In this document: positions 1-64,000 of the stretch, piece after piece | Layout of the letters: the number at the start of each line of letters is the position of its first letter | Position numbering within the stretch: the stretch's first letter is position 1 | Assembly (NCBI RefSeq): GCF_000373925.1 | Contig: NZ_KB892708.1 | Location: forward strand, 248,001 to 312,000 | DNA from: Actinopolymorpha alba DSM 45243 | GTDB taxonomy: Bacteria; Actinomycetota; Actinomycetes; Propionibacteriales; Actinopolymorphaceae | Direction of reading: 5' to 3' | Length of the DNA: 64,000 nt | Made by a program: the position numbers and the translations under genes | Notes under the pieces: model-generated | What the model was told of the DNA's origin: nothing | Seen by the model: the letters and a program-made list of their open reading frames with translations, nothing else | Database searches by the model: none

Positions 1-2
1 TC

Positions 3-326
3 TATCTCGGCGGCATGGGCAGCCGGACACAGAACTTCTACAACGCGCTCGCGGTCCGGATGGGCTTCGCCGAGGAGGCTGCCCGGGTGCAGGACCTCTT
101 CCTCGCCCGGCGGCACCGTGACGCCGCCGAGGCGGTTCCGCTGGAGTTCGTCGCCGCCACCTCACTGCTCGGTCCGGTCGAGCGGATCACCCAGCGGCTG
201 CGGGCGTACGCGGAGGCAGGCGTGACCACGTTGTCGGTTCTGCCGTTTGGCGCGCGCCTCGACGACCAACTCGGCACACTTCAGACGATGGCGGAGGCCC
301 TGGCTGCCTCGGGCGTAGGAGAGTAA
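3..326 (+). CDS. LLM-class (luciferase-like) F420-dependent oxidoreductase, C-terminal part
   Basis: Only the last ~107 residues are in the window; the gene begins upstream of position 1. The reading frame is open from the first bases (YLGGMGSRTQNFY) to a TAA at 324-326. The pattern of a conserved NFYNALAVRMGF stretch, a helix of charged residues and a final segment resembling LGPVERITQRLRAYAEAGVTTLSV is typical of the C-terminal end of bacterial luciferase-like, F420-dependent oxidoreductases. The cofactor and substrate cannot be read from this fragment. uppP begins 3 nt downstream, so the two are probably co-transcribed. Confidence 0.7.
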   Translation, partial: YLGGMGSRTQNFYNALAVRMGFAEEAARVQDLFLARRHRDAAEAVPLEFVAATSLLGPVERITQRLRAYAEAGVTTLSVLPFGARLDDQLGTLQTMAEALAASGVGE

Positions 327-328
327 GC

Positions 329-1168
329 GTGGAGCACAGCGTCGGTTGGTTGGGTGCCCTTGTCTACGGCCTGCTGCAGGGTCTCACCGAGTTTCTCCCG
401 GTCTCGTCGAGCGCGCACATCCGGATCATGGGCGCGCTCGTGCCCGGCTGGGGCGACCCAGGTGCGGCCTTCACCGCGGTCATCCAGCTCGGGACCGAGA
501 CCGCGGTGGTGGTCTACTTCCGGAAGGAGATCTGGGCGATCATCCGGACCTGGACGGCCGCGCTCTTCAAACCCTCGCTGCGCCGCCATCCGGACGCCCG
601 GATGGGGTGGTACATCATCGCGGGCACGCTGCCGATCGGCATCCTGGGCTTCCTGTTCAAGGACGTCATCGAGACCGCGTTGCGCTCCCTGGTGTACGTC
701 GGCTGCAGCCTGATCGGCTTCGGGATCATCCTCGGCATCGCGGACGCGATCGCGCGCAACCGCAAGTCTCTGACCCAGCTGAACCTCCCGGAGGCGATGG
801 TCTTCGGCTTCGCGCAGGCGCTCGCGCTGATCCCGGGCGTCTCCCGGTCGGGAGGTACGATCACGGCCGGCCTGCTGATGGGCTACACCCGTGAGGCGGC
901 CGCGAAGTACTCCTTCCTCCTCGCGATCCCCGCCGTCTTCGCCTCCGGCCTCTTCGAGGTCCTCAAGATCGGGGACGAGGGGTCGCCCGACTGGGGGCCC
1001 ACGATCCTCGCGACCCTGGTGAGCTTCGGCGTCGGCTATATGGTGATCGTCTACTTCATGCGTTACATCTCCCAGCGCGACTTCCGACCCTTCGTGGTCT
1101 ACCGCGCCCTCCTCGGCGCGGGCGTGCTGGCATTGCTGGCGTTCGGCGTCGTGACGGCGTACGCCTGA
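329..1168 (+). CDS. uppP: Undecaprenyl-diphosphatase
   Basis: Integral membrane enzyme that dephosphorylates undecaprenyl pyrophosphate to recycle the lipid carrier of cell-wall synthesis; it is associated with bacitracin resistance. At 279 aa it has the usual BacA/UppP length. Both family motifs are visible: the glutamate-rich first motif with TEFLPVSSSAH (residues ~20-30) and PGVSRSG (~171-177). Several hydrophobic segments follow, including the last ~25 residues. The GTG start lies 3 nt after the preceding stop, indicating translational coupling. A hairpin follows the stop. Confidence 0.95.
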   Translation: MEHSVGWLGALVYGLLQGLTEFLPVSSSAHIRIMGALVPGWGDPGAAFTAVIQLGTETAVVVYFRKEIWAIIRTWTAALFKPSLRRHPDARMGWYIIAGTLPIGILGFLFKDVIETALRSLVYVGCSLIGFGIILGIADAIARNRKSLTQLNLPEAMVFGFAQALALIPGVSRSGGTITAGLLMGYTREAAAKYSFLLAIPAVFASGLFEVLKIGDEGSPDWGPTILATLVSFGVGYMVIVYFMRYISQRDFRPFVVYRALLGAGVLALLAFGVVTAYA

Positions 1169-1174
1169 CGGGCG

Positions 1175-1201
1175 GCGCGACCCCGAAAGCTCGGGGCGCG
1201 C
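1175..1201. terminator. Hairpin between convergent uppP and GYD gene
   Basis: The arms GCGCGaCCCCGA and TCGGGGCGCGC pair with one bulged base around a 4-nt loop (AAGC). There is no T-tract, which is common for actinobacterial terminators. The convergent gene arrangement supports a two-way terminator. Confidence 0.55.
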
Positions 1202-1225
1202 GAGCGCCGGTGATGGGCCGGAAAG

Positions 1226-1519
1226 CTACGGGAGCTTGCCGAGGATCGCGGTCGTTTCCTCCGCGGAGAACGCCCGGAGCGTGGTCGAGCGGATGCTTCC
1301 GCCAGAACCCACCGCGTACAGGAACGCGGTCCCGGACTCCTCGTCGGGAAACTCCGCCACAGTGACGATGTCGTACGGCCCGACCGTCCAGTAGGTCGCG
1401 GTGATCTCGCCGCCAAAGCGCCGGGCGAGTTGCTTGGCGGAGTTGGCCCGCTCCACGGTCGCGTTACAGCTGCGGATCCCCTGGTCGGTCCAGTTGATCA
1501 GGCTGATGTACGTCGGCAT
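1226..1519 (-). CDS. GYD-domain protein
   Basis: Small 97-aa soluble protein of the GYD family (beta-alpha-beta ferredoxin-like fold), whose biochemical role is not established. It begins MPTYISLINWTDQGIR and contains the WTVGPYDIV block that names the family. The frame extends further upstream, but the start at 1519 is preferred because a GGGGGG run lies a suitable distance upstream of it; an ATG at 1528 would abut that run. It is convergent with uppP. Confidence 0.75.
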   Translation of the reverse strand: MPTYISLINWTDQGIRSCNATVERANSAKQLARRFGGEITATYWTVGPYDIVTVAEFPDEESGTAFLYAVGSGGSIRSTTLRAFSAEETTAILGKLP

Positions 1520-1693
1520 CCCGGTCATCCCCCCATGGTTCGGTTCACCTGGGAAGCACCTACCCAGGTCCTGGGTCGGGGGCACCTATGGACGGCTCTA
1601 TCGCCCAGGGGGTCCCCCGACCCGATACCGGCGGTCAGGGACCAGCCGTCAGTCCGCAGTTCACGCGACCCGAGGATGACTAAACACGAGGTG

Positions 1694-1723
1694 TCTACAC
1701 AGCAGGTATACACACTGTGTAGA
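1694..1723. promoter_or_regulatory. 30-bp dyad, probable PadR operator
   Basis: TCTACACAG and CTGTGTAGA form perfect 9-bp arms with a 12-nt spacer. The spacer has GTATAC exactly at its centre, so the whole 30 bp is symmetric about 1708/1709. It ends 9 nt before the padR start codon. PadR-family repressors normally bind such dyads in their own promoter, so autoregulation is inferred. Confidence 0.65.
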
Positions 1724-1732
1724 GTGCGGGGC

Positions 1733-2257
1733 ATGTCAGTTGGACACACCCTGCTGGGCCTCCTCGAGTCAGGCCCGCGACACGGCTACGACCTCAAGCG
1801 GGTCTACGACGAACACTTCGCGCACGACCGGCCCCTCCACTACGGGCAGGTCTATGCGACGCTCTCGCGACTCCTCCGCGGCGGGCTCGTCGAGGTCACC
1901 GGGCTCGAGCCCGGTGCCGGACCCGAGCGCAAGCGCTACGCCATCACCACGGCCGGCGTCAGCGACGTCGAGCACTGGCTGTCGACGCCGGAGAAGCCGG
2001 AGCTCTATCTCCAGAGCACGCTCTATTCCAAGCTCATCCTGGCGATGCTCTCCGGGCGGCACGCTGAGGACGTGCTGGAGACCCAGCGCAGCGCACACCT
2101 TGAGCTGATGCGCGACCTCACCCGGCGGAAGTCGACGGGTGACCTCGCCGACCAGCTCATCTGTGATCACGCACTGTTTCACCTCGAAGCCGACCTGCGC
2201 TGGTTGGAGCTCACCAGCGCCCGGCTCGACCAGTTGTCTGAGGAGATCTCTCGATGA
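1733..2257 (+). CDS. PadR-family transcriptional regulator
   Basis: Winged-helix repressor of 174 aa. The N-terminal PadR domain is clear (residues ~1-85): LLGLLESGPRHGYDLKRVYDE, then the wing segment RKRYAITTAG. A C-terminal helical dimerisation region of the Vir_act_alpha_C type follows (~95-174). The ATG at 1733 was chosen because homologues start at this point, although the frame is open further upstream. Its stop overlaps the ATG of the ABC ATPase (ATGA), so regulator and transporter form one operon, probably repressed through the dyad just upstream until an inducing compound binds. Confidence 0.88.
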   Translation: MSVGHTLLGLLESGPRHGYDLKRVYDEHFAHDRPLHYGQVYATLSRLLRGGLVEVTGLEPGAGPERKRYAITTAGVSDVEHWLSTPEKPELYLQSTLYSKLILAMLSGRHAEDVLETQRSAHLELMRDLTRRKSTGDLADQLICDHALFHLEADLRWLELTSARLDQLSEEISR

Positions 2258-2991
2258 CGGATCTGACAGGCGTGTCCGCGTCCGGAGGCGGCACCGGCAC
2301 CGTGCAGACGTCCGGTCCCGTCCTGCTCGAAGCGATCGACCTGCACAAGTCGTTCGGGTCGACCACCGCACTGACCAGCGCCTCGATGCGGCTGAGGGCC
2401 GGCGAGGTGGTCGCTGTGATGGGACCGTCGGGGTCGGGCAAGTCCACCTTCCTGCACTGCCTGGCGGGCATCGTGCCACCCGACGCCGGGATCGTGCGCT
2501 ACCGAGGACGTGACCTCGGCGGCATGTCCGACCGCGTGCGTAGCCAGTTGCGGCGGACGGACTTCGGGTTCGTCTTTCAGTTCGGCCAGCTGGTGCCCGA
2601 ACTCACCTGCCTGGAGAATGTCGCGCTTCCGCTGCGGTTGGGTGGCGTACGCCGGCGGGCAGCTGAGCAGAAGGCCACGGCATGGCTCGAACGCCTCGAG
2701 GTCGCTGGCGTGGCGAACAAACGGCCCGGCGAGACCTCCGGTGGGGAGGGGCAGCGGGTGGCCGTCGCTCGGGCCCTCGTCACCGGGCCCACGGTGGTCT
2801 TCGCGGACGAGCCGACGGGAGCGCTTGACTCCCTCAACGGCGAACGCGTCCTGCAGCTCTTCGTGACCGCTGCGAGGGATACGGGTGCGGCGGTCGTCCT
2901 TGTCACGCACGAGCCCCGGGTCGCCGCGTACTCCGACCGAGAGGTTGTGGTCAGGGACGGCCGTACGCGTGACCTGGAGGTCGCGCGGTGA
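2254..2991 (+). CDS. ABC transporter ATP-binding protein (MacB/LolD type)
   Basis: Cytoplasmic ATPase of 245 aa that powers the adjacent FtsX-like permease. It has Walker A GPSGSGKST (57-65), Q-loop FQF (~108-110), signature SGGEGQR (162-168), Walker B VVFADEP (181-187) and H-loop THEP near 214. The signature has GEGQ instead of the common GQQQ, as in several actinobacterial members. The ~20-residue glycine- and serine-rich N-terminus precedes the domain. It overlaps padR by 4 nt and the permease by 4 nt. Substrate unknown; families regulated this way often export toxic compounds or peptides. Confidence 0.9.
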   Translation: MTDLTGVSASGGGTGTVQTSGPVLLEAIDLHKSFGSTTALTSASMRLRAGEVVAVMGPSGSGKSTFLHCLAGIVPPDAGIVRYRGRDLGGMSDRVRSQLRRTDFGFVFQFGQLVPELTCLENVALPLRLGGVRRRAAEQKATAWLERLEVAGVANKRPGETSGGEGQRVAVARALVTGPTVVFADEPTGALDSLNGERVLQLFVTAARDTGAAVVLVTHEPRVAAYSDREVVVRDGRTRDLEVAR

Positions 2992-5342
2992 AGGGCTGGG
3001 TCAACGACCTCAGCCTTGGTTGCCGGCTGGCACTCCGGGGTGGCCGTGCTTCGTGGGTCCGGCTGTCGATGACCGCGTTAGGTGTCGGGCTTGCCGTCGC
3101 CGTGCTGCTCCTGGCCAGTTCGGTGACCGGGTTGCTCCAGGCCCGCGACGACAGAGCGGCTGTACGCACGGATCCCTTCCGGGCCGGCGGGACCGAACCC
3201 GTGCCTGGCGTGGACCCGATCCTGGCGGTCCGGAACAACGGCCAGTTCCGGGACCTGGACATCAAGGGCTACCGGGTGCAGCTCAAAGGCTCCAACCCGC
3301 CGAGCGCACCCGGCGTGGACCGGCTACCCGGGCCAGGTGAGATCGTCGTGTCGCCGGCGCTGAAGTCCCTGCTCAGCGGGCCGGACGGCGAGCTCCTGCG
3401 ACCCCGCTTTCCGCAGCGGATCATCGGGACGATCGGCCCGGATGGGCTGCTGGGACCCAACGAGCTGGTCTTCTACGCGGGAGCCGCCGATCTGGCGGGG
3501 AGCAGGGAGGTCGTCACGATCTACGCGTTCGGGTCCCAGGGCGGGGCCCCTCGTGTGTTCGCGCCGTTCCTGCTCCTGCTGGTCAGCCTCGGCACCACCA
3601 CGTTGCTCATCCCGGTCGTGATCTTCCTGGCTGCCAGCACCCGCCTTGCCTCCGAAGCCCGCGACCGGAGGCTGGCGGCGCTCCGTCTGGCAGGTGGCAG
3701 CGGCGCGCAGGTACGCCGGATCGCCGCCGGTGAGGCGTTCGTGGGCGCGGTGGCAGGGCTCGGCGCTGGCGGGGTGCTCTTCGTTGCCGGCCGATCGCTG
3801 ACGAGCTACCTCACGGGCCCGGTGTTCGGCGGCGGCTTCTTCGCCTCCGACATCCGACCAGCACCCGTGCTGGCCGTCCCGATCCTGGTCGCGGTGCCGT
3901 TCCTCGCGGTCAGCCTGGCCCTCTTCTCGCTCCGGCGGTTGGTCGTCGAGCCACTGGGCGTGGTCCGCCAGGCACGCGTCGCCCGTCGGAGGCTGTGGTG
4001 GCGGCTCCTGCCCTTCCTCGCCGGTGGCGGCCTGCTGGCGGCCCAGCTGCGCGGCGACTTCGCGGCCTTCAGCGCTGGTAATGCCACCATCGCCGGGATC
4101 GTGCTGCTCCTGCTCGGCGTTCCGGCGTTCCTGCCGTGGCTGATCGAGCGTACGGTCCACTGGCTGCGTGGCGGTGGCAGGCCGGCATGGCAGCTCGCGG
4201 TACGCCGGTTGCAGCTTGACTCCGCGTCTTCGGCCAGGATCGTGGGTGGTGTCGCGACAGCGCTGGCCGGCGGGATCGCGTTGCAGGCGTTGTTCATCCC
4301 GGCCGCGGCCACCTACGTCAAGGAGAACCCTGACCATGGGAAGGCGATCTTCGTCGATGCACACGTCGCGGATCTAGATGACGGGATCCGGTTGGCCGCC
4401 ACGCTGAATGGCATCGATGGCGTGCGTACGACGCCAGTGATTGCGCAGGAAGCGCTGGCCGGAACGCGAGATCGCTACGCGAGCCTCCACGTGGCGACCT
4501 GTCCAGTGCTCCGCAGTCTCGCGAAGATCGAGCGCTGCACTGAAGGCGATGTCTTCCGCGCGATGCCTCCGCCGTCCAAGCGAACCAACGACAGCGAGCA
4601 GCTCACGCCTGGCGACCCAGTGTGGTTCCGCAACAACCGCGCCGACGACCGCACGACGGGCACTCCCGACTGGACCATCCCGACGACGCTCCCGTCCGTT
4701 GAGGCGCTTCCATGGCAGGACCTGAACGCTCCCAGGGGCGCGTCCCCGGAGGACGTCTTCTACCGCGAAGGGATCCTGGCAACGCCGGGAGCGTTGGCGG
4801 GCGCGAGGAACACCGCGCTTCAGACCCAGCTCGCACTCGTGTCCGCACCCGACCAGCCGGACACGGTGGAGTACGTCCGCAACGTTGTCGCCGGGTTTGA
4901 CTGGTCAGCGCAGGTGTGGCAGCCCTCCGCGCAGCTCACCGACCGGACGTACGCGCTCATCCGGTCGGCGCTCTTCCTGGGTTCGTTGGTGGTGCTGATC
5001 CTCGCCGCACTCAGCCTGCTCGTGATGGCGCTGGAGCAACTCCGCGAGCGCCGCCGTCCACTCGCCATCCTCATGGCCGGTGGTGTGGACCGCTCGGTGA
5101 TCGCCTGGTCCTTGCTGTGGCAGGCGACCATCCCGATCGTCCTCGCTCTCGCGGTGGCGTTCAGTGTCGGCCTCGGCCTCGCCACGCTGGTGCAGATGGG
5201 GTCCGGCGCGCAGCTGGCGTACGACTGGTCGGGCATCGCGGCGCTCGGTGCCGCGGGTTTTGGCGCGGTGCTCGCGGCGACGATCCTGACCCTGCCGGCG
5301 TTGTGGCGCGGAGCCACAACAGCTGGCCTCCGGACCGAGTGA
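2988..5342 (+). CDS. FtsX-like ABC transporter permease
   Basis: 784-aa membrane protein with the arrangement of MacB/FtsX permeases. One hydrophobic segment near residues 25-45 is followed by an extracellular region, then a first FtsX-type membrane block (~190-320), more hydrophobic segments (~340-385), a long extracellular part (~420-640) and a final membrane block (~655-775). The GTG start overlaps the TGA of the ATPase (GTGA). The gene is the third in the padR operon. It likely works as a mechanotransmitting export or release pump rather than a classic importer; the substrate is not evident. Confidence 0.85.
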   Translation: MKGWVNDLSLGCRLALRGGRASWVRLSMTALGVGLAVAVLLLASSVTGLLQARDDRAAVRTDPFRAGGTEPVPGVDPILAVRNNGQFRDLDIKGYRVQLKGSNPPSAPGVDRLPGPGEIVVSPALKSLLSGPDGELLRPRFPQRIIGTIGPDGLLGPNELVFYAGAADLAGSREVVTIYAFGSQGGAPRVFAPFLLLLVSLGTTTLLIPVVIFLAASTRLASEARDRRLAALRLAGGSGAQVRRIAAGEAFVGAVAGLGAGGVLFVAGRSLTSYLTGPVFGGGFFASDIRPAPVLAVPILVAVPFLAVSLALFSLRRLVVEPLGVVRQARVARRRLWWRLLPFLAGGGLLAAQLRGDFAAFSAGNATIAGIVLLLLGVPAFLPWLIERTVHWLRGGGRPAWQLAVRRLQLDSASSARIVGGVATALAGGIALQALFIPAAATYVKENPDHGKAIFVDAHVADLDDGIRLAATLNGIDGVRTTPVIAQEALAGTRDRYASLHVATCPVLRSLAKIERCTEGDVFRAMPPPSKRTNDSEQLTPGDPVWFRNNRADDRTTGTPDWTIPTTLPSVEALPWQDLNAPRGASPEDVFYREGILATPGALAGARNTALQTQLALVSAPDQPDTVEYVRNVVAGFDWSAQVWQPSAQLTDRTYALIRSALFLGSLVVLILAALSLLVMALEQLRERRRPLAILMAGGVDRSVIAWSLLWQATIPIVLALAVAFSVGLGLATLVQMGSGAQLAYDWSGIAALGAAGFGAVLAATILTLPALWRGATTAGLRTE

Positions 5343-5359
5343 ACCTCCCGGAGCGGGGA

Positions 5360-6184
5360 TCAGCGCAGGCGGGGCCCGAGCCGGTCGCGGCGCAACGACC
5401 TTGATCCAAGCCAGACCAGCCCGCCCGTCACCACCCACAACACGGCCGCGACGCCCACCAGCTGCCACGGTCCGAGGAACAGCAACCCCGAGAACTGCCC
5501 CACCACGAGGAACACCAGTGGAAGGACCGTCACGCTCGCGATCTGCTGCGCGCCCTGGACGCTTCGCGCCCGCGCCGACACGAACACCGCCAGGGCCAAC
5601 GCGGCAGCGCTGACCGACGGCGCGACAACCAGCACCAGGACCAACCAGGTGGCATGGGGGAGGAGCGGCCGACCCAGGACCGGCCACATCGCGATGTCGG
5701 TGATGGTCAGGTAGATCAGGGCGCAGCCGAGGTTGATCGCGACCGCGGGGAGGAGGGCGCCGAGGAGCTTCGCCACCAGCAGGTCGCGATCGCTCACCGG
5801 CGCGAGGAGCAGTCCCTCGAGCGTGCCGCGTTCCCGCTCACCGGCCACCGAGTCGGTGGCGAGCACCATGACGACGATGAGCGGTATCACCAGAGTGAGG
5901 GGCGGGAGCAGATAGCCGAGCAGGAGCGCAGCCAGCTGGACGCCTGACCCGTCCGGCAGGCCGTCGAACACCCAGCCCTGCACCGTACGCAGCAGGCGTT
6001 GGAGATCGCCGTCGGGCACGTCCACCCTGGCGATCAGGCCACCGAGAGTGGGAAACACGACGGCGAACACCAGCGGGAGAACCGCCAGCGGGACCAGCAC
6101 CGCGCGGTTCGTTCGAACGATGGACAGGTCGCGTCGCACGATCGCGCGGATGGCCCGCAGGTTAAGAGGTTGCGCGGCGGTCAT
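5360..6184 (-). CDS. ABC-2 type transporter permease
   Basis: 274-aa membrane protein with about six hydrophobic segments, beginning with a cytoplasmic N-terminus (AIVRRDLSIVRTNRAVLVPL) typical of ABC-2 permeases. It contains the GERERGTLEGLLLAPVSDRDL block that ABC-2 permeases carry before their central membrane helices. The ATG overlaps the TGA of the ATPase gene upstream (ATGA). It is convergent with the FtsX-like permease, leaving 17 nt between stops. Substrate unknown. Confidence 0.85.
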   Translation of the reverse strand: MTAAQPLNLRAIRAIVRRDLSIVRTNRAVLVPLAVLPLVFAVVFPTLGGLIARVDVPDGDLQRLLRTVQGWVFDGLPDGSGVQLAALLLGYLLPPLTLVIPLIVVMVLATDSVAGERERGTLEGLLLAPVSDRDLLVAKLLGALLPAVAINLGCALIYLTITDIAMWPVLGRPLLPHATWLVLVLVVAPSVSAAALALAVFVSARARSVQGAQQIASVTVLPLVFLVVGQFSGLLFLGPWQLVGVAAVLWVVTGGLVWLGSRSLRRDRLGPRLR

Positions 6185-7179
6185 GGCTGTCCCACCGCGT
6201 GGTTGGGTGCGGTGGCGACCTGCTCGCGGGCGGTGTAGAGGGCGACGTACACCTCTTCGAGGCTCGGTTCATAGGGGCGAACGCCGTACACCGCGACGCC
6301 CGCATCCGCGAGCGCCCGCACCAACCCCGGTAGCTGGCTCCGGCCGATCGAGGAGTTCCGCAGGACGACGGTGTCGGCCCAGCCGGGCCCGTCGACCTGC
6401 CTGATCGGACCAGCTCCGGCGTGGCGACCGAGGAGCTCGCGGGCGACCGGCCCGTCGGCGCGGGCCACCTCCACTTCGACCGCACCGGCGGCGAGCCGGG
6501 CGGCCAACTCTGCCGGCGCCCCTTCCTCGACCACCCGGCCGTGGTCGAGGACCACCACCCGGTCGCACAGATGCTGCGCCTCGGCAAGGTCGTGGGTACA
6601 CAGGACGATGGTCCGGCCGGCGTCCCGGGACAGCTGCCCGATCAACTGCCGCACCATCCGGACAGCCAGCGGATCCAGCTGCGCGGAGGGTTCGTCGAGG
6701 AGCAGGATCTCCGGGCCCGGAAGTAGCACCCGCGCGAGTGCCAGCCGTTGCCGCATCCCCGCGCTGAAACCCTCCACCCGGTCCTCGGCCCGCTCGGCCA
6801 GGTCGAACTCCCGCAGCGCCCGCCGGATCCGATCGGGCAGTCCAGCGCGCGGCAGCCCGAAGAGCTCGGCCGCCAACTCCAGGTTGCGGCGCGCGGAGAG
6901 GCGCTGGTCGAGGAACGACGCGGTGGGGAGTACGCCGAGCAGCCGGCGTACGGCCACCCCGTCAGCCACCGGATCGAGCCCGCGTACCCGCACTCGACCG
7001 GCTGTCGGGGAGAGGAGGCCCGCCACCAGGCGGACCAGTGTGGTCTTGCCGGCACCGTTGTGTCCGAGCAGTCCGACAACCTCGCCGGCACGGATCCGCA
7101 GTGAGACGCCGTTGATGGCGCGGACGTCGCCGAACGAGCGATGCAATGCCTCGATCTCGATCGCGCCGCCGCCGGTCAC
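6181..7179 (-). CDS. ABC transporter ATP-binding protein (ABC-2/DrrA type)
   Basis: 332-aa ATPase partner of the ABC-2 permease. It has Walker A GHNGAGKTT (~38-46), signature SAGMRQR (~136-142, alanine replacing the first glycine), Walker B LLLDEPSAQLDP (~157-168) and H-loop THD. About 110 residues follow the ATPase domain, as in exporters of the DrrA/CcmA group. The GTG at 7179 (MTGGGAIEIEAL when initiated) was chosen as the start because homology begins there; the longer open frame upstream is on the antisense side of the phosphatase gene. The signature change resembles other exporters and need not be inactivating. Confidence 0.88.
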   Translation of the reverse strand: MTGGGAIEIEALHRSFGDVRAINGVSLRIRAGEVVGLLGHNGAGKTTLVRLVAGLLSPTAGRVRVRGLDPVADGVAVRRLLGVLPTASFLDQRLSARRNLELAAELFGLPRAGLPDRIRRALREFDLAERAEDRVEGFSAGMRQRLALARVLLPGPEILLLDEPSAQLDPLAVRMVRQLIGQLSRDAGRTIVLCTHDLAEAQHLCDRVVVLDHGRVVEEGAPAELAARLAAGAVEVEVARADGPVARELLGRHAGAGPIRQVDGPGWADTVVLRNSSIGRSQLPGLVRALADAGVAVYGVRPYEPSLEEVYVALYTAREQVATAPNHAVGQP

Positions 7180-7304
7180 CCGCTCATTCTCTCGTACACC
7201 CGGTCCGTGACCTCCGGACGGCTCGTGGCCATGCGGGTGGGGCGGCCGGGCCGCTGACCGGAGCGGCGCGGGTGTGCGGGCCGCGGTCAGTGGCACGGAC
7301 CTCG

Positions 7305-7310
7305 TAGGCT
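7305..7310 (+). promoter_or_regulatory. Probable -10 box (TAGGCT) of the phosphatase gene
   Basis: TAGGCT ends 8 nt before the ATG at 7319, and no Shine-Dalgarno sequence lies between them. Transcription would start at or next to the start codon, giving a leaderless mRNA. Confidence 0.5.
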
Positions 7311-7318
7311 CAGCAGTC

Positions 7319-8053
7319 ATGGCGACGCTCTTCCTTGTCCGGCACGGACGCACGCGGGCAAACGTCGACGGCCTACTCGCCGGATGGACGCCGGGTGTGG
7401 GCCTCGACGAGACCGGGGTCCGGCAGGCCGAGACGCTCGGCACAAGGCTCAGCACCATCCCGCTGGCCCGGATCGTGACGAGCCCGCTCGAACGCTGCCG
7501 CCAGACGGCCGCCGCGATCACCGCACTCGAGGGCCGGCCGCCGGCGGTGATCGAGGACCGCCTCGGCGAGGTGCGGTACGGCGACTGGGAGGGCAGGGCG
7601 CTCAAGCAGTTGGCGAAGGAGCCCCTCTGGAAGGTCGTGCAGCAACACCCGAGTGGTGTCACCTTCCCTGGTGACGGGGGAGAGTCGCTGCGTTCGATGG
7701 CCGACCGTGCCGTGGAAGCGATCCGTGAGTGGGACGCCCGGATCGAGGCCGAGGAAGGTCCTGACGCGATCTGGGTGGCGCTCAGCCACGGGGACGTCAT
7801 CAAGGCGATCGTGGCCGACGCGCTCGGGCTCCACCTCGACCAGTTTCAACGGATCATCGTCGATCCGTGTTCGGTCAGCGTGCTGCGCTACACGCCGCTC
7901 CGGTCGTTCGTGGTCCGGGTCAACGACACCGGCGGCGACCTCGCCGCGCTGGTCCCGCCGCGCCGCAAACGTCGCCGGAGCCGGCGTACCGCCTCGGAGA
8001 GTGATGCGGTTGTCGGAGGCGGCACCGGCGCCGGTGGCGGTGGCGGTGGCTGA
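7319..8053 (+). CDS. Histidine phosphatase family protein (MSMEG_4193/Rv2135c-like)
   Basis: 244-aa cytosolic member of the phosphoglycerate-mutase-like superfamily. The phosphohistidine motif RHGRTRAN is at residues ~8-15 and the second catalytic histidine lies in LSHGD (~157). The substrate of this actinobacterial subgroup is not established. The last ~30 residues are rich in Arg, Gly and Ser and are probably disordered (RRKRRRSRR, then glycine repeats). The gene heads the conserved series phosphatase - DUF3090 - SCO1664-like - mshC, also found in mycobacteria. The ATG at 7319 is supported by the -10 box just upstream. Confidence 0.88.
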   Translation: MATLFLVRHGRTRANVDGLLAGWTPGVGLDETGVRQAETLGTRLSTIPLARIVTSPLERCRQTAAAITALEGRPPAVIEDRLGEVRYGDWEGRALKQLAKEPLWKVVQQHPSGVTFPGDGGESLRSMADRAVEAIREWDARIEAEEGPDAIWVALSHGDVIKAIVADALGLHLDQFQRIIVDPCSVSVLRYTPLRSFVVRVNDTGGDLAALVPPRRKRRRSRRTASESDAVVGGGTGAGGGGGG

Positions 8054-8097
8054 CACCGGAGGAGCCAGCCGTGAACACCACTGACACACGAAGCGCG

Positions 8098-8103
8098 TAG
8101 GGT
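8098..8103 (+). promoter_or_regulatory. Probable -10 box (TAGGGT) of the DUF3090 gene
   Basis: TAGGGT ends 8 nt before the ATG at 8112 with no ribosome-binding site between, so a leaderless transcript separate from the phosphatase mRNA is likely. Confidence 0.5.
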
Positions 8104-8111
8104 CTGAAGTT

Positions 8112-8690
8112 ATGGCCCGTGTCGTTCACTTCCACGACGCTCCTGAGCGGTTCGTCGCCGGCACGGTCGGCGACCCCGGTCAGCGAACCTTCTTCCTGCA
8201 GGCCCGGTCGCGGGATCTCCTCACCACCGTGGCCCTGGAGAAGGAACAGGTCACCGTGCTCGCCGAGCGCGTCGACGCGATGCTCGACGAGGTCCTTCGC
8301 CTCACCGGAGGTAGCGCGGTGATCCCCGCACTCGCTCCCCAGGAGCTCAGCGATGACGCGCCGCTCGAGCAGCCGATCATCGAGGAGTTCCGGGTGGGCA
8401 CCCTCCGGCTGGCCTGGGACAGCGACCAGGAACGCGTGATCATCGAGGCGTACGAGGTCACTGAGGAGGAGGCCGATCCGCCGCCGCCGGTCGACGAGGA
8501 GCCAGAGGCCGAAGGTCCCGAGACCCTCGTCGTGCGGATCACCGGTGCACAGGCCCGGGCGTTCGTGCAGCGCGCGATGGCGGTCGTGTCGCAGGGGCGC
8601 CCGCCGTGCCCGTTCTGCGGCAACCCGCTCGACCCGGAGGGCCACCTGTGCCCGCGGCTCAACGGCTACCGCCGCTCGACTCCGGACTAG
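8112..8690 (+). CDS. DUF3090 family protein
   Basis: 192-aa conserved actinobacterial protein without known biochemical function. It starts MARVVHFHDAPERFVAGTVG, which is characteristic of the family. It ends with a small zinc-ribbon-like cluster, CPFCGNPLDPEGHLCPR (~165-181), giving three cysteines and a histidine spaced for metal binding. An acidic linker (~117-140) lies in between. It sits 22 nt before the SCO1664-like gene. Conservation of this trio next to mshC suggests a shared but undefined role. Confidence 0.85.
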   Translation: MARVVHFHDAPERFVAGTVGDPGQRTFFLQARSRDLLTTVALEKEQVTVLAERVDAMLDEVLRLTGGSAVIPALAPQELSDDAPLEQPIIEEFRVGTLRLAWDSDQERVIIEAYEVTEEEADPPPPVDEEPEAEGPETLVVRITGAQARAFVQRAMAVVSQGRPPCPFCGNPLDPEGHLCPRLNGYRRSTPD

Positions 8691-8712
8691 CGCGGGATCC
8701 GGACCGGCCGAC

Positions 8713-9513
8713 GTGGCACTCCAAGAGCAGCACACCGAGATCCTTCACCTTCTCCGCGAAGGGCGCCTGGAGGTCGAGGGCCGGCTCGTGTCCGCATCCA
8801 ACGCGACGTTCTACTGCTCGATCTCCCTCGACGGGGTGAGCGTGGCGGGCGTCTACAAGCCGGTACGCGGTGAACGCCCCCTCTGGGACTTCCCGGACGG
8901 CAGCCTGGCGCGCCGGGAGGCGGCTGCCTACCTGCTGTCAGCCGCATCCGGGTGGAACCTCGTACCCCCCACCATCCTGCGCGACGGCCCCTTCGGTGAG
9001 GGCATGTGCCAGGTCTGGATCGATCATGATCCCGACCTCGGCGTGGTCGACATCGTGCCGCGCCAGGAGGTGCCCGAGGGGTGGCGGGTGGTGCTGGACG
9101 CGTTCGACACCGAAGGCGACGAGATCAGCTTGGTACACGCCGACGATGACCGGCTGAAGCGTCTGGCGGTGTTCGACACGATCGTCAACAACGCCGACCG
9201 CAAGGGCGCCCACGTGCTGCGGTCCAACGACGACCAGATCCTCGGTGTCGACCACGGGCTCTGCTTCCACGAGGAGAACAAACTCCGCACGGTGCTGTGG
9301 GGGTGGGCGGGCGAGCCGATTCCGGACGAGCAGCTCGAGCTGCTGGAGCGCGTGGAGTGCGACCTCGACGGCCCGCTCGGCCGGGCCATGGGAGGGCTCC
9401 TCGACGCCGACGAGCTCGCCGCACTGCGCGCCCGGGTGGCCGGGGTCCGGCGGGCCCACGTGTTTCCGCTGCCCGGTGACGGCTGGCCGTCGATCCCTTG
9501 GCCGGTGTTCTGA
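8713..9513 (+). CDS. SCO1664 family protein (PI3/4-kinase-like fold)
   Basis: 266-aa protein with kinase-like features: [18 protein letters not shown] near residues 35-55 supplies the conserved lysine region, and [12 protein letters not shown] followed by [20 protein letters not shown] (~160-200) resembles the catalytic and metal-binding loops of PI3/4-kinase and HipA-like enzymes. Its substrate is unknown. The GTG at 8713 is chosen because family members begin near [14 protein letters not shown]; it lies 22 nt after the DUF3090 stop. A role in lipid or protein phosphorylation is inference only. Confidence 0.8.
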
Positions 9514-9626
9514 CCAGCCCGGCCGGCGCGCTGTCCGTGGGATCTGCGGGCACCTCCGCGCCACCCCGCGCCGTGTCCCAAGTTGGCCAGGAGCCCAGCC
9601 CCGTCAGGGATGTTGGCGTGGGCCAG

Positions 9627-9632
9627 TAGGCT
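9627..9632 (+). promoter_or_regulatory. Probable -10 box (TAGGCT) of mshC
   Basis: TAGGCT ends 8 nt before the mshC ATG (9641). The 8 nt between contain no purine-rich ribosome-binding site, consistent with a leaderless message. Confidence 0.5.
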
Positions 9633-9640
9633 CAAAGACC

Positions 9641-10870
9641 ATGAAAGCCTGGGTCGCTCCTGAGGTTCCACGGCTGCCCGGAGTCGGGCAGGTTCCTCTC
9701 GTCCATGACCACGCGAGCGGCCAGCGCCGCGTCAGCACGCGCGGTGAGCAGGCGAGCCTGTACGTCTGCGGCATCACGCCGTACGACGCCACCCACATCG
9801 GCCATTCGGCGACCTACGTGGCCTTCGACCTGCTCGGGCGGGCCTGGCGCGATGCGGGCCTGATCGTCCGGTACGTGCAGAACGTCACCGACGTCGACGA
9901 CCCGCTGCTGGAGCGGGCCGAGCAGAACGGCGAAGACTGGCAGGTCCTCGCCGAACGCCAGACGGAGCTGTTCCGTGACGACATGGCCGCGCTTCGGGTG
10001 ATCCCGCCGGCGGAGTACGTCGGCGCGGTCGAGGCGATCCCGCTCGTCGTCGAGGCCATCGAGCGGCTCCGGGAGCGTGGCGCCGCCTACGACGTGGACG
10101 GCGACATCTACTTCCCGGTGGCGGCCGACCCCAACTTCGGTCAGGTGTCGAGGCTGTCGCCGGGGGAGATGCGGGAGCTGTTCGCTGAGCGGGGCGGTGA
10201 TCCCGACCGGCCGGGCAAGCGCGACCCGCTCGACTCCCTCCTCTGGCGGCACGAACGCCCGGGCGAGCCGGCGTGGGAGTCGAGCCTTGGGCGCGGGCGT
10301 CCCGGCTGGCACGTGGAGTGCACGGCGATCGCCCTGCGACACCTCGGTATGGGGTTTGACGTGCAGGGCGGCGGATCCGACCTGATCTTCCCGCACCACC
10401 AGATGTGTGCGTCGGCGGCGCAGGCGCTGACCGGGAGCTCGCCGTTCGCCCATGCGTACGTCTACCAGGGCATGGTGGCGCTCGACGGCGAGAAGATGTC
10501 GAAGTCCAAGGGCAACCTGGTGTTCTCCTCGCAGTTGCGTGCCGACAGTGTCGACCCGATGGCGATCCGGCTGGCGGTGCTCGCCCACCACTACCGGGAA
10601 GACTGGGAGTGGACCACCGACGGCCTGCGGGCTGCCGAGCAGCGGCTCGAGCGTTGGCGGGCGGCGGCGCGAGTGCTGACGGGCGGTGCCCACGCGGGCA
10701 AGGTGCTTGACGGAGTACGCGACGCTCTCGCCGCCGACCTGGACGCGCCGGCCGCTCTCGCGGTCGTCGATGCGTGGGCCGACGCGACCCTCGCGGACGG
10801 CACCGCCGCGAGCGAGAGCCCCACCCTGGTCCGGGACACCTGCGACGCCCTGCTTGGTATCAAGCTCTGA
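9641..10870 (+). CDS. mshC: Cysteine:glucosaminyl inositol ligase (mycothiol synthesis)
   Basis: MshC joins L-cysteine to 1D-myo-inositol 2-amino-2-deoxy-alpha-D-glucopyranoside with ATP, the step before acetylation to mycothiol, the main thiol buffer of actinobacteria. At 409 aa it matches MshC rather than the longer cysteinyl-tRNA synthetase. It has class-I synthetase motifs: HIGH within THIGHSATY (~52-60) and KMSKS (~285-289). Zinc-ligand positions are visible in YVCGITPYD (~43), WHVECTAI (~223) and HHQMC (~253). The ATG at 9641 is supported by the [15 protein letters not shown]-terminus typical of MshC. Confidence 0.95.
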
Positions 10871-11035
10871 CGACACAAGCTCAACGCCCCGATGAGCTGG
10901 TGTGTCCGCGACTTGCCCGAGGCCCTGTGACGTCCGGCAGCAGGCAGGCGCGGCAGCCTCGTGGTCACATTGTGTACACCCGTTGGCGGACCTCACGCGG
11001 CTGGTCCCCACCTCACTTGGCGAAGGGAAAGCCCC

Positions 11036-11085
11036 GAGTTGTCATAGGTTTCTCGGTCTCTTAGCCGAGAAACCTATGACAACTC
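11036..11085. repeat. Family A intergenic palindrome, copy 1 (perfect)
   Basis: Perfect 21-bp arms read from GTTGTCATAGGTTTCTCGG (preceded by GA) and close on an 8-nt loop, TCTCTTAG. It lies in the 278-nt gap between mshC and the convergent GyrI-like gene, and could end transcription from both sides. The same arm and loop recur at 17344, 26519 and 57371. Nothing else recognisable occurs in this gap. Confidence 0.9.
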
Positions 11086-11148
11086 AGCAAGCGCCGCCCG
11101 CTTCAGGAAGTCCGGAACCCTTCCCGATCCTTGAGGTCGCGCGCATGC

Positions 11149-11823
11149 TCACCGGGCGGCGCGCACCGGCTGCCGCAGGATCGTGCGCATCCTCGCCGGG
11201 TCCGTCTCGCGGACGTCCGACAGGTAGAGCTCGTGGTGCAGGCCGTACACCGTCACCCCGCGCTCGCGCATGAGCGCATCCATCCGGGCCAGCGTTGCCG
11301 GCTCATCCGCGTACGGACCACAGTGCAGGGCCTGGACGCAAGGTCCCGGGGTGAACGCCACCAGCTGGACCCGGGCAGCTGCGGGTACGTCCGGCCGGGC
11401 GGCCTCCCGGGCGGCGTCGAACCACGCTGGATCGAAGCCGTCGGAGGTGGGGGCGGGTCCAGACGGGCGAAGCCCGGGTGGCGCCGGAACGACACCGCGC
11501 AGTCGCAGGAACAGCTGCCACCACCATTCGGCGCGCGGCACCTCGAACACCGGCCGGGCATCCTCCACCCACCAGCGTCCCTCCAACGGAGGTATCGAGA
11601 ACGCTCCGGCGGACACCGCGGTAAGCGCGCCGGCGACCGCGAACAACGCCTGGCTGCTCTCGCCGTACACCCGGCCGCCCGGCTCACCCTGGCCGACGAT
11701 CCCGAGGCCCTGGACCGTGCCGAACTCCACGAGTTCGGGTGTCTCGGTGGCGGCGTACCACTCCGGACCGGAGGCGGCGGTGGCGGCGGTTGTGGCAGCG
11801 GTAGAGGTGGTGGGCTTGGTCAT
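11149..11823 (-). CDS. GyrI-like small-molecule-binding domain protein
   Basis: 224-aa protein matching the GyrI-like/SOUL-type ligand-binding proteins common in actinobacteria. Key segments are ALFAVAGALTAVSAGAFSIPPLEGRWW (split by the window of the fold) near the first third, HCGPYADEPATLARMDALM (~175-195) and a C-terminal LYLSDVRETDPARMRTILRQPVR. The last is the usual end of these proteins (YLSD.R...P...KTILR). The first ~20 residues are rich in Thr and Ala. The ATG at 11823 overlaps the TGA of the merR gene (ATGA), so both are made together. Confidence 0.8.
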   Translation of the reverse strand: MTKPTTSTAATTAATAASGPEWYAATETPELVEFGTVQGLGIVGQGEPGGRVYGESSQALFAVAGALTAVSAGAFSIPPLEGRWWVEDARPVFEVPRAEWWWQLFLRLRGVVPAPPGLRPSGPAPTSDGFDPAWFDAAREAARPDVPAAARVQLVAFTPGPCVQALHCGPYADEPATLARMDALMRERGVTVYGLHHELYLSDVRETDPARMRTILRQPVRAAR

Positions 11824-12629
11824 GAGGGGTCCTCCAGTCTGATCATGAGGTGGGTCACCAACTGGTCGGGTGGCGTCGTGTTCGGGTCGTTGACGTACAC
11901 CTCGCGCAACGATCCCTGTGGCTGGTGGCCACGCTCGCCGCACCACGCGAGCAGGGCGTGGGCGGTGAGTCCGATCTGGCCGTACGGTCCGAGGTGGGTG
12001 GCGGAGGCGAACGTCCCTCCGGGAAGGAGATCGGCTGTGGTCCCGGCCACTGGTGCGTCGGCCCCGGCCGTGACGGCGACGGTGAGTTCGTCGGTGACGT
12101 CGAGCGGAAACAGTCCGATGATCGGCTGCCCCGGCACCTGTCCCGCCGCGACGAACGCGTCGAGGAGCCTTCGCACGCACGCCGAGGTGGCCGGACCGAT
12201 CCGGCTGGGGCTCGTCACGTCGCGGACCAGCGCCACCCGGCGGGGAGCGACCTGGACGAGGGACACCTCGGACCGGGGTACGCCGTCGGCGAGCAGCCGC
12301 TCGAGCATCACCAGCGACTGCTGCCGGCGGGCCAGCTCCGCCTCCAGCTGGTCGCGGACCTTGCCGAGTACGTCTGCGGCCGGGGCGCCGTCGAGCAGCT
12401 GGCTGATGTCGGCGAGCGGCACGTCCAGGGAACGCAGCAGCCCGATGGTGAGAGCTACCCGGGCCTGCTCCGGCCGGTAGTAGCGGTAGCCGGAACGGGT
12501 ATCGACCCAGGCCGGCACCAGCAGTCCGAGCTCGTCATAGTGGCGAAGCTGCTTGATGCTCAGTCGGCAGAGCCGGGCGAACCTGCCGATCGCCAGCAAC
12601 TCCGCGTCGTCGCGGGGCGGATCATCCAT
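11820..12629 (-). CDS. MerR-family regulator with GyrI-like C-terminal domain
   Basis: 269-aa transcription factor. The N-terminal MerR helix-turn-helix is at ~10-80 (LLAIGRFARLCRLSIKQLRHY, then GLLVPAWVDTRSGYRYY), followed by a short coiled coil (~95-120). The C-terminal half resembles the GyrE/BmrR-type effector domain (FASATHLGPYGQIGLTAHALL). Such proteins sense drugs or hydrophobic compounds. The ATG at 12629 is preferred; a GTG at 12671 is also possible. It is upstream of and overlaps the GyrI-like gene, which may share its ligand. Confidence 0.85.
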   Translation of the reverse strand: MDDPPRDDAELLAIGRFARLCRLSIKQLRHYDELGLLVPAWVDTRSGYRYYRPEQARVALTIGLLRSLDVPLADISQLLDGAPAADVLGKVRDQLEAELARRQQSLVMLERLLADGVPRSEVSLVQVAPRRVALVRDVTSPSRIGPATSACVRRLLDAFVAAGQVPGQPIIGLFPLDVTDELTVAVTAGADAPVAGTTADLLPGGTFASATHLGPYGQIGLTAHALLAWCGERGHQPQGSLREVYVNDPNTTPPDQLVTHLMIRLEDPS

Positions 12630-12704
12630 GCGGCCAGCATGGGGTCTCCCGCGGCCGGAGAGTCCAGCCACCCACTCGACCGGGTGTTTCCGACCGGGTG
12701 AGTT

Positions 12705-12732
12705 TCAGATCAGATCAGATCAGGTCAGTCAG
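12705..12732. repeat. Short tandem repeat of TCAGA units
   Basis: Three TCAGA units are followed by TCAGG, TCAG and TCAG. The repeat runs over the 3' end of the PAC2 gene, whose stop is at 12725-12727, into the gap before merR. It is a potential slippage site but changes only the last codons of that gene. Confidence 0.7.
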
Positions 12733-13579
12733 CGCCGCGCTCGGGCCGCCGGCGCAGGTAACGCTCGAACTCCCGCGCGATCGCCTCGCCGGTCGCCTCA
12801 GGAAGGTCGGCCGCGTCGCGGGCCTGCTCCAGCGAGCGGACGTACTCCGAGACTTCCGAGTCGTCGCGGGCCAGGTCGTTGACGCCCCGCTCCCAGGCTC
12901 GGGCGTCCTCCGGTAGCTCGCCGAGCGGGATGGCCAGGTCGAGGAGGTCCTCGACCTTACGGAGCAGCGCGAGGGTCGCCTTCGGGCACGGTGGCTGCGC
13001 GACATAGTGCGGGACCGCCGCCCAGAACGACACCGCCGGCAGTCCGGCCTTCTGGCAGGCGTCCTGCAGGACACCGACGACTCCTGTCGGCCCTTCGTAG
13101 CGCGAAGCCTCGAGTCCGAGGACCTGCGCCAGCTCGGGATCGGTGGCGCTCGCCGTGACGGGGATCGGCCGGGTGTGCGGGCTGTCCGCGAGGAGCGCGC
13201 CCAGCAGGACGCACATCTCCGCGCCCACACTGTCGCCCAGCGTCATGATCTCGTCGCAGAACTGCCGCCACCGCATGTTGGGCTCGATCCCGCGGACCAG
13301 GATGACGTCGCGCGGTGCGTCCGGTGGCGTGGCCACCAGGACCCGGGTCGTCGGCCACGTGAGCTGGCGGACGCCATCCTGGTCGAGCCGCACGGTCGGC
13401 CGGTTGACCTGGAAGTCGTAATAGTCGTCGGGGTCGAGGGCCGCGATGGGGCGCGCCTTCCAGACCTTCGCCAGATGGTCGAGCGCCGCGCTGGCCGCGT
13501 CGGCGGCGTCGTTCCATCCCTCGAAGGCTGCGAGCAGGACCGGGTCCTCCAGTTCCAGCGAGCCTTCGAGCTCGATCAC
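12725..13579 (-). CDS. PAC2 family protein
   Basis: 284-aa protein of the PAC2 (proteasome assembly chaperone 2-like) family, widespread in actinobacteria and of unproven function. It contains LLAAFEGWNDAADAASAALDHL (~15-35, given here in part), ILVRGIEPNMRWRQF and VTASATDPELAQVLG. The GTG at 13579 is chosen because AAGGGAGGA lies at a good distance upstream. It is divergent from metH. The family name comes from eukaryotic chaperones; a role with the proteasome 20 kb away is not shown. Confidence 0.85.
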   Translation of the reverse strand: MIELEGSLELEDPVLLAAFEGWNDAADAASAALDHLAKVWKARPIAALDPDDYYDFQVNRPTVRLDQDGVRQLTWPTTRVLVATPPDAPRDVILVRGIEPNMRWRQFCDEIMTLGDSVGAEMCVLLGALLADSPHTRPIPVTASATDPELAQVLGLEASRYEGPTGVVGVLQDACQKAGLPAVSFWAAVPHYVAQPPCPKATLALLRKVEDLLDLAIPLGELPEDARAWERGVNDLARDDSEVSEYVRSLEQARDAADLPEATGEAIAREFERYLRRRPERGAD

Positions 13580-13842
13580 GTGGATCGTCCTCCCTTTCGT
13601 CGGGTCACCACCCGGACGTGGGGTCGTACCGATCCGACCCCGCTCCGGCATCGCCGGCGGAGTATCACCCCACCGATCCCGCCCCAGCAAGCCTACGTGT
13701 CCCAGCCTCTCGTACGGAGGCGACCTACCGCCCGCGGCTTGGACGTCGGATCTCGGACTGCAAGAACGAAGTCCACCTTTCGGACCGTCTGAGTACGCTA
13801 GACGCTCCTGACCGAGTTCGGCCCAGCAGAAGGAGTCACATC

Positions 13843-16800
13843 GTGAGCCGCAACGCCGCCGCCTTCCGCCAGACGCTTCGCGATCGCGTCCTCGTGGCGG
13901 ACGGTGCGATGGGCACGATGTTGCAGGCGCACGATCTCACCCTCGACGACTTCGAGTCGCTGGAGGGGTGCAACGAGATCCTCAACACCAGCCGGCCCGA
14001 CGTCGTACGCGCCATCCACGACGCCTACTTCGCGGTGGGCGCCGACTGCGTGGAGACCAACACGTTCGGCGCCAACTTCTCGGCTCTGAACGAATACGGC
14101 ATCGCGGACCGTATCTACGAGCTCTCGGTCGCCGGTGCTCGGCTGGCCCGGGAGGTCGCGGACGGCTACAGCACACCCGACCATCCGCGCTGGGTGCTCG
14201 GCTCGGTAGGCCCGGGTACGAAGCTGCCGACCCTCGGCCATCTGCCGTTCGTCACTCTGCGGGATGCCTACCAGCTGCAGGTCGCCGGCCTGATCGAGGG
14301 CAGCGCCGACGCTGTGATCGTCGAGACCGCCCAGGACCTCCTCCAGGCGAAGGCCGCGATCCTGGGGGCCCGCCGTGCGGCCGCGGCGGCGGGGGTCGAC
14401 CTTCCGATCATCGTCTCCGTCACGGTCGAGACGACCGGCGCGATGCTTCTCGGATCCGAGATCGGCGCCGCCCTCACCGCGCTCGAGCCCCTGGGCATCG
14501 ACATGATCGGGCTCAACTGTGCGACGGGTCCGGCCGAGATGAGCGAGCACCTGCGTTACCTCGCCCGGCACGGGCGGCCGCTGCTGTCCTGCATGCCGAA
14601 CGCCGGCCTGCCCGAGCTCACCGCCGACGGTGCCCGCTACCCGCTCACGCCGTCCGAGTTGGCCGACGCCCATGAGCAGTTCACGCAGGAGTACGGCCTG
14701 TCCCTCGTCGGCGGCTGCTGTGGCACCACGCCCGAACACATCCGGCAGGTGGTCGAGCGGGTGCAGGGCCGGGACGTCGTCCGGCGGGAGCCGCGGACCG
14801 AGCCCGGCACCGCGAGCCTCTACCAGCACGTGCCGTTCCGGCAGGACACGTCGTACCTCGCGATCGGCGAACGCACGAACGCCAACGGCAGCAAGGCGTT
14901 CCGGGAAGCGATGATCGAGGGACGCTGGGACGACTGTGTCGACATCGCTCGGGCACAGATCCGTGACGGGTCCCACCTGCTCGACCTCTGCATCGACTAC
15001 GTGGGTCGGGACGGCGTCGCCGACATGCGCGAGGTCGCCTCCCGCCTCGCCACCGCGTCGACCCTGCCGATCATGCTCGACTCCACCGAGCCGCCCGTGC
15101 TCGAGGCGGGTCTGGAGGCGTTCGGTGGCCGGTGCGTGATCAACTCCGTCAACTTCGAGGACGGCGAGGGGGCTGAGAGCCGGTTCGCGATGATCATGCC
15201 GCTCGTGCGCGAGTACGGTGCCGCGGTCGTTGCGCTCACCATCGACGAGGAGGGCCAGGCGCGCACCGCCGACACGAAGCTCGCCATCGCCGAACGCCTG
15301 ATCAGCACGCTCACCGAGAAGTGGGGGATGGCGGAGTCCGACATCCTCATCGACTGTCTGACGTTCACGCTCGCGACCGGGCAGGAAGACAGCCGCAAGG
15401 ACGGCATCGAGACGATCGAGGCCATCCGCCGGCTCAAGGCGGCACACCCGCAGGTCCAGACCGTGCTGGGTCTGTCCAACATCTCCTTCGGTCTCAACCC
15501 GGCGGCCCGGCAGGTCGTCAACTCCGTCTTCCTGCACGAGTGCGTGAAGGCCGGTCTCGACGCGGCGATCGTCCACGCCAGTAAGATCCTGCCGATCTCG
15601 CGGATCCCCGAGGAGCAGCGCGAGGTCGCGCTCGACCTCGTCTATGACCGCAGGCGCGAGGGTTACGACCCACTGCAGCGGCTGCTGGCGATGTTCGCCG
15701 ACGTCAAAGCCTCCGATGCGAGGGCCTCGCGGGCGCAGGAGTTGGCGTCCCTTCCCCTGGGCGAACGCCTGCGCAGCCGCATCATCGACGGGGAGGCGAA
15801 CGGCCTCGAAGCCGATCTGCAGGAGGCACTCGACAGCGGCCGGTCGGCGCTGGAGATCGTCAACGACGAGTTGCTCGAAGGCATGAAGGTCGTCGGCGAG
15901 CTGTTCGGCAAGGGCGAGATGCAGTTGCCGTTCGTCCTGCAGTCCGCCGAGGTGATGAAGACCGCGGTGGCGTTCCTCGAGCCGCACATGGAGAAGACCG
16001 ACGAGGCCGGCAAGGGCACCATCGTGCTGGCGACGGTCAAGGGTGACGTCCATGACATCGGCAAGAACCTCGTCGACATCATCCTCACCAACAACGGCTA
16101 CAACGTCGTCAACCTCGGCATCAAGCAGCCGATCAGCCACATCCTCGAAGCAGCGGAGGAACACCGGGCCGACGCCATCGGTATGTCCGGCCTGCTCGTC
16201 AAGAGCACGGTGATCATGAAGGAGAACCTCGAGGAGATCAACGGCCGGGGCAAGGCGTCCCAGTGGCCGGTCCTGCTCGGTGGTGCCGCGCTCACCCGGG
16301 CGTACGTCGAAGAAGACCTGGCAGAGCTCTACCAGGGCGAGGTCCGCTACGCCAGGGACGCCTTCGAAGGACTGCGCCTGATGGATGCGGTCATGAACGT
16401 CAAGCGCGGCGTTCCCGGTGCGGAGCTGCCTGCGCTCCGGCAACGCCGGGTCCGATCCTCCCAGCTGCGCGAGACTCCAGCCGCGGAGATGCCGGCGCGA
16501 TCGGATGTGGCGTACGACAACCCCGTCCCGGCTCCGCCGTTCTGGGGTGACCGGGTGGTCAAGGGCATTCCGCTCGCCGACTACGCCAGCATGATCGACG
16601 AACGCGCACTCTTCCTTGGCCAGTGGGGACTCAAGCCGGGGCGGGGCGAGGGTGGCAAGTCCTACGACGAACTCGTCGAGACCGAGGGGCGGCCGCGGCT
16701 GCGGGCGCTGCTCGACCGGGTCCAGACCGACGGTCTGCTCGAGGCCGCGGTCGTGTACGGCTATTTCCCGTGCGTGAGCAAGGGCGACGACCTCGTGGTG

Positions 16801-17322
16801 CTCGACGATGACGGGGGAGAGCGGTGCCGGTTCACGTTCCCGCGGCAGCGACGCGACCGGCACCTGTGCCTGGCCGACTTCTTCCGCCCGGAGGAGTCGG
16901 GTGAGACCGACGTCGTGGGCTTCACTGTCGTGACGATCGGCTCGAAGATCAGCGAGGCGACCGCGAAGCTTTTCGAGGCCAACCACTACCGCGAGTACCT
17001 CGAGCTCCACGGCCTGTCGGTCCAGCTGGCCGAGGCGCTGGCGGAGTACTGGCATGCCCGCATCCGCGCGGAGATCGGGTTCGGCGCCGAGGACCAGACC
17101 GACGACGTCCAGGAGATGATCCACAAGCTGGGTTACCGCGGCGCCCGCTTCTCGCTCGGGTACGGCGCCTGCCCCGACCTGGAGGACCGCGCGAAGATCG
17201 TCGACCTGCTCCGGCCCGACCGGATCGGGGTCACGCTTTCGGAGGAGTTCCAGCTCGACCCGGAGCAGTCCACCGACGCGATCGTGGTGCACCACCCGCA
17301 CGCGAAGTACTTCAACGCGTAG
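13843..17322 (+). CDS. metH: Cobalamin-dependent methionine synthase
   Basis: Transfers the methyl group of 5-methyltetrahydrofolate to homocysteine through methylcobalamin. At 1159 aa it has the full four-domain layout: homocysteine-binding domain with VADGAMGTML at the start and zinc cysteines in LNCATGP and GGCCGTTPEHI (~220-300), a pterin-binding domain (~335-600, AIGERTNANGSKAF), a B12-binding cap and domain with the GDVHDIGKN lower-ligand motif (~735), and an S-adenosylmethionine-dependent reactivation domain to the end (~910-1159). The GTG at 13843 follows AGAAGGAG by 7 nt. A family A palindrome lies 22 nt after the stop. Confidence 0.97.
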   Translation: MSRNAAAFRQTLRDRVLVADGAMGTMLQAHDLTLDDFESLEGCNEILNTSRPDVVRAIHDAYFAVGADCVETNTFGANFSALNEYGIADRIYELSVAGARLAREVADGYSTPDHPRWVLGSVGPGTKLPTLGHLPFVTLRDAYQLQVAGLIEGSADAVIVETAQDLLQAKAAILGARRAAAAAGVDLPIIVSVTVETTGAMLLGSEIGAALTALEPLGIDMIGLNCATGPAEMSEHLRYLARHGRPLLSCMPNAGLPELTADGARYPLTPSELADAHEQFTQEYGLSLVGGCCGTTPEHIRQVVERVQGRDVVRREPRTEPGTASLYQHVPFRQDTSYLAIGERTNANGSKAFREAMIEGRWDDCVDIARAQIRDGSHLLDLCIDYVGRDGVADMREVASRLATASTLPIMLDSTEPPVLEAGLEAFGGRCVINSVNFEDGEGAESRFAMIMPLVREYGAAVVALTIDEEGQARTADTKLAIAERLISTLTEKWGMAESDILIDCLTFTLATGQEDSRKDGIETIEAIRRLKAAHPQVQTVLGLSNISFGLNPAARQVVNSVFLHECVKAGLDAAIVHASKILPISRIPEEQREVALDLVYDRRREGYDPLQRLLAMFADVKASDARASRAQELASLPLGERLRSRIIDGEANGLEADLQEALDSGRSALEIVNDELLEGMKVVGELFGKGEMQLPFVLQSAEVMKTAVAFLEPHMEKTDEAGKGTIVLATVKGDVHDIGKNLVDIILTNNGYNVVNLGIKQPISHILEAAEEHRADAIGMSGLLVKSTVIMKENLEEINGRGKASQWPVLLGGAALTRAYVEEDLAELYQGEVRYARDAFEGLRLMDAVMNVKRGVPGAELPALRQRRVRSSQLRETPAAEMPARSDVAYDNPVPAPPFWGDRVVKGIPLADYASMIDERALFLGQWGLKPGRGEGGKSYDELVETEGRPRLRALLDRVQTDGLLEAAVVYGYFPCVSKGDDLVVLDDDGGERCRFTFPRQRRDRHLCLADFFRPEESGETDVVGFTVVTIGSKISEATAKLFEANHYREYLELHGLSVQLAEALAEYWHARIRAEIGFGAEDQTDDVQEMIHKLGYRGARFSLGYGACPDLEDRAKIVDLLRPDRIGVTLSEEFQLDPEQSTDAIVVHHPHAKYFNA

Positions 17323-17721
17323 GACGTAGGCGTCTCCCGAGCGGTCAGAGGTTTCTCCGTCTCTTAGCCGAGAAACCTCTGACAAGTCGGCGACCTATCG
17401 CTAGCCGGGATCATGCGTTCGACGCTCCGGAGCAGGCCGCTTGCCCCGATGTCGCACTGACGCTCGACGCGCGCTGGCGAGGGACGGGGCGAGTGATCAT
17501 GATCTGCGCGGATACGCAGCCGCGATTGTTCATTAGTGCTCTTTTTGCCAATTTCTAGAACTCATCTGTTCAATCGTCCCTCACCTGGGCGATCATGGGC
17601 CGTCACTCGCGCGCGTGACGCTCCTACGCACCAACCACAGCTCATGGGTCGAGCACGCCCGAGAACCAACACGGGTTCGCGGGCGTGCTCGGCGCAGGTT
17701 CGGCACGGCATTCAAGGAGTG
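17323..17721. other. Intergenic region between metH and 5'-nucleotidase
   Basis: About 400 nt without a supported gene. It holds family A copy 2 just after metH. Farther on is a stretch noticeably richer in A and T (17521-17580), which probably carries the 5'-nucleotidase promoter. Two 11-nt units, GTTCAATCGTC and CCTCACCTGGG (17568-17589), weakly resemble direct-repeat units of PhoP boxes. No RNA gene was recognised. Confidence 0.5.
17344..17383. repeat. Family A intergenic palindrome, copy 2 (shorter variant)
   Basis: GTCAGAGGTTTCTCCG pairs with CCGAGAAACCTCTGAC (one mismatch) around the same TCTCTTAG loop as copy 1. The arms are 16 bp. The change TAGG to GAGG is present in both arms, so the pairing is preserved by paired substitutions. 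Confidence 0.85.
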
Positions 17722-19551
17722 ATGAACTTGGTGACAAGCTCGCCTCGCCGCGGGGCCCGGATCGCCGTGGCCTTGGGCGCCGCGGCGCTCCTGGTCGGTG
17801 TCTCCGCACCGGCCTTTGGGGCCCAGGCGCCGCCGGCTGCCACCGGCGCCCAGACGCCGCCACCGGTCGACGTCCAGCTACTCAACATCACCGACTTCCA
17901 CGGCTACCTCCGCCCGCACAACGATGTGTCCAACGGAACCGTCCCGCTGCCCGATGGCTCCCGACTCGTGGTCGGCGGCGCGCCATACCTCGCGACCCAT
18001 CTGAAGCAACTCGCGGCCGGTCAATCCAACTCGATCCTCTTCACCTCCGGCGACTCGTTCAGCGGCTGGCCGACGGAGGTCGCCTACCACGCCGACGAGC
18101 CGACGGTGGAGTTCTTCAACCAGATCGGTGTCGAGTTCAACACGGTCGGGAACCACGAGTTGGACATCTCGCCGAGCTTCCTCATCGACCACATGTGGCG
18201 CGGTAAGTGCTTCGGGACGGTCAACGTCGACAGCTGTTTCACCGACTCGAACGGAAAGCGGTTCAAGGGCTCGACGTTCCCTTATTCCACGGCGAACATC
18301 ACCACGAAGGGCACCACGACACCGATCGTTCCGCCGTACATCATCAAGCAGGTCAAGACCAGCGACGGCGACGACCTACCGGTCGGGTTCATCAACCTGA
18401 CAACGGATACGACCGTCGCCGGATCGACGTCGTACCAACCGGGCCTGGACAACCTTCCGCTGATCGAGACGGCCAACCGGTACGCCGCCGAGCTCAAGCG
18501 CAAGGGCGTGCGCGCCATCGTGGTCAGCGTGCACGAAGGCGGCAGTGCGGGTGGGCAGTTCAACGGGTGCGCCAACCCCTCCGGGCCGATCTTCGACTTC
18601 GCCCGCCAGGTGAGCCCCGACATCGACGCGATCGTCACCGGACACTGGCACGCGTTGTTCAACTGCACGGTCAACGACCCGGCCGGAAACCCACGGCCCG
18701 TTGTCGAGGCCGGCTACCACGGCAAGCTGATCAGCGAGATCAACCTCAAGATCGACCGGCGTACCAAGGATGTGCTGCGCGACCAGACCCGGTCGGTGGT
18801 GCACCCGGTCACCCGTGACGTCAAGCCCGACCAGAAGGCGTCAGACCTGGTCGACTACTGGGTGGACCGCGGCGCCAAGACGGAGGCCCGCCCGGTCGCG
18901 GAGATCACCGGCGACCTCACCCGCACCGCGAACGCCGCTGGCGAGAGCACCCTCGGCGACGTGGTGGCCGACGCGATGTATGAGGATTCGCAACGGGTGA
19001 ACGCCGACAAGGCCGCGCGCGCCGACCTCGCGCTGTTGGTGAACCGCACCCACAGCGGCTCGAACTCGCTCCGTGGTGACCTGCTCCACGCTCCCGGCAG
19101 CAATGCCGCCGACGCGCCCGGACGGGTGTTGTTCGGCGAGGCGTGGGCGGCGTACGGGTATGCCAACCCCGTCTTGACAGTGACAGTCACTGGCGCGCAG
19201 ATCCACAAGGCGCTGGAAGATCAGTGGCGTACGCAGGCCGATGGGAGCGTGCGGTTCGCGCCGTACGCCGTGTCGGCGAACGTCCGCTACTCCTACGACG
19301 CCAGCAGGTCGGTCGGTGATCGGGTCGATCCGGCCGACGTCCAGATCTCTGGGCAGCCGCTGGATCTCGACCGGAAGTACCGCCTCGCCGCGCTGGCGTA
19401 CACCCTCATCGGCGGCGACGGGACGACCGCGTTCGCCGGCTTCACGGACGCGGTGCGTGGGACCCGTGACTACGAGGTGCTACGGGGATATCTGACCCGG
19501 AACAGCCCGCTGGCACCGCCCGCGCTTGACCGGGTGCGCGCGACGAGCTGA
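17722..19551 (+). CDS. Secreted bifunctional metallophosphatase / 5'-nucleotidase
   Basis: 609-aa exported enzyme of the UshA/YfkN group that releases phosphate from nucleotides outside the cell. A signal peptide covers residues ~1-33 (two arginines, hydrophobic AVALGAAALLVGV, then APAFGA). The calcineurin-like metal site is seen in NITDFHGYL, TSGDSFSG, TVGNHELD and GHWHALF. A C-terminal 5'-nucleotidase domain (~400-590) binds the substrate. The exact start is uncertain: AAGGAG is only 2 nt before the ATG at 17722, and a GTG at 17731 is also possible. A strong terminator follows. Confidence 0.88.
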   Translation: MNLVTSSPRRGARIAVALGAAALLVGVSAPAFGAQAPPAATGAQTPPPVDVQLLNITDFHGYLRPHNDVSNGTVPLPDGSRLVVGGAPYLATHLKQLAAGQSNSILFTSGDSFSGWPTEVAYHADEPTVEFFNQIGVEFNTVGNHELDISPSFLIDHMWRGKCFGTVNVDSCFTDSNGKRFKGSTFPYSTANITTKGTTTPIVPPYIIKQVKTSDGDDLPVGFINLTTDTTVAGSTSYQPGLDNLPLIETANRYAAELKRKGVRAIVVSVHEGGSAGGQFNGCANPSGPIFDFARQVSPDIDAIVTGHWHALFNCTVNDPAGNPRPVVEAGYHGKLISEINLKIDRRTKDVLRDQTRSVVHPVTRDVKPDQKASDLVDYWVDRGAKTEARPVAEITGDLTRTANAAGESTLGDVVADAMYEDSQRVNADKAARADLALLVNRTHSGSNSLRGDLLHAPGSNAADAPGRVLFGEAWAAYGYANPVLTVTVTGAQIHKALEDQWRTQADGSVRFAPYAVSANVRYSYDASRSVGDRVDPADVQISGQPLDLDRKYRLAALAYTLIGGDGTTAFAGFTDAVRGTRDYEVLRGYLTRNSPLAPPALDRVRATS

Positions 19552-19586
19552 CGCGCCGCGCCTCCACCCCACGCGGTAGACGCGAT

Positions 19587-19621
19587 GAGCGGGCCGACCT
19601 CAGTCTGAGGTCGGCCCGCTC
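19587..19621 (+). terminator. Strong hairpin after the 5'-nucleotidase gene
   Basis: GCGGGCCGACCTCAG is followed almost directly by its reverse complement, giving 17-bp perfect arms with a single central base; in RNA a few bases must open as the loop. No T-tract follows. Confidence 0.8.
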
Positions 19622-19778
19622 GCATGTGTGCGTACGGCGACATCGCGACTGCGGACCGAAACGAAAGGCGGCACATTAGCCCCCGAATGGCCACTTTGGG
19701 CTCTCCTCACAGCCATTCGTTGTCTAATTGCGACTCACTCCGCCGCCCTCCGACATTCCGGTATCGGTCAGTGGCAGC

Positions 19779-19784
19779 TAGGGT
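19779..19784 (+). promoter_or_regulatory. Candidate -10 box (TAGGGT) of the peptide importer operon
   Basis: TAGGGT with TTCCGG 17 nt upstream gives a possible sigma-70-like promoter. It would make a ~40-nt leader before the substrate-binding protein start at 19833, which has its own GAGGTGGAAG ribosome-binding site. Confidence 0.35.
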
Positions 19785-19832
19785 GCGGGGCGGGCCGCAA
19801 CCCGGCCCTTCCGTTGATGACTGAGGTGGAAG

Positions 19833-21452
19833 ATGCGACCTAGCACCAGCCGTAGGTTCCTGGCTTTGGCGGCAGGCGGCACATTGGCACTTGCCCTCGC
19901 CGCGTGCGGCAGCAGCACCGACAATGGTGGCGACAGCGGTGGCGAGAAGGCTGCCGGCAAGAAGCCCTTGGTCTTCGGGACGACTGACGCCTTCGGGACG
20001 GTTGACCCGGCGGGTTCCTATGACAACCCGGGCTGGGAGATTCTTTACAACAGTGCTCAGACCCTGTTGTCGATTCCGCCTGGTGGCAGCGAGCCGACGC
20101 CTGACGCCGCAGAGAAGTGTGAGTTCAGCGACCCCAAGACCTATACCTGCACCTTGAAGAAGGACCTTGCCTTCTCTGACGGCAGCCCGCTGACGAGCGA
20201 GGACGTGAAGTTCACGTTCGACCGGATGATCAAGATCGCCGACCCCAACGGTCCGTCGAGCATCTTCGCCGACCAGCTCGCATCCACCGAGGCGACCGAT
20301 CCTCAGACGGTGACGTTCAACCTGAAGTTCGCTGACGCCACCTGGCCGTTCCGCCTCACCACGGCCGCGGCGTCGATCGTGCCGAACGAGAAGTACGCCG
20401 CCGACAAGCTGCAGCCGATGAAGGTCGGCTCGATCATCGGCTCGGGCCCGTACAAGATCACGAAGTACGACCCGTCTCAGCAGATCATCCTCGAGCCCAA
20501 CGAGAAGTACACCGGCGACAAGAAGCTCGCCAACGGCAAGGTCCTCGTCCAGGTCTACAAGGACGAGAAGAGCCTCAAGAGCGCGATCGAGAGCGGCGAG
20601 GTCCAGGTCGCCTACCGCACGCTGACGCCCACCCTGCTGAAGGACCTCGAGACCAACGGCGCGGCCAAGAACGTCAAGGTCGTCAAGGGCGCTGGCACCG
20701 GCATCCAGTACCTCACCTTCAACACCAAGAAGGGCCCCTTCGCCAAGAAGGAGGTACGCCAGGCCGCCGCCGCGCTGATCGACCGGCAGTCGATCGCCAC
20801 GCAGGTCTACAACGACACGGTCTCGCCGCTCTACACCATGGTCCCGAAGGGCCTGCCCGGGCACGACGAGACGTTCAAGACCGCCTTCGGAGCGCAGCCC
20901 GACCAGGCCAAGGCGAAGCAGCTCCTGCAGCAGGCCGGCGTCACCACACCGGTGACCGCGCAGCTGTGGTACAGCCCGGACCACTACGGCGAGGCCTCGG
21001 CCGACATGTACAGCGAGATCAAGCGGCAGCTCGAAGCCGGCGGGCTGTTCAAGATCGAGCTCAAGTCGGCCTCGTGGGAGCAGTACAAGAAGGACTACGC
21101 AGCCGGCGCCTACAACGGTTGGCAGCTGGGGTGGTACCCCGACTTCCCCGACACCGACAACTACCTGTCGCCCTTCTACGCCACCAACAACTTCATCGGC
21201 GACGGGTACGGCTACTCCAACCCGAACGTCGACAAGTTGCTGACGGAGCAGAAGTCGACCTCCGACCAGGCCAAGCGCGAGACGGCCTTCAAGGAGATCC
21301 AGACCATCGGTGCTGAGGACGTTCCGCTGATCCCGCTGTGGCAGGACAACATGATCGCCGTGACGCGCGACGGCGTGACGGGTGTCGAGGACACCTTCGA
21401 CCCGCTGTACACCTTCCGCTTCTGGTTGGTTGACACCAGCAAGGCCAAGTAG
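19833..21452 (+). CDS. ABC transporter substrate-binding lipoprotein (SBP_bac_5, peptide/nickel type)
   Basis: 539-aa receptor of the dipeptide/oligopeptide importer encoded downstream. A lipoprotein signal peptide with lipobox LAAC places the acylated cysteine at residue 25, so it is anchored to the outer face of the membrane. The family-5 binding fold is shown by LKKDLAFSDGSPLTSEDVKF (~110-130), a central GSGPYKITKYDP, and a C-terminal IPLWQDNMIAVT. Ligand is not certain; peptides are most common in this family. A hairpin between this gene and the permease genes would let the receptor be made in excess. Confidence 0.92.
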   Translation: MRPSTSRRFLALAAGGTLALALAACGSSTDNGGDSGGEKAAGKKPLVFGTTDAFGTVDPAGSYDNPGWEILYNSAQTLLSIPPGGSEPTPDAAEKCEFSDPKTYTCTLKKDLAFSDGSPLTSEDVKFTFDRMIKIADPNGPSSIFADQLASTEATDPQTVTFNLKFADATWPFRLTTAAASIVPNEKYAADKLQPMKVGSIIGSGPYKITKYDPSQQIILEPNEKYTGDKKLANGKVLVQVYKDEKSLKSAIESGEVQVAYRTLTPTLLKDLETNGAAKNVKVVKGAGTGIQYLTFNTKKGPFAKKEVRQAAAALIDRQSIATQVYNDTVSPLYTMVPKGLPGHDETFKTAFGAQPDQAKAKQLLQQAGVTTPVTAQLWYSPDHYGEASADMYSEIKRQLEAGGLFKIELKSASWEQYKKDYAAGAYNGWQLGWYPDFPDTDNYLSPFYATNNFIGDGYGYSNPNVDKLLTEQKSTSDQAKRETAFKEIQTIGAEDVPLIPLWQDNMIAVTRDGVTGVEDTFDPLYTFRFWLVDTSKAK

Positions 21453-21472
21453 TTCCACATCCACACCCCGGG

Positions 21473-21504
21473 GGCTCCGTCACCGCACACCAGGTGACGG
21501 AGCC
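21473..21504 (+). terminator. Intra-operon hairpin after the substrate-binding protein gene
   Basis: GGCTCCGTCACC pairs perfectly with GGTGACGGAGCC around an 8-nt loop. It lies 20 nt after the stop. It probably causes partial termination or protects the 5' mRNA segment from decay. Confidence 0.65.
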
Positions 21505-21515
21505 TCTGGCCTGGA

Positions 21516-21541
21516 CAGACAGACCGAACAGACAGACCGAA
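21516..21541 (+). repeat. 13-bp tandem repeat (two copies)
   Basis: CAGACAGACCGAA occurs twice in a row, followed by CAGTCAGG, in the short gap between hairpin and dppB-like start. It is probably a replication-slippage duplication. Confidence 0.85.
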
Positions 21542-21563
21542 CAGTCAGGAAGGTGGCGTCGGG

Positions 21564-22592
21564 ATGGCGGCCCGATCAGGCACGCTGCGAAGGTACCTCG
21601 TCGTACGCCTGCTCCTCGTGATCCCGAACGTCTTCGTCCTCCTGACGATGGTGTTCCTGCTCCTGCGGGTGGCACCCGGTGATCCGGTCTCGGCGGCCCT
21701 CGGTGGCCGGCTTCCTCCAGAGGAGCTTGCTCGACGGCGGGCCGCGGGCGGGTACGACGACCCGATCCTCCTGCAGTACTGGAACTACCTGAGCCACGTC
21801 TTCCGCGGCGACCTCGGCACCACGGTCAGCGACAACCGCCCGATCACCAACATCCTCGTCGTCAACGGCGCCGCGACCCTGAGCCTCACGGTCGTGGCCA
21901 TCCTGGTGGCGTTGGCGATCGGCATCCCGCTGGGTCTGCTCGCGGCGCGCTACCGGAACTCCTGGCTGGACGTGGTGATCCGGATCTTCGGGGTGCTCAC
22001 CTACGCCGCGCCGGTCTTCTTCGTCGGTGTTGTCGCGATCATCATCTTCACCGGCACCCTCGGCTGGCTTCCTTCCGGACAGCAGGCCAGCCCAATCGCC
22101 CAGGCGACGGTCGAGCCGGTGACCCACATCTTCCTGGTCGACGCGCTGATCGCCGGTGACACGGAATCCTTCGTCGACGGAGTGAAGCATCTGATCATGC
22201 CGGCGTTCACCCTGGGCCTGTTGATCACCGGCGTGTTCATCCGGCTGATCCGGGTCAACGTCGCCCAGACGCTACGCGACGATTACGTCGAGGCGGCCCG
22301 CGCCCGCGGGATCGCCGAGCGCCGGGTGGTGTTCCAGCACGCGTTCCGCAACGCGATGGTGCCGTTCGTGACGGTGCTCGGACTCCAGGCGGCGCTCTGC
22401 CTCGGCGGGGCGATCCTGTCGGAGACGACCTTCAGCTGGCCGGGTCTTGGATCCCAGCTGGTGCAGTACATCAACGCCCGTGACTACGTTGCCGTCCAGG
22501 GCATCATGACGATCTACGCGCTGGTGGTGGTGGGTGTCAGCCTGCTCATCGACTTCGTGAACGCATTCATCGACCCGAGGGTGAGGTACTAA
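21564..22592 (+). CDS. Peptide ABC transporter permease (DppB-like)
   Basis: 342-aa inner-membrane subunit with six hydrophobic segments. It begins LRRYLVVRLLLVIPNVFVLL, as DppB/OppB proteins do. The EAA loop that contacts the ATPases is YVEAARARGIAERRVVFQHA (~235-255). It has the usual DppB length for the longer subgroup. The ATG is preceded by AGGAAGG. The stop TAA shares its last base with the next ATG. Confidence 0.92.
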   Translation: MAARSGTLRRYLVVRLLLVIPNVFVLLTMVFLLLRVAPGDPVSAALGGRLPPEELARRRAAGGYDDPILLQYWNYLSHVFRGDLGTTVSDNRPITNILVVNGAATLSLTVVAILVALAIGIPLGLLAARYRNSWLDVVIRIFGVLTYAAPVFFVGVVAIIIFTGTLGWLPSGQQASPIAQATVEPVTHIFLVDALIAGDTESFVDGVKHLIMPAFTLGLLITGVFIRLIRVNVAQTLRDDYVEAARARGIAERRVVFQHAFRNAMVPFVTVLGLQAALCLGGAILSETTFSWPGLGSQLVQYINARDYVAVQGIMTIYALVVVGVSLLIDFVNAFIDPRVRY

Positions 22593-23701
22593 TGGCCATC
22601 ACCCCAACCGTTGAGGTTGGCGAACCGCAGCACGATTCGACGCATCGGTCCCGCCTGGCCCGCATCGCGTTCGTCATCGCCACGCCGTACCGCCAGTCGG
22701 CCGGCATCGCCCGCGCGATGTTGGTCGTGGGCACCGTCCTCACCGGGCTCATGGTGCTCGTCGCGGTGTTCGCTCCGCTCATCGCGCCGTACGACTTCGA
22801 CCAGGTGAGCGACGGCGGTGCGCGATTCCCCAAGCAGGGTGAGCCGTCGGGCACGCACTGGTTCGGCACCAACGTGCAGACGTTCGACGTCTTCTCCCGA
22901 GTCGTCTGGGGTGCCCGCACCGAACTCAAGGTCGTCCTCATGGCGCTCGCCCTGACGATCGTCATCGGTGTTGTGCTCGGCCTGGTCGCGGGATTCGTCG
23001 GTGGCTGGCTGGACCGGATCCTGGTACTGATCATGGACTCGTTGTTCGCGTTCCCGTACCTCCTGCTGGCGATCGTGGTGGCGTTCCTGCTGTCCGACAA
23101 GCTGGGCGGTGGGGTCACCACGGCGGCGGCCGCGATCACGGCCGTCTACATCCCGCAGTACTTCCGCGTCGTCCGTAACAGCACCGTGAGCGCGAAGGAA
23201 GCGACCTACGTCGAGGCGGCTCGGGCGCTCGGCGCGCCGCCACACATCATCATGTCGCGCTACCTCTTCACGAACGTCATCCAGAGCGTGCCGGTGATCG
23301 CGACCCTGAACGCCGCGGATGCGGTCGGAACCCTCGCCGCGTTGGGATTCCTCGGTTACGGCATCCAGCCCACGGAGGCCGCCGAGTGGGGGTACGACCT
23401 CAACCGCGCCATGGACGACGCCACGTCGGGCATCTGGTGGACCGCTGTCTACCCGGGGCTTGCGATCGTGCTGCTCGTCATGGCGTTGACCTTCGTTGGT
23501 GAAGGGCTCAACGAGACGCTCAACCCGACCCTGCGCGTACGCCGGCTGCTGCCGGTCGTCCTGCCACCGCGCCAGCCGGCGGCTCCGGTCGAGAACGCCA
23601 TTCCGGTCGAGAAGGCGGAGGTCGGGCGGGACCGGAGGACTGGAGTTGGCGGGAGTCCTGCGGATCCCGAGACGTCGACGACGGAGGAGGGCGGCCGATG
23701 A
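22592..23701 (+). CDS. Peptide ABC transporter permease (DppC-like)
   Basis: 369-aa second permease subunit. It has an N-terminal OppC-type membrane anchor (~45-65), the LFGTN-like FGTNVQTFDVFSRV segment, and the EAA loop YVEAARALGAPPHIIMSRYL (~210-230). About 45 extra residues rich in Pro, Glu and Val follow the last membrane segment and are probably cytoplasmic and disordered. It overlaps the neighbours by 1 and 4 nt. Confidence 0.92.
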   Translation: MAITPTVEVGEPQHDSTHRSRLARIAFVIATPYRQSAGIARAMLVVGTVLTGLMVLVAVFAPLIAPYDFDQVSDGGARFPKQGEPSGTHWFGTNVQTFDVFSRVVWGARTELKVVLMALALTIVIGVVLGLVAGFVGGWLDRILVLIMDSLFAFPYLLLAIVVAFLLSDKLGGGVTTAAAAITAVYIPQYFRVVRNSTVSAKEATYVEAARALGAPPHIIMSRYLFTNVIQSVPVIATLNAADAVGTLAALGFLGYGIQPTEAAEWGYDLNRAMDDATSGIWWTAVYPGLAIVLLVMALTFVGEGLNETLNPTLRVRRLLPVVLPPRQPAAPVENAIPVEKAEVGRDRRTGVGGSPADPETSTTEEGGR

Positions 23702-24753
23702 CAGCGGCGCGTGCGGACGTTCCGTCGTACGCCGAACCCGTGCTGTCCGTGGCGGACCTGCGGGTGTGGTACGGCACCGAGCGAGGGCCGGTCAGGGCGG
23801 TCGACGGTGTGTCGTTCGATCTGCGACCGGGAGAAACGCTCGGCCTGGTAGGGGAGTCCGGCTGCGGCAAGTCCACGCTGGGACGCGGGCTGCTCGGCCT
23901 CCTGCCGGCCGGGGCGAAGGCCGACGGTGAGATCAGGTTCAAGGGCACCAACCTGCTCCAGGCCAAGCGGCGCGACATCGACCGCCTGCGCGGCCCAGAG
24001 CTCGGCATGATCTTCCAGGAGCCGCTCACCCGGCTCAATCCGCTGATGCGGATCTCGGAGCACTTCGAGGAAACGCTTCGCGCCCACGAACCCCAGATCG
24101 GCAAGGAAGAGGCGCGCCGCCGGTCGATCGACACGCTCCGCAAGATGGGTATCCCGCCGACGCGGTATCGCGCCTACCCGCATGAGTTCTCCGGCGGGAT
24201 GCGCCAGCGGATCATGATCGCGCTGGCGCTGGTGCTGCGACCGGCGTTCATCGTGGCCGACGAGCCGACCACCGCACTCGACGTCCTCGTCGAGGCCCAG
24301 ATCATCCGCATCCTCGCCGACCTGCGGCGCAACTTCGACACCGCGCTCCTGCTCATCACCCACAACCTCGGCATCGTGGCCGAGGCCTGCGACCGGGTGG
24401 CAGTGATGTACGCCGGACATCTGGTGGAGGATGGCGACGCCCGCGAGGTCTTCGCCAAGCCGCGGCATCCCTACACCCGGGAGCTGTTGCGCTCGACGAT
24501 CTCCTTGCAGACAACGGGTCTGCACTACATTCCGGGTGCGCCGCCAGACCTGGTGGAGCCGCCGCCCGGGTGCAAGTTTCACCCGCGGTGTCCTGACGCG
24601 ATGGTGGTGTGCGGTGCTCAGGATCCGGTGGCGGTCCAGACGGCGAGTGGCTCGCGAGTCGCGTGCTGGCTGCATGGCCCAGCCGACCGTATCGACGAAG
24701 GCGGCACCGCCCGAATGGCCCAGGAGGAGATCAGCGTTGCCGACGAAGCTTGA
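23698..24753 (+). CDS. Peptide ABC transporter ATP-binding protein (DppD-like)
   Basis: 351-aa ATPase. Walker A is GESGCGKST (~51-59), signature FSGGMRQR (~162-169) and Walker B FIVADEPTTALD (~183-194). The oligopeptide-transporter C-terminal domain has the CKFHPRCPDAMVVC cysteine pattern (~282-296), which in relatives can bind an iron-sulfur cluster. It starts with an ATGA overlap. Confidence 0.92.
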   Translation: MTAARADVPSYAEPVLSVADLRVWYGTERGPVRAVDGVSFDLRPGETLGLVGESGCGKSTLGRGLLGLLPAGAKADGEIRFKGTNLLQAKRRDIDRLRGPELGMIFQEPLTRLNPLMRISEHFEETLRAHEPQIGKEEARRRSIDTLRKMGIPPTRYRAYPHEFSGGMRQRIMIALALVLRPAFIVADEPTTALDVLVEAQIIRILADLRRNFDTALLLITHNLGIVAEACDRVAVMYAGHLVEDGDAREVFAKPRHPYTRELLRSTISLQTTGLHYIPGAPPDLVEPPPGCKFHPRCPDAMVVCGAQDPVAVQTASGSRVACWLHGPADRIDEGGTARMAQEEISVADEA

Positions 24754-26041
24754 TGCCCAGGTGCCGTCCTCGGCCCCCGGTGGTGCCGACGACGCTCTCA
24801 TGAAGGTCCGCGACCTCCAGGTCCATTACGCGTTGCGGGGAAGCTCGATGGGCCGGTTGTTCGGGGCCGGCGGGGACGTCGTCAAGGCGGTCGACGGTGT
24901 GACGTTCGATCTGCGCCGGCGGGAGGTTCTCGGCCTCGTCGGCGAGTCCGGCAGCGGCAAGACCACGCTCGGCCGGGCGTTGCTTGGTCTCGTCAGGCCG
25001 ACCGGCGGAGAGGTCCGGTACGGCGAGCACGACCTGCCCTCCCTGTCCGAACGCCGGCTGCGGCCGTTTCGGCGCAAGCTCCAGATGGTGTTCCAGGACC
25101 CGAGTGCGGCGCTCAACCCGTCGATGGACATCGAGGCCGCCGTGGGTCATCCGCTGCAGATCCACAAGCTGGTCGCCAACCGCACCGAACGCCGGGAGCG
25201 GGTCGTCGAAGCACTCGAACGCGTCGGGCTGGCGCCGGTCGAGAGATTCCTGAGCAAATACCCGAGTGACCTGTCAGGTGGACAGAAGCAGCGTGCGGTG
25301 CTGGCCCGGGCGATCATTCTCGGCCCAGAGCTTCTGGTCGCCGACGAGCCGATCTCGATGCTCGACATGAGCGTGCGCGCGAAGATCCTCGAGCTGATGC
25401 TCGACCTCAAGCGCGATCTCGACCTGACGTACGTCTACATCACCCACGACCTCGCGACGGCGAAGTTCTTCTGCGACCGGGTCGCCATCATGTACCTCGG
25501 CCGGATTGTCGAGATCGGCCCGACCGAGGAGATCTTCTCCGACCCCAAACACCCTTACACCAAGGCGTTGTTGCGGGCGATCCCCGAGCCCGATCCGGGT
25601 GCCTTGGTGCCGCGGGACCTGCCCCGTGGCGAGATCCCAGACGCCGCGGCGCCCCCGCTCGGGTGTTCGTTCCACCCGCGGTGTCCGGCGGCGTTCGAGA
25701 AGTGTGGCTGGGAGACCCGCGACCTGCGTCCGCTGCTGGAGCAGCGCTGGCTGGGCCTTGACGAGGACGCGTACGACGCCGAACGCGCCACGATCGGCAA
25801 CCTGGACAGCCTCGACGTACCCGCGCACCAGGTTCGGCTGAGTCCTGGCCGGGGCCGCGGGCCGGGTGATGTGGAGGCACTGGTCCAGCGGGCCCGTGAG
25901 GCGGATCCGCAGGAGCCGCTCTGGAAGGGCGTCAAGCGACTCGAGGCGCAGGACGGCGCGGTGGCGGTGGACTTCCATGAGGGCGAGGATCCCCGGCTGC
26001 GGCCGGCGGGTGCGGTCGAGGTTGCCTGCCACCTGTACTAA
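24737..26041 (+). CDS. Peptide ABC transporter ATP-binding protein (DppF-like), TTG start
   Basis: 434-aa second ATPase of the importer. Walker [10 protein letters not shown] (~74), signature LSGGQKQR (~177), Walker [13 protein letters not shown] (~198), and the cysteine motif [14 protein letters not shown] (~310). The start is assigned to a TTG at 24737, because AGGAGGAGA lies 6 nt upstream and the frame has no other near start; it overlaps the dppD-like gene by 17 nt. About 110 residues follow the cysteine motif, longer than usual, ending in a charged region of unknown purpose. Confidence 0.88.
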
Positions 26042-26409
26042 CCACCGTGCGGTGCCGGTAGCGGCTGCCCGGTCGGTCGTAGGAGTCCGGACACGTCTTT
26101 GTCGGTACGCCGCCCACGTATTGGGTACGGCTTATTCGAAGGCTCTGGCGTTCGCCGGCCGGTTGCTGGGTTTGCGCCGATCTCGCATGGCGAGCCACGC
26201 CCACGATCCGCGGCGCCAACCTTAAGGCGTTTTCTGAACGTTGATCTTGAACCAGCCGTAAACTGTCCGATCCGTGAGACGAACCCGCCTCCCGCGGGAG
26301 GCCTCTTCAAGCCCCGTCGCACCTGACAGCTTGCTGCGCTCCGGCCTGAGCGGGAAGCCGACGTGGAACTTCGCAATGATGTAGTGGCCGGGGCACCCAG
26401 GCTCGCCGA

Positions 26410-26458
26410 TCCTTGAGTAGATGCCCACCTTCGCGCGGGAACTGTGCATCTACTCAAG
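26410..26458. repeat. Inverted repeat with 14-bp perfect arms
   Basis: CCTTGAGTAGATGC at 26410-26423 is the exact reverse complement of 26445-26458, with a 21-nt loop. The arms are AT-richer than surrounding DNA. It differs in sequence from the family A elements. Function unknown; a terminator of the importer operon is possible but it lies 370 nt from the stop. Confidence 0.75.
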
Positions 26459-26518
26459 GTTCGACGCGAGGCCCCTTCAGATCTGCCCACGGTATGAGAC
26501 AAGCTCTTTGGTCTGGTT

Positions 26519-26568
26519 GAGTTGTCATAGGTTTCTCGGTCTCTTAGCCGATAAACCTATGACAACTC
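26519..26568. repeat. Family A intergenic palindrome, copy 3
   Basis: Same 21-bp arms and TCTCTTAG loop as copy 1, with one mismatch (GAT for GAG) in the right arm. It lies between the peptide importer operon and the convergent two-component operon. Confidence 0.9.
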
Positions 26569-26641
26569 GGGGTTGCCCTCTGGTTTCTCAGTATTCGGGA
26601 CGGTCGGGTGTACGCCATTTGAGACGGGTGCGACGTCACGC

Positions 26642-26680
26642 GGCGTCTCCCCGCGAAGCATGCCCCTCCGCGGGGACGCC
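26642..26680 (-). terminator. GC-rich hairpin after the two-component operon
   Basis: GGCGTCtCCCCGCG pairs with CGCGGGGACGCC (one bulge) around a 13-nt loop, 31 nt beyond the response-regulator stop on the minus strand. Confidence 0.55.
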
Positions 26681-26710
26681 AGCATGAGAGCAATGGAGCA
26701 TTGCCCGTTT

Positions 26711-27427
26711 TCATCGCTCATCGACGCCGGGCCGGACCAGACCACTTTCATACGCGTACACCACGGCCTGCACGCGATCCCGCAGCTTCAGCTTGGCGAG
26801 TACGTTCCCCACATGGGTTTTGACGGTGGTCTCGGAGACGAAGAGTTCCGCAGCGATTTCGGCGTTCGACATTCCCCGCGACATCTGCCGGAGGACTTCG
26901 CGCTCGCGTTCGGTGAGCTGGGTGAGGAGCGGGTCTGATGGCCCGCCACCGACGGGCAGATTGCCGGCGAACCTGTCGAGCAGCCGACGGGTCACGCCCG
27001 GTGCGACCACCGCATCTCCGCGAGCGACGATGCGGATCGCGGTGGCCAACTCCTCCGGCGGCACGTCCTTGAGCAGGAATCCGGACGCGCCGGCACGTAG
27101 GGCTTCCACGACGTACTCATCGAGGTCGAACGTCGTGAGGACAAGCACCTTGACCTGGCTCGCCCGCTCGGCGCCGGTGATGTGTCTGGCCGCCTCCACG
27201 CCGTCCATGCGCGGCATCCGGATGTCCATGAGGACGACGTCGGGCTGGAGCGCACGGGACTCCTGGACGGCTTTCTCGCCGTCACCGGCCTCACCGACGA
27301 CGGCGATGTCGGGCTCGGATTCGAGGATCATCCGGAAGCCGGTGCGGAGCAGGGGCTGGTCGTCGACCAGGAGCACCCGGATGGGGGCCGCGATCCGGGT
27401 GCCCCCTTCCAGCGTCGAGTCGCTCAC
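26711..27427 (-). CDS. LuxR/NarL-type response regulator
   Basis: 238-aa DNA-binding partner of the upstream kinase. The receiver domain has acidic residues in LLVDDQ, the phosphorylated aspartate in VLMDIRMPRMDG (~D68), the T in LVLTTFD and K in LLKDVPPEEL. The NarL/LuxR helix-turn-helix is at ~170-230 (LTEREREVLRQMSRGMSNAE, then SETTVKTHVGNVLAKL). The GTG at 27427 overlaps the kinase TGA (GTGA). Target genes are unknown; nearby candidates are its own operon and the peptide importer. Confidence 0.92.
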   Translation of the reverse strand: MSDSTLEGGTRIAAPIRVLLVDDQPLLRTGFRMILESEPDIAVVGEAGDGEKAVQESRALQPDVVLMDIRMPRMDGVEAARHITGAERASQVKVLVLTTFDLDEYVVEALRAGASGFLLKDVPPEELATAIRIVARGDAVVAPGVTRRLLDRFAGNLPVGGGPSDPLLTQLTEREREVLRQMSRGMSNAEIAAELFVSETTVKTHVGNVLAKLKLRDRVQAVVYAYESGLVRPGVDER

Positions 27428-28662
27428 ACCGTCACCTCTTCCAGGGGAAGACTGGCCTGCACCTCGAAGCCTCCGACTGAACGCGGTCCGGTCCGCAAGG
27501 TTCCTCCGTTCAGAGTGACGCGTTCGCGCATGCCGACGAGTCCGTGCCCGACGCGGTCGGCACTGGCGGGCCGTGGAGCGCCACCGTGCCATCGCTGGGC
27601 GCCGTCATCGGTGACGGAGACCACCACGGCGGTGGGTTCGTACCGTAGGACCACGGCGGCCCGTGTCGGCCCGGCATGCTTCAGCGTATTGGTGAGAGCT
27701 TCCTGGACCACCCGGAAGATCGCCAGGTCGAGGCTCGGCGGGAGGGTTCGTGGCTCTCCCACGACCGTGAGCCCCACGTCCAGACCAGTTTCCCGGGCCC
27801 GACCCATCAGGGCGTCGAGCTCCGCCACGCCCGCCTGCGGGGCGAGCTCAGCGGCCGCTGTGGGAGGTTCTTCGGCATCGACATGCCGCAGTGCGCCCAC
27901 GATGCGGCGCATCTCGTCGAGTGCGGAACGCCCGGTCTCCTCGACCGCCCGCATCGCTTCGATACTGCGGTCAGGATCCCGGCTGAGCATGCGCCGGGCG
28001 CCGGCCGCCTGCACCGTCATGACGCTGATGTGATGGGCCACCACGTCGTGCAGCTCACGCGCCATGCGCGCGCGTTCCTCGGCCAGGGCGGCCCGAAGCT
28101 CCGCGGAGGCAGTGCGCTGCAGGCGTTCCGCACGGTCCTCGAGTTCCTTGAGGTAGAGCCGCCGGGCGCGTACCGCCCGAGCGATGATCCACAGACCGAC
28201 GTACATGAAGAACTGCACGGTGACGGTCCAAAGATCTGAGGGGATGCCGGCGGCGGCGAACCGCTCGTGATTGACGTGCAGATAGATGCCCGAGACAGCC
28301 GCGGTGCCGATGGTCACCCCCAGCCCTGACATGACCGGGGCATGGGTGCCGAGGGTGTAGATCGCGATCAGTGCCGCCACCGAACCACCGGTCGAGCTGT
28401 AAGCAAGAAAGCCCAACGTCATGTAGGCCGTGAGGACGATGACCGCCGTGGTCAGCGGGAAGCGGCGACGCCAGACCAGCGGAAAGGCGGCCAGGACGTT
28501 GAGCAGGATCCCCCAGAGATCGGGTTCGCGAAACTCTATCCCGGCGTACGTGCTGTATCCCAGGCCGAGGACGTTGATCACACTGAGAACGACGGCGTAC
28601 GCGACATCCAGAACGTACGGATGACCGCGCACCCACTGCCACACTCCACCGCGTTGGTCCAC
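27424..28662 (-). CDS. Two-component sensor histidine kinase (DesK/NarL-associated type)
   Basis: 412-aa membrane kinase. About six hydrophobic segments (~20-165) form a membrane sensor with no large outside domain. A short coiled coil follows (~165-200), then the HisKA_3 phosphoacceptor in ELHDVVAHHIS (His ~205), and the ATPase domain with ALTNTLKHAG (N box), VVSVTDDG and GHGLVGMRERV. The GTG at 28662 is preferred because TACGCT lies 6 nt upstream; a GTG at 28695 is an alternative. Signal unknown. Confidence 0.88.
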   Translation of the reverse strand: MDQRGGVWQWVRGHPYVLDVAYAVVLSVINVLGLGYSTYAGIEFREPDLWGILLNVLAAFPLVWRRRFPLTTAVIVLTAYMTLGFLAYSSTGGSVAALIAIYTLGTHAPVMSGLGVTIGTAAVSGIYLHVNHERFAAAGIPSDLWTVTVQFFMYVGLWIIARAVRARRLYLKELEDRAERLQRTASAELRAALAEERARMARELHDVVAHHISVMTVQAAGARRMLSRDPDRSIEAMRAVEETGRSALDEMRRIVGALRHVDAEEPPTAAAELAPQAGVAELDALMGRARETGLDVGLTVVGEPRTLPPSLDLAIFRVVQEALTNTLKHAGPTRAAVVLRYEPTAVVVSVTDDGAQRWHGGAPRPASADRVGHGLVGMRERVTLNGGTLRTGPRSVGGFEVQASLPLEEVTV

Positions 28663-28668
28663 CGTCAG

Positions 28669-28674
28669 AGCGTA
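28669..28674 (-). promoter_or_regulatory. Probable -10 box (TACGCT) of the kinase operon
   Basis: On the minus strand TACGCT ends 6 nt before the GTG at 28662, with no ribosome-binding site between. This decides the start. Confidence 0.5.
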
Positions 28675-28722
28675 AGGTGCCGGCCCGCGAACCACCTCCC
28701 GGCGAGGTGGGGGTGCGCGCGC

Positions 28723-29682
28723 TCACAAATCGACGGGGGAGGTGTGCGGCGAGGGCGCCTCGGACACGTCGGTCGCTTCGGCCCGGGCTGCCACGGTCGG
28801 AAGCGGCGGGGGAGTGCCTCCCCAGGCCGGGCAGCGGACCTTGTGGTCGCACCAGTTGCACAGCGGACCCGGACTCGCCCGCCACTCACCAGTCGCGTGG
28901 GCGCGTTCGATCGCCGACCAGAGTGCCAGCAGCTTGCGTTCGGTCGCGCGCAGGTCGGCCTCATCAGGCTCATAGCGCAGGACGTCGCCGCTGCCGAGAT
29001 AGATGAGCTGGAGGAGACGCGGGACGACACCCCGCAACCGCCACAGCACCAAGGCGTAGAAGCGCATCTGGAACATCGCGCGTTGCTCGTAACCCGGGCC
29101 CGGGGCGCGGCCGGTCTTGTAGTCGACGACCCGCAGGGCACCGTCAGGGGCGACGTCGAGCCGGTCGACGTAGCCGCGCAGGGTGAGCCCGGAATCCAGC
29201 AGGCACTCGACGTACATCTCCCGCTCGGCGGGCTCCAGACGGGTGGGGTCCTCCAGCGTGAAGTAACGGTCGAGCAGATCGCGGGCGACGCCGAGGAACT
29301 CCTCGAGCCGCTCCGGAACGAACCCGCCGTCCTCGTCGCCGAACAACGCGGCGAGCTCGGGCTCGGCCGCCACCAACGCCTCCCAACGCGGCTCGAGCAG
29401 GGCGACGGCCTCGGCGAGGGTGCGCCGGTCCGCGGGCAGCTCGAACAGCTGCTCAAGAACGGCGTGTACGACAGTGCCGCGGGCCGCCTCCGGGCTCGGT
29501 CGCTCAGGAAGGCGGTCGATCACCCGGAAGCGGTAGCGCAGCGGACAGGTCAGGAAGTCGCTCGCCCTCGAAGGCGACAGGACCTGCAGCGGCGTCGGCC
29601 GATCCGCGCCCTCAGTCGCGGTGGTGGCTCCGTCGCTGCTCGTTCCGGTGTCTGCCCCGGTGCTCGGGCCTGCTCCGATCAT
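28723..29682 (-). CDS. RecB-family (PD-(D/E)XK) exonuclease, Cas4/AddB-like
   Basis: 319-aa nuclease. The PD-(D/E)XK core is visible: GTVVHAVLEQLF (~65-76, histidine of motif), GYVDRLDV (metal-binding Asp, ~180) and LRVVDYKTG (~190-198, catalytic D..K). Cysteines at LTCPLRYRF near the N-terminus and CNWCDHKVRC near the C-terminus are placed like those of an iron-sulfur cluster in AddB/Cas4 nucleases. No CRISPR-cas genes are present, so a DNA repair role is likelier. The ATG at 29682 is supported by a -10 box 7 nt upstream. Confidence 0.88.
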   Translation of the reverse strand: MIGAGPSTGADTGTSSDGATTATEGADRPTPLQVLSPSRASDFLTCPLRYRFRVIDRLPERPSPEAARGTVVHAVLEQLFELPADRRTLAEAVALLEPRWEALVAAEPELAALFGDEDGGFVPERLEEFLGVARDLLDRYFTLEDPTRLEPAEREMYVECLLDSGLTLRGYVDRLDVAPDGALRVVDYKTGRAPGPGYEQRAMFQMRFYALVLWRLRGVVPRLLQLIYLGSGDVLRYEPDEADLRATERKLLALWSAIERAHATGEWRASPGPLCNWCDHKVRCPAWGGTPPPLPTVAARAEATDVSEAPSPHTSPVDL

Positions 29683-29689
29683 GGTCGAG

Positions 29690-29695
29690 AGCGTA
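29690..29695 (-). promoter_or_regulatory. Probable -10 box (TACGCT) of the RecB-like gene
   Basis: TACGCT on the minus strand ends 7 nt before the ATG at 29682. The context CTTACGCTCT is nearly the same as at the kinase promoter. Confidence 0.5.
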
Positions 29696-30028
29696 AGACA
29701 GACCTCCGACAGCGCCGGGGAGCCACCCACGGACCCGCCGCGGCGGGCGATAGCGTGAGCTGTCGATGATCCCCCGGCCGGCTTGTTCGCGGATGCTTCG
29801 CCCGCGCACGGTTGGTGGGGGTGCCTGGATGGGCGAAGCCCATGAGGGCCGGATCCACACAGCGCCGGGAACACAGACCGTGACCTGGTCGTTCGCTCGA
29901 CATCGAGACCGGTGAGTCAGTCCGAGGAAAGCAGGCATGACGCACGCCATGGTGCACGACGTACAGGAGACCACGATGGGGGAACGCCTGCACGCTCGAC
30001 GCGGAGGTCATACGAACGGGGACAAACG

Positions 30029-31177
30029 GTGAGCGAGGCACGCCCCAACAACACGCAACGGGAACCCCGTCGACCGGGTTCGTTGCGCATTGCCCGGGTG
30101 GCGGGCGTCCCCGTCTACGTCAACATCTCCTGGATCTTCGTCGCGCTGCTGATCGCCTGGGGCTTCACCGGACAGATCGAGCGGGAGGTGCCGGGGCTTG
30201 GCATCTGGTCGTTCGTGGTGGCGTTCGGTTTCGCGATCCTGCTGTACGCCTCCGTGCTGGTGCACGAGATCGCACATGTCCTGGTCGCCCGCGGGTTCGG
30301 GCTTCCGGTGCGTGCGGTCACCCTGCAGTTCCTGGGCGGGCTTTCCGAGATCGAGCGTGAGCCCGAGACGCCATGGCGGGAGTTCGCCGTCGCGGTCGTC
30401 GGTCCAGTGACCTCGCTCGCGCTCGGTGGTGTGGCGTGGGTGGGCGCCGGAGCGGTGGCTGGCATGCCGCTACCAAACCTGACGCTTTCCGCACTGGCCG
30501 TGGCGAACCTCCTCGTCGGTCTCTTCAACCTGCTGCCCGGGCTTCCCCTCGACGGCGGACGGATCCTGCGGGCCGCCGTCTGGGCGATCACCAGACGTCC
30601 CCACCTGGGGACCGCGGTCGCTGGCTGGGCCGGCCGGGCCGTCGCCGTTCTCGTCCTGATCACCCCGTGGGTCCTGTTCTCCGGCGATATCGGCGCGTCG
30701 CGCATGCTCTACGTCGCATGGAGCGTGCTGATCGCGATCTTCTTGTGGGCAGGCTCGACACAGGCACTCATGTCCGCCCGGATCCGGCGCAAGCTTCCCG
30801 CGATCCACGCCCGGTCACTGGCCCGCCGCGGCGTACCCGTCGCTCCCGAGCTTCCGCTGGCCGAGGCGATCCGGCGCGCACAGGAGGCACATGCCGGTTC
30901 GCTGGTGATCGTCGACAGCAACGGCCGCCCGACCGGACTCGTCAGCGAAGCCGCCGTCCTCGCGACGCCGGAGCATCGCCGGCCCTGGGTGGCGGTCGGC
31001 GACGTTGCCCGGCGGATCGAGCCGGGCCTGGTCCTCAACGCCGAGCTGACCGGCGAGGCTCTGGTGCGGGCCATGGGTGGTATGCCCGCGACTGAGTACC
31101 TCCTGGTGGAGTCCGACGGGCGCATCTACGGCGTACTCGCGACCGCCGACGTAGACGGTGCGCTGGCCCGTTCATGA
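30029..31177 (+). CDS. Site-2 protease (M50) with CBS domains
   Basis: 382-aa intramembrane zinc metalloprotease of the SpoIVFB-like group. The zinc motif HEIAH lies in VLVHEIAHVLVARG (~74-87) and the distal aspartate motif in LLPGLPLDGGRIL (~163-175). Four to six membrane segments are present. The C-terminal ~120 residues form a CBS pair (VIVDSNGRPTGLVSE and LVESDGRIYGVLATAD) that may bind adenine nucleotides. The GTG at 30029 is preferred; the longer frame adds a low-complexity N-terminus. Substrate unknown. It is followed by trmI. Confidence 0.85.
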   Translation: MSEARPNNTQREPRRPGSLRIARVAGVPVYVNISWIFVALLIAWGFTGQIEREVPGLGIWSFVVAFGFAILLYASVLVHEIAHVLVARGFGLPVRAVTLQFLGGLSEIEREPETPWREFAVAVVGPVTSLALGGVAWVGAGAVAGMPLPNLTLSALAVANLLVGLFNLLPGLPLDGGRILRAAVWAITRRPHLGTAVAGWAGRAVAVLVLITPWVLFSGDIGASRMLYVAWSVLIAIFLWAGSTQALMSARIRRKLPAIHARSLARRGVPVAPELPLAEAIRRAQEAHAGSLVIVDSNGRPTGLVSEAAVLATPEHRRPWVAVGDVARRIEPGLVLNAELTGEALVRAMGGMPATEYLLVESDGRIYGVLATADVDGALARS

Positions 31178-31195
31178 CCTGGAAGTAGGCCTAGC

Positions 31196-31201
31196 TACGC
31201 T
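31196..31201 (+). promoter_or_regulatory. Probable -10 box (TACGCT) of trmI
   Basis: TACGCT ends 7 nt before the trmI ATG (31209) without a ribosome-binding site. It selects the ATG over in-frame upstream codons. Confidence 0.5.
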
Positions 31202-31208
31202 TCCCGCC

Positions 31209-32180
31209 ATGCCGCCGACAGGCCCCTTCGAAGGGGAGCACGACCCTGCCTCCGTCCCTCCCGCCGAGCCAACCCACGAGGTGACCTCCGACCCAACCGA
31301 TGAATCGGCCGACGCGCGCCTCCTCCAGGCTGGCGAGCAGGTCCGGCTGGAGGACCCGAAGGGCCGCCGGCACCTTGTCACCCTGGTGCCCGGCAAGACC
31401 TTTCACACCCACCGTGGCGCCCTGTCGTTCGACGATCTGATCGGTCGGCCCGAAGGTGTCGTGGTGACCTCCACCGGCGGCGTGCCGTACCTCGCGTTCC
31501 GGCCACTCCTCGCCGACTACGTTCTCTCGATGCCGCGTGGTGCCACGGTCGTCTATCCCAAGGACGCGGCCCAGATCCTCATCACGGCTGACATCTTCCC
31601 GGGCGCGCACGTGGTCGAGGCCGGCGCGGGTTCAGGGGCGTTGACGTGTGCCCTCCTGCGAGCCGTGGGCCCGCACGGGCGGGTGTCGTCGTACGAACGC
31701 AGGGAGGACTTCGCCGCGATCGCCCGCCGCAACGTCGAGCGGTTCTTCGGTGGACCGCAGCCGACGTGGGACCTCTCGGTCGGCGACGTGCTGACCGCGC
31801 CGACGACGCCGCAGGTCGACCGGATCATCCTCGACATGCTCGCGCCGTGGGAGTGCGTCTCGTGGGCGGCCGAAATCCTTCGGCCCGGTGGTGTGCTGTG
31901 TTGCTATGTCGCGACCACCACCCAGCTTGGCCGGGTCGTCGAGATCGTTCGCGAACACGGAGGTTTCACCGAGCCCGCAGCAAGCGAGACTCTTGTGCGT
32001 ACCTGGCATGTGGAGGGGCTGGCGGTTCGCCCGGACCACCGCATGATCGGACACACCGGTTTTCTCATGACAACCCGCCGCCTGGCTCCCGGTGTGACGG
32101 CGCCACGCCGTCGCCGGCGCCCGGCGCCCGGGGCGTACGGCGAGGACTACGACGGCCCGCGCCCAGCCGGAGAACGTTGA
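31209..32180 (+). CDS. trmI: tRNA (adenine-58-N1)-methyltransferase
   Basis: 323-aa enzyme that methylates A58 in the T-loop of tRNA with S-adenosylmethionine. After an acidic ~40-residue N-terminus comes the small beta domain (KTFHTHRGALSFDDLIG) and then the methyltransferase fold with motif I VVEAGAGSGALTCALL (~135-150) and the DMLAPWECV catalytic segment (~212). In actinobacteria trmI usually lies immediately before the proteasomal ATPase gene, as here. The last 30 residues are rich in Arg and Pro. Confidence 0.93.
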   Translation: MPPTGPFEGEHDPASVPPAEPTHEVTSDPTDESADARLLQAGEQVRLEDPKGRRHLVTLVPGKTFHTHRGALSFDDLIGRPEGVVVTSTGGVPYLAFRPLLADYVLSMPRGATVVYPKDAAQILITADIFPGAHVVEAGAGSGALTCALLRAVGPHGRVSSYERREDFAAIARRNVERFFGGPQPTWDLSVGDVLTAPTTPQVDRIILDMLAPWECVSWAAEILRPGGVLCCYVATTTQLGRVVEIVREHGGFTEPAASETLVRTWHVEGLAVRPDHRMIGHTGFLMTTRRLAPGVTAPRRRRRPAPGAYGEDYDGPRPAGER

Positions 32181-32448
32181 CCCGGTTGGAACACCGCCGT
32201 AAAACAACGCGCCCGTTGATGTTCTGGACCCTTGACGGAACGGACGTACGCTGGGGAGCCAGAGGCCTCTGGCCTGAAAGAAACGGCCACAATTCGCCAT
32301 CAGTTCGTGACGTTCTGCCTTGGGAGCGTGACCTGCTGGGGGTGCGGAGATATAAAGTCAGAGGCGTCGGCGCGTTGGCTCGGTGTGGAGTCAAAGGCCG
32401 GACACCAACCATGGACGCCCATGGACAGGGACTGGGGAGGTGAGGGAC

Positions 32449-34200
32449 GTGCCCGCACAAGACGACGGACGTGGGGCGCGCTCGCCGGACGAGCTCGCCA
32501 GCCAGATCACCTACCTCGAGGAGGAGGTTGCCGCCCTGAGGCGACGCCTCGCAGAGACGCCGAGAGAGAGTCGTCAGACTGAGCAGCGACTCGCCGAGGT
32601 ACAGGCGATGCTCGCCAACGTCACGGCCCAGAACGAACGCCTGGCCGCGACGTTGCGGGAGGCCCGCGAGCAGATTGTCACGCTCAAGGAAGAAGTAGAC
32701 CGGCTCGCGCAGCCGCCGGCGAGCTTCGGGATCTTCATCGGCACCAACGATGACGAGACCGTCGACATCTACACCGGCGGTCGCAAGCTTCGGGTGACCG
32801 TAAGCCCCAGCATTGACCTCGAGCGGCTGCGTTCGGGCCAGGAGGTCATGCTCAACGAGTCGTTCAACGTCGTTCGCGCGCTCGGTTACGAGCAGGTCGG
32901 CGAGGTTGTGATGCTCAAGGAGTTGCTCGAGGACGGCGAGCGTGCGCTCGTCATCGGACACACCGACGACGAACGCATCGCCCGGTTGGCCGAGCCGCTG
33001 CGTGACACCCCCATCCGGGCCGGCGACTCCCTGTTGTTCGAGCCGCGCTCCGGATATGTCTACGAGCGCATCCCCAAGACCGAGGTCGAGGAGCTCATCC
33101 TCGAAGAGGTTCCCGACATCCGCTACGAAGACATCGGTGGTCTGCGCGGTCAGATCGAGCAGATCCGCGATGCCGTCGAGCTTCCCTACCTCCACGCTGA
33201 CCTGTTCCGCGAGCACTTCCTCAAGGCACCCAAGGGCGTTCTGCTCTACGGCCCGCCCGGCTGCGGCAAGACGCTCATCGCCAAGGCGGTGGCCAACTCC
33301 CTCGCCAAGCAGGTCGCGGTCCGCGACGCCAAGACGGAGGGCAAGAGCTACTTCCTCAACATCAAGGGCCCTGAGCTGCTCAACAAGTACGTCGGCGAGA
33401 CCGAGCGGCACATCCGCCTGGTCTTCCAGCGGGCCCGCGAGAAGGCCAGCGAAGGCACCCCGGTGATCGTGTTCTTCGACGAGATGGACTCGTTGTTCCG
33501 CACCCGCGGATCCGGGGTCTCCTCCGATGTCGAAAACACCATCGTTCCGCAGCTGCTGTCGGAGATCGACGGTGTGGAGGGGTTGGAGAACGTCATCGTC
33601 ATCGGCGCCTCCAACCGCGAGGACATGATCGACCCGGCGATCCTGCGGCCAGGGCGTCTCGATGTCAAGATCAAGATCGAACGCCCCGACGCCGAAGCCG
33701 CCCGCGACATCTTCGCGAAGTACCTCACCAAGGAGCTTCCGCTCCATGGCGATGACCTCGCGGAGTTCGGTGGCAACCCCGTGGCCTGCGTGCAGGGCAT
33801 GATCCAGCGCACGGTCGAGCGGATGTACTCCGAGCTGGAGGAGAACCGCTTCCTCGAGGTCACCTACGCCAACGGCGACAAGGAAGTGCTGTACTTCAAG
33901 GACTTCAACTCCGGCGCGATGATCGAGAACATCGTCAACCGGGCCAAGAAGATGGCGATCAAGGACTTCCTCGAGCAGCAGCAGAAGGGCGTCCGGATCC
34001 AGCATCTGATGCAAGCCTGCGTCGACGAGTTCAAGGAGAACGAAGACCTGCCCAACACCACCAACCCCGACGACTGGGCGCGGATCTCGGGCAAGAAGGG
34101 CGAGCGGATCGTGTTCATCCGCACGCTCGTCCAGGGCAAGGAGGGCTCGGAGGCAGGCCGGTCGATCGACACGGTCGCCAACACGGGCCAGTACCTCTAA
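32449..34200 (+). CDS. arc: Proteasome-associated AAA ATPase (ARC/Mpa)
   Basis: 583-aa hexameric unfoldase that recognises pupylated proteins and feeds them into the 20S proteasome. The N-terminal coiled coil that binds Pup is at ~15-85, then two OB domains (~90-215), then the AAA domain with Walker A GPPGCGKT (268-275) and Walker [11 protein letters not shown] (~339-348). The C-terminus is GQYL, with the penultimate tyrosine that docks into the proteasome. The GTG at 32449 follows GGGGAGG. A hairpin follows the stop. Confidence 0.96.
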
Positions 34201-34212
34201 GCATGAGCCGCC

Positions 34213-34254
34213 GTGGTGGGGAATGATCACGTTTGCGTGGTCATTCCCCACCAC
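34213..34254 (+). terminator. Hairpin after ARC; family B palindrome
   Basis: GTGGTGGGGAATGATCAC pairs with GTGGTCATTCCCCACCAC (one T:G position) around GTTTGC, 13 nt after the ARC stop. It is a good terminator. Its core AATGATCACGT also occurs at 34283-34308 in inverted orientation and at 57599-57628. Confidence 0.7.
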
Positions 34255-34282
34255 GCTAGGTAAATCGGGCACGTTTCGTGGT

Positions 34283-34308
34283 GAATGACCACGCAAACGT
34301 GATCATTC
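34283..34308. repeat. Family B palindrome, inverted second copy
   Basis: These 26 bases are the exact reverse complement of the core of the preceding hairpin (34220-34245). GAATGACCACG pairs with CGTGATCATTC around CAAA. Homology to the kinase remnant starts directly after it. Confidence 0.8.
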
Positions 34309-34311
34309 CCC

Positions 34312-34548
34312 CAGGGTCGCGCTCAGGTGACCGCTCGTGAACCCGGGCCCTGGCCTCACACCGGATGTCGCCGATATGGTCTTCCGGCGCGGCTCTCCAA
34401 ACGCAGCGAGAACGACGAGCCGCGTGGTCACGGTCTCGACCTCGGCCGCATGGTGCACCCCCACCGCGGCGGAGACCTGACCGTCCGACACGAGCATGGC
34501 GCGGTCTTCCATGCCTGGCTGCCCAAGACCGCGGAGGTGCGGGCATGA
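34312..34548 (+). pseudogene. Remnant of a CitA/DpiB-type sensor histidine kinase (C-terminal ATPase end, frameshifted)
   Basis: Only the end of the ATPase domain is left. The G1 box (PGPGLTPDVADMVFRRG) reads in the frame of position 34337, while the G2 box and tail (RGHGLDLGRMV, GGDLTVRHEHGAVFHAWLP) read in the frame of 34327. At least one frameshift between ~34395 and ~34415, and probably another in the GC run near 34348, separate them. The sensor, membrane and phosphoacceptor parts are absent. The last stop overlaps the response regulator ATG (ATGA), so the former operon structure is still visible. Not functional as a kinase. Confidence 0.75.
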
Positions 34549-35057
34549 TCCGGGTCCTCGTCGTCGACGACGACGTCATAGTCGCGCGCGTACACCGGGG
34601 GTTCGTCGAGAAGGTCCCCGGTTTCAGCGTCGTGGGGGAGGCGCGGACCGGCGCCGAGGCGCTGGCGGCCATACGCCGGGACCCGCCCGATCTCATCCTG
34701 CTCGACATCTATCTTCCCGACATGAGCGGCTTGGACGTTCTGGTCCGACTGCGCGAGATGCCGCGTTCGCCGTTCGACGTTCTCGTGATCACGGCGGCCA
34801 GGGACGTCGACACCGTGGCGGGCGCGCTGCGCGGCGGTGCGGTCAGCTACCTGGTCAAGCCGTTCGGGTTCGCCGTCCTGCGGGAGCGTCTGGAGCAGTA
34901 CGCCGCCGCCCGGCAGTCCCGTGAGTCCCGTCCGTCCTTCGGCGCGGACGACGGCGGCGTGGACAACGACGGCGGGGTCGGACAGGCGGGCATCGACCAC
35001 GCGTTCGCCACCTCGCGGACGAGCCCTCCGCGGCTACGGCCCGACGGGCCCGCCTGA
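34545..35057 (+). pseudogene. CitB/DctR-type response regulator lacking its DNA-binding domain
   Basis: 170 aa. The receiver domain is intact: VLVVDDDVIVARVHRGFVE, phosphoacceptor LLDIYLPDMSGLDV (~D55), VITAARD and the lysine in YLVKPFGF. Family members run ~220 aa or more and continue into a helix-turn-helix after a linker like the one seen here (QAGIDHAF..). This frame stops where that domain should begin. It either acts as a stand-alone receiver or, more likely given the broken kinase in front, is a decaying gene. Confidence 0.7.
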
Positions 35058-35328
35058 GCGACGGCACCGCTGGCCTGGCGGCTGATCATCCACCGCGGCG
35101 ATCTTCGATAATCGGCGAACCATCCGTTCTATGGAGGGCCTCTCCGCGTACGCTCGACAAAGAGCCTCAATCGCGCGGGGACTGGCCGCGGTCCGTGGGT
35201 CAGACCATCGACGACAGGGAGTCCGATGAGCCAGCAGTATCCGAAGCGAGGACACGCATGAGCGAGCGAATCGTCCAACACAGCGCTCTATGTGCCTCAT
35301 GCGTGCCCGCAGCGGAGCGAGGACACGC
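35058..35328 (+). other. dop leader region with two coupled small ORFs
   Basis: 271 nt between the receiver gene and dop. A possible -10 box TACGCT is at 35149-35154, giving a ~170-nt leader. The leader holds two short ORFs (35226-35261 and 35258-35332), a duplicated 20-nt start cassette and hairpins that can cover either the second small ORF start or the dop start. Confidence 0.55.
35226..35261 (+). CDS. Upstream small ORF 1 in dop leader (11 codons)
   Basis: Encodes [17 protein letters not shown] lies 4-5 nt before its ATG. Its TGA overlaps the ATG of small ORF 2 (ATGA). Likely regulatory rather than making a functional peptide. Confidence 0.4.
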
Positions 35329-35335
35329 ATGAGCG
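35245..35335 (+). repeat. Direct repeat of a start-signal cassette (20 bp, two copies)
   Basis: AGCGAGGACACGCATGAGCG is present at 35245-35264 and again at 35316-35335. Each copy includes a ribosome-binding-like GCGAGGA and an ATG. Between them CTCATGCGTG (35296-35305) is complementary to CACGCATGAG in both copies. Confidence 0.9.
35258..35332 (+). CDS. Upstream small ORF 2 in dop leader (24 codons)
   Basis: Starts with the ATG of the first cassette, encodes [17 protein letters not shown] then AAERGHA, and ends in a TGA overlapping the dop ATG (ATGA at 35329-35332). It has two cysteines separated by two residues. Translation of it would run through the hairpin that can mask the dop start. 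Expression is inferred only. Confidence 0.4.
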
Positions 35336-36840
35336 TTCACCGGGTGATGGGGATTGAGACCGAGTACGGCATTTCAGTCGCCGGGCAGCCCACGGTCAAC
35401 CCGATGCTCTCGTCGTCCCAGGTGGTCAATGCCTATGCGGGGAAGGTGATTCGTTCCCGCCGGGCGCGCTGGGACTTCGAGGAGGAGAATCCGCTCCGCG
35501 ACGCCCGCGGCTTCGACCTGGCCCGTGACCTCGCCGACGATAGCCAGCTCACCGACGAGGAGGTGGGCCTGGCCAACGCGATCCTGAGCAACGGCGCGCG
35601 GTTGTACGTCGACCACGCGCACCCGGAGTACTCCTCGCCGGAGGTGACGAACCCCCGCGACCTCGTGTTGTGGGACAAGGCGGGCGAGCGGGTCATGCTC
35701 GAGGCCTCGCGCCGGGCGGCCGAGCCACCCTTGTCGACCACGATCCTGCTCTACAAGAACAACACCGACAACAAGGGCGCATCGTACGGCTGCCACGAAA
35801 ACTACCTGATGGCGCGCTCGACGGCGTTCGCTGACATCGTTCGCAACCTCACGCCGTTCTTCGTGAGCCGCCAGGTGGTCTGTGGCGCGGGGCGGGTCGG
35901 GCTCGGGCAGGACGGCAGCCGGCACGGCTTCCAGATCAGCCAGCGGGCCGACTTCTTCGAGGTGGAGGTCGGCCTCGAGACCACCCTCAAGCGGCCCATC
36001 ATCAACACCCGCGACGAGCCGCACGCGGACGCCGACAAGTACCGTCGCCTGCACGTCATCATCGGTGACGCCAACCTCTCCGAGGTGGCGACGTACCTCA
36101 AGATGGGTACGACCGCGTTGGTGCTGGCGATGATCGAGGACGACTTCCTGACCGTCGACCTGAGTCTGGAGCACCCGGTCACCTCCCTGCACGAGGTGTC
36201 GCACGACCCGAGCCTCAAGCACCTGCTGACCCTCAAGAGCGGTCGCAAGCTGACCGCCATCCAGCTGCAGATGGAGTACCTCGAGAACGCCCGCAAGTAC
36301 GTCGAGGACCGTTACGGCACCGACGCCGACCCGCAGACCAAGGACGTGCTCGACCGCTGGGAGTCGGTGCTGTCCCGGCTGGAGTCCGATCCCATGTCCC
36401 TCAACCGCGAGCTGGACTGGGTGACCAAGCTGGCCGTCCTCCAGCAGTACCGCGAGCGGGACGGCCTCGACTGGAGTCACCCCAAGCTGCAGCTGGTCGA
36501 CCTGCAGTACGCCGACCTGCGGCCCGAGCGTGGGCTCTACCCGCGCTTCGTTGAGCGCGGACGGATGGAGCGGCTCCTCACCGAGGACCAGATCAACGCC
36601 GCGGTCCAGAACCCCCCGGAGGACACCCGCGCGTACTTCCGCGGCCGGTGCCTCGCGCAGTACGCCGAGCACGTGGCTGCCGCGTCGTGGGACTCGGTCA
36701 TCTTCGACCTGCCGGGCCATGAGTCTCTGCAACGGGTGCCGACCCTCGAGCCGTTGCGTGGGACCCGGGCCCACGTGGGCGAATTGCTCGACCGCTGTCG
36801 TACGGCGGAAGACCTGGTCAGGGCCATCACTGGCGGCTGA
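35329..36840 (+). CDS. dop: Deamidase/depupylase of Pup
   Basis: 503-aa member of the carboxylate-amine ligase fold. It deamidates the C-terminal Gln of Pup to Glu and removes Pup from substrates. N-terminal [10 protein letters not shown] (~8-17) carries the metal-binding glutamates. The segment [28 protein letters not shown] (~37-64, quoted in parts: [17 protein letters not shown]) contains the Dop-loop region absent from PafA. YGCHENYL and [11 protein letters not shown] are shared with PafA. The start at 35329 gives [10 protein letters not shown], as in homologues. Confidence 0.95.
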
Positions 36841-36984
36841 CGGGCGCCATTCTCCAGTCGAACCTTCTCCAGGTGTGTCGAGACGGGTGCGGTGGGTACC
36901 TGCCCCACGTCGGCATGCGCTTGTAGGGTCCAAGTAGGCGACACGAACGCAACCCCTTCAGGGAGCGGCTCGGGGAGGGTGGTC

Positions 36985-37200
36985 ATGGCGACACGAGACG
37001 GTGGCGGACAGCAGCACAGGACGACACGGAAGAGTTCCGAGGAAGAGGAGCTCACCGAAGTCAGGACTGACGAGGACGCCAAGGAGCGCAAGGACGCTCT
37101 GGACGAGGACGTCGACTCGATCCTCGACGAGATCGACGAGGTGCTCGAGGAGAACGCTGAGGACTTTGTGCGGTCCTTTGTCCAAAAGGGCGGGCAGTGA
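36985..37200 (+). CDS. pup: Prokaryotic ubiquitin-like protein
   Basis: 71-aa, mostly disordered protein tag. It ends GGQ, so Dop must deamidate the last glutamine to glutamate before PafA can couple it to lysines. The helix that binds the ARC coiled coil lies in the C-terminal half (LDEDVDSILDEIDEVLEENA, ~40-59). The ATG at 36985 follows GGGGAGGGTGG. Gene order dop-pup-prcB-prcA-pafA is the usual one. Confidence 0.97.
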   Translation: MATRDGGGQQHRTTRKSSEEEELTEVRTDEDAKERKDALDEDVDSILDEIDEVLEENAEDFVRSFVQKGGQ

Positions 37201-37422
37201 TGTAGATGTCCGATCCCGTCGAGGCGCGTCGCTGTCCTGTCGGGCGGCGGCGCGTCTTGACGGCCTCGGTCCGACCCGAGGTCGAGCCGACGGCCGTTGG
37301 AGGTGAGGCGGACCGCGCGCCGCGCGGGGCCTCCTGTGCTTCACCTGGGACGGTGCCCTCGGTAAGTTCCTGGATGACCCGGCCATTTCGCGCCGGGCCG
37401 CGCGCTATCTGGAAGGAGTTGT

Positions 37423-38295
37423 GTGGGCACCGATCGAGCAGGCGCCGGGCGTCTTCCTGATGCCCTCCTGACCCCTGGGACGTCGTCGTTCGTCGACTTC
37501 CTCGGGTCCTACGCCCCGGAGATGTTGCCGTGGGGATCCCCGCCGGGCACGCCGGTGACCGACGAGGTTCCGCACGGCACCACGATCGTGGCATCGGCCT
37601 TTGACGGCGGTGTGGTGATGGCTGGTGACCGGCGCGCCACCGCCGGCAACATGATCGCCGTGCGTGATGTCGAGAAGGTCTTCCAGGCCGATGAATACTC
37701 CGTTGTCGGGTTTGCTGGCAGCGCGGGCATCGGGGCCGAGCTGATCAGGCTCTTCCAGGTCGAGCTCGAGCACTACGAGAAGCGTGAAGGCACGCTCCTC
37801 TCGACTGAGGGCAAGGCCAACCGGCTCGGGATGCTGGTGCGCTCCAACCTTGGGATGGCGATGCAGGGCCTGGTCGCAGTGCCGCTGTTCGCCGCCTACG
37901 ACCTCGAGACCGGCTCGGGGCGGATCTATTCGTACGACCCCACCGGTGGGCGGCACGAGGAGCGCAATTTCCACTCCATCGGTTCGGGTTCGACGTTTGC
38001 TCGTGGAGCCCTGAAGAAGCTCTACCGCAAGGAAGCCGACCAGCGTGAGGCGGTCCTGGCCTGCCTGCAGGCGCTCTACGACGCCGCCGACGATGACTCG
38101 GCCACCGGCGGTCCGGACGTCATGCGGCGCATCTATCCTCTGGTCGGCGCGGTCAGCGACGCGGGCTTCCAGCGGTTGTCCGACGACGAGGTGGCCGGCA
38201 TGGTCGACGAGCTCCTCGCGGGGCGGATGCGACGTCCTGACGGTCCGAGTGCCCCTGTTCTTCCCTCTGCCTCCGAAGGTGGTGAGGCGTCATGA
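37423..38295 (+). CDS. prcB: 20S proteasome beta subunit
   Basis: 290-aa precursor of the catalytic subunit. A propeptide of 52 residues is removed to expose the nucleophile Thr53 in [15 protein letters not shown]. The following lysine and aspartate positions ([11 protein letters not shown] with Asp/Arg, and [11 protein letters not shown]) match the family. The GTG at 37423 is preceded by GGAAGGAG. Its TGA overlaps the prcA ATG, so beta and alpha chains are made together. Confidence 0.97.
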
Positions 38296-39059
38296 CCATG
38301 CCGTTCTACGTCTCGCCCGAGCAGCAGATGAAGGACCGGGCGGACTTCGCCCGGAAGAACATCGCCCGTGGCCGCGGGGTTGTCGTGCTCCAGTACGACA
38401 ACGGCATCGTCCTGGTGGCCGAAAACCGCTCGCGTGCCCTCCACAAGATCAGCGAGATCTACGACCGGATCGCGTTCGCGGCGGTGGGCCGCTACAACGA
38501 GTTCGAGAACCTCCGGCTCGCCGGCGTCCGCAGCGCCGACATGCAGGGCTACGCCTACGACCGGCGCGACGTCACGGCCCGTGCCCTCGCCAACCTCTAC
38601 GCCCAGGTGCTCGGCACGATCTTCTCCAGCGTCGCGGAGAAGCCGTACGAAGTGGAGCTCTTCGTCACCGAGGTCGGTGACTCCGCCGACGACGACCAGA
38701 TCTACCGCCTGACCTATGACGGTTCCGTGGCAGACGAGCACGGTTTCGCGGTGATGGGTGGGTCTGCCGACCAGATCGGGAGCTACCTCGAGCAGCGGTA
38801 CCAAGCCGGGCAGCCGCTGCCGGCCGCGCTCGGGCTCGCGCTGGACGCACTCGGCCACGACGGCGACGGTCCACGCACGCTGGAGGCCAACCAACTCGAG
38901 GTCGCCGTTCTCGACCGCGGCCGCACCCAGAAGCGGAAGTTCAGGCGTCTTGTCGGTCCGGCACTGGATCGCCTGCTGTCGGCACCTAACGCACCAGACA
39001 CCGGCGCGGGGCCCACTTCGGTCCCACCGTCCGGTGAGGGCTCGCCGGAGGACTCGTAG
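38292..39059 (+). CDS. prcA: 20S proteasome alpha subunit
   Basis: 255-aa structural ring subunit that forms the gate and docks the ARC C-termini. It begins [20 protein letters not shown], the usual gating N-terminus, followed by [21 protein letters not shown]. No catalytic threonine. The last ~30 residues are rich in Pro, Ser and Gly and are likely flexible. 69 nt separate it from pafA. Confidence 0.97.
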
Positions 39060-39115
39060 CCGAGTCGTGACCAGATCGACTTTGCTTGCTTCGCCCCCGC
39101 AGTGCCGCGACGACA

Positions 39116-39121
39116 TAGTGT
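39116..39121 (+). promoter_or_regulatory. Possible -10 box (TAGTGT) of pafA
   Basis: TAGTGT ends 7 nt before the ATG at 39129, giving pafA its own leaderless start in addition to read-through from prcA. Confidence 0.4.
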
Positions 39122-39128
39122 GGTGACC

Positions 39129-40490
39129 ATGGACCGCCGCATCTTTGGCCTCGAGAACGAATACGGCGTCACGTGTACCTTCCGTGGCCAGCGGCGGCTC
39201 TCTCCGGACGAGGTGGCTCGCTACCTCTTCCGGCGGGTCGTGTCGTGGGGGCGGAGCAGCAACGTCTTTCTCCGCAACGGAGCCCGGCTCTACCTCGACG
39301 TCGGCAGCCACCCGGAGTACGCCACCCCCGAGTGTGACTCGATCACCGACCTGGTGACTCACGACAAGGCGGGGGAGCGGATCCTCGAAGGGCTGCTCGT
39401 CGACGCCGAGCGCCGCCTGCGCGAAGAGGGAATCGCGGGCGATGTCTACCTCTTCAAGAACAACACCGACTCGGCGGGCAACTCGTACGGCTGCCACGAA
39501 AACTACCTCGTCAGCCGGCACGGCGAGTTCTCGCGGCTGGCCGACGTCCTCATCCCGTACCTCGTGTCGCGGCAGATCGTGTGCGGCGCCGGCAAGGTGC
39601 TCCAGACGCCCCGCGGTGCCGTCTACGCGGTCAGCCAGCGGGCCGAGCACATCTGGGAAGGCGTCTCGTCCGCGACCACCCGGTCGCGCCCGATCATCAA
39701 CACCCGGGACGAGCCGCACGCCGACGCCGAGCGCTACCGCCGCCTGCACGTGATCGTCGGCGACTCCAACATGTGCGAGGCCACCACCCTCCTGAAGCTC
39801 GGTGCCACCGACCTCGTGCTCCGGATGATCGAGTCGGGCCTGGTCCTGCGGGACCTCACGCTCGAAAACCCCATCCGGGCCATCCGGGAGATCTCCCACG
39901 ACCTGACCGGGCGTCGTAAGGTCAGGCTGGCCAACGGCAAGGAAGCCAGCGCGCTGGAGATCCAGGAGGAGTACTTCACCAAGGCCCGTGATTTCGTCGA
40001 ACGCCGCGAGCTCGCCACCCCGATCGTCACCCGCGTCCTCGACCTGTGGGAACGCACCCTCAAGGCGGTCGACTCCGGCGACCTCTCGCTGGTCGACAAG
40101 GAGATCGACTGGGTGGTGAAATACCGCCTCATCTCCCGCTACCGCGCCAAGCACGGCCTTTCTCTGAACAGCCCCCGGGTGGCACAGCTCGACCTCGCCT
40201 ACCACGACATCCATCGCGAACGCGGCCTTTACTACCTGCTCGAACGCCGGGGCGGTGTCACCCGGCTGACCAACGACCTCGAGGTGTTCGAGGCCAAGTC
40301 GGTGCCGCCCCAGACGACCCGCGCGAAACTCCGGGGGGAGTTCATCAAACGGGCACAGGAGCGCAGGCGCGACTTCACGGTCGACTGGGTCCATCTGAAG
40401 CTCAACGACCAGGCGCAGCGCACGGTGTTGTGCAAGGACCCCTTCAGAAGCGTCGACGAGCGGGTGGAAAAGCTCATCCAGAGCATGTGA
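39129..40490 (+). CDS. pafA: Pup-protein ligase
   Basis: 453-aa ligase that activates the Pup C-terminal glutamate with ATP and links it to substrate lysines. The N-terminal [18 protein letters not shown] carries the catalytic ENE segment. Other family blocks are [23 protein letters not shown] and [11 protein letters not shown]. The length fits PafA rather than Dop, and the Dop-loop is missing. The ATG at 39129 is chosen since all PafA proteins begin MDRRIFG. Confidence 0.96.
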
Positions 40491-40624
40491 GCTTTCGGGC
40501 AAAAGCACCTGATTGCCAAAACCCGATACTCTCGGTGCACATGCGGGGCGCTCAGCGTCGTCTCAGATTCACGGTCTAGTGTCTTCGCTTGTCCCCCTGT
40601 CCATCGTTCCCTTGAGGTGTTCTC

Positions 40625-41602
40625 GTGCGTCGTCGTGTCCTTGCCGCGATAGTGACGTCCTTCCTCGTCGTCTCGGCAGCCGCCGCCTGCGGTTCCTCTG
40701 ACTCTTCTGCCAAGACCGCGGGCTCGACGACATCCCCCTCGGCCAGCGCCGCCAGCACCATCGATGCCGTGAAGGTCACCGGTGATCCGGGCAAGAAGCC
40801 CACGGTGGAGTTCAAGAAGCCGTTCAGCGTCGCGGCTACCGCGTCGAAGGTGCTCAAGCAGGGCTCAGGCGCGAAGATCTCCGAGGGCCAGGAGGTCGTC
40901 GTCGACTACGTCGGCATCAACGGTCGTGACAGCAAGGAGTTCGACTCCTCCTGGCAGCGGGGCGAGCCGGCGACGTTCGGTCTGCAGCAGGGCAAGCTCA
41001 TCAACGGTTTCCTCACCGGCCTGGTCGGCAAGACGGTCGGCAGCCGGATCCTCGTCACGATCCCGCCCAAGGACGGGTACGGCGACCAGGGCCAGCCGCA
41101 GGCCGGGATCCAGGGCACCGACACGCTGGTGTTCGTGATCGACGTCAAGGACGCCTACAAGCCGCTCGCCCAGGCCGAGGGTGACACGGTGACGCCGCCG
41201 AAGGGTCTGCCGACGGTCAAGACCGACGCCAAGGGCGTTCCCACCGCGATCACGATCCCGAAGGGCGCATCGGCCCCCAAGGAGCTCGTCGCCCAACCGC
41301 TCATCAAGGGCAAGGGTGAGAAGGTCGACGCGAAGGCCACCATCAACTTCCACTACCTGGCCGCCAACTGGCGGACCGGCAAGGAGTTCGACTCCTCCTG
41401 GAAGCGCGGTAGCTACGAGAACCTCCCGCTCGGCCAGACCGCGGTCAAGGGTCTGACCGAGGGCCTGACCGGGCAGACGGTCGGTAGCCGGGTCCTCCTC
41501 GTCCTGCCGCCGGACAAGAGCTTCGGGCAGGACCTGCAGGGCACTGACCTGAAGAAGACCGACACGGTGGTGTTTGTCGTCGACATCCTCGGCGCGAAGT
41601 AG
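40625..41602 (+). CDS. FKBP-type peptidyl-prolyl isomerase lipoprotein, two FKBP domains
   Basis: 325-aa exported lipoprotein (lipobox AAAC, Cys22) with an acidic Ser/Thr-rich linker. Two FKBP domains are seen at ~85-180 (VVVDYVGINGRDSKEFDSSW, TVGSRILVTIPPKDGYG) and ~230-325 (FHYLAANWRTGKEFDSSWKR, TVGSRVLLVLPPDKSFG). The family catalyses proline isomerisation in protein folding. Position directly after pafA is common in actinobacteria, but there is no known functional link. GTG start at 40625. Confidence 0.92.
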   Translation: MRRRVLAAIVTSFLVVSAAAACGSSDSSAKTAGSTTSPSASAASTIDAVKVTGDPGKKPTVEFKKPFSVAATASKVLKQGSGAKISEGQEVVVDYVGINGRDSKEFDSSWQRGEPATFGLQQGKLINGFLTGLVGKTVGSRILVTIPPKDGYGDQGQPQAGIQGTDTLVFVIDVKDAYKPLAQAEGDTVTPPKGLPTVKTDAKGVPTAITIPKGASAPKELVAQPLIKGKGEKVDAKATINFHYLAANWRTGKEFDSSWKRGSYENLPLGQTAVKGLTEGLTGQTVGSRVLLVLPPDKSFGQDLQGTDLKKTDTVVFVVDILGAK

Positions 41603-41619
41603 GAAGTCTCCGCGGTAGG

Positions 41620-41651
41620 TGAAGGGGGCCGGCCCACGCCGGCCCCCTTCA
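41620..41651. terminator. Bidirectional terminator between convergent FKBP and DUF3866 genes
   Basis: TGAAGGGGGCCGGC and its exact reverse complement form a 14-bp stem with a 4-nt loop. It overlaps the stop codon of the minus-strand gene. Confidence 0.85.
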
Positions 41652-42722
41652 GCCTTTAGGGAGGAGACCGGCGACGTGGCGGCCGGCGGCGGCGCAGGCG
41701 AGGAAGTACTCCCGGTCGTCGGCGAGGCCACGTCCCATGGACGACAGCGTCACGGGACTGTCGGCGAGCGCGACGTCAAGACCGTCCACCGGAACGCTGA
41801 CCACGTGGTGCCGTTCGCGCAGCGGCTCCACAGCGGACCAGACGCGCTGGCCGAACGCGCCGGAAAGATCCGGGACGACCACGTCGGCGCGCGCCAGCGC
41901 CACCCGTCCGTACGCCGTCAGGCTGTGATGGGAGACGCCACGATGCCGGGGCCTGGGATCGGCGGCTGAGATCCGGAGTGCGGCGACCGGATGACCCCGC
42001 AGCGCGGCGACGGCGTTCACAGCCTCACCAGCCGCCACGCCGGAGAAGCCCCAGCGGGTGCCGGTGCCGAGGTTGCCCGGCCCCTGCGCGACCACCACGC
42101 ACTCGACGTCCAGCACCCATCGGGCCGCGAGCAATCCCGTGTGGAGCGTCACCGCTTCCAGGTCGCCTCCGAACGCCTGCCCCACTGTGATTGACCCGGC
42201 GAGCCAGCGGGAGTCGCGCAGGCTCGCTACCGTACGGGAGTACGCCAGGGGCAGAGCCCCACCGTCTGTCATGACGTACGCCACCCGCGTGCCGGGTCGT
42301 GCGGCGTACAGTCCGGCGAGTACCGCTGGGAGGGCAGAGTGAAGGTCAGCCACGACGACCGGCAGGCCCTGGAGGTCGTCCGCGTCGCGGAGGATGTCGT
42401 GACCGGGGGAGTCGGGTTCGTCGACGCCCAGCACCGTGGCCTGCAGCGGCGTGTAGCGAGCCTTCACCAGGTGGCCCGGCCCGCCGCGATCCGCCGGGAG
42501 CCGGTCGGGAACGGCGACCACGAGGGCGAGGCCGCCCGTACCCAGACCCAGCGCGTATGCCGAGGTGTTGAGCAGCACCAGGTCACCTGGGACGGGACTG
42601 CCGACCAGGTCGGTGTACGCCAGGGAGGGGACGACCCCGTCGGGAGTCTCTACGTCGAGTTCGACCGCGCCCGCCCAGCTGCGACGCACGCGCCCCGCCA
42701 CGCCTTCCCGCCACCGGATCAC
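41649..42722 (-). CDS. DUF3866 family protein
   Basis: 357-aa actinobacterial protein of unknown function. Family blocks include VIRWREGVAG at the start, LVLLNTSAYALGLGTGGLALV, LHSALPAVLAGL, VVAQGPGNLGTGTRWGFSG (glycine-rich loop) and RHRGVSHHSLTAYGRV. The glycine loops suggest nucleotide or metabolite binding. The GTG at 42722 is preferred: TAGCCT lies 7 nt upstream and relatives start with MIRWR; an ATG at 42752 exists. Confidence 0.85.
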   Translation of the reverse strand: MIRWREGVAGRVRRSWAGAVELDVETPDGVVPSLAYTDLVGSPVPGDLVLLNTSAYALGLGTGGLALVVAVPDRLPADRGGPGHLVKARYTPLQATVLGVDEPDSPGHDILRDADDLQGLPVVVADLHSALPAVLAGLYAARPGTRVAYVMTDGGALPLAYSRTVASLRDSRWLAGSITVGQAFGGDLEAVTLHTGLLAARWVLDVECVVVAQGPGNLGTGTRWGFSGVAAGEAVNAVAALRGHPVAALRISAADPRPRHRGVSHHSLTAYGRVALARADVVVPDLSGAFGQRVWSAVEPLRERHHVVSVPVDGLDVALADSPVTLSSMGRGLADDREYFLACAAAGRHVAGLLPKG

Positions 42723-42729
42723 GGGCGCG

Positions 42730-42735
42730 AGGCTA
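42730..42735 (-). promoter_or_regulatory. Probable -10 box (TAGCCT) of the DUF3866 gene
   Basis: On the minus strand TAGCCT ends 7 nt before GTG 42722. It determines the start given above. Confidence 0.45.
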
Positions 42736-42834
42736 CCGGCTGGGGGTGGCATCGAGTCGGAGCCGCCACGACAATTCCCGACATTCCACACCGTGTCGCC
42801 GGTGTACGGGCGGCGCCGCCCCGCCAGCGGTCGC

Positions 42835-42840
42835 TAGTCT
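42835..42840 (+). promoter_or_regulatory. Possible -10 box (TAGTCT) of pafBC
   Basis: TAGTCT would give a start near 42847 and a ~34-nt leader. That leader opens with a GTG-initiated 9-codon frame ending just inside the pafB ribosome-binding site (42874-42876). Confidence 0.4.
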
Positions 42841-42880
42841 GTTCGAGTGGAGACCCGGCCACGTGAGAGGGGGTGAGCGC

Positions 42881-43849
42881 ATGGCGCCCCGCAAGTCCGA
42901 GCGGCTGATGAACCTCGTGATCTGCCTGCTCGTTTCGCGGCACTTCGTTCCCAAAGCCAAGCTTCGCCAGCTCGTCGAGGACTACCGCGAGCAGGCACCA
43001 GAGGCGTTCGAGAAGATGTTCGAGCGCGACAAGGAAGAGCTTCGCGATCTGGGCATTCCGATCGAGGTCGGCTCGGTGACCTCTGGGTTCGACGACGAGG
43101 TTGGCTACCGCATCCGCCGGAGCGAGTTCGAGTTGCCGCCGCTCACGTTCACCGCCGAGGAGGCCACCGTGCTGGGGCTCGCCGCGCGGGTCTGGCAGCA
43201 CGCCAGCCTGGCGGAGGCGACCTCGCGGGCGGTCCTGAAGCTCGGAGCCGACGGCCTCGACACAGACACGACGCCGCTGTCGGCGCTCGAGCCGCGCCTG
43301 CCCGCGGGCGAGCCGGCGTTCGAACCCATCTGGCGCGCCGTCCAGACCCGCACCGTCGTCACCTTCGACTACCGCCGTCCCGGCACGACCGGTCCGCAGC
43401 ATCGCACTCTCGAGCCGTGGGGCATCCTCAACTGGCGCGGGCGCTGGTACGCCGTGGGCCACGACCGCGACCGCCAGGCGACCCGGATGTTCCGGTTGTC
43501 CCGTATCACCGGCTCGGTCCAGCTGCTCGGCAAGCCGCGTGCGTTCACGGTGCCCGACGGCGTCGACATCCGCGCCGAGGCCGCCCGGCTCTCTCCAGCG
43601 ACCGACCAGCGCGGCGTCGCGCGGATCCGGGTACGCGAGGGTGCCGGCAACGGCCTGCGTCGGCGGGCGGTGTCGGTGACCCCCGACATGCCCGGGTGGG
43701 ACGTCGCGGAGGTGACGTTCCACGACGCGGTGGCGCTGGCGGAGGAGATCGCCGGTTACGCCTCCGACGCGGTGGCACTCGACCCTCCCGACCTGCGTGA
43801 GTCCGTCATCCGGCACCTGAAGGGCCTGCTTGTGGAGGTGGCCAGGTGA
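42881..43849 (+). CDS. pafB: WYL-domain transcriptional activator PafB
   Basis: 322 aa. N-terminal winged helix (~5-70, KSERLMNLVICLLVSRHFV), then the WYL domain (~135-230, FDYRRPGTTGPQHRTLEPWG, WRGRWYAVGHDRDRQATRMF) and a WCX domain. PafB and PafC together activate the LexA-independent DNA-damage response of actinobacteria and probably sense single-stranded DNA or another nucleic acid through WYL. The ATG at 42881 follows GAGAGGGGG. It overlaps pafC. Confidence 0.92.
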   Translation: MAPRKSERLMNLVICLLVSRHFVPKAKLRQLVEDYREQAPEAFEKMFERDKEELRDLGIPIEVGSVTSGFDDEVGYRIRRSEFELPPLTFTAEEATVLGLAARVWQHASLAEATSRAVLKLGADGLDTDTTPLSALEPRLPAGEPAFEPIWRAVQTRTVVTFDYRRPGTTGPQHRTLEPWGILNWRGRWYAVGHDRDRQATRMFRLSRITGSVQLLGKPRAFTVPDGVDIRAEAARLSPATDQRGVARIRVREGAGNGLRRRAVSVTPDMPGWDVAEVTFHDAVALAEEIAGYASDAVALDPPDLRESVIRHLKGLLVEVAR

Positions 43850-44847
43850 TGTACGAGCCAGCGAGGTCAGCGGGTCCTGGTGGTGCCAAGGAGCAGGTAC
43901 GCCGGCTCCTCGCGATGTTGCCGTACCTCTTGGCGCATCAGGGCGCCCGCGTGACCGATGTCGCCCGCGTCTTCGGGATCACCGAGAAGCAGCTGGTCGC
44001 CGACCTCGGTGTGCTGTGGTTCTGTGGTCTGCCCGGGATGATGCCCGGTGACTACATCGAGGTCGACATGGACACCGTGGAGGGCGAGGGCGTCATCCAC
44101 GTGTCGAACGCCGACTTCCTCGCCCGTCCACTGCGGCTTTCCGCCGACGAGGCGCTGGGGCTACTGGTCGCTCTCCGTGTCCTCCGCGGGACCGGTCGCG
44201 AGTCCGAGCGTGCGCTCATCGACCGCGTGATCACCCGGCTGGAGGACGCCGCCGGGCAGGCCAGCGGCGGGATGGACAAGGTGGCCGTACGCGTCGACAG
44301 TTGGGAGGACCCGCAGGTGGGGGCTGTCGTTCGCGAGGCCCTCGACCAGGGACGCAGGCTCCATCTGCGGTACTGGGTGCCGACGCGGGACGAAACCACC
44401 GATCGCGACGTCGACCCGATGCGGTTGGTCCTCGCCGACGGGTGGACCTACCTCGAGGGCTGGTGCCACCGGGCCGAGGACGTCCGGTTGTTCCGGCTCG
44501 ACCGGGTGGCGTCCGCCGAGCTCCTCGACGAGCCAGCCGCGCCGCCACCGCAGGCCCGTCCCCGGGACCTCTCGGCCGGGTTGTTCCAGCCCTCGCCGGA
44601 CGACGCGCTCGCCACGCTCGAGCTGGACCCGCAGGCGGCCTGGGTGGCTGAGTACTACCCCTGCGAAGAGGTGACCGAGCTCCGCGACGGGTCCCTCCTG
44701 GTCCGGCTGCGGGTCGCTGATCCGCGCTGGCTGCGCCGCCTGGCACTCCGCCTCGGCGGGACCGCCCGCGTCGTCGAGCCGGCTGAGCTTGCCGAGGCCG
44801 TCCGGGAGGATGCGGTCCGGGCGCTCGCGGCGTACGAATCCACCTGA
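43846..44847 (+). CDS. pafC: WYL-domain transcriptional activator PafC
   Basis: 333-aa partner of PafB with the same order of domains: winged helix (~17-75, LLAMLPYLLAHQGARVTDVA), WYL (~160-225, LRYWVPTRDETTDRDVDPM, WTYLEGWCHRAEDVRLFRL) and WCX. The start GTG at 43846 overlaps the pafB stop (GTGA); ATG 43849 is the alternative. GGAGG lies 7 nt before the GTG. Confidence 0.92.
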   Translation: MMYEPARSAGPGGAKEQVRRLLAMLPYLLAHQGARVTDVARVFGITEKQLVADLGVLWFCGLPGMMPGDYIEVDMDTVEGEGVIHVSNADFLARPLRLSADEALGLLVALRVLRGTGRESERALIDRVITRLEDAAGQASGGMDKVAVRVDSWEDPQVGAVVREALDQGRRLHLRYWVPTRDETTDRDVDPMRLVLADGWTYLEGWCHRAEDVRLFRLDRVASAELLDEPAAPPPQARPRDLSAGLFQPSPDDALATLELDPQAAWVAEYYPCEEVTELRDGSLLVRLRVADPRWLRRLALRLGGTARVVEPAELAEAVREDAVRALAAYEST

Positions 44848-44913
44848 TCCCGGCCGGTGGCGTGCGGCGGGCTGGCGTCTGTAGCACCGTGCCGGCCGGT
44901 GGCGTCGCGGTGA

Positions 44914-44931
44914 CGAGCGTCAGAACGCTCG
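44914..44931 (+). terminator. Small hairpin after pafC
   Basis: CGAGCGT pairs with ACGCTCG around a 4-nt loop, 66 nt after the stop. In the same gap CCGGCCGGTGGCGT is repeated at 44850-44863 and 44892-44905. Confidence 0.4.
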
Positions 44932-44964
44932 GCGCTGGGGTGCCCTTCTGTCACACCCAACCGT

Positions 44965-44970
44965 TAGGGT
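44965..44970 (+). promoter_or_regulatory. Probable -10 box (TAGGGT) before the small membrane protein
   Basis: TAGGGT ends 7 nt before the GTG at 44978, with no ribosome-binding site. It is probably also a promoter for tatA and tatC. Confidence 0.45.
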
Positions 44971-44977
44971 GCTCCAG

Positions 44978-45199
44978 GTGACATGGGTGTTGTTGTTCGG
45001 GGGGATCGCACTGCTCGCCATCATCCTGTACGCCTTCCTGGGCGTCTGGTTGTGGCGACGGGTCAAGGCGCTGTTCCTTGAGCTCGAGGCCGCCGTGGAC
45101 AAACTCGAAGCTGTCTCGGCAGACCTGGGCGAGGTCGATCCACCTGACCGGAGTCGGCGGACGGCCGAGGTCGGTCAGCGGGCCGGATCGAAGGCGTAG
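44978..45199 (+). CDS. Small single-span membrane protein
   Basis: 73 aa. One hydrophobic segment (~3-25, LLFGGIALLAIILYAFLGVW) is followed by a basic and amphipathic helix (RRVKALFLELEAAVDKL) and a short charged tail. The layout resembles Tat-type proteins, yet the TatA FGxxRLP motif is absent. Genes of this type sit between pafC and tatA in many actinobacteria. Function unknown. Confidence 0.7.
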   Translation: MTWVLLFGGIALLAIILYAFLGVWLWRRVKALFLELEAAVDKLEAVSADLGEVDPPDRSRRTAEVGQRAGSKA

Positions 45200-45259
45200 A
45201 CCCATCCGCGTGCACAGGGCGTACCATCAGCTGAGAATCGCCGACTGAGAGGCTGGACC

Positions 45260-45523
45260 ATGGGATCTCTTGGACCCACCGAACTCATCATCATTGGGGT
45301 CGTCCTGGTGTTGCTCTTCGGTGCAACCCGGCTTCCGCAGACCGCCAAGGGCATCGGGCAGGCGCTGAAGATCTTCAAGAAGGAGCTTCGCGACGAGGAC
45401 AAGCCTCAGGCGGAGGCCGCGCCGGCCGCCCAGCCGCAGCCTCTCAACACCGTCAACAACATCAACGGCACCCAGCCGACGGTCCAGCAGAACGCCACGG
45501 ACGCGGAGCGCACCAACCGGTGA
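45260..45523 (+). CDS. tatA: Sec-independent translocase subunit TatA
   Basis: 87 aa. N-terminal membrane segment, the FG hinge in LLFGATRLPQTAKGIGQ (~19-35), then an amphipathic helix and an acidic, Gln/Asn-rich tail. It multimerises to move folded proteins with twin-arginine signals across the membrane. tatC follows, 56 nt away. Confidence 0.95.
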   Translation: MGSLGPTELIIIGVVLVLLFGATRLPQTAKGIGQALKIFKKELRDEDKPQAEAAPAAQPQPLNTVNNINGTQPTVQQNATDAERTNR

Positions 45524-45579
45524 GCCTGCTCCCTGTCGTCGTACGTCACTGAGGTCTACCGGGCCAACCTGGGGGTGTC

Positions 45580-46440
45580 GTGAGCCTTTCTCTCGGTCGG
45601 CTGCGGGCGGGTGGTACCCCCAAACAGCCGTCGGATCCCGAAGGTCGGATGACGCTTGTCGAACACCTTCGCGAGCTGCGGTCCCGCCTCATCAAGGCGG
45701 TCGCAGCGATCGTCATCGGGATGGTCCTCGGTTGGATCTTCTATGACGCCCTTTTCGAGCTTCTCCGGAAGCCGCTCGAGTCGGCGATCGCCAATCTCGC
45801 CAAAGAACGCCAGATCGACGCGAAGCTCGTCTTCGATGACGTCGCCGGGCCGCTCATGCTGCAGCTCAAGGTCGCCCTGATCGCTGGCATTGTCGTCTCC
45901 TCCCCGGTCTGGCTCTACCAGATCTGGTCATTCATCCTTCCTGGTCTGCATCGCAATGAGCGCAAGTGGACGATGGTCTTCATGGGCACCGCGGCACCGT
46001 TGTTCATCGGCGGTGTAGTGATGGGCTACTTCGCTCTGCCCAAGGGACTCAACGTCCTGATCGATTTCACGCCTCTCGGCGTTTCCAACTACCAGAGCGT
46101 CAGTATCTACCTGTCGTTCACCCTCCGGCTCCTGTTGATCTTCGGAGTGGCGTTCGAGATCCCGATCTTTGTTGTCCTGCTCAATCTGGTCGGCGTCCTG
46201 TCGGCCGCGCGACTTGGGAAGATCCGCTCGTGGCTCATCTTCGGGATCTTCGTGTTCGCGGCGGTCGCCACGCCGTCGACCGACCCGGTCACGATGCTGC
46301 TGCTCGCTCTCCCGATGACGGCGCTGTTCCTCGTGTCCGAGCTCATCGCACGGTTCATCGAGCGGCGGCGGCGGGCACGGCTCATCGCGCAGGGCATTGA
46401 CATCGACGAGATCGAGAATGCCGGGAAGGTTGACGACTGA
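45580..46440 (+). CDS. tatC: Sec-independent translocase subunit TatC
   Basis: 286-aa receptor for twin-arginine signal peptides with six membrane segments. Signature blocks are MTLVEHLRELRSRLIKA (~23-39), FILPGLHRNERKW (~120) and FEIPIFVVLLNLVG. A cytoplasmic tail follows. GTG start at 45580. No tatB is present in the window. Confidence 0.95.
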   Translation: MSLSLGRLRAGGTPKQPSDPEGRMTLVEHLRELRSRLIKAVAAIVIGMVLGWIFYDALFELLRKPLESAIANLAKERQIDAKLVFDDVAGPLMLQLKVALIAGIVVSSPVWLYQIWSFILPGLHRNERKWTMVFMGTAAPLFIGGVVMGYFALPKGLNVLIDFTPLGVSNYQSVSIYLSFTLRLLLIFGVAFEIPIFVVLLNLVGVLSAARLGKIRSWLIFGIFVFAAVATPSTDPVTMLLLALPMTALFLVSELIARFIERRRRARLIAQGIDIDEIENAGKVDD

Positions 46441-46498
46441 GCGCAGGCGTTCGGTGACGTTTGCCGAGACCGGCGCTGCGGGGACGGACTAGGCCCGC

Positions 46499-46504
46499 TA
46501 CGCT
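46499..46504 (+). promoter_or_regulatory. Probable -10 box (TACGCT) of the diacylglycerol-kinase-like gene
   Basis: TACGCT ends 6 nt before the GTG at 46511; no ribosome-binding site. Confidence 0.5.
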
Positions 46505-46510
46505 CGCCGC

Positions 46511-47398
46511 GTGGCCCGTGAGATCGTCGTTCTCGTCAATCCCACCGCAGGCCGTGGCCGTGGTGCCCGGCTTGCTGACCCCGTGACCGACCGCCTCCGC
46601 GAGGCGGGTCTGAAGGCCCGCTGGGAAGCCGGTCGAGACGCCTCTGAGGCGATCGATCTCGCCCGCCGGGCCGTGGCCCGAGGAGTCGACGGCTTGGTGG
46701 TCATCGGCGGCGACGGGATGATCCATCTGACGCTGCAGGCGGTCGCGGAGAGTTCGACGCCCCTCGCGGTGATCCCCGCCGGCACTGGCAACGACCTGGC
46801 GCGTGCGCTCGGCATTCCCGTCAACGACCCGCTGGCGGCGGCCGACATCGTGGTGGCGGGGCACACACGGGCCCAGGACCTTGGTCGCAGCAGCGCCGGC
46901 GACTGGTTCGCCACCGTGCTCTGCGCGGGTTTCGACTCGCGGGTGGCCGAGCGGATGACCCAGATGACCTGGCCACGGGGTCGGATGCGGTACGACGTCG
47001 CGGTGCTCGCCGAGCTGGGCAGCTTCCGGACCCAGCACTTCGTCCTCGAGCTTGACGGCGAGGAGGAGCACGCCGACGCCCTGCTGGTGGCGGCCGGTGT
47101 CACCCGTTCCTACGGCGGCGGCCTGCGGATCTGCGAGGGCGCTGACCCGACTGACGGGCTGCTCGACATCACAGTGGTGGGGGCTCTGCCGCGGCACGAG
47201 CTGGTGCGGATGTTCCCAAAGCTGTCCAAAGGCACGCACGTCGGACACCCCGCGGTGACGATGTATCGCGCCAAGAAGGTCAACCTCGCCTCGGCCGACC
47301 TCACGGCGTACGCCGACGGTGAACGCATGGGCGCGCTTCCGTTCACCGTCGAGTGCGTGCCGGGTGCGCTCCAGGTCTTCATGCCCCCGCCGCGATGA
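46511..47398 (+). CDS. Diacylglycerol kinase family protein (DagK/LCB5 type)
   Basis: 295-aa lipid kinase homologue. Nucleotide-binding motifs VVLVNPTAGRGRGARLADP (~4-22, in part), VVIGGDGMIHLTLQAV (~61-76) and VIPAGTGNDLARALG (~87-101) are complete. The substrate may be diacylglycerol or another polyprenyl/glycerolipid. It lies between tatC and helY, an arrangement also seen in other actinobacteria. Confidence 0.9.
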   Translation: MAREIVVLVNPTAGRGRGARLADPVTDRLREAGLKARWEAGRDASEAIDLARRAVARGVDGLVVIGGDGMIHLTLQAVAESSTPLAVIPAGTGNDLARALGIPVNDPLAAADIVVAGHTRAQDLGRSSAGDWFATVLCAGFDSRVAERMTQMTWPRGRMRYDVAVLAELGSFRTQHFVLELDGEEEHADALLVAAGVTRSYGGGLRICEGADPTDGLLDITVVGALPRHELVRMFPKLSKGTHVGHPAVTMYRAKKVNLASADLTAYADGERMGALPFTVECVPGALQVFMPPPR

Positions 47399-47446
47399 GA
47401 CGCGCGGGTTCGGGGACACCGCCGCCGCCCGCGATCACGGAGGCCG

Positions 47447-47452
47447 TAGCCT
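47447..47452 (+). promoter_or_regulatory. Probable -10 box (TAGCCT) of helY
   Basis: TAGCCT ends 7 nt before the ATG at 47460. A GGAGGG directly abuts the ATG and is too close to serve as a normal ribosome-binding site. Confidence 0.45.
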
Positions 47453-47459
47453 GGAGGGC

Positions 47460-50204
47460 ATGAGCTCCCCGGCGGAGCGGTACGCCCGATCGCGAGTTGA
47501 CAGTGGTACCCAGCTCAGGGCGTTTCGACAGCTCTATGACTTCAGCTTCGACCAGTTCCAGGTCGACGCCTGCCGAGCACTCGAGGCAGGCAAGGGCGTC
47601 CTGGTCGCCGCACCGACAGGTTCGGGCAAGACCGTGGTGGGCGAGTTCGCGATCCACCTCGCGTTGGAGAACGCCCGCAAGTGCTTCTACACGACACCGA
47701 TCAAGGCCTTGTCGAACCAGAAGTACGCCGAACTCGTCGACCGCTACGGCCCAGAACGCGTCGGCCTGCTGACCGGCGACAACTCGATCAACAGCGAGGC
47801 GCCCATCGTCGTCATGACGACTGAGGTGCTGCGCAACATGCTGTACTCCGGCTCGTCGACCCTTACCGGGTTGTCGTACGTCGTCATGGACGAGGTGCAC
47901 TACCTCGCCGACCCGTTCCGCGGCGCGACCTGGGAGGAGGTGATCATCCACCTCCCGGAGTCGGTGCAGCTCGTGTCCCTGTCGGCGACGGTCTCCAACG
48001 CCGAGGAGTTCGGCGAATGGCTCGGCACGGTCCGCGGTGACACCGAGATCGTCGTCGAGGAACGCCGGCCGGTCCCGCTCTTCCAGCACGTCATGGTGGG
48101 ACGCCGGATGTACGACCTGTTCGCCGACACCGGGCGCCCCGACTCGCGGCCGCAGGTCAACCCCGAACTCGCCCGGATCGTCCGCGACCACTGGAAGTTC
48201 GCCCGGCGCGACGACCGGGGACCCCGGCGCGGCCGGCCGCAGCGATCCAACGGCCGCCGGATCGCCTTCACGCCGACCCGCGCGCAGGTGACGGAGAAGC
48301 TGGAGGCGGAGGGTCTGCTCCCGGCGATCGTCTTCATCTTCAGCCGCCAGGCCTGCGACGCCGCCGTGCTGCAGTGCATGTACTCCGGCATCCGGCTCAC
48401 CCGTCCCGACGAGGCGGCGGAGATCCGTGGGTACGTCGAGCAGCGCTGCGCCAACCTTCCAGAAGAGGACCTGGCGGCCCTCGGCTACCACGAGTGGCTG
48501 GAGGGCCTCGAGCGCGGTCTCGCCGCCCACCATGCGGGCATGCTCCCGACGTTCAAGGAGTGCGTCGAGACGCTCTTCGCGCGCGGGCAGGTCAAGGTGG
48601 TCTTCGCCACTGAGACGCTCGCGCTCGGGATCAACATGCCGGCCCGCTCGGTGGTGCTGGAGAAGCTCGTCAAGTGGAACGGCCAGGCACACGCCGACAT
48701 CACGCCGGGGGAGTACACCCAGCTGACCGGGCGCGCTGGCCGGCGTGGGATCGACGTCGAGGGCCACGGTGTCGTGCTCTGGCAGCCCGACCTCGAGCCG
48801 ACGGCGGTCGCCGGCCTCGCCTCCACTCGTACGTATCCGCTGCGGTCCAGCTTCCGCCCGTCGTACAACATGGCGGTCAACCTGGTCCGGCAGTTCGGGC
48901 GGGAACGCGCGCGGGAGTTGCTGGAGTCGTCGTTCGCGCAGTTCCAGACCGACCGTGCGGTGGTGGGGCTCGCGAGCCAGGTCCGCCGCAATGAGGAGGC
49001 CCTCGACGGATATCGCGAGGCGATGGAGTGCCACCTCGGTGACTTCATGGAGTACGCCACCCTGCGCCGCGCGATCAAGGACCGTGAGAACACCCTGGCC
49101 CGGCGGCACCGCGCCGACCGGCGGGCGGAAGTGGTCGACTCGCTGGGCCGGCTCCGACCAGGCGATGTCATCCAGGTCCCGGCCGGCCGGCGCGCGGGTG
49201 TCGCCGTCGTCCTGGACCCGGGCCACTCGGCCGGTGGCGATGGTCCCCGCCCCACGGTGCTGACCGTCGATCGCCGGGTACGCCGGCTGTCGCTGGTCGA
49301 CTTCCCGCAGCCCGTGGAATCGCTGACCCGCCTGCGAGTCCCGCGTTCGTTCAACGCCCGGAACGCACAGGACCGGCGTGACCTGGCGGCGACCTTGCGC
49401 CAGAAGGCGCCCGAGGACGGCGAGGTCCGCCGGTCGCGGCGTGCACCGTCGCCCGCCGAGGAGGACGCCACCCTCCACCAGCTCCGGACGTCCATGCGAG
49501 CCCACCCCTGTCACGGCTGCGCCGAACGCGAGGACCACGCCCGGTGGGCTGAGCGGTTCATCCGGCTCGAGCGCGAGACCGAGAGCTTGCAGCGCCGGGT
49601 CGAGCAGCGGTCCAACACGATCGCCCGGCAGTTCGACCGGGTGTGCGACGTGCTCGACGAGCTGGGATACCTCGAGGGCAACCGTACGACCGAGTCAGGG
49701 GACCGACTCGCCCGGATCTACGCCGAACTCGATCTGGTCGCGGCGGAGTGCCTACGCCAGGGGATCTGGAAGGGCCTGACGCCGGCCGAGCTGGCCGCGA
49801 ACCTCTCGGCCCTCGTCTACGAGTCGCGTACGCCCGACGACGTCGGACCGCCGAAGCTGCCGGGAGGTATCGCGCGCGAGGCGCTGGCATCGGTGGTGCG
49901 GATCTGGGGTGACCTGGACGCGCTGGAGAGCGACTTCAAGCTGGACTTCCTCCGTGAACCCGATCTGGGTTTCGCGTGGGCGGCGTTCCGCTGGGCCTCG
50001 GGTGCGACGCTGAGCGAGGTGCTCGACGAGTCCGGCCTTGCGGCGGGTGACTTCGTGCGGTGGATCAAGCAGGTCCTCGACTTCGCCGACCAGGTCGCTG
50101 ACGCGGCCGGCGAGGGCCCGCTCCGCGAGACGGCGCGGGCGACAGTCGAGGCGATGCGGCGCGGTGTGGTGGCGTACGCGTCGTTCGGGTCGGACGCTGA
50201 CTAA
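47460..50204 (+). CDS. helY: DEAD/DEAH-box RNA helicase HelY (Ski2/Mtr4-like)
   Basis: 914-aa helicase. Walker A APTGSGKT (51-58), motif Ia TTPIKALSNQK, DEVH box (144-147), motif III SLSATVSN and motif VI QLTGRAGRRGID are all present. After the helicase core (~1-480) comes a Ski2-like arch and a C-terminal helical domain (~790-905, DSH C-terminal type). The family unwinds structured RNA for decay. The ATG at 47460 gives the usual N-terminus. Confidence 0.93.
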   Translation: MSSPAERYARSRVDSGTQLRAFRQLYDFSFDQFQVDACRALEAGKGVLVAAPTGSGKTVVGEFAIHLALENARKCFYTTPIKALSNQKYAELVDRYGPERVGLLTGDNSINSEAPIVVMTTEVLRNMLYSGSSTLTGLSYVVMDEVHYLADPFRGATWEEVIIHLPESVQLVSLSATVSNAEEFGEWLGTVRGDTEIVVEERRPVPLFQHVMVGRRMYDLFADTGRPDSRPQVNPELARIVRDHWKFARRDDRGPRRGRPQRSNGRRIAFTPTRAQVTEKLEAEGLLPAIVFIFSRQACDAAVLQCMYSGIRLTRPDEAAEIRGYVEQRCANLPEEDLAALGYHEWLEGLERGLAAHHAGMLPTFKECVETLFARGQVKVVFATETLALGINMPARSVVLEKLVKWNGQAHADITPGEYTQLTGRAGRRGIDVEGHGVVLWQPDLEPTAVAGLASTRTYPLRSSFRPSYNMAVNLVRQFGRERARELLESSFAQFQTDRAVVGLASQVRRNEEALDGYREAMECHLGDFMEYATLRRAIKDRENTLARRHRADRRAEVVDSLGRLRPGDVIQVPAGRRAGVAVVLDPGHSAGGDGPRPTVLTVDRRVRRLSLVDFPQPVESLTRLRVPRSFNARNAQDRRDLAATLRQKAPEDGEVRRSRRAPSPAEEDATLHQLRTSMRAHPCHGCAEREDHARWAERFIRLERETESLQRRVEQRSNTIARQFDRVCDVLDELGYLEGNRTTESGDRLARIYAELDLVAAECLRQGIWKGLTPAELAANLSALVYESRTPDDVGPPKLPGGIAREALASVVRIWGDLDALESDFKLDFLREPDLGFAWAAFRWASGATLSEVLDESGLAAGDFVRWIKQVLDFADQVADAAGEGPLRETARATVEAMRRGVVAYASFGSDAD

Positions 50205-50219
50205 GAGGTCGCGACCTCT
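50204..50219. terminator. 16-bp perfect palindrome at the helY/winged-helix junction
   Basis: AGAGGTCGCGACCTCT starts in the helY stop and reaches into the stop of the convergent gene. It has no free loop, so its termination strength is uncertain. Confidence 0.4.
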
Positions 50220-51399
50220 AAGCGGACAGCTCGCGCTCGGTCGGGGTGCGGAACCGCGGGATGATCCGGGCGTCTCCGAGCCACTCCGTGAGCCTGGCGG
50301 CTTCAGCCGTGACCAGCGACAGGTGGTCGGAGCCGATGTCCTCCAGCAGCTTCACCGCGACCTCGCCGTCGGGCCGCTGCGCCCAACCGCCGACGATGCG
50401 GCCGCCCAGCCACACGGTGGGCCCGGCGTTGCCGTTTCGGTCGAAGAGCGCCTTCTCGTGGTCGCCGAGGAACCATCCACGGTCCGACCAGCCCATCACG
50501 GTGGGATCGAGGGCGGGTAGGAACGCGACCCATGGCTCGGCTGTGGCAGGCGTCCGCTCGAGGTCGTCAGTCAGCACGATGCCCACCGTGTCGCCGAGAT
50601 CCACCTCAGTCACGTGGAGGTCGCCGACCGCCTGCTTGACCTCGGTGGCGGACCAGCCGGTCCACCACCGCAGGTCGGCGACCGGAGCGGGACCGAAGGC
50701 CGCCAGCCACTGCCTGGCCAGCTCGGCGCGGGCCGCGCGCGGCGACGTCGGCTCCTGGGCGTCGGAGCTCCACAGCTCGGCAAGGGTCCATTGGTACCGC
50801 TGTGACAGCCACGATCCGGTCGGTCGGCCGCGCACGATGTGGCCCTCCGCGCCGAGCAGGAGTAGAACGCGGCTGGTGATGTTTTGACGCGCTTCGTACG
50901 GCTTACCTTCGGCCATCAGGAGGGAGGTGCGCAGCCGCGGCTCGTCAGCGGCGAGCTCGGTCGCGATGGCCGTGCCGCCGCGCTTGGTGAGAGCCGCCAG
51001 CACGGCGCATTCGACCTCGGCGAGCCAGCCCTCGGTGTTGTCCGCCACGCCGGCCTCGCGAAGCTGCTTCAAAAGATGCCGGCGCTGTGTGTCCGCCACC
51101 CGGCGCATCGTGGACGCGCCGATCACCCGCATCAGGTCGGTGGGTACGACGAAGACGGTGCGGCGCATGCCGAGCATCCGGACGAGGTCCCGCCGGTCGT
51201 ACAACGCGTCCTCGACGCTCGCCGGCGTGGCCCGTGGGCTTCGTGCCCGGACGGCGAGGAACACCGACGCGGGATCGGTCGCGTGCAGGGCGACGACCCG
51301 GCGGGCCGCTTCGAGGGGATCGCTCGCCTGGGCGCTCGGGTGGAGCCCGTGGCGGCTACCCAGCCGTCGGCGACGCTCCGCAACGTCCATCCTCAGCAT
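50218..51399 (-). CDS. Winged-helix DNA-binding protein (HTH_42/AlkZ-like family)
   Basis: 393 aa. The family has three tandem winged helices and includes DNA glycosylases of interstrand cross-links (AlkZ, YcaQ). Here the catalytic QxQ or QxD position reads LHATDPASVFLA (~39-50), so glycosylase activity is doubtful. Other blocks are RDLVRMLGMRRTVFVVP, SRVLLLLGAEGHIVRGRP and WVAFLPALDPTVMGW. The start is uncertain between 51399 and 51390; neither has a good ribosome-binding site. Confidence 0.8.
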   Translation of the reverse strand: MLRMDVAERRRRLGSRHGLHPSAQASDPLEAARRVVALHATDPASVFLAVRARSPRATPASVEDALYDRRDLVRMLGMRRTVFVVPTDLMRVIGASTMRRVADTQRRHLLKQLREAGVADNTEGWLAEVECAVLAALTKRGGTAIATELAADEPRLRTSLLMAEGKPYEARQNITSRVLLLLGAEGHIVRGRPTGSWLSQRYQWTLAELWSSDAQEPTSPRAARAELARQWLAAFGPAPVADLRWWTGWSATEVKQAVGDLHVTEVDLGDTVGIVLTDDLERTPATAEPWVAFLPALDPTVMGWSDRGWFLGDHEKALFDRNGNAGPTVWLGGRIVGGWAQRPDGEVAVKLLEDIGSDHLSLVTAEAARLTEWLGDARIIPRFRTPTERELSA

Positions 51400-51524
51400 G
51401 CCGAGGATGATGCCAGGGGCCACGGACAAAGCCTGGCCTGCCGTGCCCAGATCATCGGCGCACCCTTGCTCGACCGGGTCGTCGCGGTGCAGGCTTGTCC
51501 GTCCACGGCAACGGGGAGGCGCGG

Positions 51525-52541
51525 ATGGTGCCGTCTGACCACTGGCGCGAGCTGCAGCGGGAACGCCTGGCAGAGGCCGTACGAACGCTCAGCGCGGTAC
51601 CCGGCGTTCACGGCTTGATCGTGGGCGGCAGCCTCGGACGTGGCGAGGCGTGGCCGATGTCCGACATCGACCTCCTCCCGATCTACACGGTCGCGTCGGA
51701 GGAGGTTGCGGCCCAGGTCGAACGCCGACAGGCAGAGCTTGTCGGCTGGTGGACGGCCAGTGGACGGCCACAGGCGCTGGACCTCGGCTGGCTTGCGTTC
51801 ACGGTCGAGGAGGCGAAGGCAGCGACCTCCGCTGGCCCGGACTTCGCCGTGGAACGCCTGAGGGCGGACAAACGCTGGTTCCACGGCATGGACAAGGCCT
51901 ACGGCGGAAGCCCCGCGGATCCCGACGACGAACTCACCCGCGGCTTCCTCGACTGGATCGGGGCGAACCGCTTCGATCCCACAGTGGTCGAGGCGCGCCT
52001 CGCCTGGTGGCGGGAGTCAGCGGCGGGGGCCCGCGATCGCGCGTACGAGGCCCGGGCCGCGGAGCGCCTCGACGAGGCGACCTACTTCCTGCGTGAGGCG
52101 GCTCGGGCACTGCGCCATGTCGTTCTGGAGGGATGGGGCGAACGCCTGGGCTCGATGGGTCGGGAGTGGACGCGGTTCGAGCGGATGGCCGAGACCCACG
52201 GCGGGAGCCCACTGGCGGAGCGCATCGCCGTCCTCGCTGGGGCGCACGCGGACGAGTGCGCCCGCCGCGAGGCTCTCGCACCCCGATGGCTGCGGGAGCG
52301 GATCGACCTGTGCTGGTCTGCCCGGCTCGCGGTCGGCGAGCAGGTCAGCCGGCAGGCGAACGCTCGCGACCAGATCGCGGCGTTCGCGGTCCACGTCGCT
52401 CGCCACCGTCCGGACCTCGCCGGACCGTGGACGGGTTCCCCTGATCCTGCCCTCGATGAGCACCTGGCCGACCTGGACGAGGTGTACGCCGAGGTCACCG
52501 GTGAGCCGGCTAGGCCACCTCGACCGGCTGGCCGTGGGTGA
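51525..52541 (+). CDS. Nucleotidyltransferase-domain protein
   Basis: 338 aa. A minimal polymerase-beta-type nucleotidyltransferase fold is seen at ~25-110: GGSLGRGEAWPMSDIDLLPI gives GS..RG and the DxD metal pair. The C-terminal half is helical, with many Arg and Glu (HEPN or KNTase-like). Substrate unknown; aminoglycoside or protein modification is possible. GGGGAGG lies 6-12 nt before the ATG. Its 3' end overlaps the convergent YbaK gene by 32 nt. Confidence 0.7.
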   Translation: MVPSDHWRELQRERLAEAVRTLSAVPGVHGLIVGGSLGRGEAWPMSDIDLLPIYTVASEEVAAQVERRQAELVGWWTASGRPQALDLGWLAFTVEEAKAATSAGPDFAVERLRADKRWFHGMDKAYGGSPADPDDELTRGFLDWIGANRFDPTVVEARLAWWRESAAGARDRAYEARAAERLDEATYFLREAARALRHVVLEGWGERLGSMGREWTRFERMAETHGGSPLAERIAVLAGAHADECARREALAPRWLRERIDLCWSARLAVGEQVSRQANARDQIAAFAVHVARHRPDLAGPWTGSPDPALDEHLADLDEVYAEVTGEPARPPRPAGRG

Positions 52542-53010
52542 GGCGGAGGAGTTCCTCGAACGTGGTCGGGAACATGCTCAGGTGGTCACCGGCACCGGCC
52601 CACACCACGTCGTACTTGCCGAGCCACACGTCGACCAGAGTCCGGATCGGTGCGGGATGCCCGACCGGCGCGACCCCGCCAACGTGCTGACCGGTGGCAG
52701 CCAGAACGAACTCCGGGCTGGCCCGCTTGATCTTCGGGACCTCCAGCAGCCTGGCCAGGTGCGCGGTATCGACCCGGTGCGCGCCGGAGGTGAGGACCAG
52801 GAGGGGTTCGTCACCCGCCGCGAACACCAGGCTGTTGGCGATCGCGCCCACCTCGCACCCGAGCACGGCAGCCGCCGCGGCCGCCGTCGGCACCTCTGTG
52901 GTGAACCGCTGGACCGTGCCCTCCGCGCCGAGGTCGTGGAGTACGGCGGCGACCCGGCGGGGGGCCTCCGGCAGGTTGGTGGCGGCGCCCATCTCGGACT
53001 CTTGACTCAT
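52510..53010 (-). CDS. YbaK/EbsC family aminoacyl-tRNA deacylase-like protein
   Basis: 166-aa protein with the YbaK fold that hydrolyses mischarged Cys- or Pro-tRNA in relatives. VQRFTTEVPTAAAAAAVLG (~33-51), IANSLVFAAGDEPLLVLTSG (~57-76), KIKRASPEFV (conserved lysine, ~93) and GQHVGGVAPVGHP are family blocks. The last 32 nt overlap the end of the nucleotidyltransferase gene in the opposite strand. Confidence 0.88.
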   Translation of the reverse strand: MSQESEMGAATNLPEAPRRVAAVLHDLGAEGTVQRFTTEVPTAAAAAAVLGCEVGAIANSLVFAAGDEPLLVLTSGAHRVDTAHLARLLEVPKIKRASPEFVLAATGQHVGGVAPVGHPAPIRTLVDVWLGKYDVVWAGAGDHLSMFPTTFEELLRLTHGQPVEVA

Positions 53011-53044
53011 GACCCGCCAACTTAGCGGGAGCTGACTTTGGGGA

Positions 53045-53090
53045 GTTGGCGGAGGTCTCTCGGCTTCTTTGCCGACAGTCCTCCGCCAAC
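53045..53090. repeat. Diverged relative of family A palindromes
   Basis: GTTGGCGGAGGTCTCTCGGC pairs with 53071-53090 with two mismatches around TTCTTT. It keeps the TCTCGG..CCGA core and pyrimidine-rich loop of family A while the outer arms differ. It lies between two minus-strand genes. Confidence 0.6.
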
Positions 53091-53124
53091 GTGGCGTGAG
53101 CCGCCACCCCGCGGGGTCCGACGC

Positions 53125-54579
53125 TCAGTCCTCGCGTGTCTGGAGGTACGCGGCGTTCCAGCCGAGGAGCTCGGCCGGGCGGTTCGTGATGATCCCGTCG
53201 ATGCCGGCCGCCTCCAGCCGCTGCCAGCTGGCCGGGCTGTCCACCGTCCAGACCATCACGGCAATGCCGGCGGCGTGGAGGTCCTTGACGATGTCGGGGC
53301 GGGTCATCAGCGCCGCCTCGGAAGGGTTGTACGACGTCAGCTTGAGGTCCTTCGCAATCGCCACGGGGTCGGTGTCCAGGGTGCTCCGCAGCAGACCGAG
53401 CGGGAGTTCGGGTGCGAGCTCACGGACGTACCTCAGATGGTCGACCTCGAAGCTCTGCACGAACACCCGATCGGCCATGTCCTGGTCGCGGACCGTCTGG
53501 ATGATCGTCGCCACCTGCTCGCGGGTGTGCGCGCCCTTGATCTCGAGCAGCAGCTTGCCGCCGCGGGTGCGCAGGTCCGCCAGTTGGGCGGCGAGGGTCG
53601 GGACGCGCTGGCCGGCGTACATCGGAGCGAACCACGAGCCCGCGTCCAGGTCGGCCACCTCGGTGCTGGTGAGGTCCCGGATCCTGCCGGACCCGTTGGT
53701 GGTCCGGTTCACCGTCGTGTCGTGCAGGACGACGGGCACGCCGTCCTTGGTGGGTTGGACGTCGTTCTCGATCCAGTCAGCCCCGGCCCGCCTGGCGACC
53801 TCGTCGGAGGCGAGGGTGTTCTCCGGTGCTGCCGAGGACGCGCCGCGGTGGGCGATCACCGTCATGGCGTCGCCGCGGGCTCGGATGTAGGCCGGCGACG
53901 GCAGTTCGGTGATCTTCAGGTTGTCGAACGAGACCGTGGATCCGTTGACCAGCAGGGCCTGGCCTCCTTCAAGTGAGCGCTGGACGCGGGTGGTACGCAT
54001 GACCTCGGTGCCGTTGAAGAACCACCGCGCCTGGTTGCCGCGCACCTCGGCGGCGATGCGGACGTCCTTGCCCGTGCCGGCGGTTTTGGGTGCCGGAGCG
54101 GTGTCGGTGACGTTCCAGGTGTTCGCGGTGGTGCGCTGGGCGAACTCCAGGCCGTTGGGCGCCGTGGTGCCCGAACGCATCGTCGCGATGGACCACGGCG
54201 TGGAGCCGTCGGCAGCGACGTCCAGACCCAGCGCGGTCCAGCGGGCGGCGTCCTGGACGGACTCGAAGCGGGCCGTCACCTCGAACCTGAAGTTCGTGAG
54301 GTGCCGGCCGAACGTGATCCGGCTGAGCTGCCCGGAGTTGACCGAGGTGCCGTACAACCGGCCCTTCTCGACCTTCCACTCGCCCAGAACGGCGTTCCAT
54401 CCGGAGGGAAGGGTCGAGCCGGAGAAGTCCTCGGACACGACGACGGTGTTGGTGTCACCCGCTGCCGGGCTGGACCCCAGGACAGGCGTCAGCGTGCCGG
54501 CGAGAGCGAGACCGGTGGCCGCGGCGCCGGCGAGGACGCGGCCACGGAGGCGGGACTTGAACCCACGTGTTGTGATCAT
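53125..54579 (-). CDS. Secreted glycerophosphodiester phosphodiesterase with N-terminal LamG-like domain
   Basis: 484 aa. Signal peptide ~1-41 (two basic clusters, LAGAAATGLALAGTL, then ending near AAGD). Residues ~45-225 form a concanavalin/LamG-like beta domain (VVVSEDFSGSTLPSGWNAV, WFFNGTEVMR). The GDPD catalytic domain (~240-480) has IAHRGASSAAPENT, DWIENDVQPTKDGVPVVLHD and LLEIKGA. It splits glycerophosphodiesters outside the cell to supply glycerol phosphate and phosphate. A PHO-box-like repeat lies upstream. Confidence 0.92.
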   Translation of the reverse strand: MITTRGFKSRLRGRVLAGAAATGLALAGTLTPVLGSSPAAGDTNTVVVSEDFSGSTLPSGWNAVLGEWKVEKGRLYGTSVNSGQLSRITFGRHLTNFRFEVTARFESVQDAARWTALGLDVAADGSTPWSIATMRSGTTAPNGLEFAQRTTANTWNVTDTAPAPKTAGTGKDVRIAAEVRGNQARWFFNGTEVMRTTRVQRSLEGGQALLVNGSTVSFDNLKITELPSPAYIRARGDAMTVIAHRGASSAAPENTLASDEVARRAGADWIENDVQPTKDGVPVVLHDTTVNRTTNGSGRIRDLTSTEVADLDAGSWFAPMYAGQRVPTLAAQLADLRTRGGKLLLEIKGAHTREQVATIIQTVRDQDMADRVFVQSFEVDHLRYVRELAPELPLGLLRSTLDTDPVAIAKDLKLTSYNPSEAALMTRPDIVKDLHAAGIAVMVWTVDSPASWQRLEAAGIDGIITNRPAELLGWNAAYLQTRED

Positions 54580-54587
54580 GTTCCGCG

Positions 54588-54593
54588 ACGCTA
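54588..54593 (-). promoter_or_regulatory. Probable -10 box (TAGCGT) of the GDPD gene
   Basis: On the minus strand TAGCGT ends 8 nt before the ATG at 54579. Confidence 0.45.
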
Positions 54594-54598
54594 GGACT

Positions 54599-54631
54599 GG
54601 TCGCTGAACCTACGCGCACACTGTCGTGAAC
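54599..54631 (-). promoter_or_regulatory. PHO-box-like direct repeat upstream of the GDPD gene
   Basis: Three 11-nt units read GTTCACGACAG, TGTGCGCGTAG, GTTCAGCGACC on the minus strand. Units 1 and 3 keep the GTTCA that Streptomyces PhoP recognises in 11-nt periodicity, and the block covers the expected -35 region. Unit 2 is degenerate. Phosphate control is inferred. Confidence 0.4.
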
Positions 54632-54689
54632 TGGCCCCGAACAGCGAGCGCCGCCCGCTCTCCGCACTTCGTCCCCGCGCGCGGCGGGG

Positions 54690-55646
54690 CTACGACGGAC
54701 GCGCCGCGAGGGCGGCCACCACGCGTTCGGCGGACGAACCCAGACCCCAACGCTCGACCAGCTGATCCCACGCCCCCGGATCGACCGGCTTGCGGGGAAG
54801 CATGGCGTCGACCTCGGGCAGCTCCGCGTCGGGGGAGACGATGACCACCTCACGGGCCGCCGGGAGGTAGTCGATCGCCTGCCGGATCTTAAGGCGCAAG
54901 CCTGGCGCGAGAGCGCTGGAGTCGTCGGCCGCGGCGGCCACGATGCCCTCGAGGTCGCCGTACGTGCGGACGAGTGCGGCGGCGGTCTTGTCGCCGACGC
55001 CGGGCACCCCAGGCAGGCCGTCGGACGGGTCACCTCGCAGGACGGCGAAGGTGGCGTAAAGACGGCCTGGAATGGAGTACTTCTTCTCGACCCACGCCTC
55101 GTCAACCACGTCGAGGTTGCCGACACCGCGCGCGGTGTAGAGCACCTGGATCGACCGCGCGTCGTCAACGAGCTGGAAGAGGTCGCGGTCACCGGTCACG
55201 ACGTCCACCGGCATGGTCGCCCGGGCAGTGAGCGTGCCGATCACGTCGTCGGCCTCGCACGCGGGTGCGCCCACGACGGCGATCCCGAGCGCCCGCAACA
55301 CCTCGCGGATGACCGGGACCTGCGCCTCGAGGGCGTCCGGCGCCTCCTCGACGTCGGGACCTTTGGCCACCGCTTCCGCGACCCGGTGCGACTTGTAGGT
55401 CGGGATCAACTTCACCCGCCACTCTGGGCGCCAGTCGTCGTCCCAACAGGCCACGAGGTGGCTGGGCGCATGGGTGCTGACCAGCCGGGTGATGAAGTCG
55501 AGCAGGCCGCGTACGGCGTTGACGGGCGCGCCGTCCGGAGCGCGTACGGAGTCGGGAACGCCGAAGAACGCGCGGAAATACAGCGAAGCGGTATCGAGCA
55601 GCATCAGCCGGTCAGAGGGCGCGGCAGCCTCGGCACGATCGGTCAC
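54690..55646 (-). CDS. 5'-3' exonuclease (FEN family, stand-alone)
   Basis: 318 aa, equivalent to the N-terminal nuclease domain of DNA polymerase I but not fused to a polymerase. MLLDTASLYFRAFFG (~15-29), CEADDVIGTL (metal-binding acids), DVVTGDRDLFQLVDD and the helix-hairpin-helix GVPGVGDKTAAALV (~205-218) are present. It removes RNA primers or flap structures. The GTG at 55646 was chosen where homology begins; there is no clear ribosome-binding site. Confidence 0.9.
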   Translation of the reverse strand: MTDRAEAAAPSDRLMLLDTASLYFRAFFGVPDSVRAPDGAPVNAVRGLLDFITRLVSTHAPSHLVACWDDDWRPEWRVKLIPTYKSHRVAEAVAKGPDVEEAPDALEAQVPVIREVLRALGIAVVGAPACEADDVIGTLTARATMPVDVVTGDRDLFQLVDDARSIQVLYTARGVGNLDVVDEAWVEKKYSIPGRLYATFAVLRGDPSDGLPGVPGVGDKTAAALVRTYGDLEGIVAAAADDSSALAPGLRLKIRQAIDYLPAAREVVIVSPDAELPEVDAMLPRKPVDPGAWDQLVERWGLGSSAERVVAALAARPS

Positions 55647-55739
55647 CGTCCGATGGTGGCACGGACCACCCCCACTGTGTGGTTCCGGCCCCGCGCGGCG
55701 GAGGCGTCGCTCGGCGGGCCGGCCCGGGCGCGGACGCTC

Positions 55740-55745
55740 TAGAGT
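55740..55745 (+). promoter_or_regulatory. Probable -10 box (TAGAGT) of the M24 peptidase gene
   Basis: TAGAGT ends 7 nt before the GTG at 55753. Confidence 0.45.
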
Positions 55746-55752
55746 GAGCGGG

Positions 55753-56883
55753 GTGACGTCCTTCTCGCCACCTGCCACTGACCTGATCGACCGGCTCGCC
55801 CGCGCCCGCGCCGTCGCGGCATCCGCTGGGGTTGACGTTCTGCTCGTCTCGCCTGGGCCGGACCTGCGCTATCTCACCGGTTACGACGCGAAGCCGCTCG
55901 AGCGGCTCACCTGTCTCGTCCTTCCGGTGGAGGGTTCTCCCGCGCTGGTGGTGCCGGCCCTGGAACGGACCGCCGCCGAGGCGGCCGGGGCCGACGCGCT
56001 CGGGCTGGAGATCGTGCCCTGGCAGGAGACGGATGACGCCTACGCACTGGTCGGCACGTTGCTGCCCGGTGGCGTACGCCAAGCGGCGCTTGACAACCAC
56101 ATGTGGGCGGAGAAGGTGCTCGCCTTCCGTGCGGCGCTTCCCAGCGTGGAGCAGACCCTCGCCGGCGAGATCCTGCGGGAGCTGCGGATGCGCAAGACCA
56201 CCGCCGAAGTCGAGGCCCTGGGGGAGGCGGGGGCCGCCATCGACCGCGTGCACGCGCGGATCGGAGAGTGGCTACGCCCGGGCCGCACCGAACGCGAGGT
56301 CGGCCGCGACATCTATGACGCGATCCTCGCCGAGGGGCACGTCCAGGTCGACTTCGTGATCGTCGGCTCCGGCCCCAACAGCGCCTCCCCACACCACGAG
56401 GTCTCCGATCGGGTGATCCAGCGGGGCGAGCCGGTCGTTGTGGACATCGGCGGCACCACCGAGGCGGGTTACTGCTCTGACGAGACCCGCACCTACGTCG
56501 TGGGAGGCGAGCCTGACGACGAGATCCGGCGCTACTACGACGTACTCCAGCGCGCCCAGGCGGCGGCCACCGCGCACGTCCGGCCCGGGGTCACCGCCGA
56601 GTCCGTCGACGCGGTGGCCCGCCAGATCATCAGCGACGCCGGCTACGGCGAGGCGTTCATCCATCGCACCGGCCACGGGATCGGGATGGAGAGCCACGAG
56701 GATCCCTACATCGTCACCGGCAACACCCTCCCGCTCGAGCCCGGCATGGCGTTCTCGATCGAGCCCGGCATCTACTTCGAGGGCCGCCACGGTGCCCGGA
56801 TCGAGGACATCGTCGTGGTGACCGAGGACGGCGTCGAGTCGCTGAACGTCCGACCGCGTGATCTCGTGGTCGTCGATGGCTGA
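55753..56883 (+). CDS. M24 family metallopeptidase (Xaa-Pro peptidase)
   Basis: 376-aa creatinase-fold aminopeptidase. The N-terminal domain (~10-135, LLVSPGPDLRYLTGY) is followed by the pita-bread catalytic domain. The five metal ligands are visible: Asp in VVDIGGTTEAGYCSDETRTY (two, ~228 and ~239), His in HRTGHGIGMESHEDP, Glu in MAFSIEPGIYF and Glu in GARIEDIVVV. It removes residues preceding proline. GTG start at 55753. It is divergent from the exonuclease gene. Confidence 0.92.
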   Translation: MTSFSPPATDLIDRLARARAVAASAGVDVLLVSPGPDLRYLTGYDAKPLERLTCLVLPVEGSPALVVPALERTAAEAAGADALGLEIVPWQETDDAYALVGTLLPGGVRQAALDNHMWAEKVLAFRAALPSVEQTLAGEILRELRMRKTTAEVEALGEAGAAIDRVHARIGEWLRPGRTEREVGRDIYDAILAEGHVQVDFVIVGSGPNSASPHHEVSDRVIQRGEPVVVDIGGTTEAGYCSDETRTYVVGGEPDDEIRRYYDVLQRAQAAATAHVRPGVTAESVDAVARQIISDAGYGEAFIHRTGHGIGMESHEDPYIVTGNTLPLEPGMAFSIEPGIYFEGRHGARIEDIVVVTEDGVESLNVRPRDLVVVDG

Positions 56884-56903
56884 CCGCCGAGGCACTGAGG
56901 CGG

Positions 56904-56909
56904 TACGGT
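56904..56909 (+). promoter_or_regulatory. Probable -10 box (TACGGT) of the Lrp gene
   Basis: TACGGT ends 7 nt before GTG 56917 and overlaps the alternative GTG 56908, which therefore is unlikely as the start. Confidence 0.45.
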
Positions 56910-56916
56910 GACCGGC

Positions 56917-57357
56917 GTGGAGCAGATCGACCGACAGATCGTCCGGCTGCTCGCCACCAACGGCCGGATGTCCTACACAGACCTGGGCAAGATGACGGGT
57001 CTGTCAACCTCGGCTGTGCACCAGCGGGTCCGCCGGCTGGAGCAGCGCGGGATCATCAAGGGCTACGCCGCGGTGGTCGACTACGAAGCCCTCAACCTGC
57101 CGTTGACAGCCTTCGTGTCGATCAAGCCGATCGACCCGAGCCAGCCCGACGACTCGCCAGACCTGTTGATCGACGTTCCCGAGATCGAAGACTGCCACTC
57201 GGTCGCGGGCGACGAGAATTACCTGCTCAAGGTCCGGGTGGCAAGCCCTGGCGCGCTCGAGGAATTGCTCGCGCGGATCCGGGCCAAGGCCAATGTCTCG
57301 ACCCGCACGATCATCGTGCTGTCGACGCCCTACGAACAACGCCCGCCCGCGGTCTAG
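56917..57357 (+). CDS. Lrp/AsnC family transcriptional regulator
   Basis: 146 aa. N-terminal helix-turn-helix (~1-55, IDRQIVRLLATNGRMSYTDL, STSAVHQRVRRLEQRGII) and C-terminal RAM ligand-binding domain (~65-140, EIEDCHSVAGDENYLLKVRV). Such proteins sense amino acids and often act on neighbouring transport or metabolic genes. The target here is unknown. Confidence 0.93.
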   Translation: MEQIDRQIVRLLATNGRMSYTDLGKMTGLSTSAVHQRVRRLEQRGIIKGYAAVVDYEALNLPLTAFVSIKPIDPSQPDDSPDLLIDVPEIEDCHSVAGDENYLLKVRVASPGALEELLARIRAKANVSTRTIIVLSTPYEQRPPAV

Positions 57358-57370
57358 GGCGCCGCTGGTC

Positions 57371-57420
57371 GAGTTGTCATAGGTTTCTCGGTCTCTTAGC
57401 CGAGAAACCTATGACAACTT
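57371..57420. repeat. Family A intergenic palindrome, copy 4
   Basis: 20-bp perfect arms with the TCTCTTAG loop, 13 nt after the lrp stop. Only the outermost base pair differs from copy 1. Confidence 0.9.
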
Positions 57421-57480
57421 GGGGTTTCGCCTTGCACGGTGACAACTGGTCGCGGGCGGCGTTACCTCACCAAGCCCGTG

Positions 57481-57516
57481 GTGGGTTCACCACGCGCAGG
57501 AGCCTGGTGAACCCAC
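57481..57516. terminator. Inverted repeat with 12-bp arms
   Basis: GTGGGTTCACCA and TGGTGAACCCAC are perfect complements with a 12-nt loop. It may end the lrp transcript. Confidence 0.5.
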
Positions 57517-57555
57517 CGGCAGCCTCGTGATGGGCAGTCCATCGCAGATGAGGCC

Positions 57556-57666
57556 ATTCAAAACTCCATGCGAGTTCCAGGTCCCCTTGGTTGGGGCCCC
57601 AAATGATCACGTATACGTGATCATTTGGATCCTCACGCCACTGTGCGGCGACCAGGAGTTTTGAAT
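57556..57666. repeat. 111-bp element with 12-bp terminal inverted repeats and a central palindrome
   Basis: ATTCAAAACTCC (57556-57567) and GGAGTTTTGAAT (57655-57666) are exact inverted repeats. Within them, 57599-57628 is a perfect 30-bp palindrome, each half reading CCAAATGATCACGTA. The core AATGATCACGT is shared with 34213-34308 (family B). It has the look of a small non-coding inverted-repeat element. Confidence 0.7.
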
Positions 57667-57746
57667 AAGCCCTCACTGCGTACAGCAAGGGCATCCAGAT
57701 TCTGGACTCAGTCGGGTCCTTGTCGCGGAGGAGGCCTGCTTGCCGC

Positions 57747-57779
57747 TATAGTGCACCGTGCAATAAAGAACGATGCACG
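57747..57779 (+). promoter_or_regulatory. padR promoter and candidate operator
   Basis: The -10 box TATAGT (57747-57752) is followed by CGTGCA-N11-TGCACG (57757-57779), an inverted repeat around the probable transcription start. GAGGGAGGAG then precedes the ATG. Autoregulation by the PadR protein is inferred. Confidence 0.5.
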
Positions 57780-57801
57780 AATCTGAGGGAGGAGCGGAAC
57801 C

Positions 57802-58455
57802 ATGGCGCGCCGGCGTAAGCAGGAAGACCTGGTCGGCCTGACCGTGCTCGCTCTTCTCGTGCAGGGGCCGCGGCACCCCTACGAGCTCCACCGGTTCATC
57901 GTCGACACGCACAAGGACTACATCACGGGCCTGCCCCGCAGCCTCTACCACGCGGTTGACCGCCTGGCCCGGGACGAGCTGATCGTCCCCGTCGAGACCC
58001 ACCGCGAGGGGCGGCGACCGGAACGCACCGTCTACGAGATCACCGCGGACGGCCGAGCCGACCTGGCCGGACGACTGCGCCGCCTGCTCGAAGATTCAGG
58101 CGTCGACGGCGCGACCTTCGCCGCCGCGATCTCGCTGATGGGGTGCCTTCCGCCGGGCGATGTCGAACGCTGCCTCGCCACCCGCGCCGCGAGCCTCGAA
58201 GGCGCGATCGCGTCCCTGGACGGTGTGGCCTCGAGCCAGATCGAAGGCGGCCTTCCCCGTCTCCTCGTTCTGGAGTTGGAGTACGAGAGCGCCGTGAAGG
58301 CGGCCGAGCTCGCCTGGGTCCGCAGCCTGCTGGACGAGATACGCGCGGGGAAGCTGCGCTGGTCAGCGACCCTCAGCGGCGAGGACCTCGGTGCCGTTCA
58401 CGCCTACCTGACGCGAGAGTCCACGCCGCCGGGAGGTCGATCGACCGACACCTGA
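57802..58455 (+). CDS. PadR-family transcriptional regulator
   Basis: 217 aa. PadR winged helix at ~8-90 (VGLTVLALLVQGPRHPYELH, RPERTVYEITADG) and a C-terminal helical domain (~100-205). The N-terminal MARRRKQEDL is basic. It is followed by a SnoaL-like gene and an F420-type oxidoreductase, which may form its regulon. Confidence 0.9.
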   Translation: MARRRKQEDLVGLTVLALLVQGPRHPYELHRFIVDTHKDYITGLPRSLYHAVDRLARDELIVPVETHREGRRPERTVYEITADGRADLAGRLRRLLEDSGVDGATFAAAISLMGCLPPGDVERCLATRAASLEGAIASLDGVASSQIEGGLPRLLVLELEYESAVKAAELAWVRSLLDEIRAGKLRWSATLSGEDLGAVHAYLTRESTPPGGRSTDT

Positions 58456-58634
58456 CAAAGGCCTCGGCCGGGTGCGCCAACACCCGGCCGAGCCCGACCC
58501 GAACGACTCCGCGTTCGCACGCAGCCGGCCGTCCAGGACCTACGCCAGTAACGATAGCCAGGCTGCGGCTCGCGGAGTGGACCCCCGTCGCGGGGTCGTC
58601 CATCCCTTCCGTTCCGAAAGAACTGGAGTCGCAG

Positions 58635-59087
58635 ATGTCCGACGAGAGTGCGATCCACGCCCTACTGCAGCGCCTCGTGGCGGCCTGGAATGCGGGCGAC
58701 GCGCGCGCGTTCGCGGAGCTGTTCACGCAGGACGCTGACTACATCACCTTCTTCGGCGCCCACCTCCACGGCCGGACGGCCATCGAGGAGATCCACCGGC
58801 CGTTGTTCGAAGGACCGCTCAGGGGATCTCGCCTCAGCGGCGGCACCCAGAGCCAGTCCAACTCCTCCGTCAGGCTCCTCCGTCCCGACGTGGCCGTGGT
58901 GGTGACGACCGGTGGTACGACGCTCGCCGGTGCCGACGCACCTGACCCTGAACGTGACTCGATCATGACGCTCACCGCGGTCCGGGAGGCCGGCGGCTGG
59001 CGGTTCGCGTCGTTCCAGAACACCCGCCGGACAACTCCGCCGGTTCTCGCCGGCAGCGCCCCAGCGGGGACGGGGGTGCAGCGATGA
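58635..59087 (+). CDS. SgcJ/EcaC-type SnoaL-like protein
   Basis: 150 aa with a cone-shaped SnoaL/NTF2-like fold: ALLQRLVAAWNAGDARAFAEL (~8-28, in part), FTQDADYITFFGAHLHGR and GGWRFASFQNTR. Members bind small ligands or act as isomerases, and many have no known reaction. The ATG at 58635 follows CTGGAG. It overlaps the next ATG by 4 nt. Confidence 0.85.
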   Translation: MSDESAIHALLQRLVAAWNAGDARAFAELFTQDADYITFFGAHLHGRTAIEEIHRPLFEGPLRGSRLSGGTQSQSNSSVRLLRPDVAVVVTTGGTTLAGADAPDPERDSIMTLTAVREAGGWRFASFQNTRRTTPPVLAGSAPAGTGVQR

Positions 59088-59506
59088 CCGTCCGACCAAC
59101 CGCGACCGGGCACGCTGATCCCGCCCTCGAGCCTCTCCGTACGTCGCGGGTCGCGCTCCTCACGACGTACCGCCGCGACGGCGCGGGGGTCGGCACCCCG
59201 GTCGGCATCCAGGTGACCGGGGACCGGGCCTACTTCACCACCCGGTCAAGGACGTGGAAGGTACGGCGGCTGGCACGTGATCCGCGCGCCACGGTGGCTC
59301 CCTGCAACCGGCGCGGGCGGGTCACCGGGGAGGCGGTCGAGTGCGTCGTTCATCGGCTGGACGACGTGGACGTCTCGTCGTTCCAGGCGAGGTTCTGGGT
59401 TCTCGTGTACCGGCTCTTCTACCGCGACACACCCGTGCGGTACGAGCTGCGACCGGTCCAGGGCGCGAGCCGGTCCGGCGACGACGATCCTGACCGGATG
59501 GGCTGA
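59084..59506 (+). CDS. PPOX-class F420-dependent oxidoreductase-like protein
   Basis: 140 aa, split-barrel flavin/F420-binding fold. LEPLRTSRVALLTTYRRDG (~15-33), VGIQVTGDRAYFTTRSRTWK and RLARDPRATVAPCNRRG are characteristic. The ATGA overlap with the SnoaL-like gene indicates co-translation. Substrate unknown. Confidence 0.85.
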   Translation: MTVRPTATGHADPALEPLRTSRVALLTTYRRDGAGVGTPVGIQVTGDRAYFTTRSRTWKVRRLARDPRATVAPCNRRGRVTGEAVECVVHRLDDVDVSSFQARFWVLVYRLFYRDTPVRYELRPVQGASRSGDDDPDRMG

Positions 59507-59579
59507 CCAGTCGCGGTCCGCCGGGAGAACGCCGCCGAGGCAGGGTGGGTCGCGGGCTCGGGGCGCCGGACCGGATCGC

Positions 59580-59585
59580 TAGGCT
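59580..59585 (+). promoter_or_regulatory. Possible -10 box (TAGGCT) of the methyltransferase gene
   Basis: TAGGCT ends 9 nt before the ATG at 59595, a slightly wider spacing than at the other leaderless candidates. Confidence 0.35.
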
Positions 59586-59594
59586 GGCCGGCCT

Positions 59595-60764
59595 ATGACA
59601 GATCGGTCGGCGGTGCGGTCGCGGCGGTCCTCCGCACGGAGGTCGGAGCAAGCGTCGGGGGCCGGGTCCACGAGCCGGATGTTCGTGCTCGCGGTCCCGG
59701 GCCTCGCCACCCTGGTCAGGCGCGAGCTCGCGGACCTGCCGGGCATCCATGTCACTGACACCGGCAACGACGGTCGCGCGGACGTCCTGCTGTGCGAGGT
59801 CGACCCGGGCCGCGAGCGGGCCCTGCTCGAGCTCCGCAGTGTCGAGGATGTGTTCGTCGAACTCGGCCGCACGCTGCGGACCGAGGGGGACCGACCGCCG
59901 TGGATCGCGCGCCGGCTCCTGCGGCCGGCCCGCCTCACGAGCGCAGTCAACCTCTGGCGCCGGCAGAGCGGCGCCGGTCAACCCCGGCGCGGGCGTCGGG
60001 AGGGGCCGCCGACCTACCGCGTGGTGGCGAGGGTTCTCCAGGAACGCGCCTGGAACCGCACCGAACTCCGCCGCGCCCTTTCCGGTGGGGTGGCGGCCGC
60101 GGAGCCGTCCTGGCGTACCACCGACCCGGCGCAGCTGGAGCTGTGGGCGTTGGAGTATGCCCGCGGCCGGTTCGTCGCCGGCCTCCGACTCACGACCGCG
60201 GCGATGCGCCAACATGGCGGCCGGAGATCCGAACGCCCGGGCGCCCTGCGGCCGACGGTGGCCGCGGCAATGGTGGCGCTGGCCCGTGACCCAGCGGCCC
60301 GGGCGACCCGCCCGGTGCGGGGGAGAGGCTCGACATCCGCCGGCATGCTGCTCGATCCCTGCTGCGGCTCCGGCACCATCCTCGCGGAGGCCAAGGCATC
60401 GGGGTGGGGCGTCGAGGGCCGCGACATCGATCCGAGCGCGGTGTCGGCCAGCCGGCGGAACGCGTCCGTGGCCAGCGTGCACCAGGGCGACGCCCGGGAG
60501 CTCGATCTCGATGACGCGTCGGTCGACGCCTGCGTGTCCAACCTGCCGTTCGGCCGGCAATACGGCGTGCAGGGCGAGCCGGGAGCGTGGCTTGCCGACG
60601 TCCTGTCCGAGATGGCCCGGGTGACACGGACGGCCGGAAAGGTCGTCCTTCTGGTCCCCGACATCCCGAAGGCCGCCATCCCTGCCGGGCTGCGGCTGCG
60701 TGACCGGCACCCGCTCCGGTTGCTCGGCGCCAGCACGGCGATCTGGGTCTACGAACGGCGATGA
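59595..60764 (+). CDS. THUMP/UPF0020-type RNA methyltransferase
   Basis: 389 aa. After a basic N-terminus, a THUMP-like region (~30-185, FVLAVPGLATLVRRELADL) precedes a Rossmann methyltransferase domain (~210-389) with motif I LLDPCCGSGTILAEA (~251-265) and motif IV SNLPFGRQYG (~315-324). N-L-P-F in place of NPPY is typical of Trm14/RlmK-type guanine-N2 methyltransferases of RNA. The exact RNA target is not known. Confidence 0.82.
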   Translation: MTDRSAVRSRRSSARRSEQASGAGSTSRMFVLAVPGLATLVRRELADLPGIHVTDTGNDGRADVLLCEVDPGRERALLELRSVEDVFVELGRTLRTEGDRPPWIARRLLRPARLTSAVNLWRRQSGAGQPRRGRREGPPTYRVVARVLQERAWNRTELRRALSGGVAAAEPSWRTTDPAQLELWALEYARGRFVAGLRLTTAAMRQHGGRRSERPGALRPTVAAAMVALARDPAARATRPVRGRGSTSAGMLLDPCCGSGTILAEAKASGWGVEGRDIDPSAVSASRRNASVASVHQGDARELDLDDASVDACVSNLPFGRQYGVQGEPGAWLADVLSEMARVTRTAGKVVLLVPDIPKAAIPAGLRLRDRHPLRLLGASTAIWVYERR

Positions 60765-60771
60765 TCGGGGT

Positions 60772-61764
60772 ATGCCCGACGAGGTCCTGGGGCTTCCGTA
60801 CATCGCTCCGATGCTGGCGACTCCGGGTGCGATGCCGCGCCCGGCTGATGAGCAGCGGTGGGCGTTCGAGATGAAGTGGGACGGCGTACGTGCGATCGCG
60901 TACGCCGCGGGTGGGCGCCTGGCTCTGCGAGGACGGTCCGGGCGGGACTTCACGTCGACCTATCCGGAGCTGTCCGGGCTCGCCGACGTCCTGGACGGCC
61001 GCGACTGCGTGCTCGACGGCGAGGTGGTGGCCTTCGACGAGCAGGGCCGACCGAGTTTCGAGGCACTCCAGTCCCGGATGCATGGGCTGCCAGGCCGCGG
61101 CCGGGGTGGTGCCGGTGTCAAGGCAAGCTTGCGGCCGGTGGCGTACCTGCTGTTCGACCTCCTGTATCTGGACGGCATGCCGTTGCTGGACCAGCCGTAC
61201 GCCGCTCGCAGGGAGACCCTCAGCGCGCTCGGCCTGGCCGGACCGAACTGGCAGACCCCGCCCACCTTCCCCGGAATGGGGGCGGATGCCCTGGACACCA
61301 GCGCCCGGCAACAGCTGGAGGGTGTGGTCGCGAAGCGGCTGGACTCGAGGTACGAACCAGGACGCCGCAGCCCCGCCTGGATCAAGGTCAAGCATCTGCG
61401 TACGCAGGAGGTCGTGATCGGTGGGTGGCGGATCGGTGAGGGTTCGCGCGCGGGCACCTTCGGGTCATTGCTGTGCGGCGTCCACGAGCGGGGTCGCCTG
61501 ATGTACGCCGGCCGGGTGGGCACCGGCTTCACCCAGGAGACCCTCGCGGCCCTGGCCGCAGAACTCGCGCCGCTCGCGCGTGCGACCTCACCCTTCGACG
61601 AACCCGTGCCCACCGCTGACGCCCGGGACGCGCGCTGGGTCGAGCCGGTGCTGGTCGGCGAGGTGGCCTTCGCCCTGTGGACGCGGGACGGCCGGTTGTG
61701 GCACCCGTCCTGGCGAGGCCTGCGTGCTGACAAGGATCCCCGCGACGTCGTCCGCGAGCCGTAG
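60772..61764 (+). CDS. ATP-dependent DNA ligase (LigC-like, stand-alone)
   Basis: 330 aa. Ligase motif I EMKWDGVR with the adenylated Lys35, motif III region LDGEVVAFDEQG (~80), motif IV LEGVVAKRLDSRYEPGRRS (~183-201) and motif V AWIKVK, then an OB domain (~215-330) ending LRADKDPRDVV. The length fits a small ligase without polymerase or nuclease domains as in LigD. No ku gene is near, so a role in base excision or backup repair is likelier than end joining. Confidence 0.92.
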   Translation: MPDEVLGLPYIAPMLATPGAMPRPADEQRWAFEMKWDGVRAIAYAAGGRLALRGRSGRDFTSTYPELSGLADVLDGRDCVLDGEVVAFDEQGRPSFEALQSRMHGLPGRGRGGAGVKASLRPVAYLLFDLLYLDGMPLLDQPYAARRETLSALGLAGPNWQTPPTFPGMGADALDTSARQQLEGVVAKRLDSRYEPGRRSPAWIKVKHLRTQEVVIGGWRIGEGSRAGTFGSLLCGVHERGRLMYAGRVGTGFTQETLAALAAELAPLARATSPFDEPVPTADARDARWVEPVLVGEVAFALWTRDGRLWHPSWRGLRADKDPRDVVREP

Positions 61765-61805
61765 CGGGCGCACAGGAGGGGCTCGATCGCGCCGCATGGA
61801 CGGTC

Positions 61806-62225
61806 ATGTCCGACCTCGAGCGGGTCGTTCGCACCGTCCTCGAGGAGCAGCGGAGGATCGACGTACTCGTGAACAACGCCGGGATCGGGCTCCACGGCGC
61901 TGTCGAGGATGTGCCGATCGATCGGGCGCACAACCAGTTCGAGGACGACACGCCACGGAAGTTGCGGGAGACCTCCGGGCGCGAGGCGTACCAGCAGATC
62001 GCCGTGGCGATGGCAGCGCGAGCGGAGACGGCGCTCAATCAGGCCAGCAAGGCGTCCGATCCCTCGGTCATCGCGCGGGCCATCCGGAAGGCGATCGAGT
62101 CTGATGCGCCGCGGGCCCGCGACGACGGGAGTCTTCCGCCCGGCAGCGACGTGGAGATCCTCTGTCGGCATGTCACAGGTGGCCGGGCTGTTGTCTCGTC
62201 TCGGGTCTCGAAGAAAGGGTTCTGA
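61806..62225 (+). pseudogene. SDR-family oxidoreductase remnant, 5' truncated and internally deleted
   Basis: 139 codons. It begins within an SDR after the Rossmann nucleotide motif (RVVRTVLEEQRRIDVLVNNAG), then jumps after IDRAHNQFE to a C-terminal part (DTPRKLRETSGREAYQQIAV, SDPSVIARAIRKAI). The central strands with the YxxxK catalytic pair are missing. The preceding codons back to 61765 continue the homology, directly against the ligase stop. No activity is expected. Confidence 0.75.
62171..62200 (+). promoter_or_regulatory. ECF41-type promoter candidate before the SDR gene
   Basis: TGTCACA (62171-62177) matches the -35 element of ECF41/SigJ promoters; CGTC follows 19 nt later (62197-62200), a wider gap than the usual ~16. 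The surrounding ~55 bp recur upstream of the sigma factor gene at 63046. Confidence 0.5.
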
Positions 62226-62259
62226 GAGGAACGCACACTCCCATAGCAAGGGGCCGGTC

Positions 62260-63027
62260 ATGAGCGAGCAGACCACACACCAGAAGATCGCGCTGGTTAC
62301 CGGGGCGAACAAGGGGATCGGCCGTGCGGCTGCCGAGCAGCTCGCTGCGCTGGGCACGACGGTCCTGATCGGGGCCAGAGACCCGCGGCGCGGCGAGGAG
62401 GCCGCTGCGGAGCTGCGCGCGGCAGGCGGCGACGCGCACGCGGTCACCCTGGACGTCACCGACCAGGCCACCGTCCGGGAGGCCGCCAAACAGATCGAGG
62501 CGCGCTTCGGCCACCTCGACGTGCTGATCAACAACGCCGGCATCAGCGGTTCCGGGCAGGTGTCACCCCAAGACGCCTACGACCAGATCCCCAGCACCGT
62601 CGATCTGGACATGGTCCGGGCGGTGTTCGAGACCAACGTCTTCGGGGTTATCGCGGTGACCAACGCCATGCTGCCGCTGCTGCGGCGGTCACCGGCACCG
62701 CGCATCGTCAACGTCAGCTCGCACGCCGCGTCGCTTACCCTCGCCAGCGACCCGGAGGGCCCCTTCGCTTTGCTCCTGCCGTCGGCGGCGTACTCGCCGT
62801 CCAAGAGCGCGCTCACCGCGTTGACCGTGCAGTATGCCAATGAGCTGCGGAAGGACGGCATCCTCGTCAATGCGGTCGCTCCCGGCTACGTCGATACCGA
62901 CAGCAACAACCACACCGGGTTCCTCACCCCAGCGCAGGGCGCCGCCGTCCTGGTGAGTCTGGCCACCCTCGGCGCTGACGGGCCGACCGCCGGGTTCTTC
63001 AGCGAGGAGGGCCCGGTGCCCTGGTGA
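62260..63027 (+). CDS. SDR family oxidoreductase
   Basis: 255-aa NAD(P)-dependent classical short-chain dehydrogenase. The nucleotide motif is TGANKGIG (~14-21), then NNAG, the catalytic serine in NVSSHAA, and YSPSK with Tyr~178 and Lys~182. The C-terminal APGYVDTDSNNHTG is typical of the family's carbonyl-reductase-like group. AAGGGG lies upstream of the ATG. It is probably the main target of the ECF41 sigma factor downstream, as its promoter region resembles that gene's. Confidence 0.92.
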   Translation: MSEQTTHQKIALVTGANKGIGRAAAEQLAALGTTVLIGARDPRRGEEAAAELRAAGGDAHAVTLDVTDQATVREAAKQIEARFGHLDVLINNAGISGSGQVSPQDAYDQIPSTVDLDMVRAVFETNVFGVIAVTNAMLPLLRRSPAPRIVNVSSHAASLTLASDPEGPFALLLPSAAYSPSKSALTALTVQYANELRKDGILVNAVAPGYVDTDSNNHTGFLTPAQGAAVLVSLATLGADGPTAGFFSEEGPVPW

Positions 63028-63045
63028 GGGTGGTCCCTGACCACA

Positions 63046-63085
63046 TGTCACAGATGGGCCGGGGCGTCTTGTCTCGGGTGTCACA
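63046..63085 (+). promoter_or_regulatory. ECF41-type promoter candidates before the sigma gene
   Basis: TGTCACA occurs at 63046-63052 and again at 63079-63085. The first is embedded in a block that matches 62169-62225 with small insertions (TTGTCTCG, then GGT, and a CTCTGA end). Autoregulation by the sigma factor is inferred. The -10 element is not certain. Confidence 0.45.
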
Positions 63086-63114
63086 GACAGGCTCTGATCA
63101 GGACGGTGATGGTC

Positions 63115-63255
63115 ATGCGGGTGTTCGTCGCAGGCGGGACCGGGGTGTTGGGCCGGCGGCTTGTGCCGCAGGCTCACCAGTTGCGGGCGACGGGGCTCGG
63201 CTGGCAGCTGCGCCACCCCTCTTGGCGGCAGGGCTTCCGGGAGGAGCTGGCGTGA
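63115..63255 (+). pseudogene. Internally deleted NAD-dependent epimerase/oxidoreductase, 46-codon remnant
   Basis: The reading frame joins the first residues of an extended SDR (MRVFVAGGTGVLGRRLVPQ, the Rossmann motif) to its last residues (LGWQLRHPSWRQGFREEL) in the same frame, with roughly 200-250 residues missing. The TGA overlaps the GTG of the sigma gene (GTGA), so the deletion kept translational coupling. Such oxidoreductases are common ECF41 partners. The short product can hardly be an enzyme; it may still matter as a coupled leader. Confidence 0.7.
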
Positions 63256-64000
63256 CCCGGGTCGAGGAGTTCCAGGAACTACGGCCGCTGCTGTTCTCGA
63301 TCGCCTACCGGCTCCTGGGCAGTGTGAGCGAGGCCGAGGACGCGGTGCAGGAGACCTGGCTGCGTTATGAGGCCGCCCCGACACCACCCGCCTCGGCCAA
63401 AGCGTTCCTGTCGGCCGTGGTGACCCGGATCTCGATCGACGTGCTGCGCTCGGCCCGTGCCCGGCGGGAGGAGTACGTCGGGCCGTGGTTCCCCGAGCCG
63501 CTGCTGACCGACCCATACCAGGACCCCGAGCGGTCGGCGGAGCTGGCCGACTCGCTGTCGATGGCGGCCCTGCTGCTGCTCGAGCGGCTCAGCCCGCTCG
63601 AACGCGCGGTCTTCGTACTACGAGAGGTGTTCGGATTCGAGTACCCCGAGATCGCGTCGGCCGTAGGGCGATCGGAGGCCGCCTGCCGCCAGCTCGTCGT
63701 GCGGGCGCGCCGTCACCTGGACGCGGGCCGGCCCCGGTTCGAAACCGATCGCAAAGAGCGCGACGAGCTCGCCGGGCGATTCCTCGACGCCTTCCGGGAC
63801 GGGGACGTCGACGGGCTGCGGGAGTTCCTCGCGGCCGACGTCCAGATGGTCGGCGACGGTGGCGGCAAGGCCCCGCAATGGGCCGACCGCTTCATCGGTG
63901 CCGAGAACGTGGCCCGGGTGCTCGCCGCGCTGGTTCCGCTGTTCGCCCGGATCGGAGCGAAGGTGGAGCCGCACCAGATAAACGGCCAGCCAGGCGCGAT
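63252..64000 (+). CDS. ECF41-family RNA polymerase sigma factor (SigJ-like), partial
   Basis: At least 249 residues; the gene runs off the window without a stop. Sigma region 2 is at ~5-70 (LLFSIAYRLLGSVSEAEDAV, then QETWLRYE) and region 4 at ~110-160 (LLLLERLSPLERAVFVLREV, then FEYPEIASAVGRSEAACRQL). The ECF41 hallmarks are present: WFPEP in the linker (~79) and DGGGK in the C-terminal SnoaL-like domain (~201), which regulates sigma activity without an anti-sigma factor. GTG start at 63252. Confidence 0.9.
   Translation, partial: MTRVEEFQELRPLLFSIAYRLLGSVSEAEDAVQETWLRYEAAPTPPASAKAFLSAVVTRISIDVLRSARARREEYVGPWFPEPLLTDPYQDPERSAELADSLSMAALLLLERLSPLERAVFVLREVFGFEYPEIASAVGRSEAACRQLVVRARRHLDAGRPRFETDRKERDELAGRFLDAFRDGDVDGLREFLAADVQMVGDGGGKAPQWADRFIGAENVARVLAALVPLFARIGAKVEPHQINGQPGA

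Follow-up and report, generated by a model that had tools for sequence, protein, structure and literature searches.

The repeats that come closest in kind to the one reported here are the mycobacterial interspersed repetitive units (MIRUs), which reportedly go back to Supply et al. 1997. According to PMC12548453, MIRUs appear mobile, insert at start codons and possess an internal ORF that couples with −4 (NTGA) spacing, and the MIRUs of the senX3–regX3 gap are, according to PMC4213456, restricted to M. leprae and the tuberculosis complex. Models of translational coupling through unfolding of RNA or through reinitiation are reviewed in PMC12548453, and PMC13255528 reports higher translation in E. 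coli with an engineered short upstream ORF whose stop lies by an internal ribosome-binding site. The arrangement described here has the same ingredients, i.e. a short ORF, a ribosome-binding site next to its stop and ribosomes that would be delivered to the next gene; the cases in PMC12548453 and PMC13255528 are, however, individual natural gene pairs or synthetic parts, whereas here we are dealing with a dispersed repeat. REP/REPIN sequences with their RAYT transposases (PMC3116915) and the pneumococcal BOX/RUP repeats (PMC3049150) are likewise small repeats with many copies per genome. In the open PubMed Central literature, to the extent that its texts were accessible, we found no description of the present repeat family outside mycobacteria. 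Here we show that the leader of dop in Actinopolymorpha alba contains this repeat, and we consider it probable that this leader consists of a full and a truncated copy of a MIRU-like, start-codon-invading element which is tolerable because of translational coupling.

The window, i.e. the whole stretch of 64,000 nucleotides that was analysed (A. alba DSM 45243, contig NZ_KB892708.1, positions 248,001 to 312,000), contains by family profiles mpa/arc, a response regulator, dop, pup and pafA in that order; the response-regulator gene between mpa/arc and dop occupies 34365–35057, and the two ORFs between pup and pafA look like a prcB-like and a prcA-like gene. The gene for the depupylase/deamidase Dop (35329–36840, TIGR03688, 763.3 bits) and all features of its leader lie on the + strand. 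Upstream, a −10-like hexamer TACGCT (35149–35154), which may belong to the dop promoter, is kept in relatives, with the surrounding block CCGCGTACGCTCG common to the five congeners (G001–G005) and G007 and absent in G006. AGGGAG (35216–35221), the ancestral dop ribosome-binding site by comparison with the congeners, now stands 5' of small ORF 1 (35226–35261), which is a truncated repeat unit comprising the right end only (GAAGCGAGGACACGC at 35243–35257). It is followed by a complete 71-bp repeat unit (35258–35328), a short form without the 9-bp internal duplication, in which small ORF 2 begins (35258–35332). The initial annotation had described two small ORFs in series that lead up to dop, and this holds in the sequence: from small ORF 1 to small ORF 2 to dop, each stop lies in an ATGA that overlaps the next start.

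Two further observations of that annotation were borne out. The cassette AGCGAGGACACGCATGAGCG is present at 35245–35264 and again, at the dop start, at 35316–35335, with no third site in the window at up to three mismatches and with two matches in 0 of 100 shuffles; the repeated stretch extends over 23 nt with one mismatch, at a spacing of 71 nt. In addition, CTCATGCGTG (35296–35305) is complementary both to 35253–35262, at the start of small ORF 2, and to 35324–35333 (CACGCATGAG, which contains the dop ATG), and the two alternative hairpins have similar predicted energies (−24.3 and −25.5 kcal/mol). In the second of these pairings, 35296–35305 and 35324–35333 form the left and right arms of the start-codon hairpin, which includes GAGGA (35319–35323), a Shine–Dalgarno-like motif that would serve dop. 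The leader is predicted to fold more stably than its shuffles (z −2.70; 1 of 200 shuffles as good). The choice between the two pairings exists because two copies of the right end of the repeat lie adjacent to each other; such competition arises in any tandem array, since each left arm there has a right end on either side with which it can pair.

Within the family, this leader was seen only in A. alba. The comparison covered eight genomes of the family in all, i.e. seven besides A. alba, with five congeners among them, and conservation of the leader, on which the initial annotation had staked its proposal, was not seen: small ORFs upstream of dop were present in 0 of the 7. All five congeners have CGACGAGGAGT(C/T)(C/T)C immediately 5' of the dop ATG, i.e. 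a site such as CGACGAGGAGTCCC directly precedes ATGAG, and in the window small ORF 1 starts at the matching place (CGACAGGGAGTCCG, then ATGAGC). Therefore we read 35226–35328 as a 103-bp insertion, which in alignments and sequences is absent from 7 of 7 other family genomes, and dop as its host gene. In Kribbella and in many Nocardioides and Actinomadura records dop is apparently leaderless, with TAGGCT 6–7 nt before the ATG.

Other copies at dop were found among 80 named loci. In Nocardioides sp. YIM 152315, a mini-copy of 29 bp lies at dop (L050:3972–4001; MSERSERVRA by eye; 22.3 bits with our covariance model R1) and, in the same proteasome locus, a full copy precedes a prcB-like ORF (L050:5727–5812, 82.3 bits). 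Actinospica durhamensis has a divergent 77-bp variant at the dop start (L070:3924–4001, ORF MSELASEPMGTALMHASPQRAEGARA, 28.9 bits). From these separate copies in other lineages we conclude that dop starts, which are mostly ATGAG or ATGAC, are repeated targets. As an aside, a metagenome-assembled genome labelled Spirochaetaceae (L089) contains a dop 75% identical to the actinobacterial dop of the window, and this bin is probably mislabelled.

Blastn with the insert against its own genome gave 59 matches, 58 of them with E below 1e-12 and the insert itself counted, and the cassette pattern with up to two mismatches gave 101 hits as compared with 16 for a reversed control. R1, which was built from 57 units and applied to 150 candidates per genome, matches the dop copy at 35258–35334 (83.9 bits, E 8.3e-20), a unit that has blastn relatives in this genome. 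In total R1 found 86 matches in A. alba, none in the five congeners or in G007 and one in G006; four other genomes of the order had 22, 18, 9 and 9, and four genomes of other families of the class had 28, 18, 23 and 8. Being short, dispersed and partly tandem (86 matches, with 26 tandem spacings of 71–119 bp), the repeat resembles MIRUs. It probably spread recently in the A. alba lineage. With two candidates scored per genome, blastn with a single unit detected it in 82 of 391 genomes of the order, A. alba included; the corresponding run on the class gave 14 of 394 genomes, half of them (7) from outside the order. The 52 own 80-bp units have the consensus ATGAGCGAGCGCAGCGAGCGAATCATTCAACACAGCGCCTTGAGTGCCTCATGCGCGCCCGGAGCGAAGCGAGGACGCGC, then ATGAGC; 80 bp is the typical form, with 71 bp at dop, and a typical unit comprises an ORF of 24–27 aa from the host start codon to the ATGA common with the host gene, together with a predicted hairpin.

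Copies in other actinobacterial families (L320, L326, L329) have other peptides and stem sequences in the same ATGA layout, a divergence which, as far as the sequences tell, suggests several subfamilies. On a plasmid of the archaeon Halobaculum halophilum (L283:1501–1530), 25 bases are identical to the left end of the unit (R1 25.2 bits), which is possibly chance or possibly a wider family. Among plasmids there was no match to the dop leader; with the unit as query, one full-length match appeared in a Streptomyces record, besides the 25 bp in the Halobaculum record. Among phages, the dop leader had only one 23-bp match at E 0.05 and a consensus-like unit had none, and one exact pattern had 0 matches in viral contigs. 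The A. alba assembly consists of 127 contigs, two of which, C41 (L173) and C63 (L185), end within apparently the same tandem array and are probably one locus split by the assembler; the repeat family is also present in single-contig genomes.

Copies of the repeat are situated at the start codons of numerous genes that are unrelated to each other. Around blastn and pattern hits in A. alba, 60 stretches were fetched in addition to the window copy (with chance-looking hits, one C119 region and copies first seen with R1 left out), and these contain 52 arrays with an intact in-frame unit, tandem units being merged and identical ones dropped. An ORF of at least 100 aa begins at the ATG of the last ATGA in 50 of the 51 decidable intact arrays: 47 of these ORFs have a GC3 of at least 0.8, and the others are those of L164 (770 aa, GC3 0.77), L161 (194 aa) and L179 (411 aa), the latter two taken from the array listing since their last units had been dropped as identical. 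The remaining two of the 52 arrays are L185, at a contig edge, and L191, which opens 11 codons only. Seven own rows stand outside this count. L148, an intact copy that was mis-anchored by the pattern, precedes a 350-aa ORF, and the out-of-frame copies L200 and L204 precede ORFs of 408 and 328 aa; the degenerate copies L154, L181, L184 and L201 have only 17, 32, 16 and 18 aa downstream.

The situation is similar in other genera, where 35 of 38 arrays precede an ORF of at least 100 aa; of the three exceptions, L260 has 84 aa downstream, and L211 and L269 are frame-broken but still mark ORF starts (501 and 152 aa, respectively). As a background, the window has 96 [AG]TGAGC hexamers, of which 25 are followed in frame by a GC3-rich ORF of 100 aa or longer that they open, with internal ones counted. 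The best-scoring profile in an NCBIfam scan of ten host proteins begins at residue 1–17 in 10 of 10, so these host starts are real. Eight of the hosts pass curated cut-offs (purC, proC, dxs, holB, hemA, the acetolactate synthase small subunit, a CE1759-family FMN reductase and a monocarboxylate transporter); the scores of the rbfA-like and queA-like hosts are below theirs. Host genes thus identified include ones that are essential in most bacteria. The first TGA also closes an upstream open frame of at least 100 codons (GC3 at least 0.8) in 28 of the 52 arrays from A. alba and in 23 of the 38 from other genera, which makes overlapping gene pairs frequent sites of the repeat; in MIRUs, too, the internal ORF often overlaps the stop of the upstream gene. 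REP/REPIN and BOX/RUP sequences form hairpins and are known mainly as extragenic; in contrast, start codons are the exact location of nearly all intact copies of the present repeat that we examined.

Empty sites in relatives allow the manner of entry to be read, and start-codon insertion is a further likeness to MIRUs. In congeners, the sites at purC, dxs, holB and proC are element-free in 5 of 5 seen each, that at queA in 1 of 1 and that at a gene for an FAD protein in 3 of 3. At purC, the filled site reads ATGAGCGAG...CGCGC-ATGAGCGAG, as compared with a single ATGAGCGAG in the congeners. At holB, the left copy is GTGACC, with ATGACC in 4 of 5 congeners, i.e. codon 2 of the host is seemingly kept on the left, and dxs starts with ATGGGT in the five congeners and with ATGAGC after the element in A. 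alba. From these three sites the element seems to enter just after [AG]TGA[GC]C, and, as far as can be read from the sequences, it seems to bring ATGAGC as its right end and sometimes to alter the first codons of its host. Host N-termini changed by the element are seen at two loci: codon 2 of Dxs is Ser in A. alba and Gly in the five congeners (L174), and the FAD protein starts MSKR like the preceding units, with SEQ or SEH in three congeners (L206). At six own loci (L149, L152, L154, L166, L171 and L187), upstream genes have 3' ends extended by the tail of the element (...KRGRA or ...ERGRA, with the stop in the ATGA), and insertion seems to have rewritten the C-termini of upstream genes too.

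The start of the small ORF takes the place of the former host start codon (ATG or GTG) and, in hosts that had a ribosome-binding site, lies downstream of that site; at the other end, its stop is part of an ATGA in which the host gene now starts. Among left-end matches from A. alba and other genera, with identical ones dropped, 106 of 115 are in frame to the ATGA, the nine exceptions being L148 (mis-anchored), L259 (not the element), five fragments (one in L154, two each in L184 and L201) and the frame-broken L211 and L269. MIRUs show the same overlap of internal ORF and downstream start, there as NTGA and here as ATGA in these 106 of 115. The own tandem spacings of 71, 74, 80 and 119 bp are 2 mod 3 in 26 of 26 cases, as are the 77- and 53-bp units of MIRU04 reported in PMC2453075. 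Single-unit lengths of 63, 52 and 31 are out of frame, and two entries of 67 (L148, L198) are mis-anchored, with true ORFs in frame. Within the ORF, the ratio of nonsynonymous to synonymous rates is 0.18 in A. alba and 0.26 in other genera for codons 2–12, 0.93 and 0.72, respectively, for codons 13–16, and about 0.7 for codons 17–26.

Columns 48–57 of the unit pair with columns 76–85, the latter containing the host ATG, which pairs with CTCAT inside the small ORF. In 57 distinct units, 95.6% of cells pair as compared with 92.5% in shuffles, both sides have changed in 15 cells (shuffle mean 2.6), and the covariation score reaches 0.161 (shuffles 0.107), none of these values being reached in 500 shuffles, figures which include a weaker 4-bp helix (35–38/44–47, 91.7% paired) and in which related sequences can beat such shuffles without structure, as covariation here counts sequences and not events. 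Two other measures show no excess, i.e. pairs with a double change (3 against 1.7 in shuffles; 77 of 500) and further pair types (12 against 10.6; 78 of 500). A slide of the alignment by −1 gives 16 double-change cells, with only 15.2% of cells paired. RNAalifold adds the pair 59:74, in which both sides are changed in 18 of the 57 units. In 35 distinct units from other genera, variable pairs are kept at 0.977 as compared with a shuffle maximum of 0.909 (0 of 5000), and in the 36 own units alone covariation is not beyond shuffles (1200 of 5000 as high). Pair 55:78 is a G–G mismatch in 8 of 71 units, and the dop copy has, by eye, T–A at pair 56:77 in place of the consensus C–G.

An uninterrupted stem of at least 10 bp that ends on ATGAG is found in 75 of 103 units, as compared with 1 of 264 ATGAG sites of the named loci, and 28 of the 103 units are without it. 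Even among ten remote variants (the mis-anchored L316 and L318 left out), stems of differing sequence cover ATGAG in L317 (12 bp), L327 (14 bp) and L320 (14 bp), shorter ones of 7–8 bp still do so in L326, L328, L329, L282 and L070, and L319 (4 bp) and L284 (2 bp) are without the hairpin stem. Covariation and compensatory changes across genera thus support a hairpin inside the unit as a predicted structure. Rfam gave no match for the window at the gathering threshold, nor for L155 2400–2800 at E up to 1.

In the preferred reading, ribosomes would enter at the old site of the host and translate the small ORF, this translation would melt the hairpin, and the ribosomes would stop at the TGA, whereupon the host gene would be started by unfolding or reinitiation. 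Such coupling would keep the host gene expressed, and the element could therefore sit in essential genes. At dop, the truncated copy would add a second step to this relay, with no sign of specific regulation. The suggestion of the initial annotation that passing ribosomes open a dop-masking hairpin is thus plausible in its coupling part, given the ATGA geometry and the compensatory changes across the family.

The hairpin could, however, owe its conservation to DNA rather than RNA. A non-autonomous single-stranded-DNA element of the REP or IS200/IS605-like type, for which the hairpin would be required in movement only, might combine target choice and selection to end up at starts, with coupling as a mere by-product, and the covariation could then come from a function of single-stranded DNA in transposition. 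Insertion just after [AG]TGA[GC]C with a right end in ATGAGC resembles the pattern of REP and IS200/IS605-like elements, and a direct repeat, GAGCGNAGCGAG, lies, by eye, near both ends of the unit. Against such an account, the frame is kept in 106 of 115 copies, the rate ratio in codons 2–12 is 0.18–0.26 and location at starts is far above the hexamer background, and we regard it as unlikely. No mobiliser was found, and there is no support for a Y1/RAYT transposase in this role: PF01797 has nine matches in A. alba (G000) and seven in the non-carrier G003, but none in the other 16 genomes tested, among them the seven other carriers (0 of 7), in which respect the repeat also differs from REP/RAYT systems.

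The initial annotation had proposed a device dedicated to dop, in which ribosomes on the small ORFs would switch competing hairpins and thereby control the deamidation of Pup and depupylation. The geometry, the near-equal hairpin energies and the copies at dop in two other lineages would suit it. It is nevertheless very improbable, since the leader insertion is absent in 7 of 7 other family genomes, the same unit stands before dozens of unrelated genes all over the genome, and any two units in tandem would give rise to the alternative pairing. We have therefore rejected a dop-specific regulatory relay on the family comparison and the genome-wide copies.

It is still harder to believe that the peptides of the small ORFs (MSERSER...) form a functional family and that the repeat spreads a small protein. 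Variation in codons 2–12 is indeed mostly synonymous per site (0.18 in A. alba, 0.26 in other genera), but codons 13–16 vary freely, codons 17–26 are at about 0.7, searches of Pfam and NCBIfam at E up to 1 gave no match to the peptide, and the C-termini differ in copies from other families. An assembly artefact or chance repeat, for which one might invoke the 127 contigs and the ends of C41 and C63 inside a tandem array, is practically inconceivable, since the flanks differ among the 86 matches and single-contig genomes contain the repeat family as well.

With a start-codon-invading, coupling-tolerated repeat as the most probable explanation, its relation to MIRUs can be specified. A sequence taken as the MIRU core is present in eight genomes of a single genus among the 394 of the class and has 0 matches in A. 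alba; of 16 distinct arrays with this core, 12 have an ORF of at least 100 aa that starts at an NTGA immediately downstream of it. Conversely, R1 has 0 matches in three MIRU-core genomes (G556, G703, G669) and none in six MIRU-core loci, and it has 8 matches in a genome (f7 g70) from the family to which the MIRU-core genomes belong. The R1 nulls in MIRU-core genomes and loci thus do not support membership among the mycobacterial MIRUs by sequence. Sequence and peptide are different, with only GAGCGNAGCGA in common by eye; the hairpin of the present repeat includes the host ATG; some MIRU-core arrays have spacings of 51 or 52 bp that break the frame, whereas the own tandem spacings are all 2 mod 3; and A. 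alba and most carriers found belong to the order of Kribbella and Nocardioides, with further ones in other actinobacterial families. Thus, with a shared layout and no R1 match, the repeat is MIRU-like in kind but not a MIRU by sequence. A more far-reaching idea, to which we give little credence at present, is a broad class of start-codon-seeking mobile elements, with the present repeat and MIRUs both among its members, that would move in actinobacteria by an undescribed route recognising translation starts themselves and not merely a DNA hexamer, and would pay for their place in every gene entered with a new ribosome-binding site and a coupling hairpin.

Overall, our data suggest that the MIRU way of life, in which a repeat slips in behind a start codon and the gene is not silenced, extends beyond the mycobacteria. 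Dozens of natural pairs of genes with and without the element, some of them essential, and with a start-codon hairpin that covaries, are thus at hand for tests of translational coupling. Furthermore, there is a warning in these findings: where the leader of an actinobacterial gene contains small ORFs and hairpins, these may stem from the insertion of a repeat and not be gene-specific regulators, and such repeats can rewrite the N-termini of the proteins whose genes they enter.
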